A stretch of DNA of 22,372 bases from a virus: the IMG/VR virus record IMGVR_UViG_3300007346_000279, positions 1-22,372 of that record. The stretch is one strand, 5' to 3'. Made by a program: the position numbers and the translations under genes. The notes below the pieces were generated by a model. That model was not told the origin of the DNA, did not search any database, and worked only from the letters and a program-made list of their open reading frames with translations. Positions within the stretch are counted from its first letter, which is position 1; each line of letters begins with the position of its first letter. Positions 1-22,372 of this stretch are shown in pieces.

Positions 1-679
1 ACAAGCGACGCTCTGCCCCGAGTAGCGTGGACTTCCAACGCTCGAACAGCATCACCAGCGGACGGTACCACGAGACCCCCTCGACCTCACCGGGCGTCCC
101 GCCGTGCTGCAAATGGATCAACCTCGACCACTCGATCACCGCTGACCCGCTGCGCGATGTCTGCCGCACGCGGTTCGGTTTCGCGCTCGGGGTCGAGGGC
201 CACCCGTATTGATCAACAGTCGAGGCGTGCAACTGGAACAACTCGACGCGGCGCCCGTCACCCACGGCGCTCGGTCGTCGCTCGGTCGGTGCCTCGACCC
301 AGCGCCGCTCGGCAAGATAGAACCCGCGGCGGTAGTAGTCCGACAACATCGGTGCGAGTGCCTGCCACCCGGTAGCGTCGCACTCCGCGTCAGGCGTCAC
401 GTCATCGACGAACAACGCTTGACACAGTGCAGAAAAGCGCGCCTCGTCCGCGGTCGCCTCGTCGGGCGTGCGGTACTCGGGCACGTTGCGACCGATCGTC
501 AGTACGAGTTCTTCGGCAGCAGCGGCGATCCGCGGGTGCCCTCGCTCCATCTGATCGTATATGCCAGGCATCCCCGCAAGTCCGCGGACGGACTTCGGGT
601 ACAGTTCGGATGTCGGTTCACGCGTGGGAACCTGCCACCCGGTTTGATACGTTGGCGTGCGCACACCGCTATTAGGCAT
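1..679 (-). CDS. Phage portal protein (N-terminal 226 residues, cut by window edge)
   Basis: The open frame runs from ATG at 679 through position 1 without a stop, so the C-terminal part lies outside the window. A TAA lies two codons before the ATG, which limits the start to this ATG or a GTG two codons upstream; no good Shine-Dalgarno is visible. The translation resembles the N-terminal half of dodecameric portal proteins that form the DNA channel at the capsid vertex: a polar N-terminus, an acidic middle (about 60-100) and, near residues 200-216, the sequence EGVSWYRPLVMLFERWK, which matches the G-x-S-x-x-R-P...K segment typical of portals. Context agrees: it lies downstream of the terminase on the same strand. 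Unusually, four tiny genes separate it from the large terminase. Family assignment is from motif memory, so the subfamily (for example DUF935-like) is uncertain. Confidence 0.7.
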   Translation of the reverse strand, partial: MPNSGVRTPTYQTGWQVPTREPTSELYPKSVRGLAGMPGIYDQMERGHPRIAAAAEELVLTIGRNVPEYRTPDEATADEARFSALCQALFVDDVTPDAECDATGWQALAPMLSDYYRRGFYLAERRWVEAPTERRPSAVGDGRRVELFQLHASTVDQYGWPSTPSAKPNRVRQTSRSGSAVIEWSRLIHLQHGGTPGEVEGVSWYRPLVMLFERWKSTLLGAERRL

Positions 680-727
680 GCGCACGCGTTACCACACACG
701 ATCAGGCGTGTCAATATTTGGCGCGCG

Positions 728-976
728 TTATGCCGACCACTGGTCCGGCGCGGTGTGCATGTACCGCCAGAACGTAGACCCGTGCGTGTGCACTACGAAT
801 ACACCGGATTCAAGCATAGGCAACGCGTCGTCGATGTCGTGCCACTCGTCCGGCAGTCCGTCCGGTTCGTCGTCGTCGTCGTCGTCAGGTGTCGGGGCGA
901 TGCGACGAGCGAGGGCCAGCGCGCGCCCCGCCAGCATCGCCAGTGCTGCGGCGATCATGATGCGCCGATCAGTCAC
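728..976 (-). CDS. Small membrane or exported acidic protein, 82 aa
   Basis: GTG start at 976 preceded by GGTGGG, overlapping the stop of the previous 29-residue gene by 8 bases. The N-terminus is Arg-Arg followed by a hydrophobic, alanine-rich stretch (about residues 7-23), then an Arg pair, consistent with a signal anchor. After it comes a run of six Asp plus Glu encoded by a (GAC)6 microsatellite, then a polar C-terminal domain with several Trp, His and Asp residues. An ATG six codons downstream is a possible alternative start but has no ribosome site. I do not recognise the family. Position between terminase and portal, coupled to another membrane peptide, suggests a small membrane module; a lysis or host-takeover role is only a guess. 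Confidence 0.6.
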   Translation of the reverse strand: MTDRRIMIAAALAMLAGRALALARRIAPTPDDDDDDEPDGLPDEWHDIDDALPMLESGVFVVHTHGSTFWRYMHTAPDQWSA

Positions 977-1058
977 GGTGCGCCCACCATGCCAGCCACC
1001 CCACGCCACCGCCACCGAGTGCAGATACCACGACCGCGATCAAAGCATCGAACCCCAT
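969..1058 (-). CDS. 29-residue single-pass membrane peptide
   Basis: ATG at 1058 shares one base with the TGA of the preceding gene (TGATG) and has GAGG seven bases upstream. The peptide is almost entirely one hydrophobic helix (ALIAVVVSALGGGGVGWLAW) ending in a short His-Arg-Asp tail. The coding case rests on the tight coupling on both sides (TGATG at the front, 8-base overlap with the next GTG at the back) and the clean transmembrane composition. No family recognised; small phage peptides of this kind include holins, antiholins and membrane regulators. Confidence 0.5.
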   Translation of the reverse strand: MGFDALIAVVVSALGGGGVGWLAWWAHRD

Positions 1059-1228
1059 CACTGCACCTCACCGGACACGCGCGACAGTGCGTCGCGCAGT
1101 TCGTCGATCATCGCTTGCGCCTCGTCCCGCGTGAACTCGGCAACCACACCGCCAGTCGTGACGAGCACCGTGTTCGGTCCGATACAAGCGCGCACCTGCC
1201 ACCTGATCCCATCCGTATCAATCGCCAT
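1058..1228 (-). CDS. Conserved-architecture small protein, 56 aa
   Basis: ATG at 1228 follows AAGGGG and overlaps the end of the preceding gene by 11 bases; TGA at 1058-1060. The protein is short, soluble and acidic, with predicted beta strands (WQVRACI, NTVLVTTGGVVAEF) followed by an amphipathic helix (TRDEAQAMIDELRDAL). The strand-then-helix pattern with T/S-x-x-x-A-x-x-(L/I) is shared with three other tiny genes of this window (1218-1421, 5007-5210, 14714-14878). Function unknown; I infer a related fold, not a shared role. Confidence 0.6.
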   Translation of the reverse strand: MAIDTDGIRWQVRACIGPNTVLVTTGGVVAEFTRDEAQAMIDELRDALSRVSGEVQ

Positions 1229-1421
1229 CTGCCGACCCCTTGTCCGCCTTGTCAGCTACTCGTCCGATCATTGCGGCAATCTGCCGCGCGTGCTCCGGTG
1301 AAACGAACACAGCAATGTTCGCACCGAGCACCGCACAAGCGATCATCACCTGTCCCTCGTACTCGCTCGCGGCGATGTACTCGCCATCCGCATCACTTCT
1401 CACGATCTCGTCGTACGCCAT
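1218..1421 (-). CDS. Conserved-architecture small protein, 67 aa; first gene of the portal-side cluster
   Basis: ATG at 1421 has an excellent ribosome binding site (GGAGGG, eight bases upstream), the strongest in this cluster. It is the first gene after the 1422-1687 non-coding gap. The protein has an N-terminal strand-rich part and ends with a helix of the form VSPEHARQIAAMIGRVADKA, the same strand-plus-S/T-x-x-x-A helix layout as three other tiny genes here. A mostly hydrophobic middle (MIACAVLGANIAVFV) looks like buried strands rather than a membrane span because it is short and broken by Gly-Ala-Asn. Function unknown. Confidence 0.65.
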   Translation of the reverse strand: MAYDEIVRSDADGEYIAASEYEGQVMIACAVLGANIAVFVSPEHARQIAAMIGRVADKADKGSADGD

Positions 1422-1449
1422 CTCTCAACCCTCCATCTGCGCCACCGGA

Positions 1450-1486
1450 CCCCGCCCCCACAAACTGATGGGGCGCGAGGGCGGGG
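1450..1486 (-). promoter_or_regulatory. GC-rich hairpin in the leader of the portal-side cluster
   Basis: CCCCGCCC (1450-1457) and GGGCGGGG (1479-1486) form a perfect 8-bp stem with a 21-base loop. It ends about 29 bases before the ATG at 1421 and leaves the GGAGGG ribosome site unpaired. There is no U-tract, so it is more likely a leader structure or RNA-processing element than a terminator. Confidence 0.35.
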
Positions 1487-1528
1487 CGCGGTGACTGCCC
1501 ACTTGCTATTGACGCGGGCGGTGTTCTG

Positions 1529-1557
1529 TTCGTAGTTCCATCAATTTTGCGCGTCAA
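1529..1557 (-). promoter_or_regulatory. Weak candidate promoter (TTGACG, 17 bp, TACGAA)
   Basis: On the minus strand TTGACG (1557-1552) is followed after 17 bases by TACGAA (1534-1529). The -35 box is good and the -10 box poor. It lies between the double hairpin after terL and the leader of the gene starting at 1421, where a promoter would be expected. The same TTGACGCG octamer recurs inverted at 1509-1516 and upstream of the rightward operon at 4438-4445, so it may instead be a protein-binding site. Confidence 0.25.
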
Positions 1558-1582
1558 GCGCGATCTGTGATGCGTCGTCAGT

Positions 1583-1636
1583 GGACCCCACCGGAACCAC
1601 CGAAGCGCGGCGGGGTCCTCCTCGCACCATGCGAGG
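1583..1636 (-). terminator. Two adjacent hairpins downstream of terL
   Basis: First hairpin on the minus strand: CCTCGCA / TGCGAGG, 7 bp perfect, 3-base loop (1620-1636). Second: GGACCCCGCC / GGTGGGGTCC, 10 bp with one G-U pair, 16-base loop (1583-1618). Only one base separates them. They lie 50-105 bases after the terL stop codon. No U-tract follows either, so classical intrinsic termination is doubtful; mRNA processing or a Rho-independent partial terminator are alternatives. Confidence 0.35.
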
Positions 1637-1648
1637 GACGCACCGCAA

Positions 1649-1676
1649 ACCCTACCACACCGATCGCGTCCGTCAA
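1649..1676 (-). promoter_or_regulatory. Candidate promoter just after terL (TTGACG, 16 bp, TAGGGT)
   Basis: TTGACG at 1676-1671, a 16-base spacer, then TAGGGT at 1654-1649 on the minus strand, preceded by an A/T run. The predicted transcript would begin around 1642 and enter the double hairpin at once, so it could drive the portal-side genes or a short structured RNA. Based only on box similarity. Confidence 0.3.
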
Positions 1677-1687
1677 TAAAAAAGCGA

Positions 1688-3013
1688 TCAGAATCCGCGG
1701 CGCGCGATCTTCGGTGCTGCCGCCCACGACACCTCGGGCGCGCGACCTATGCTCGGCATCAGCCACGTGACGCCCCACACGAGCGCGTCCAGTCGGTCAG
1801 GTGACGCGAGACCGGGCACCCACGCGCACAGCTGATCCTCTAGCTCGGGCAGCATGCCGACATGATGCACCCGCCCCTGCTCGTATAGCGCGGACACAGG
1901 TTCGGCGCGGGTCGCCTTTCCGCGTGACGCTCTGACCGCCTCGTACGCCACACGGCGATCAACCGCGCGGATCGTCGACTCGACGAGGTCCCCGCCCTGA
2001 TTCACTTCCGCCACGATGCGCGACGCGCCGTGCCGGTGATAGGCATCAACAGCGATCCGCGTCCAGTCGCTGACCGGGTGACGACCGCTCAAGTCCTCGA
2101 TCACATAGGCGTCGCCATCCGCCCCGAGACCGACGACAACGATCCCTGTCTCGTCCGACTCGTCGAGTGCAGTGACCGCGGGGTCGATCGCGACCACGAC
2201 TCGGGGCAGCGTGCGCGGCGCGGTGTCCACGCGGGCAGCGTCGATCGTGTCGATGTCCCACAGTGCACCCTCGACCGCGTCCAACACTTCCGCGTGTAGT
2301 TCCTGACGACCGAGCCTCGTCCCCTCGTACCGCCTCAACAGTTCGTCGACGACACCCGGCGCGAGGTTCTGCCGGTTGTCCATTGTCGACCCGCGCGTCA
2401 CGTGCACGTCGTCCCGAGACAGCATCGCCCGCACGCGCGCAGTCGGTCGAGGTGTGGACGTGATGATCGCCCGCGGGTCAGTCCCGAGTCGCAGTCCCAT
2501 CGCCATTTGATCAAGCGCGTGCATGCCGCCCACCTCGCGCCACAAGCACCACTCGTCGCCCCACGCGAAGTGATGCTGCGGACCCGCGAGCACGTCAGGC
2601 TTATCGGCGGTGTAGCACTGCGCCGTGCTGCCGTTCGCCCACGTGATCGTTTGCTTGCCCGGTTCCCACTGGCACGGGTTCCACGGTTTCGACGTTGCGA
2701 CGATCCCAGACTCGCCCTCGACCATCACGGACCGGGTGTCGCGGTACGTCCTGCCGACGAGCGCGATGCGACATCCGGGTTGCTGCTCTGCCCATAAGTG
2801 CACCTGCTCCGCGCCGGTCCGTGTCTTGCCGAAGCCACGACCCGCGAGCACGACCCACCATCGCCAGTCCCCGCGCGGCGTCATCTGCTCGTGTCGACCG
2901 TGCACGATCCACGAGTGCAGCAAGCGGACCGCCTCGTCCGGTGTCAGCGTCGCAAGCCACGCGTCGCGCTCGTGCTTGGGGCGCGCGCGCAGTTTCTCGA
3001 TCAGACTAGGCAT
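1688..3013 (-). CDS. terL: Terminase large subunit (ATPase and nuclease)
   Basis: Packaging motor that pumps DNA through the portal and cuts concatemers. With the ATG at 3013 it is 441 aa. The N-terminal ATPase shows the terminase lead-in (W-x-x-x-x-R-x-x-Q-x-x-P-x-G-D-W, about 35-50), Walker A LAGRGFGKT (56-64), a Walker B-type WGDEW (151-155) and the coupling motif ITSTPRP (184-190). The C-terminal RNase H-like nuclease has acidic residues at D277 (AIDP), E336 (AEVNQGG) and D409 (RLDALVWG). Walker B is followed by Trp-Cys-Leu-Trp where relatives usually have Leu-Ala/Lys-x-Trp. An in-frame ATG at 3094 would add 27 residues, but that stretch is Pro/Arg/Cys-rich, has no family similarity and contains a 9-bp hairpin, so I prefer 3013. 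Neither start has a strong ribosome site. Confidence 0.93.
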   Translation of the reverse strand: MPSLIEKLRARPKHERDAWLATLTPDEAVRLLHSWIVHGRHEQMTPRGDWRWWVVLAGRGFGKTRTGAEQVHLWAEQQPGCRIALVGRTYRDTRSVMVEGESGIVATSKPWNPCQWEPGKQTITWANGSTAQCYTADKPDVLAGPQHHFAWGDEWCLWREVGGMHALDQMAMGLRLGTDPRAIITSTPRPTARVRAMLSRDDVHVTRGSTMDNRQNLAPGVVDELLRRYEGTRLGRQELHAEVLDAVEGALWDIDTIDAARVDTAPRTLPRVVVAIDPAVTALDESDETGIVVVGLGADGDAYVIEDLSGRHPVSDWTRIAVDAYHRHGASRIVAEVNQGGDLVESTIRAVDRRVAYEAVRASRGKATRAEPVSALYEQGRVHHVGMLPELEDQLCAWVPGLASPDRLDALVWGVTWLMPSIGRAPEVSWAAAPKIARRGF

Positions 3014-3031
3014 GACGCCACGAACGACGAA

Positions 3032-3070
3032 CCCCCGGTCCGGGTCGCATACGCGTCCGCAGACCGGGGG
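3032..3070 (-). promoter_or_regulatory. Perfect 9-bp hairpin between the small terminase gene and terL
   Basis: CCCCCGGTC (3032-3040) pairs with GACCGGGGG (3062-3070), with a further G-U and G-C pair possible inside. It lies 19 bases before the preferred terL ATG at 3013. It may slow read-through, stabilise an mRNA end, or cover the terL start. No U-tract. Confidence 0.4.
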
Positions 3071-3115
3071 CCGATGGAGGGGTTGACGCAGCATGCCACG
3101 CGATGCGAGCGGGTG

Positions 3116-3520
3116 TCAACTGTCGCCCCCAACAACCTCGCGCAGTCGGTCGATCGCGGACTCGCCCCCGATCGTCACCTCGGTCCGCTGCGGTGCGTCG
3201 AGTCCGGTCAGCTTCGCGCGCCGTTCCTGCACTCGCAACGCGGTCGCGATCGCCTTCTCGTCACCGTCCTCGATCTTCGGTTGCAGTCGCGCGAGGTACT
3301 GATCGAGTCTTTCGAGTTCGAGATCCCGCAGCTGCTCCGCGCTGACCCTGGTCTCTGCGCGCAGTTCGTCGAGTTCTGCGGTCACGTACTTGTGCGCGGT
3401 GTTCCTGCTAACCCCGAGTTCCTGTCCGATCTGCCGGTACGACATCCCGCGCTTGCGCAGTTCGAGCGCCTGTGCCCTGCGTTCTACCGCGCTCGGATCG
3501 GGTCCCTTACGCTTGCCCAT
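3116..3520 (-). CDS. terS: Helix-turn-helix protein, probable terminase small subunit
   Basis: 134 aa from ATG at 3520, preceded by GAGAGGG; the RuvC stop ends two bases before the ATG. Residues about 12-48 form a homeodomain-like helix-turn-helix (A-L-E-L-R-K-R-G-M-S-Y-R-Q-I-G-Q-E-L-G-V then SRNTAHKYV). A long charged helix, probably coiled coil, follows (about 50-105), then a linker rich in Thr and Gly. DNA-recognising HTH plus oligomerising helices and a location immediately upstream of terL is the standard layout of small terminases, which bind pac/cos DNA and load the motor. An in-frame ATG 15 codons upstream (3565) lies inside the RuvC gene and has no ribosome site. A plain transcription regulator is the alternative. 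Confidence 0.7.
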   Translation of the reverse strand: MGKRKGPDPSAVERRAQALELRKRGMSYRQIGQELGVSRNTAHKYVTAELDELRAETRVSAEQLRDLELERLDQYLARLQPKIEDGDEKAIATALRVQERRAKLTGLDAPQRTEVTIGGESAIDRLREVVGGDS

Positions 3521-3522
3521 TG

Positions 3523-3957
3523 TCACCCTCTCAACGTCACGGACATCGTGTCCCGCAATCGCCACGCGTACAGAGCGATCAACACCGCGTCCGCGGCGCC
3601 CTCACCGAGCGCGCATCCGCTGATCTTCTCTGCCGCTGCTTTCTTCTGTGCCTTTGTCAGTCCTCGCAGACCTAACGCGGACTGCCAGCGTGACGGATGC
3701 ACGTCGAATCGACTGACCCCGTGGATCGCAACGTCAAGCTGTCCGAGTCCCCGCCCGATACTGCGTTCACTTCGCTGACCGTGTGCCACGTCGATCGGCG
3801 CTTCCACGTACCAGGGCAACCCCGAGTGCTGCTCGCGCACGAGCATCGCCAGTTGCCACAGTGGCCGGTCTCGGGTTGCCTGCCATGTCTCGAACCGCTG
3901 TCCGTCGTAGACAGCGATCCCACCCTTCGCGCCGATGTCGACCCCGATGACCTGCAT
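3523..3957 (-). CDS. RuvC-like Holliday junction resolvase
   Basis: 144 aa, close to bacterial RuvC and shorter phage versions. RNase H fold with the expected acidic residues: D7 in GVDIGAKGG, E53 in YVEAP, and a C-terminal acidic motif GEGAADAVLIALYAW (about 118-132). It would cut four-way junctions left by replication and recombination, so that the terminase receives linear substrate; being first in the operon with both terminase genes supports that role. There is no Shine-Dalgarno before the ATG at 3957; instead a promoter-like pair ends six bases upstream, suggesting a leaderless message. A start further upstream is excluded by the promoter-like and CG-repeat sequence. Confidence 0.82.
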   Translation of the reverse strand: MQVIGVDIGAKGGIAVYDGQRFETWQATRDRPLWQLAMLVREQHSGLPWYVEAPIDVAHGQRSERSIGRGLGQLDVAIHGVSRFDVHPSRWQSALGLRGLTKAQKKAAAEKISGCALGEGAADAVLIALYAWRLRDTMSVTLRG

Positions 3958-3963
3958 GCGCCG

Positions 3964-3992
3964 ACACTATCACGCGCGCGCGCGCGGTGCAA
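3964..3992 (-). promoter_or_regulatory. Leftward promoter for ruvC-terS-terL, probably giving a leaderless mRNA
   Basis: On the minus strand TTGCAC (3992-3987), a 17-base spacer and TAGTGT (3969-3964), with TG one base before the -10 box (extended -10). The spacer is almost wholly alternating CG. Six bases separate the -10 from the ATG at 3957, so transcription would start at or next to the start codon, which agrees with the missing ribosome site. Confidence 0.45.
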
Positions 3993-4166
3993 CCGGGTGT
4001 CCCCACCGCTGACCGTAGCAATTTCAACGGGTTGCGCGGATTCCGAGCCCGTGTCCCCACCGTGTCCCCACCCCACCGGGGACAAGATTCTTTCAATGAT
4101 TCCGCGCGCTTGGTTGCAGTTTCGGGCGCTTGTCCCCGGTCCCCACTCAATAGAGATCAACACCGC

Positions 4167-4193
4167 CGCGCGCACGCGCGCACGCGCGCGCGT
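4167..4193. repeat. Alternating purine-pyrimidine run with 8-bp tandem GCGCGCAC
   Basis: 27 bases of strictly alternating C/G/A, including two tandem GCGCGCAC units (4168-4183). Together with the CG run at 3972-3986 it gives two Z-DNA-prone segments in this intergenic region. Confidence 0.6.
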
Positions 4194-4224
4194 AAAGGCT
4201 ATGTTTCGCGACAGTGGGGACAAA

Positions 4225-4268
4225 GGGTATTTTTTGAACTATCTATCTATCTATCTATCTAGAAACAC
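4225..4268. repeat. AT-rich tract with (ATCT)5 microsatellite
   Basis: The only clearly A/T-rich stretch of the window: a T6 run, TTGAAC, then five perfect ATCT units (4241-4260) and AGAAACA. It is flanked by TGTCCCCAC elements on both sides (4214-4222 and 4281-4300). It may act as a DNA unwinding element. TTGAAC (4234-4239) and TATCTA (4256-4261) are spaced 16 bases apart, so the repeat could also be the spacer and -10 box of a rightward promoter. Confidence 0.55.
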
Positions 4269-4391
4269 ACGGGTTTCTCGTGTCCCCACTCTGTCCCCAC
4301 CGGTGGAGACACGAAATTGAGAGTGCAACAATTCCGGCAGGTTGCAGGGCACCGCTTGTCCCCACCGGTCAGCGTCAAGTGGGGACACAAG

Positions 4392-4415
4392 GGGTGATCG
4401 CTGGACCGATCACCC
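4392..4415. promoter_or_regulatory. Perfect 9-bp palindromic operator
   Basis: GGGTGATCG and CGATCACCC separated by six bases. It lies between the last iteron and the -35 box of the rightward promoter candidate. Two-fold symmetry with a short spacer fits a dimeric HTH repressor site; as RNA it would be a short strong hairpin without U-tract. Confidence 0.5.
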
Positions 4416-4437
4416 TGCGACAGATCGCGTTTTGTGC

Positions 4438-4466
4438 TTGACGCGCGATCCTCGACCGTGCATCCA
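4438..4466 (+). promoter_or_regulatory. Weak candidate rightward promoter for the early operon
   Basis: TTGACG at 4438-4443; the 17-base spaced hexamer CATCCA (4461-4466) is a poor -10 box. About 50 bases separate it from the first start codon. The -35 with its flanks (GCTTGACGCGC) is repeated on the minus strand at 1549-1559, which is the main reason to list it. Confidence 0.25.
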
Positions 4467-4515
4467 TAGGTCAACCCGAGGGCGATGGGTCCCCGGATCG
4501 GTGGAGGCGAGACGC

Positions 4516-5010
4516 ATGCGATACATTGACGAGGATATGGTTGAGGACCAGACCGGGTGCACGCTTGAGCAGTTCGAGGACGTGTACGTGCTGCACACGA
4601 GCGACGAGATCATACCGCTTGATCCGGTCGCGCTGTCTGACTGGCGACCCTGCTACAATCTGGCCGCTGGCGGTATGTCAGACGATGATCGCTGGCACGC
4701 GAAGATCCACAACTGCCAGAGCGTGATCGATACGTGCTCCGCTGTCACTGTCGACCGGCACACGTCGATCGCGTGGTACGAGCACAGCGGGTCGTGGTTG
4801 GGCGACGATCTAACCGAGTCCGTGCGAGTGCCTGGCCTGCTGACCGACGACGAGACCGACAGGATCGAGACAGTGCTTGCGGCGCTGTCCGTCGAATACG
4901 GTGTCAATCCAGTCGGTGAGGGCGACACATCAGTATGGGCAGTCGGACCGACAAGTGCACAGCTTGAGATGATCGTATCCATGATCATCGGCGCGGGGTC
5001 GTATCGGTGA
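4516..5010 (+). CDS. Unknown protein, 164 aa, first gene of the early operon
   Basis: ATG at 4516 has GGAGG eight bases upstream, the best start in the open frame, which extends further upstream without a ribosome site. The protein is acidic, with a Cys/His/Trp-rich middle (roughly residues 44-98) and a C-terminal helical part ending in a hydrophobic segment (MIVSMIIGAG). No recognised family. First genes of phage early operons are often host-takeover proteins, which is inference only. Its stop overlaps the next GTG (GTGA). Confidence 0.75.
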   Translation: MRYIDEDMVEDQTGCTLEQFEDVYVLHTSDEIIPLDPVALSDWRPCYNLAAGGMSDDDRWHAKIHNCQSVIDTCSAVTVDRHTSIAWYEHSGSWLGDDLTESVRVPGLLTDDETDRIETVLAALSVEYGVNPVGEGDTSVWAVGPTSAQLEMIVSMIIGAGSYR

Positions 5011-5210
5011 TCGTTGCAACGCTGCACTGTGCCGAATATCCCGCGGACACGCTGACTGTGCATGTCGATGCAACCTCGTTGTCGGTGGTATGCACTGACA
5101 GCACGACACCGGGAGGCAGCACCGCGGCGATCGTGCTGGACATGGAGGGCGCCCGCGATCTGCGGGACGCGATCGTCAACGCAATCCGCTACACAATGGA
5201 TCACAAATGA
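5007..5210 (+). CDS. Conserved-architecture small protein, 67 aa
   Basis: GTG start at 5007 overlaps the previous TGA; the stop overlaps the next ATG (ATGA). The protein has a strand-rich N-terminal half (ATLHCAEYP, DTLTVHVDATSLSVVCT), then AAIVLDMEGARDLRDAIVNA and a short tail. The end resembles the strand plus D/T/S-x-x-x-A helix found in three other tiny genes of this window. Function unknown. Confidence 0.65.
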   Translation: MIVATLHCAEYPADTLTVHVDATSLSVVCTDSTTPGGSTAAIVLDMEGARDLRDAIVNAIRYTMDHK

Positions 5211-5713
5211 ACCACCACGAACTGACCGAATACCTGGCCGATCGCGAGGTCAAGTACCCCGAAGTGGCCGCTCGTATGATCGCGAATTGGATGCAGGGCG
5301 AATCACTAAAGGTGATCGCGGAACGGCAGAACATCGACCCCGGCGCCGCAGAGCGCAGGTTGAACCTTGCGGCGGTGGCGCTCGGATGCGCGGACCGGCA
5401 CAGGCTGCGCAGACTGTACGAGTTCACCGACGACGACACGGACGATCCGCGGGACGAGGTGCACGTGATGCGCGACCCGATCACGGATTATCCAGCGGCG
5501 CGCGACATGGCGCGCGCGGTCACGGCGCTGACGCTGCGGACGAATCGCAGTGTGTGGGGGTCGCCTGCCTCGGTGCGCGACGCGTTGCTATTCTCGTCAA
5601 TCCAGCACGCACAGCAGCGTCTCGACGAAATGCACCGCGCGGGGATCGTGAGGTTCGGTCGTCCGCTGGACAGCAAGGGACGCGTCCGATGGGGGGTCAC
5701 GCTGTGCGTGTAG
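5207..5713 (+). CDS. Putative HTH / winged-helix regulator, 168 aa
   Basis: ATG at 5207 overlaps the upstream stop (ATGA), with no clear ribosome site, so translation is probably coupled. Residues about 30-60 (SLKVIAERQNIDPGAAERRL) look like a sigma-region-4-like helix-turn-helix; an acidic linker with DDDTDD follows; the C-terminal third (about 115-168) has a helix, then AQQRLDEMHRAGIVRFGRP and a strand pair, as in winged-helix wings. This suggests two DNA-binding regions. A plausible target is the palindrome or iterons upstream of the operon, but nothing in the sequence proves it. No named family recognised. Confidence 0.6.
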   Translation: MNHHELTEYLADREVKYPEVAARMIANWMQGESLKVIAERQNIDPGAAERRLNLAAVALGCADRHRLRRLYEFTDDDTDDPRDEVHVMRDPITDYPAARDMARAVTALTLRTNRSVWGSPASVRDALLFSSIQHAQQRLDEMHRAGIVRFGRPLDSKGRVRWGVTLCV

Positions 5714-6591
5714 GATCATTGTTTAGCGGGATCGGCGGATTCGATCTCGGACTTGAGCGCGCGGGAATGTCGGTTGCGTGGCAATGCGAGATCGACCCCG
5801 ACGCCCGCGCCATCCTCGCGAAACACTGGCCTGAGGTGCCCTGTTATGGAGACATCCGATCGATCGACTGGTCGACCGTCGAACCCGTTGACATCGTGTG
5901 CGGCGGCTACCCGTGCCAGCCCTTCAGTCACGCGGGATCGCGTGCGGGCGAGTCTGACCCGCGCCATCTTTGGCCAGAGGTTGCCCGATGCGTGCGCCAT
6001 CTACGACCCCGATGGGTGCTACTGGAAAACGTCGCAGGGCACCTTTCATTGGGCTTCGGGGCCGTTCTCGGAGACCTGGCCGCGCTCGGGTACGATGCGT
6101 GGTGGGACTGCATACCCGCTGCGGCCCTCGGCGCCCCGCACCTACGCGACCGAGTGTTCGTCGTGGCGTGGCGAGCTACTGCCGACGCCAACGACGGTGG
6201 ACACGCGCACGAGTCCGCGGACAGGTCCGATCGAACGCACGAGCTCGGGCACGCTTCGCACGCGCACGAGCGACGGTCGCACGGCGATGTTATCGCTGGC
6301 GGATCTGGCGATGTTGGGCTGTCTGATTCCGACCCCGACCGCGTCAATGCACAAGTGCGCGACGATCTGCCCGTCAAATATTCAGCGATTCCACCAGAAA
6401 AGGATGCACACCGAGGGGGCGATCGGTGCGCTTGGATACCGCGGCAGGCTCCATCCCCAGTTCGTAGAATGGATGATGGGGTTCCCGTTGCACTGGACGT
6501 GCCTCGACTCCGAGGACTAGGCAACGCGATCGTCCCGCAGATCCCCGAACTACTCGGGCGGATCATCATGGAGGTTGAGCAATGCAGATAA
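5704..6591 (+). CDS. C5-cytosine DNA methyltransferase
   Basis: GTG at 5704 follows a GGGGGG ribosome site and overlaps the previous gene by 10 bases; 295 aa. Motifs are complete and in order: I, FSGIGGFDLGLERAG (7-21); IV, GGYPCQPFS with catalytic Cys71; VI, ENVAG (108-112); VIII, HLRDRVFVV (146-154); X, RGLGNAIVPQ near the end. It transfers a methyl group from S-adenosylmethionine to C5 of cytosine. No partner endonuclease is visible, so it is probably an orphan enzyme protecting phage DNA from host restriction. The target-recognition region (about 160-255) is low in complexity, rich in His, Asp, Ser and Arg, and poorly conserved-looking. Exactly there another frame looks protein-like (see the overlapping entry). 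Target site cannot be read from sequence. Confidence 0.9.
   Translation: MRVGSLFSGIGGFDLGLERAGMSVAWQCEIDPDARAILAKHWPEVPCYGDIRSIDWSTVEPVDIVCGGYPCQPFSHAGSRAGESDPRHLWPEVARCVRHLRPRWVLLENVAGHLSLGFGAVLGDLAALGYDAWWDCIPAAALGAPHLRDRVFVVAWRATADANDGGHAHESADRSDRTHELGHASHAHERRSHGDVIAGGSGDVGLSDSDPDRVNAQVRDDLPVKYSAIPPEKDAHRGGDRCAWIPRQAPSPVRRMDDGVPVALDVPRLRGLGNAIVPQIPELLGRIIMEVEQCR
5753..6520 (+). CDS. Possible overlapping gene in the +1 frame of the C5 methyltransferase
   Basis: An uninterrupted 255-codon frame lies wholly inside the methyltransferase gene. From about 5970 its product stops looking like a random shadow: CYWKTSQGTFHWASG, then FSETWPRSGTMRGGTAYPLRP, then two LPTPT/IPTPTAS repeats, then FVEWMMGFPLHWT at the C-terminus. 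As I recall, this arrangement (W-x-T-S-Q, F-S-E-T-W-P-R-S-G, PTPTA repeats, W-V-E-W-L-M-G-F-P-x-G-W-T) is common in phage proteins annotated separately or as methylase parts. The first ~75 codons look unconstrained. Such similarity can also arise passively, because conserved methyltransferase motifs dictate the other frame. The start is undecided (ATG 5753 or an internal start). Confidence that it is translated is low to moderate. Confidence 0.3.
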   Translation: MSARECRLRGNARSTPTPAPSSRNTGLRCPVMETSDRSTGRPSNPLTSCAAATRASPSVTRDRVRASLTRAIFGQRLPDACAIYDPDGCYWKTSQGTFHWASGPFSETWPRSGTMRGGTAYPLRPSAPRTYATECSSWRGELLPTPTTVDTRTSPRTGPIERTSSGTLRTRTSDGRTAMLSLADLAMLGCLIPTPTASMHKCATICPSNIQRFHQKRMHTEGAIGALGYRGRLHPQFVEWMMGFPLHWTCLDSED

Positions 6592-6860
6592 CCGACGACG
6601 AGATCGATCGATGGGCAGAGCGTGCGGCGATCATGGGATGCGAGGAATCCGCCGCGGTGCTCGTGTTCGGTGACGACGTGGACATGGACGCAGTGTATCG
6701 GGCGTGGGACGACTACGTGTCCCGAGTGCGGTGCAGTGCGTGCGAGGGCTCCGGGCTTGTCGACAACCCGCGGCGCCCGCGTCACGAGCCTCGGAACAAT
6801 AGCGGACTGTGGGACATGTCGTGTCCCGCGTGCGGTGGGATCGGGAGGGTTGACGAATGA
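6582..6860 (+). CDS. Small DnaJ-type zinc-ribbon protein, 92 aa
   Basis: ATG at 6582 lies inside the end of the methyltransferase gene (10-base overlap) with GGAGG about 11 bases upstream. The N-terminal 45 residues are helical and acidic (DDEIDRWAERAAIMG, then DMDAVYRAWDDYV). The C-terminal half has two CxxCxGxG-like knuckles, CSACEGSGLV and CPACGGIGRV, spaced about 25 residues apart, as in DnaJ-type zinc ribbons. Probable single zinc site with four Cys. Zinc ribbons in phage early operons often bind nucleic acid or host proteins; the partner is unknown. Confidence 0.75.
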   Translation: MQITDDEIDRWAERAAIMGCEESAAVLVFGDDVDMDAVYRAWDDYVSRVRCSACEGSGLVDNPRRPRHEPRNNSGLWDMSCPACGGIGRVDE

Positions 6861-7171
6861 AATGGACACGTAAGCGAATCCGAATCAATCAACGGCACCG
6901 CGAGCCGATCGAGGTCGACGGGTGGTTGTCACCGTCCGGTCGCTGGCACGTTCGACGCGCTCGTCGCGACTCGGATATGTGGATCGTGTCGCACGTGCCC
7001 ACGGGGCGCGCGGGGATGCGCCCGGTGGGACTGCTGCGAGATATCAAGCAGGCACTCGACGACGCGGACGCATCGATCGGAATTGTGACCAGTTACGAAA
7101 ACAACCGCGACTCTGCGCGAGACCTGCTCGCGCCGTATTGCGAGGACATCACTCGGAGGTTTGCACCGTGA
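6857..7171 (+). CDS. Unknown basic protein, 104 aa
   Basis: ATG at 6857 overlaps the previous TGA (ATGA) with GGGAGGG upstream. The N-terminal half is very basic (KWTRKRIRINQRHRE) with a beta-rich stretch including GWLSPSGRWHVRRARRDSDM; the C-terminal half is helical and mixed-charge. Basic charge suggests nucleic acid contact. No family recognised. Its end overlaps the GTG of the next methyltransferase. Confidence 0.7.
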   Translation: MKWTRKRIRINQRHREPIEVDGWLSPSGRWHVRRARRDSDMWIVSHVPTGRAGMRPVGLLRDIKQALDDADASIGIVTSYENNRDSARDLLAPYCEDITRRFAP

Positions 7172-8544
7172 CGGATACACTGATCACAGTCGGGGACTGT
7201 CTCGACACGTTGCGCGCGATGCCCGACGCGAGCGTCGACGCGGTCGTGACCGATCCGCCGTATGGACTCGGGCGCGAGCCCGACCCGCGCGAAGTGCTCG
7301 CGGCGTGGCTTGACGGCGCCGAGTATCAGCCGGGCGGGCGCGGATTCATGGGTAAGGCCTGGGACGCCTTCGTCCCGTCGCCGGTCGTCTGGTCGGAGTG
7401 CCTTCGCGTGCTCAAACCGGGCGGCCACCTGCTCGCGTTCGCGGGGTCTCGCACGTACGACTGGATCGTCATGGGCGTGCGGCTCGCTGGCTTTGAAGTG
7501 CGGGATCAATTGCTTTGGCTTTACGGGTCCGGGTTCCCGAAAAGTCTGAACGTCAGCAAGGCGATTGACCGCGCGGCCGGGGCGGAACGGGAGGTGGTGG
7601 GGAAAGCACAATCTTGGAACCGTCCCGAATCAACGGACGGGCACACCGCGCGAATGAACACAAGCCCAGGAATTTACGACATAACCGCACCCGCCACCGA
7701 AGCCGCTCGCCAGTGGAACGGATGGGGCACCGCGCTCAAACCCGCGCACGAACCGATCGTGCTCGCTCGCAAGCCGCTATCCGGCACCGTCGCGCACAAC
7801 GTGACGACGCACGGGACCGGGGCGATCAATGTGGATGGGTGTCGGGTGGGGAGTGAGGGCGGAGTCGGGCACGTAGTCGCACAAGGCGATCCACAGGCCG
7901 AAGGATGGGGAACCAGAAAGCCTGTATTTGACAACACAGTGCGCGGGAGATTCCCCGCCAACGTCCTACACGACGGATCGCCCGAAGTGCTCGCGGGGTT
8001 TCCGGTGACGTCGAGCGGCGTCTTTGCGTCTCGGAAGACGCGCGGGATCTGGTCGAGCGAGGCGGCAGAGCAGAGCGTTCGGGTAACGGGCGACACCGGA
8101 TCCGCCGCCCGATTCTTCTACCACGCCAAAGCGAGCCGCGCCGAACGCGAGCGCGGGTTGACGCACCGCGAGCCCGAGACGGTGGGCGACGGTCGCGCGG
8201 TCGCAGCTGACAACGCCTACCAGCGCGGCAAAACCGAGCGCCGCAACGTGCACCCCACGGTCAAGCCGGTCGCCGTTATGCGGTGGCTCGTGCGACTCGT
8301 CACGCCACCGGGCGGAGTCGTGCTCGACCCGTTCACCGGCAGCGGCACGACCGGGATCGCGGCGACGCTCGAGGGGTTCCGGTTTATCGGTTGCGAGCTC
8401 TCGCACGAATACGCCGACCTCGCACGCGGGCGAATTGCGCACGCGGTCGCGCACCCGCACGAATGGGACCCCGAGATCGATCCGCCCGCCGCTGACGAGC
8501 CCGACGCGGTGCCCGGTCAAACCTCACTTTTGGATCTGGTATGA
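7168..8544 (+). CDS. Beta-class amino DNA methyltransferase (N6-adenine or N4-cytosine)
   Basis: GTG at 7168 overlaps the upstream stop (GTGA) and follows CGGAGG; 458 aa. Catalytic motif TDPPYGLG (28-35, DPPY at 29-32) precedes the AdoMet-binding motif DPFTGSGTTG (387-396), the order of the beta class. Between them lie the LKPGGHLLAF motif (about 86-95), ALKPAHEPIVLARKP and NVHPTVKPVAVMRWL, standard in phage DNA methylases of the DNA_methylase_N4/N6 family. DPPY favours adenine N6. A Gly- and Thr-rich central insertion probably holds target recognition. It works with the C5 enzyme upstream as a second orphan modification enzyme. Site specificity is not readable. Confidence 0.9.
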   Translation: MTDTLITVGDCLDTLRAMPDASVDAVVTDPPYGLGREPDPREVLAAWLDGAEYQPGGRGFMGKAWDAFVPSPVVWSECLRVLKPGGHLLAFAGSRTYDWIVMGVRLAGFEVRDQLLWLYGSGFPKSLNVSKAIDRAAGAEREVVGKAQSWNRPESTDGHTARMNTSPGIYDITAPATEAARQWNGWGTALKPAHEPIVLARKPLSGTVAHNVTTHGTGAINVDGCRVGSEGGVGHVVAQGDPQAEGWGTRKPVFDNTVRGRFPANVLHDGSPEVLAGFPVTSSGVFASRKTRGIWSSEAAEQSVRVTGDTGSAARFFYHAKASRAERERGLTHREPETVGDGRAVAADNAYQRGKTERRNVHPTVKPVAVMRWLVRLVTPPGGVVLDPFTGSGTTGIAATLEGFRFIGCELSHEYADLARGRIAHAVAHPHEWDPEIDPPAADEPDAVPGQTSLLDLV

Positions 8545-10139
8545 TGTGGGGCGGACTAACCCCGCGAAAGTGGCAGGCGGCAGCGTTCGACGAGGTGTTG
8601 AGGCGATGGGACGCGGGCGACGACAGAGGACTGATCGTCGCGACGATGGGCGCGGGCAAGTCGGTTGCACTGGCGGAAGTCATCGCGCACACCGAGGGAC
8701 GCGTTGCGGTGACTGCCCCCACGCTGCGACTGGTCCACCAGTTAGCGGGCACGCTTGAGCGCCGCGGACTGGATGTCGGGCGAGTCTGCACCGGGCACCG
8801 AGACACCTCGCGACGTGTGACTGTCACGAGCTACGATCCGCGCAGCCTGTCGCACGTCACGGACTGCGACGTGTGGATCGCGGACGAGGCGCACCGAACG
8901 AACACGTGGGCGATCAGTGAGTGGCGCAAGTCGGTCGCCCCGTCGCGCTCGCTCGGATTCACTGCGACCCCGTACCTCGCTGACGAGGGCGACGCGCTGC
9001 AACTGTGGGCGGGCGTGTGGTATCACTACGACCTGACGCAAGCTGTGCGCGACGGTGTCGTGATGCTGCCGACCTTTGCGGGCGTGCGATGCACCGAGGA
9101 CGATCTTGTCGAGGGCGCCCGCGCTTGGCTTGAGCAGGTGGACGGATCGGGCGTGTTCTCGGCATCGACGCGGAGCAGCGCGGACGCGCTCGCGAGCGCG
9201 CTTGACGGTGTCGAGTCGTACCACAGCGGGCAGTCGCAGGCCGAGCGATCGGACCGACTGGCACGACTTGAGCGCGGAGAGATTCGCGCGATCGTGCATG
9301 TCGCGTGTCTCGTCGAGGGTGTCGATCTTCCGTGGCTGCGATGGATCGGCCTGACTCATCCGCGCGGGTCTCGGGTGGCGTATGCACAGGAGATCGGGCG
9401 AGTGCTGCGGACGTATCCGAGCAAGGATCAAGTCCTCGTGTGGGACCCGTTCGGGGTGGCGGACATCCACTCGTTGCACGATCCCGCGGCACTGTCTGCG
9501 GCATTAGAGGACATCGCGCCGGACATGGGACCGCCCGCGCAAGCGACCATGCAGATCAGGGACGGAATGATCACCGAGGTATACCGGCACATCGCAGACC
9601 GGATCGCACCGGATGATCTGCCGCTGCCGTGCACGCTGACCCCCGAGGGCGTGACGTTTGATCTCGACGGTGAGACGATCGAACTACCGTCCACGCAATA
9701 CGCGCCCCGACCACAAGATCCGCCTGACGTGGTATGGTTGCGGCACGTGCTAGACATCGGACTCGATCTCGACATCGCAGCGGGCACGCGATCGATCCCT
9801 GCTGTTATGTCGGACGACGAGGTTGCGATCAGAAACGCGGTTCTGCGACTACATGCCGCGGGACTGTGTCGCACCCTGCCCGAGCTAGTGCGCGAGAACG
9901 CACGCAAGATCAAAGCACAGCGGATTGACACCTATTTGCAGAGCGCCGCAAGCTGGCGGCAACTCGGGTGGCTGCGGCAGAAAGTGCGCGGTCGCGGGTT
10001 GCCGCTGCTGACCCGCCTCGCGTATGCTGCTGACCCGCCTCGCGTGTCCACGGTGTACGCGTGCGGACTCGTGCTCGGTTCGATGGAACGTGACAGTGAG
10101 ACAACGACGAAGATCGTGGAGGGGATAGGCAATGACTGA
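8541..10139 (+). CDS. SF2 DEAD/DEAH-box helicase
   Basis: ATG at 8541 (a second ATG follows at once) overlaps the methyltransferase stop; 532 aa. Q-like motif L-T-P-R-K-W-Q (6-11), Walker A ATMGAGKS (34-41), motif II DEAH (115-118), motif III TATP (141-144), motif V LVEGVDLP (257-264) and motif VI QEIGRVLR (283-290) are all present, as in the UvrB/RAD3/Res-type ATP-dependent helicases of phage replication modules. Residues 330-532 form an extra C-terminal region of unknown fold. Placed before the primase-helicase, it probably unwinds or remodels DNA at forks or at the origin. A near-perfect 20-base tandem duplication with period 22 lies near the 3' end (10004-10045). Confidence 0.9.
   Translation: MMWGGLTPRKWQAAAFDEVLRRWDAGDDRGLIVATMGAGKSVALAEVIAHTEGRVAVTAPTLRLVHQLAGTLERRGLDVGRVCTGHRDTSRRVTVTSYDPRSLSHVTDCDVWIADEAHRTNTWAISEWRKSVAPSRSLGFTATPYLADEGDALQLWAGVWYHYDLTQAVRDGVVMLPTFAGVRCTEDDLVEGARAWLEQVDGSGVFSASTRSSADALASALDGVESYHSGQSQAERSDRLARLERGEIRAIVHVACLVEGVDLPWLRWIGLTHPRGSRVAYAQEIGRVLRTYPSKDQVLVWDPFGVADIHSLHDPAALSAALEDIAPDMGPPAQATMQIRDGMITEVYRHIADRIAPDDLPLPCTLTPEGVTFDLDGETIELPSTQYAPRPQDPPDVVWLRHVLDIGLDLDIAAGTRSIPAVMSDDEVAIRNAVLRLHAAGLCRTLPELVRENARKIKAQRIDTYLQSAASWRQLGWLRQKVRGRGLPLLTRLAYAADPPRVSTVYACGLVLGSMERDSETTTKIVEGIGND
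10004..10045 (+). repeat. 20-bp direct repeat with 22-bp period inside the helicase gene
   Basis: The 20-mer beginning GCTGCTGACCC at 10004-10023 recurs exactly at 10026-10045. A period of 22 is not a multiple of three, so the two copies are read in different frames (LLTRLA, then AADPPR). Confidence 0.8.
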
Positions 10140-12576
10140 TCGGAAACTGTGGCACGCGTGCGGACTCGACGAGGCGACGCGAGGCGTGAAGCCTAAAGCG
10201 TCAGGGTGGTATACAATCCGATCGCCACTGCGACCGGACAAGCGCCCGTCGTTCGACTGTCGACCGGACGACACGGACGGCGGTGCGTGGCGAGATCACA
10301 GCACCGACGAATCCGGCAGTCTGTACGACCTCGCGCAGAGACTCGGGGTTGAGGCACCGACGAGCACGCCGCAGATCATGGGGTGGCGCGAATGGTGTCA
10401 CCGTCGACACCTCGACCCGGACCGCATCGCCGCGGAGTTCGAGATCGTCGAGGTCAAGCAGGGCCTGATCAGGTTCGGCACACCGTGCGGCGTGGACCGA
10501 CTGCGCGGACTGTCGACCGGTCCGTCCGAGCCTCGATGGGCTCGCAGAGGCGGGCGCGCGTGCGCGTACGGTCGCACGGGCGAGCCCGGTGATCTTGTGT
10601 ATCTCGTCGAGGGCGAGCCGTCAGTGTGGGCGTGCTGGCAATCGGGCGTCAACGCGGTGTGCGGTCTCGTCGGTGCGACGCAGGACATCAGCGCGCTGAT
10701 CCCCGCACTGCGAGATCGTGTCGTGCGTATCGCATACGATGCGGACGAGGCAGGCGAGAAGGGTGCAGAGAAGGCACGCGCGACGCTGCGGGACGCTGGC
10801 ATCGACTGCGAGATCGTGCGCCTCGACGGACCGAAGGGGTACGACGTGGACGATCTCCACCGAAAGGTGGGCGACGATGGGCTGGCGGGCGCGCTTCGCG
10901 CACTGGACCGCCCGATCATCCCCGAGGGATGGGCAGTCGAGGCGGGCGCGCTCGTGCGGATTGTGGACGACAGCAAGCGCGCGGCGGTGTGCGAGTGTCC
11001 GATCGCCGTTGTCAACTGCGGCGTGGACGTGGACACCGGGTTGCACACGTGGCGGATCAAGTGGCGATCGCACGTGCTAGACATCCCACGAGCGGACCTC
11101 GCATCGTCTCGCACTCTGACCCCGTGGTCCGGTCGTGGACTGCCAGTCGATCAGCACACCGCCCCGGAGCTAGTGCGATACCTGACCGCGTACGAGGAAG
11201 CGAACCGATCGCGCATCCCGCGGCACCGGTCCGCATCATCGACCGGGTGGTATAATGGAGCCTTTCTCGCGGGCACGATTCGCCACGGGGACGCCCCTGT
11301 CTACGCGGCAGGCGACCCCGGCACCGATCCGGGGATCGAGGCACTAGCGCCGCGCGGGTCGTTCGATACGTGGATCGGCGCAATGCGGCACGCGGTGCAG
11401 TCACCCGGAGTCCGACTCGCAATGTGCGGCGCGCTCGCGTCCACGCTGACGCAGTGGCTAGAGATTGACGCGGCGTGCATCGACATCGCGGGCACGACAT
11501 CGCAGGGCAAAACGTCCGCGCTTCGCGTGGCGCTGTCCTGTCTCGGGGACCCCGAGCCACTGACTCGCACGTGGGACACTACGCGGATCGCAGTCGAACG
11601 ACTGGCGGCACGGTCCCGCGGGATCACACTGGCCCTAGATGACACGATGCGCGCGCGCCGGATCGAGGACGTGCAGGGGATTGTTTACGACATCACGTCA
11701 GGCAAGTCGCGACTGCGAGGATCTGCCGGTGGAGGCATGCAGGCGTCACCGCCGTCGCACTCGTGGATTATCAGCACGGGCGAGGGTCCACTGGTCGAGG
11801 CTGCCCGCGGTGCTGGCGGACTGCGCGCGCGTGTGCTGACCGTGCGCGATCCGGTATGGGGTGCAGTCGGTCAGGACATGGGGCGGCAGGTGCGAGGCAT
11901 CGTCGCCACGGTGCGCGAGCATCACGGGCACGCGCTGCCGCGGTTCGTTGAGTTGCTGCGAGGGGCGAACCGTGACGAGCTGCGACGCAGACACGCGGAA
12001 TGGTGCGAGGTGTACTCCGCGCAATGTTACGCGCGATGGGCAGATCATCCGGTAGGCGATCGGATCTGTATGCACCTGGCGTCCCTCGCAGTCGTGGGCG
12101 AACTGTTGCACCGTGCAACGGGGTTGCACGATGCGGACAACTGGATAGATCGAGGCATCGCACTGTCAATCATGTCGACCGGAGCAACTGCGGACCGCTC
12201 GCGCGAGGCGCTGGAGGAAGCTGTGACAGGTGCGCAGATGCAGGCGGATCGGCTCGCTTCGCCCGGTGCAACGCAGATGCCGCCCGGTGGATGGATCGGT
12301 CGTGTGACGTGGGGCGATCACGGTCCCGAGTCGCTGGCCCTCGATGCTGGCTGGCTGCGCGATCATCTTCGGCGGCAGGGATACGCGGCGGACACAGTGC
12401 TGCCCGCGTGGCGCGAGCGCGGGTGGGTCGAGTGCGAGTCGTCCACGCGATACACGAAGCAGGTCAGGATCGGGCACGGTCGCGTGCGGTGTGTCGTGCT
12501 GACCGAAAAAGGGTTGACGCGCGCACTCGGGGCAGGTAGCAACGACGGACCGGCAGCGAATGGACTGCCGATCTGA
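10132..12576 (+). CDS. Primase-helicase: TOPRIM domain plus DUF927-like ATPase
   Basis: ATG at 10132 follows GGAGGGG and overlaps the helicase gene by 8 bases; 814 aa. The N-terminus (about 26-70) has SPLRPDKRPSF and a G-G-A-W-R-D...GSLYDLAQ stretch, the hallmark of the DnaG-type zinc-binding domain, but without its Cys/His ligands. TOPRIM follows: LVEGEPSVWACW (E160) and AYDADEAGEKGAEKA (202-215) plus YDVDD (237-241). The second half is a DUF927/SF3-like ATPase with Walker A GTTSQGKT (454-461) and Walker B-like LALDDT (500-505). A C-terminal winged-helix-like end (about 730-800) may bind DNA. It would combine primer synthesis and unwinding, the central replication enzyme of this phage. Confidence 0.85.
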   Translation: MTDRKLWHACGLDEATRGVKPKASGWYTIRSPLRPDKRPSFDCRPDDTDGGAWRDHSTDESGSLYDLAQRLGVEAPTSTPQIMGWREWCHRRHLDPDRIAAEFEIVEVKQGLIRFGTPCGVDRLRGLSTGPSEPRWARRGGRACAYGRTGEPGDLVYLVEGEPSVWACWQSGVNAVCGLVGATQDISALIPALRDRVVRIAYDADEAGEKGAEKARATLRDAGIDCEIVRLDGPKGYDVDDLHRKVGDDGLAGALRALDRPIIPEGWAVEAGALVRIVDDSKRAAVCECPIAVVNCGVDVDTGLHTWRIKWRSHVLDIPRADLASSRTLTPWSGRGLPVDQHTAPELVRYLTAYEEANRSRIPRHRSASSTGWYNGAFLAGTIRHGDAPVYAAGDPGTDPGIEALAPRGSFDTWIGAMRHAVQSPGVRLAMCGALASTLTQWLEIDAACIDIAGTTSQGKTSALRVALSCLGDPEPLTRTWDTTRIAVERLAARSRGITLALDDTMRARRIEDVQGIVYDITSGKSRLRGSAGGGMQASPPSHSWIISTGEGPLVEAARGAGGLRARVLTVRDPVWGAVGQDMGRQVRGIVATVREHHGHALPRFVELLRGANRDELRRRHAEWCEVYSAQCYARWADHPVGDRICMHLASLAVVGELLHRATGLHDADNWIDRGIALSIMSTGATADRSREALEEAVTGAQMQADRLASPGATQMPPGGWIGRVTWGDHGPESLALDAGWLRDHLRRQGYAADTVLPAWRERGWVECESSTRYTKQVRIGHGRVRCVVLTEKGLTRALGAGSNDGPAANGLPI

Positions 12577-12590
12577 TGGAGGTGTGAGGG

Positions 12591-13331
12591 ATGATCCACG
12601 ACTGGACCGCTGCGCAATACCACGCGCACGACGCGATCAGCGCGTCACTATTGAAGCGACTGCGACAGGGTGCGCCGCATTATCACGACCCGCGACCGGT
12701 CGGTGATTCGGCGCACAAGGGGACCGCAGGTCACGCGTTGATTCTCGACCCGGAGCAGTTCAACAACGAGGTCGTGATCCTGCCGGACATCAACCGCCGC
12801 ACGAAAGCAGGGCGCGAGGAATACGCGCAGTTCATGGAGGCGGCAGGCGATCGCGCGGTGATCACGCAAGCACAGTTCGACGACGCGCGCCGTATGCGGG
12901 ACGCGGTGCTTGATCACCCGTACGCGGGACCGTTGCTGCTGTCCGCGCGGACAGAGATCAGCATGACATGGGGCGACCGTAAAGCACGCGTTGACGCGGT
13001 CGCGGGTGACGTGCTCGTCGACCTAAAGACAACCCGCGACGCTGGACCTGCATACGCGCGATCGATCTTCCGGTACGACGTGCACTTGCAGCTTGCATGG
13101 TACGCGGACGCGCTGGCGTTGCACGACATCCCAACGCGTCACTGGATGATCGTGGCGGTCGACAATGTTGCGCCGTTCGGGGTGGCGGTGTACCAGTTGC
13201 CACCCGCGGCGATTGACGCGGGGCGCGCTGCATACGAGGGCGCGCTTGAGCTACTGCGGACGATGGGTCCGCGCGAGGACGGGTATGGACCCGATCCGAT
13301 CATGGTGGAGGTGCCGACATGGATCAAGTGA
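12591..13331 (+). CDS. PD-(D/E)XK exonuclease, RecE/DUF3799-like
   Basis: ATG at 12591 follows GGAGGTG; 246 aa. The N-terminus has Y-H-x-H-D-x-I-S-x-S-L-L-K and GTAGHALILDP (44-54), typical of RecE-type phage nucleases. Active-site motifs: E122 region, D135 in ARVDAV, and D144-L-K146 in VLVDLKTTRDA, with QLAWYADAL (167-175, the Q-x-x-x-Y motif) next. It would degrade 5' ends at breaks to give 3' single strands for the ERF protein encoded immediately downstream, the usual exonuclease/annealase pair. Confidence 0.85.
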   Translation: MIHDWTAAQYHAHDAISASLLKRLRQGAPHYHDPRPVGDSAHKGTAGHALILDPEQFNNEVVILPDINRRTKAGREEYAQFMEAAGDRAVITQAQFDDARRMRDAVLDHPYAGPLLLSARTEISMTWGDRKARVDAVAGDVLVDLKTTRDAGPAYARSIFRYDVHLQLAWYADALALHDIPTRHWMIVAVDNVAPFGVAVYQLPPAAIDAGRAAYEGALELLRTMGPREDGYGPDPIMVEVPTWIK

Positions 13332-13921
13332 CAGGAAAGCAGACAGGACAGATCGCAGCAGCGATCGCAGCAGCGACAGGGTCGATCGGATACGTGCGTC
13401 AGACCGGGCAAAACACGCACCATCGGTACGCGTACGCGTCGGACGAAGATCTTGCACGAGCAGTCAACCCGGCGCTCGTCGCGCACGGTCTCGCGATTGC
13501 GCCGGTCAACATGACGCACGCCCGCGAGGGTAAGTCCGTGATCGTCACGGTCACGTGGGAGATCCGGCACTCGTCAGGCGAGTCGATGCAGATGATGACG
13601 ATCGGGGAGGATGCCGACCGCGGCGATGGTAAAACGGTTTACAAGTGCATGACAGGGGCGCGCAAGTATCTGCTCCGCTTGCTGTTCTGCATCGCGACGG
13701 GTGACGACGCGGAGCAGCACACGCCCGCACCGCCCGCGCCCCGCCTGCCGGAACCGGTGATCCCCGAAGGGCAGACAGCACAGGACGTGCTGTATCGAAT
13801 GGCACGCGAGTCGGCGGGCAGCGACACGGACAGGCTGGCAAAGTCGATCGACTACATCGACGGACTGACGGACGCACAAGCGCGCGCAACGCTGGCACGC
13901 AAACAGCAGGGGACGACATGA
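13319..13921 (+). CDS. erf: ERF-family single-strand annealing recombinase
   Basis: ATG at 13319 follows GGAGG and overlaps the exonuclease gene by 13 bases; 200 aa. An Ile-Ala-Ala-Ala repeat opens the protein (encoded by a 12-bp tandem duplication at 13351-13374). The ERF core follows: YAYASDEDLARAVNPALVAHGL, then GDGKTVYKCMTGARKYLLRL before LFCIATGDDAE. A Pro-rich linker (about 138-160) separates a small C-terminal helical domain with ALARKQQ-like ends, typical of ERF proteins. It anneals complementary single strands coated by SSB. Confidence 0.88.
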   Translation: MDQVTGKQTGQIAAAIAAATGSIGYVRQTGQNTHHRYAYASDEDLARAVNPALVAHGLAIAPVNMTHAREGKSVIVTVTWEIRHSSGESMQMMTIGEDADRGDGKTVYKCMTGARKYLLRLLFCIATGDDAEQHTPAPPAPRLPEPVIPEGQTAQDVLYRMARESAGSDTDRLAKSIDYIDGLTDAQARATLARKQQGTT

Positions 13922-14355
13922 TCTGTGTCGCATTGCTCGCGCTCGGACTCGACATCGCACCGACCGCCGAACCGGTGTGTGCTGATGTCGTTGAAGCGGC
14001 GGAAGCGTATCACCTGCCGCCGTCCGTGCTGGTCTCGATTGCGTGGCACGAGTCGCGACTGTGGCCCGACGTAGTGCACCCGGAGTCAGGTGCAGCGGGA
14101 CCGTTGCAGGTCATGCCGCAGTTGCAAACGGACGCGGGGTTGATCGACGACGGTGCGCGGATCTTCCGGCAGTGGCTAGATCACGAGGCGCAATCGTGCG
14201 TCGAGATTCCGACAATCGACCAGATCGGTGCGGCGCTCTGCCGCTATGCCTGCGGGTATCGCTGCGAGCATCCGTGCCGGTGGTCAACAACCCGTCTCGC
14301 ACTGGCCGAGACTATCACCGCGGCAACTGCCGCAAGCTATGAGGGCAACGAATGA
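13918..14355 (+). CDS. Secreted lytic transglycosylase-like protein (SLT fold)
   Basis: ATG at 13918 overlaps the ERF stop (ATGA); the stop overlaps the SSB ATG in the same way. 145 aa. An N-terminal hydrophobic segment to about residue 22 looks like a signal peptide. The SLT motifs are clear: VSIAWHESRL with catalytic Glu45, and HPESGAAGPLQVMPQL (54-69). The C-terminal part has five Cys (94, 108, 112, 116, 120), which may form disulfides outside the cytoplasm. It would cleave the glycan strands of peptidoglycan. Its place between recombinase and SSB, far from the lysis cassette, is unusual and suggests early expression. Confidence 0.8.
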   Translation: MICVALLALGLDIAPTAEPVCADVVEAAEAYHLPPSVLVSIAWHESRLWPDVVHPESGAAGPLQVMPQLQTDAGLIDDGARIFRQWLDHEAQSCVEIPTIDQIGAALCRYACGYRCEHPCRWSTTRLALAETITAATAASYEGNE

Positions 14356-14714
14356 TCACGATCACAGCAAGTGGACGACTCGGGCGAGACAGCGAAGTCA
14401 AGCGGATCGGGGACGGCACCGTGTGCAACTTCGCGGTCGCAGCGGAGTCGGGACGCGATAAAGAAACCACGTGGTTCGATTGCGAACTGTGGGGACGACG
14501 TGGCGAAGTGCTCGCGCCGTACCTGACGAAAGGTGCACAGGTCACTGTCGTCGGGGAATACTCGACCCGCGAGCACAATGGGAAAGTGTACGCAAAGATC
14601 CGCGTGCATGACATCGCGTTGCAGGGAGGCGGCAGCGGTCGCACCGCCCGCGCCTCGCAGGGTGCGCAGCAGTCGCAGGGCGGCGGATTCACCGACGACG
14701 CGATCCCGTTCTGA
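14352..14714 (+). CDS. ssb: Single-stranded DNA-binding protein
   Basis: ATG at 14352 overlaps the preceding stop (ATGA); 120 aa. OB-fold signatures: GRLGRDSEVKRIGDGTVCNFAVA at the start, WFDCELWG, then LTKGAQVTVVGEYSTRE and KVYAKIRVHDIALQ. A Gly/Gln-rich linker is followed by the acidic tip DDAIPF, the tail that recruits partner proteins in bacterial SSBs. It coats single strands during replication and supports the ERF protein. Confidence 0.93.
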   Translation: MITITASGRLGRDSEVKRIGDGTVCNFAVAAESGRDKETTWFDCELWGRRGEVLAPYLTKGAQVTVVGEYSTREHNGKVYAKIRVHDIALQGGGSGRTARASQGAQQSQGGGFTDDAIPF

Positions 14715-14878
14715 TGATGACGACGAACCAGATCGAGGACATCAGAGTCCGACCCGCTGACCACGGGTGCACGTTGATCGACGTGCACGGTGTTGCGGTG
14801 CTGCTGACTCCGCGTCAGTGCGAGGCACTGGCCCGCCGATTGCTTGAGCGTGCCGCGGGCAGCAATGCGCCGGAATAG
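14714..14878 (+). CDS. Conserved-architecture small protein, 54 aa
   Basis: ATG at 14714 shares one base with the SSB stop (TGATG); ends at TAG 14876-14878. The protein runs IEDIRVRPADHG, then strands (TLIDVHGVAVLL), then TPRQCEALARRLLERAAG. This is the same strand plus T/S-x-x-x-A helix layout as the tiny genes at 1058-1228, 1218-1421 and 5007-5210. Function unknown. Confidence 0.6.
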   Translation: MMTTNQIEDIRVRPADHGCTLIDVHGVAVLLTPRQCEALARRLLERAAGSNAPE

Positions 14879-15029
14879 CCAACCCCGCGATCGCCGTATC
14901 GGCAACCCACCGCGCCCCGCCGTCCCCGAGTCAATCGACGGGCGGCGGGTGCTCGGTGTGGAGCGACAGCGCGATCGGTGGGTTGCGATTGTTGAGGACG
15001 GGGAGCGCGCGTCGTTCGTCGAGTTCTAA
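14865..15029 (+). CDS. Small basic protein, 54 aa, last gene of the early operon
   Basis: ATG at 14865 overlaps the upstream gene by 14 bases; a TTG seven codons earlier is an alternative. The N-terminal half is Arg/Pro-rich and probably disordered; the C-terminal half (DGRRVLGVERQRDRWVAIVE then an acidic end) looks like a small beta hairpin. No ribosome site of note. Its stop codon overlaps the stop codon of the opposing metallophosphoesterase gene. Function unknown. Confidence 0.45.
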   Translation: MRRNSQPRDRRIGNPPRPAVPESIDGRRVLGVERQRDRWVAIVEDGERASFVEF

Positions 15030-16501
15030 ACCTCGCACCACATCGGCATGGGCAACCGCCCCGAGTGATGCACTCGCCACACACCGACGCACCGACGCGA
15101 TCCGGTGTAGTGCTTTGTGGCGTGCCAGTCGTCCGCGGATGCGGGCGACCCCATGCAGACCGTCAGCACTCCGTGATCGTCCTGCCACTGCGCGCGGCGC
15201 GCGTGCAAGTGACCGTGCGCGATCATGGCGTGGCGGATGTCGCAGTCCCGCGGCGCCTCGCGTCGTAGTGTCGCAGCTGCTCGCTTTGCGTCCGCGCCGT
15301 CCCCGTGATGCAGCATCAGGGGCACGCGACCGATCGCGATCACCTTGTGCGGTGTCTCGCTCGTGTCAACGGTCACTCGTGCCTCGTCGCGATACCGCTG
15401 CTCAAGCGCGAGCGCGACAGCGTGACCGAGTACCCGATCGTGATTCCCCGGCACGTGCACAGCTAGCACCGGGGCAGTCGTCGCGAGCAGGTCGATCAAT
15501 CCTGCCATCAGTTCGATCGCCGCGCGTAACGCTTGCGCGGTACTGCCGACAGACTGCGCACCCTGTGCCGTGCCGCTCGTGGTTGTCTGCGAGTACGTGT
15601 CCGAGTGGAGCAGGTCCGAACCGACTGGCACAATCCACCGGTCAGGCATTTCGCCCCACGTCGATCGCACGTCGCTCGGCACTCGGGCGAGCAGTGCTCG
15701 CAGTCCGTCCACCTGCTCGCGCAGCGTGTGATCGCGATCGTGCGTCCGCTTGCCAACGTGGAGATCGGTTGTTCCCACGATGCAGTCCCACGGGCCACGG
15801 TCGCACGACTCGGGGTCGATTGACACCGCGGGAATGTCTAGTTCTGACACCGCATCCCGCAACGCGTCGTGCACCTCGCGCCACCGCTGTGCATCCTGCC
15901 GGGTGCGGTTCCAGTCCCTGCGGTCCGCGCGAACCATTGCCTCGCGCTCGCGCGCTCGCAGTGCGTCCGCGGTTAGTGCTCCGATCGTCGACCCTGCGAT
16001 CTCCTCGTCCGTCCACGGCGCTCGGGTTTTCGTCAAGCACAGACTGTGCTTGACCGCAGAGAACGACGCGCGATCAATCTCAAATTCGCGGGTGATCTCT
16101 GCGATCGTCATGCCGCCCGCGGTGTATGCTCGCCACAGTCTGCGAACCCACGCACCGGGTCGCACGAGGTGCCCGCCAGCGGGTGCACACTGCACGATGT
16201 ACGTGTCCTCGCTGCCGACGTACACGTACCCGTCACGCTCAACCGTGGCGCCCGTTGTGCGGACCTCGTCGTCAGCGGTCAGGTGTTGGGTGCCCGCCGA
16301 GTCCGCATCGCACGGGTCGCCATCTTCGCGAGGCGCACTCGTCGGGGACTCGGCGGGCGAACTGTCCCCACACCAGTATTGATTGAGGTGCGGGTATTCC
16401 GGGTCCGGTCTCGTGGCGATCTTGCCCGCCGCTTTGCGGTCCCGAAGTGTGCTCGTGCTGATCTCAAGTTCTGCCGCTGCATCCGCTGCGCGTAACCACA
16501 T
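15026..16501 (-). CDS. Metallophosphoesterase with N-terminal helix-turn-helix motifs
   Basis: ATG at 16501 follows GGGGGCGG; 491 aa. The calcineurin-like signature is complete: TDLHVG (D246, H248), GSDLLHSD (295-301), GNHD (352-355), HHGD (398-401) and AHGHLH (428-433), giving a two-metal site. Before it lie two DNA-binding-like stretches: an excisionase-like start (AADAAAELEISTSTLRDRKA, 5-24) and MTIAEITREFEIDRAS (131-146) followed by the TDEEI sequence common in phage phosphoesterases of this type. A nuclease related to SbcD/Mre11 or a nucleotide phosphatase are both possible. It is the last gene of the leftward late block and its stop overlaps that of the early operon. Confidence 0.85.
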   Translation of the reverse strand: MWLRAADAAAELEISTSTLRDRKAAGKIATRPDPEYPHLNQYWCGDSSPAESPTSAPREDGDPCDADSAGTQHLTADDEVRTTGATVERDGYVYVGSEDTYIVQCAPAGGHLVRPGAWVRRLWRAYTAGGMTIAEITREFEIDRASFSAVKHSLCLTKTRAPWTDEEIAGSTIGALTADALRAREREAMVRADRRDWNRTRQDAQRWREVHDALRDAVSELDIPAVSIDPESCDRGPWDCIVGTTDLHVGKRTHDRDHTLREQVDGLRALLARVPSDVRSTWGEMPDRWIVPVGSDLLHSDTYSQTTTSGTAQGAQSVGSTAQALRAAIELMAGLIDLLATTAPVLAVHVPGNHDRVLGHAVALALEQRYRDEARVTVDTSETPHKVIAIGRVPLMLHHGDGADAKRAAATLRREAPRDCDIRHAMIAHGHLHARRAQWQDDHGVLTVCMGSPASADDWHATKHYTGSRRCVGVWRVHHSGRLPMPMWCEV

Positions 16502-16521
16502 TCCGCCCCCATTTCGCGGGT

Positions 16522-16773
16522 TTACTCGGGACGCGATCGCAGGTCGTGCGTCGCCTCAAGTCGAACCACCCGATCGTTGAGTGTGTCGACCTTCTCGGAC
16601 AGTCGATCGTGTGCCGCGTGTGTGACGTAGCTCGACACAATGTGCAGTCGCAGATCGTCGATCTTGCTGCTCACCGCTTTGAGTTGCGAGGACAGCCACC
16701 AAGCAAAACCGCCCGCAGTGCTGACCGCACCAACGGCCAGAACGATCGGGACTGTGAGTGATTCGATCGGCAC
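16522..16773 (-). CDS. Membrane-anchored coiled-coil protein, 83 aa (i-spanin-like topology)
   Basis: GTG at 16773 lies four bases after the stop of the 24-codon membrane peptide; an ATG at 16836 in the same frame would add an Arg/Ser-rich start with no ribosome site and is less likely. One transmembrane helix (about 7-28) is followed by a long heptad-type helix (LKAVSSKIDDLRLHI to DRLSEKVDTLNDRVVRLE). An N-terminal anchor plus a coiled coil beyond the membrane is the topology of inner-membrane spanins, but it also fits small phage proteins of unknown role. The neighbouring lipoprotein makes the spanin reading attractive. Confidence 0.6.
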   Translation of the reverse strand: MPIESLTVPIVLAVGAVSTAGGFAWWLSSQLKAVSSKIDDLRLHIVSSYVTHAAHDRLSEKVDTLNDRVVRLEATHDLRSRPE

Positions 16774-16777
16774 GATG

Positions 16778-16852
16778 TCAACTCGTAAAGTGTGCCGCCG
16801 CAATGACGAGGATCGCCAACGCGACGAACGGGACAATCAAAGCCACGCACAC
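16778..16852 (-). CDS. 24-residue membrane peptide
   Basis: GTG at 16852 (or a second GTG at 16846, better spaced from GGAAAGG) lies inside the end of the lipoprotein gene. The peptide is almost all hydrophobic (ALIVPFVALAILVIAAAHF) and ends at TGA 16778-16780, four bases before the next GTG. Coupled placement and a clean transmembrane composition are the evidence; no family recognised. Confidence 0.4.
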   Translation of the reverse strand: MCVALIVPFVALAILVIAAAHFTS

Positions 16853-17046
16853 ACCTTTCCAGGCATGGGAAAACAAACGGGACCGACTGGCGTGACGACG
16901 CACAGGTGATCCGCCTTGCACGACACTTCCACGCCCCACCCGTCCACAGTGACGCCCGCGGACTGATCCGCGGTGTCAACCTGTGCCGCAATAGGGGCGC
17001 CGCAACCTGCGAGCCCGAGGCACGCGAGCACGACCGCCGCGCGCAT
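16837..17046 (-). CDS. Cys-rich lipoprotein, 69 aa (candidate outer-membrane spanin)
   Basis: ATG at 17046 shares one base with the TGA of the upstream gene (TGATG). Signal peptide with lipobox LAGC, acylated Cys at residue 15, preceded by MRAAVVLACLG. The mature part is about 54 residues with four more Cys (43, 49, 58, 66) in WGVEVSCKADHLCVV and GPVCFPMPGKVC. Within a lysis cassette a small lipoprotein suggests an o-spanin, though spanin lipoproteins are usually Pro-rich rather than Cys-rich. A superinfection-exclusion lipoprotein is another option. Confidence 0.65.
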   Translation of the reverse strand: MRAAVVLACLGLAGCGAPIAAQVDTADQSAGVTVDGWGVEVSCKADHLCVVTPVGPVCFPMPGKVCAWL

Positions 17047-17246
17047 CACTGACCCCCGGTCGGTGTACGGTCTCGCAAGTCCGGCGTCCCGTCCCCGTCC
17101 GAGTCCCGCCACAGCAGAGCAGCGATCGCGGTCAGTGACGCAAGCGCCATCTCGTGCCACGGCGCACCGCGTTCAAGCATACCCGCGAGCAGTGTCAGCA
17201 ACCCCGACACCGCCGCGAGAATCAATCCGATGTTGACGTATTTCAA
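17046..17246 (-). CDS. Holin-like two-helix membrane protein, 66 aa
   Basis: TTG start at 17246 overlaps the endolysin stop (TTGA) with GGAGCG upstream. Two hydrophobic helices (about 4-23 and 31-46) with a short polar loop containing RGAPWHE, then a polar tail carrying DSDGDGTPDLRD. Size, topology and position directly after the endolysin fit a holin, which permeabilises the inner membrane to time lysis. The tail matches the aspartate-rich calcium loop of thrombospondin type-3 repeats, unusual for a holin. Confidence 0.65.
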   Translation of the reverse strand: MKYVNIGLILAAVSGLLTLLAGMLERGAPWHEMALASLTAIAALLWRDSDGDGTPDLRDRTPTGGQ

Positions 17247-17803
17247 CGCAATCGCTCCAGTGTGGGTCGGATGAATCCGATCAAGCGGGGGTCGTACACA
17301 GAATACAGCGACTCGTGCGTGTACACACCGTCACCCTCTGCACTGTCCCCGCCCGTGGTATTGCCACCGATCGTGTCGATCATGCCGCTGTCGTATACGC
17401 GCCGCACGACCTCCATGTGTCCCGGTACAGTCTCGCCTCGACGAACAGCGGGCAGGTGCTTCGGGTTGCGGACGATGCACATGAGATCGCCCGGTCGAGG
17501 CGTGCCGGTGACGCGCTCGTCCTCGGTCGCATAATGCCACGACCGCACGACACCGCCCGACGTGCGTGACGTGACGCGGTGCCCGAGGGCAAGCGCGGCA
17601 ATGTGCCAGCACGCCCACCCGAAGTAGGCACACCAAGCGCCCGCCGCCTCGTCATCGCCCCCGCCGATCTCGACGATTGCATCGACCCACCGACCGCGGT
17701 TTGATCCGCGCTCGCGTACCTGCATCAGCGCGAACGACCGAGCGACGAGAACAGCAACCACACCGGGCGCGCGCTGCAACGTGTGCAGTGCTTGCGAGAT
17801 CAT
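17243..17803 (-). CDS. CHAP-domain endolysin
   Basis: ATG at 17803 overlaps the upstream stop (ATGA); 186 aa. The domain has Cys58 in AWCAYFGWACW, RPGDLMCIVRN (103-113), His129 in PGHMEVVRRV and Asn148 in IDTIGGNTTGG, the Cys-His-Asn set of CHAP amidase/endopeptidases. It would cut peptide bonds of peptidoglycan at lysis. The first 30 residues are moderately hydrophobic (VVAVLVARSFALMQV), perhaps a weak signal-anchor or simply a helix. It forms a cassette with the holin-like and lipoprotein genes. A virion-associated hydrolase is possible because tail genes come directly before. Confidence 0.8.
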   Translation of the reverse strand: MISQALHTLQRAPGVVAVLVARSFALMQVRERGSNRGRWVDAIVEIGGGDDEAAGAWCAYFGWACWHIAALALGHRVTSRTSGGVVRSWHYATEDERVTGTPRPGDLMCIVRNPKHLPAVRRGETVPGHMEVVRRVYDSGMIDTIGGNTTGGDSAEGDGVYTHESLYSVYDPRLIGFIRPTLERLR

Positions 17804-18618
17804 GACAAGTAGAAGGCGGCGAATCGCTCGCAGGTCGTAGACTGCTGCGATCCGGCGTAGGCACTGGCGATCAAACCAAGTTCGGTGCCCGCGGTTGACA
17901 CCGCGACCGCATCGAACGCGATCACGTCAGGCGACCGATCGACGACTACCAGCACCCCATTGTTTACGCGATCTTGATACACCTCGATCGTTGTCTCCAC
18001 AGAGTTGTCGATCCCAGTGTCAAACGACGCTCCAGAGTCATAAAGCCGCCACGTCGTGTTGCCTGACGTAGTCACGAGAAATTGTCCGCGACCTCCACCC
18101 GATGATGTTCGCACACCGAACGTCGCAGACTGCACCGCCGATCCGCCCGGATCGGTAGCCTTAGCGCGCTGGATAACCATGCACATTGCATCCGTTGCTC
18201 CCCTCGTGTCCGGCGTACCTGCAACGGACTGACCTGACGCGGACCCTGAGACTACAGCGATCCGGTTCGCCTCGGTTGAGTCGAAGTCGATCGCGCCACC
18301 CGCCGCGATAGACTCGGACCATCCAGCACCGCCTGGATCGCTGGCGATGGCGTTGACGCTCGAGATCGTCGCGCCAAGCAGTGGTCGAAACCACGTGATC
18401 ACGCCGCTCGTGACGTTTGCGGTGTAGAGCACCGGCGTTGTCGACGCGCCGATCACTGCATACTGTCCATCGATGACGGTGTGCGCAGCTTCGATGGCGT
18501 CAAGTCCCGCCTGTCCTGCCGTGTCAGTGATCCACGGCAGCGACGCGGATCCGTCGCGCACGATTGCCGCAGGCGGGGCAGGCGGGGCACCGAATAGCAG
18601 ACCGGGGAACAGTCCCAT
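17800..18618 (-). CDS. Putative tail or fibre protein with jelly-roll-like C-terminus, 272 aa
   Basis: ATG at 18618 sits one base after the upstream stop and behind GCGAGG; an ATG five codons upstream would overlap that gene by 14 bases. Pro/Ala-rich N-terminus, then an alternating strand-rich, Ser/Thr/Gly-rich body. The last ~110 residues (TFGVRTSSGGGRGQFLV, WRLYDSGASFDTGID, VLVVVDRSPDVIAFDAV, LGLIASAYAGS) have the strand pattern of concanavalin/LamG-like jelly rolls used for glycan binding. Late-block position between tail genes and endolysin suggests a distal tail or receptor-binding role; no family match. Confidence 0.6.
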   Translation of the reverse strand: MGLFPGLLFGAPPAPPAAIVRDGSASLPWITDTAGQAGLDAIEAAHTVIDGQYAVIGASTTPVLYTANVTSGVITWFRPLLGATISSVNAIASDPGGAGWSESIAAGGAIDFDSTEANRIAVVSGSASGQSVAGTPDTRGATDAMCMVIQRAKATDPGGSAVQSATFGVRTSSGGGRGQFLVTTSGNTTWRLYDSGASFDTGIDNSVETTIEVYQDRVNNGVLVVVDRSPDVIAFDAVAVSTAGTELGLIASAYAGSQQSTTCERFAAFYLS

Positions 18619-18619
18619 G

Positions 18620-18949
18620 TCAGACCTCGCCATCGGTGAACGCGTACCACGTCACACCGCACGCGCTCGTGCCGCTGGCGGTCGTCAGTCTCACCGAGTT
18701 CGTACCGGTCGAGTCCAAGATCGTCCGCTTGTACGGTCCAAGCAGGGGCGACGAACCGCCCGCCGCGAGAACCACTCCGCTGTTCGCTGCGGACGCGGCA
18801 AGTCCGGGCTCGTTGATTGAGACAGCCACGGACCCCGCGTTGTACACGCGGCACCCGTAGTAGTCGATCCCATCGACGAGATCGCCCGAGACATCGGACG
18901 CGGCACCGCCTGTCGTGGCGGTGACAGTTTCAGCGAGGATCGGTTTCAT
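18620..18949 (-). CDS. Small beta-rich structural protein, 109 aa
   Basis: ATG at 18949 follows GGAG eight bases upstream. The protein is Gly/Ser/Thr/Val-rich with predicted strands throughout (YYGCRVYNAGSVAVSIN, LTTASGTSACGVTWYAF) and a central GVVLAAGGSSPLLGPY segment, resembling small phage head-decoration or tail-cap beta proteins. No helix of note. Function unknown; probable virion component by context. Confidence 0.6.
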   Translation of the reverse strand: MKPILAETVTATTGGAASDVSGDLVDGIDYYGCRVYNAGSVAVSINEPGLAASAANSGVVLAAGGSSPLLGPYKRTILDSTGTNSVRLTTASGTSACGVTWYAFTDGEV

Positions 18950-18984
18950 ATGTCAAGCTCCGTGTGTGTTCGACTGCTAACAGA

Positions 18985-19491
18985 TCAGGGTTCTTCGGTC
19001 AACCAGAGTGAGACAAGTTCACCCGTGCCACCGCTGCGAGACTTCGCCCGAACGTCAGCACGATACACCGTGTCCGCTGTCTGCGACGTGGTCGCGGTTG
19101 TCGTGCTCGTGCCGGTCGTAGTGCTGGCCCGCGAGATCGTCAGCGTTTCGACGAGCGCGCCCGCGAGCGTGTACACTTTGATCTCCACGTCGATGTCGTC
19201 ACCGATCAAGGTCACGCGCAGATCGGGACGCTGATCGGGCGACTTCCGCCAGATCAACCGGTACTGCGGATCGCCCGGATACAGCGTGGCGGTCGTGCTG
19301 ACCAGTGGCGACGATGTCGATCCGCCGACACTTGCGAGCGCGCGCCCTTGCCTGCGATAGATCAACCGCGCGTCCACCGGCAGCGAGCGCGCCGCGTCGT
19401 CCGTAGTGCTGCCCGACCTGATCGCGATCCCCGGCGTCACCGCGTACCGCTGTTCTAGTCGTTCCCATGCCCCGGTGTATGATGTCGTCAC
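18985..19491 (-). CDS. Unknown tail-region protein, 168 aa
   Basis: GTG at 19491 overlaps the upstream TGA (GTGA); an ATG eleven codons earlier lies inside the neighbour and is less likely. Beta-rich, with GDDIDVEIKVYTLAGALVET followed by a Thr/Ser run (about 121-137) and RADVRAKSRSG. The middle (DLRVTLIGDDIDVEIKVY) looks like an Ig-like strand set. Probable baseplate, tip or fibre accessory protein by position. Confidence 0.6.
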   Translation of the reverse strand: MTTSYTGAWERLEQRYAVTPGIAIRSGSTTDDAARSLPVDARLIYRRQGRALASVGGSTSSPLVSTTATLYPGDPQYRLIWRKSPDQRPDLRVTLIGDDIDVEIKVYTLAGALVETLTISRASTTTGTSTTTATTSQTADTVYRADVRAKSRSGGTGELVSLWLTEEP

Positions 19492-20861
19492 AGTGTCACC
19501 TCGATCCGTTCCGCGATCGTGCACGCTGCAACGTACGTGTTGCCCGCGGCACCGCTGCGAGTAGTGCCGATCTCGAACAGCAGATCGTCCCCGATCGTGC
19601 TCGTGTCAGGCGACTCGATTGCGACCAGCTGGAACCGTGACAAGTCCGAGTCCCTGCCAGCGTACGACAGATCCCGCGCACCCCACACGAGCGCGTCCAG
19701 TCCGAACAGAGACAGCAACCCCGAGTCCTCGACGCTTGACCGCGGACCGTCGCTCGTCAGCACCTCGATCGCGCTCGTCGAGTGAGTCAGCGCGGACCCC
19801 GCTGTCGGCGCGTACGGTGCGATCGTCCAGTCGAATGTGAGAGTTCGATCCCCGCCTCGGCGCCCGATCATCATCCACGCCCGCCACCCGGTCACGTCCG
19901 CACGCTGCGGGATATGGCAGTATCCGAACGTCGGTGTGTCACCGTTGTCCTGACCGAACGTGACCCCGCCCGCGGCATTGATCGCACTCGGACACGCGAC
20001 GTGCGGCGTGCGGTGGTAGATGCCGAGCGCGTATCGCGACAACCCGCGCACCGAGCGAGCGTATGCAGTCGCCCCGGTCTGATACAACTCCGTCACGGGT
20101 GGCGCATCAGCACCGCCTACGACCGCCCACGAGCACGCGCGCAGCGTGCACGTTGACAGCAGTGTCAGTGTTGCGGACTTGCCTGTGCTGTCGATGATGG
20201 GTCCAGCGATCGACGGAAGCGACGGCCAGCACAGCAGGCGGTTGTATTCGAACCCCGTGGACGGTCCCGCGGTGCTGATGTTGCCCACGTACACCGTCCC
20301 AAGGTCGAGTCCGTCAGTGTCGTACGCGGACAGGTCCAGCGAATAGTGCGACACACCGACAGACAGTCCCGAGTCGTAGCTAGTGAACAGAGCGTTCCCA
20401 CCCTGTGCGGAAAAGTCGATCTGGTTGACTGTCACCGTCGTCGCGCTTTCGGTGCTCCTCATTCGGAACATGCACCGCCACACGTCCGCGGGATCAGGCG
20501 ACGGCGCGCGCGGCGCGGTGCACGTCACTGTCACCGATGTTGACGACGCGGCGCTGACGCTGACCGTTGATCCGGTGTTGCCCTCGACCTGCAACGAAAA
20601 GTCCATTGCAGCGTTTGCGACCTGCATGATCGCGGTGAACGTGACCGAGTCCGCACCGCTCACAGCGGGGATCAGGAACGGCACACCGAACCATTCGTCC
20701 GGGTGCGTGCTCGCTGCAACCGGGGACTCGTACGTCCACGACCCGTGGATCGTCCGGTCGTCCGCTAGTCCCGCGAGATTCGCCCGAGTGCGAACCCCGA
20801 GCAGACTCGGGGCGCTCGCGTCGTCGGTGCAGATGTCGTCGTCGATCTCGGTGTATGCCAT
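19488..20861 (-). CDS. Large beta-rich tail protein, 457 aa
   Basis: ATG at 20861 sits three bases after the upstream stop. Composition is Ser/Thr/Gly/Asp-rich with few Lys, and strands dominate, as in baseplate or fibre proteins. Recognisable stretches: WTYESPVAAST, FTAIMQVANAAMDFSLQVEG (20-residue strand pair), VWRCMFRMRSTESATTVTV and SLFGLDALVWGARDLSYAG. Several Cys are scattered. No catalytic motif seen and no family recognised; probable distal tail structural protein. Confidence 0.65.
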   Translation of the reverse strand: MAYTEIDDDICTDDASAPSLLGVRTRANLAGLADDRTIHGSWTYESPVAASTHPDEWFGVPFLIPAVSGADSVTFTAIMQVANAAMDFSLQVEGNTGSTVSVSAASSTSVTVTCTAPRAPSPDPADVWRCMFRMRSTESATTVTVNQIDFSAQGGNALFTSYDSGLSVGVSHYSLDLSAYDTDGLDLGTVYVGNISTAGPSTGFEYNRLLCWPSLPSIAGPIIDSTGKSATLTLLSTCTLRACSWAVVGGADAPPVTELYQTGATAYARSVRGLSRYALGIYHRTPHVACPSAINAAGGVTFGQDNGDTPTFGYCHIPQRADVTGWRAWMMIGRRGGDRTLTFDWTIAPYAPTAGSALTHSTSAIEVLTSDGPRSSVEDSGLLSLFGLDALVWGARDLSYAGRDSDLSRFQLVAIESPDTSTIGDDLLFEIGTTRSGAAGNTYVAACTIAERIEVTL

Positions 20862-20864
20862 CCG

Positions 20865-22372
20865 CTAACCCCACGTGAACGGGTCGTCCGCGCCACTGCC
20901 CAACGTGCCCGCGATGTCGCGAGCCCACCAAGCATAGGCGCCACGATACGACGCACCGACCGCGTCCCACGGCGCGAGGATCAGCAAGTCGCCAACTGCG
21001 GGCGTCACCGACAGCCCTGACAGGCTGATCGTCGTGGCGGTGCTCGCGGTCACGGTCGCGGTGTCGCGCACCGTGCCGGTCGAGTCCAGCAATTGAAGCA
21101 GCGCGCCGGCAGGGTACACCGTAGCGTCCCCGGTCGAGTCGTATTCGCTGACATCCACCGTTGCAGTCGGATCGCTCCACGCGGTGATCTCGCCAGTCGG
21201 TCCCCACGATCCGGGGTTGTACGTGCCCGCATCGACGTGCACGATCAGCGACTGCGCGTCCAGCGTGTCGCCACGCTCAACCACGAGACCCCGAGCACCT
21301 GTCACGCCGCGCGTGCCGTCAGTGTCGTATATCGTCGACAGAGTCACCGAGACCACGTCGCCCACGTCAACCGACAGTGACCGCGCCGCATTGATCTGCA
21401 CCGCCACGCGTGGCAGCTGCGCGGACGCGATCGCCTGTCGCCATCGGTCCACACACTCGGGGTGCGATGCACCCCACGGTGTGCTGTCAATCTCGGCATC
21501 CTCTGCGGAACCGTTGATCTGCATTGCCACGTCAGACACCACACGGTCCGTCGCTCGCTGCCCCTCGACGAGCGCCGATCGCAGCGTGCCCGCGCTGGAC
21601 TGCGACCATCCTGTGACCGCCTCGCGTCGAATGTCCGATTCTGCGATCTGCGTTGCATCACGCGACACATCGGGCCAGTCGATCACAGTCGGGCGCCCCT
21701 GTCCGTCAGGCACGAGCGACAGCGCCACAGGGTACAGCAGCGCCTCGACGACATCCCCGATCGTGCGCGCGTCGAGGTCGTGCGGCAGGTAGTACAGATC
21801 CGCCGCCTCTGTCCTGCTGCGCATCGTCGCGATCCCACTGGCGAGCGTGACCGCGTCAGCGTTCTGTACCTGCTCCGCGCACGCCCCGCGCATCGTCGAG
21901 GGACTGTCACCTTGTACGATCTCGGACAGCACCGACTTCGGTGACGACGACGAGAACACGTCCGCAAGTCGCACCGATCGAACTTCCGCGGGACCTGTCG
22001 GCAGGTCCAGCGCGCTGACGTACTCGTCCCCGTCAAACGCTGCGCGGACCGGTGGCGATCCGATCGTCAGTGTACCCGACGACACCGCGCCCGCAGTCAA
22101 TAGCGTGTAATCCGTGCCACCGACACGGACACCAAGCCACGCCCATTGAGTCGCAGCGTCATCAAGTCCCCACGCGCTCGTGTCGACCTCGACATCCGCG
22201 GACAGCCTGCCCGGTGTCAGTGCGACAGGCAACCGCAACCCGGTCGCCTCGGGGGGCGAATACGGGCGCCGCAACGCGTCACCGTATGCGGACCCGATCG
22301 TCAGGTTGATCGCGCCCGCGTCGGTGGCGAGACCTGCCACGATCCCGCGATACAGCACGGACGACCCCGCGG
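20865..22372 (-). CDS. Tail tip or baseplate protein (5' end beyond window)
   Basis: Open from the right edge to TAG at 20865-20867, at least 502 codons; a GTG at 22358 exists but the frame stays open upstream, so the gene probably starts outside. Beta-rich with SLSVDVGDVVSVTLSTIYD (about 350-368) and GLVVERGDTLDAQSLIVHV, the pattern of the phage tail-tip/attachment proteins in which an L-x-P/V-G-D-V-V strand recurs, and repeated small Thr/Ser domains (TATVTASTATTISLSGLSV). Probably a tail-tip or fibre-attachment component; assignment rests on general similarity and position at the start of the tail block in this window. Confidence 0.6.
   Translation of the reverse strand, partial: AGSSVLYRGIVAGLATDAGAINLTIGSAYGDALRRPYSPPEATGLRLPVALTPGRLSADVEVDTSAWGLDDAATQWAWLGVRVGGTDYTLLTAGAVSSGTLTIGSPPVRAAFDGDEYVSALDLPTGPAEVRSVRLADVFSSSSPKSVLSEIVQGDSPSTMRGACAEQVQNADAVTLASGIATMRSRTEAADLYYLPHDLDARTIGDVVEALLYPVALSLVPDGQGRPTVIDWPDVSRDATQIAESDIRREAVTGWSQSSAGTLRSALVEGQRATDRVVSDVAMQINGSAEDAEIDSTPWGASHPECVDRWRQAIASAQLPRVAVQINAARSLSVDVGDVVSVTLSTIYDTDGTRGVTGARGLVVERGDTLDAQSLIVHVDAGTYNPGSWGPTGEITAWSDPTATVDVSEYDSTGDATVYPAGALLQLLDSTGTVRDTATVTASTATTISLSGLSVTPAVGDLLILAPWDAVGASYRGAYAWWARDIAGTLGSGADDPFTWG

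Follow-up and report, generated by a model that had tools for sequence, protein, structure and literature searches.

The analyses presented here make it probable that a viral C5-cytosine methyltransferase locus encodes one enzyme as two chains, which are read from overlapping frames and assemble into an active whole. The locus lies in a 22,372-nucleotide stretch of DNA (“the window”; positions 1 to 22,372 of IMG/VR virus record IMGVR_UViG_3300007346_000279), and the parts of the locus described below are on its plus strand. Both frames are under selection, the methyltransferase motifs are divided between them and, computationally, the linker of frame 0 is predicted to be disordered. Frame 0 would provide the large domain—motifs I–VIII, with the AdoMet site and the catalytic Cys, and motif X, joined by that disordered linker—and we infer that the +1 frame is translated, probably from its own ATG at 5846, into the small domain (an N-terminal part lying over motifs IV–VIII, LPTP repeats and motif IX). 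The variable LPTP repeats of the +1 chain would stand in the place of the target recognition region, the two chains would assemble into an active, sequence-specific enzyme, and this two-chain enzyme presumably protects phage DNA from restriction.

The frame 0 chain (5704–6591; start candidates, by eye, GTG 5704 or ATG 5689) matches the C5-cytosine methyltransferase family PF00145 (E 6.5e-42, residues 2–168) and phrog_363 (E 1.9e-80, residues 1–293), and carries motifs I–VIII, with PCQ and ENV, and motif X (LGNAIVPQ, about 6517–6540), where G272 and N273 are invariant, mean pLDDT is 84 for residues 271–280 and frame 0 is constrained in relatives. Its motif IV (GYPCQPF) contains Cys residue 70 (codon 5914–5916), an invariant column (C70) in the A4 alignment, which by family knowledge we take to be the catalytic residue. 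What the chain lacks is a recognised motif IX, which is present in the +1 frame instead. That frame is open for 255 codons (5753–6520), as a first-pass annotation of the sequence had stated, the first of them being TTG, and for 268 codons from stop to stop (5714–6520), ending with TAG at 6518–6520; every +1 string quoted in that annotation is present (WKTSQG, FSETWPRSGTMRGGTAY, LLPTPTT and LIPTPTA, WMMGFPLHWT). The same annotation had correctly read frame 0 as a C5 methyltransferase, but had placed motif X inside the overlap, when in fact this motif begins where the +1 frame stops and hardly overlaps it.

If ATG 5846 is its start, the +1 chain (5846–6520), our putative small domain, has 224 aa, and it matches phrog_1008 (“DNA methyltransferase”; E about 2e-26) over most of its length (E 1.9e-26, residues 11–218 of 224 on profile positions 34–279 of 329); no Pfam or NCBIfam match was found for it at E <= 1. 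All 86 members of A3, a profile set of +1 proteins, match phrog_1008, and none of the 86 has a Pfam match. The earlier suggestion that the +1 frame belongs to a family usually annotated separately fits the phrog_1008 match and the record of Paenibacillus phage Tadhana, where both frames are deposited as nested CDS (TADHANA_54 and 55). Just downstream in the window lie a second DNA methyltransferase-like ORF (6922–8544; by eye of amino or N4 type, with a TDPPYG motif) and, after it, a helicase-like ORF (8541–10139).

We compared independent pairs in ungapped in-frame blocks and tallied their substitutions by frame 0 codon position across four regions whose borders are approximate, being taken from profile positions: region A, before the overlap; region B (5846–6186), with frame 0 motifs IV–VIII and, in +1, WKTSQ..FSETWPRSGTMRGG; region C (6187–6510), from behind motif VIII roughly as far as motif IX extends, with the LPTP repeats and then motif IX in +1 and an open linker in frame 0; and region D, motif X. 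For 76 pairs with the window's layout (type 1, below), rates at positions 1/2/3 were.155/.105/.375 in region A,.163/.092/.281 in region B,.36/.239/.233 in region C and.183/.137/.40 in region D. Position 3 exceeded position 1 in 74 of the 76 pairs in region A (2 ties), in 72 in region B (4 opposite) and in 63 in region D (9 opposite, 4 ties), while in region C it was position 1 that exceeded position 3, in 69 pairs (6 opposite, 1 tie); because frame 0 position 1 corresponds to +1 position 3, the frame constrained in region C is +1, and frame 0 there is under little amino acid constraint. In region B both frames are constrained. Along the gene, selection acts first on frame 0 (motifs I–VIII), then on +1 across the variable region and motif IX, and for motif X on frame 0 again. 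The +1 ORF is conserved and itself selected, rather than being a shadow of the methyltransferase.

The 27 pairs that are <25% diverged in region C have rates there of.203/.06/.05, and type 2 loci show the same pattern in this region more weakly (.358/.262/.270 in 20 pairs, 14 of the 20 by sign). Pairs of loci fetched with the frame 0 protein alone, which are free of a motif IX fetch bias described below (6 of the 76 type 1 and 17 of the 20 type 2 pairs), gave.397/.288/.27 for type 1 and.337/.231/.231 for type 2 in region C. Motif IX itself (LHPQFVEWMMGFPLHWT, 6449–6499) was called from codon-position conservation, which the search pattern partly biases, and from the match of a +1 profile to complete enzymes. 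The pair formed by the window and its relative L012 has no codon-position signal in region C (32, 33 and 28 changes); before motif IX their +1 proteins align at z 6.8 and their frame 0 proteins at z 1.4, and identity is 78/113 for +1 in region B and 141/159 for frame 0 in motifs I–VIII.

The related loci number 327, many of them near-duplicates (L009–L011, L090 and L091 are the window's own phage), and the shuffle, start and pair tests were run on reduced locus sets. The +1 protein has a tblastn match in 173 phage records (E <= 0.001), and a motif-pattern scan of bacterial and archaeal genomes gave 118 confirmed loci; a gammaproteobacterial sample had the locus in 13 of 274 genomes, the chosen centre genome included, and a search for an M.EcoHK31I-like gene gave four E. 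coli chromosomes with a prophage-like methyltransferase, together with 7 and 5 plasmid records of other hosts. In 319 of the 327 loci the +1 N-terminal part is in frame +1 relative to a C5-methyltransferase ORF; the remaining eight are truncated or odd (L134, L151, L163, L164, L194, L227), frameshifted (L003) or, by eye, also +1 (L195). All 327 also match the methyltransferase profile, and no standalone copy of the +1 family was seen among them.

Three layouts occur. Type 1, that of the window (253/327), has motifs I–VIII and X in frame 0 and motif IX in +1; type 2 (57/327) has motif IX in frame 0, with +1 retaining the N-terminal part and LPTP repeats; and in type 3 (9/327) frame 0 ends early and +1 extends past it to motif IX. 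Eight of the 327 loci were left unassigned. In four type 3 loci (L002, L006, L041 and L045) the +1 chain carries both motifs IX and X, and frame 0 stops after motif VIII. A pattern search, in which +1 was represented by its best ORF, placed motif IX in +1 in 191 of 250 non-redundant loci and in frame 0 in 38; 21 had it in neither frame and none in both, counts that are inflated where loci had been fetched by the motif IX pattern. The shuffle-test set of 66 loci is free of this bias, having been obtained through the frame 0 protein alone, and gave 22, 31, 13 and 0, respectively. The A3 profile was built exclusively from +1 proteins of type 1 loci; of the 57 type 2 loci, 56 have a frame 0 chain that it recognises, with its best matches on motif IX, as against none of 252 type 1 loci. 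This contrast holds partly by definition, as the sorting into types had relied on a broader profile for whose training frame 0 motif IX was used in part. What this result adds is that +1 sequences alone recognise the motif IX of complete enzymes. In L042, L053 and L054 the LPTP repeats are in frame 0 between motifs VIII and IX, a stretch described as the place of the variable, target-recognising region (PMC3404938).

Several single loci are of separate interest. In Mycobacterium phage Llama (L003, 1419–2178), genes 74 and 75 are two methyltransferase halves in different frames, and the +1 family switches frame at nearly that point, as though a single indel had shifted both readings. The prophage of E. 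coli PCP07014 (L327, 3489–4250) has a RefSeq methyltransferase pseudogene with an internal stop, where the +1 frame is also stopped, so that the two chains are disrupted jointly; a different E. coli strain (L328) has the two frames open. A Bryobacterales MAG (L194, 1171–1908) has a single ORF running from methyltransferase motifs I–IV into +1 family sequence, through an indel, a sequencing error or a natural fusion, and L242 and L216 have motif IX in the ORF with motifs I–VIII and motif X in another overlapping ORF, a further exchange of motifs between frames.

In the AF2 model of the frame 0 chain, most of residues 1–160 and 271–294 are above pLDDT 84 (one ten-residue block is at 74) and most of residues 164–256 are under 50, with M.HhaI as the best Foldseek match (rmsd 1.5 over 162 columns); the model is that of an M.HhaI-like large domain, with a disordered stretch at the place of the small domain. 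The +1 chain modelled alone reached a mean pLDDT of 61 and a pTM of 0.27, and a PDB sequence search with A3 returned just four apolipoprotein E chains (E 0.67–0.74). Because this single-chain model is poor and had no PDB match at E <= 0.001, the small-domain fold of +1 stays a prediction.

An isolated +1 model without a recognisable fold would also suit a genuine overprinted gene whose product is a separate accessory protein (a regulator, an anti-restriction protein or a DNA-binding partner) with an incidental likeness to motif IX, as would the conserved +1 N-terminal part retained in type 2 loci beside a complete frame 0. These type 2 loci count against the two-chain reading in their own way: motif IX is already present in their frame 0, but the +1 N-terminal part and LPTP repeats are retained, and +1 would therefore do more than supply motif IX. 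We nevertheless consider a separate accessory protein unlikely, given that the pattern search detects motif IX in either frame but in both in 0 of 250 loci, that a profile of +1 proteins recognises the motif IX of complete enzymes, and that in L002, L006, L041 and L045 it is +1 that carries motifs IX and X when frame 0 ends after motif VIII.

In the two-chain enzyme, the window's +1 chain would start, tentatively, at ATG 5846, which stands 7 nt after a Shine–Dalgarno-like GAGGTG (5833–5838) and seems a likelier start than TTG 5753; the openness of the 255-codon frame described in the first-pass annotation holds. A similar site precedes a start at a comparable place in L012 (AAGGTG) and in L015 and L019 (GAGGTG), and many type 2 loci have a common start further in. 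A start with a Shine–Dalgarno score >=5 was found in 79 of 181 non-redundant loci (44%) versus 24% in synonymous shuffles over equal stretches, and one with a score >=6 in 40 of 181 (22%) versus 7%; the window's own site was equalled in 25 of 100 codon shuffles and is not significant alone. This group-level signal favours separate initiation over programmed ribosomal frameshifting, by which frame 0 and +1 would be fused into one longer protein. A shift into +1 would restore the order motif VIII, variable region, motif IX, but a single shift loses motif X, which is kept in frame 0 under selection (region D), and the +1 frames as a group are richer than shuffles in starts with Shine–Dalgarno matches; we regard frameshifting as very improbable.

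The length of the +1 open run was compared with shuffles that kept the frame 0 protein and permuted its synonymous codons, with 1 of 107 non-redundant loci left out for a non-standard codon. For the window, a run as long as 268 codons arose in 2 of 1000 shuffles (p=0.002). The frame 0 protein alone had retrieved 66 non-redundant loci, one of them the window; among these, +1 was open beyond chance at p<0.05 in 51 and at p<=0.001 in 28, and the other four alternative frames reached p<0.05 in 3, 4, 4 and 0 loci and p<=0.001 in 0, 0, 0 and 0; the 15 of 66 that are individually non-significant include L012 (p=0.166). Loci fetched with the +1 protein reached p<0.05 for +1 in 31 of 34 cases, and loci from phage records in 3 of 6. 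As a control, 37 ordinary C5 methyltransferases (best matches from bacterial genomes; 500 shuffles) gave p<0.05 for +1 in one, L337, which has a partial +1 match, and for the other frames in 4, 3, 1 and 3. In the reciprocal test, with +1 codons shuffled over region C of 135 non-redundant type 1 loci, frame 0 was open in 131 versus 12.9 expected, and in 22 of 22 versus 0.9 expected under 50% GC; the third frame was open in 0, and frame 0 was not open in 4 of the 135. In our reading, frame 0 is kept open over this stretch, nearly free of amino acid constraint, in order to reach motif X.

Long open alternative frames do arise in GC-rich coding DNA, and several GC-rich loci are individually non-significant in the shuffle test, but the idea that +1 only shadows a methyltransferase frame that is conserved and GC-rich, with phrog_1008 as a spurious family, is hardly credible and was rejected on the shuffle test, the codon-position rates (in region C the constraint falls on +1 and not on frame 0) and the absence of the effect in all but one of the 37 ordinary methyltransferases, with both frames also open in low-GC relatives (KT997847, L008, 33% GC; Paenibacillus phage Tadhana, L004, 45% GC). 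The first-pass annotation had offered dual coding or, as the alternative, a family amounting to no more than methyltransferase DNA in an overprinted or frame-shifted reading; the former is supported by the shuffle test, the codon-position rates and the reciprocal test, and the latter finds no support, as past motif VIII the constraint sits in +1 and not in the methyltransferase frame. Among the findings that would refute two meaningful frames it had counted free +1 stop codons in homologues and a lack of reduced synonymous variation in the methyltransferase frame: +1 stops are rare in relatives, and third-position change in frame 0 drops from.375 to.281 to.233 in the overlap. It escaped that annotation that an unrelated protein is probably not what the second frame encodes: the frame ends in the methyltransferase motif IX that is missing from frame 0.

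We lean, if only slightly, towards a broader version of the two-chain model: in a large clade of C5 methyltransferases from phages and bacteria, the placing of catalytic and recognition domains in two overlapping frames would be old and stable. As a specificity subunit, the +1 chain would be able to vary its LPTP repeats while the catalytic chain stays as it is, the part of frame 0 beneath them being a free linker, and linker indels would move motif IX or X between frames to give types 1, 2 and 3. If the two-chain model is true, the locus is a same-strand overlap of about 670 bases with both frames under selection, in contrast with the annotation-error verdict of a survey that ascribes all 715 hand-checked co-directional overlaps >60 bp to such error (PMC2478687). 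A role would then be found for a phage protein family of unclear role, and keeping one frame in annotation could lose half of an enzyme. Such loci would also be a source of natural split methyltransferases, a class already applied to targeted methylation in a study on M.EcoHK31I (PMC3439449), and whether target specificity is set by the overlapping chain would become a directly testable question.

Among known systems, the two frames appear to divide the gene along the line between the large and small domains of M.HhaI and M.HaeIII, in which most motifs lie in the large domain, and motif IX lies with the variable region in the small one (PMC3404938). The frame 0 chain resembles these enzymes in its predicted fold, and their domain division matches the frame split, but they are made as one chain from one frame. 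M.AquI (CYCGRG) is described in the same source as a two-polypeptide C5 methyltransferase with motifs I–VIII in one chain and IX–X in the other (PMC3404938); motifs IX and X are not together in the small chain of the window, where motif X is in frame 0, whereas the type 3 loci L002, L006, L041 and L045 do have both in one chain. PHROGs lists phrog_1008, which the +1 product matches, as a family of its own.

By analogy, the nearest precedent of the two-frame locus seems to be M.EcoHK31I (YGGCCR), whose small chain, as Lee, Kam and Shaw reportedly found in 1995, is encoded in another frame within the gene of the large chain. This two-polypeptide C5 methyltransferase has motifs I–VIII and X in its large chain and motif IX in its small chain, with the predicted recognition domain assigned to the large chain (PMC3404938). 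The window has the same division of motifs at the sequence level, a likeness drawn from the published description, and differs in that its variable region is in +1, the matching stretch of frame 0 being predicted disordered and little constrained. No paper on the present overlap was found by title or abstract in the literature searched, which lacked most subscription papers; this is weak evidence of novelty. What is added over M.EcoHK31I is the breadth of the arrangement, the evidence for selection, the three layouts and the variable region in +1.
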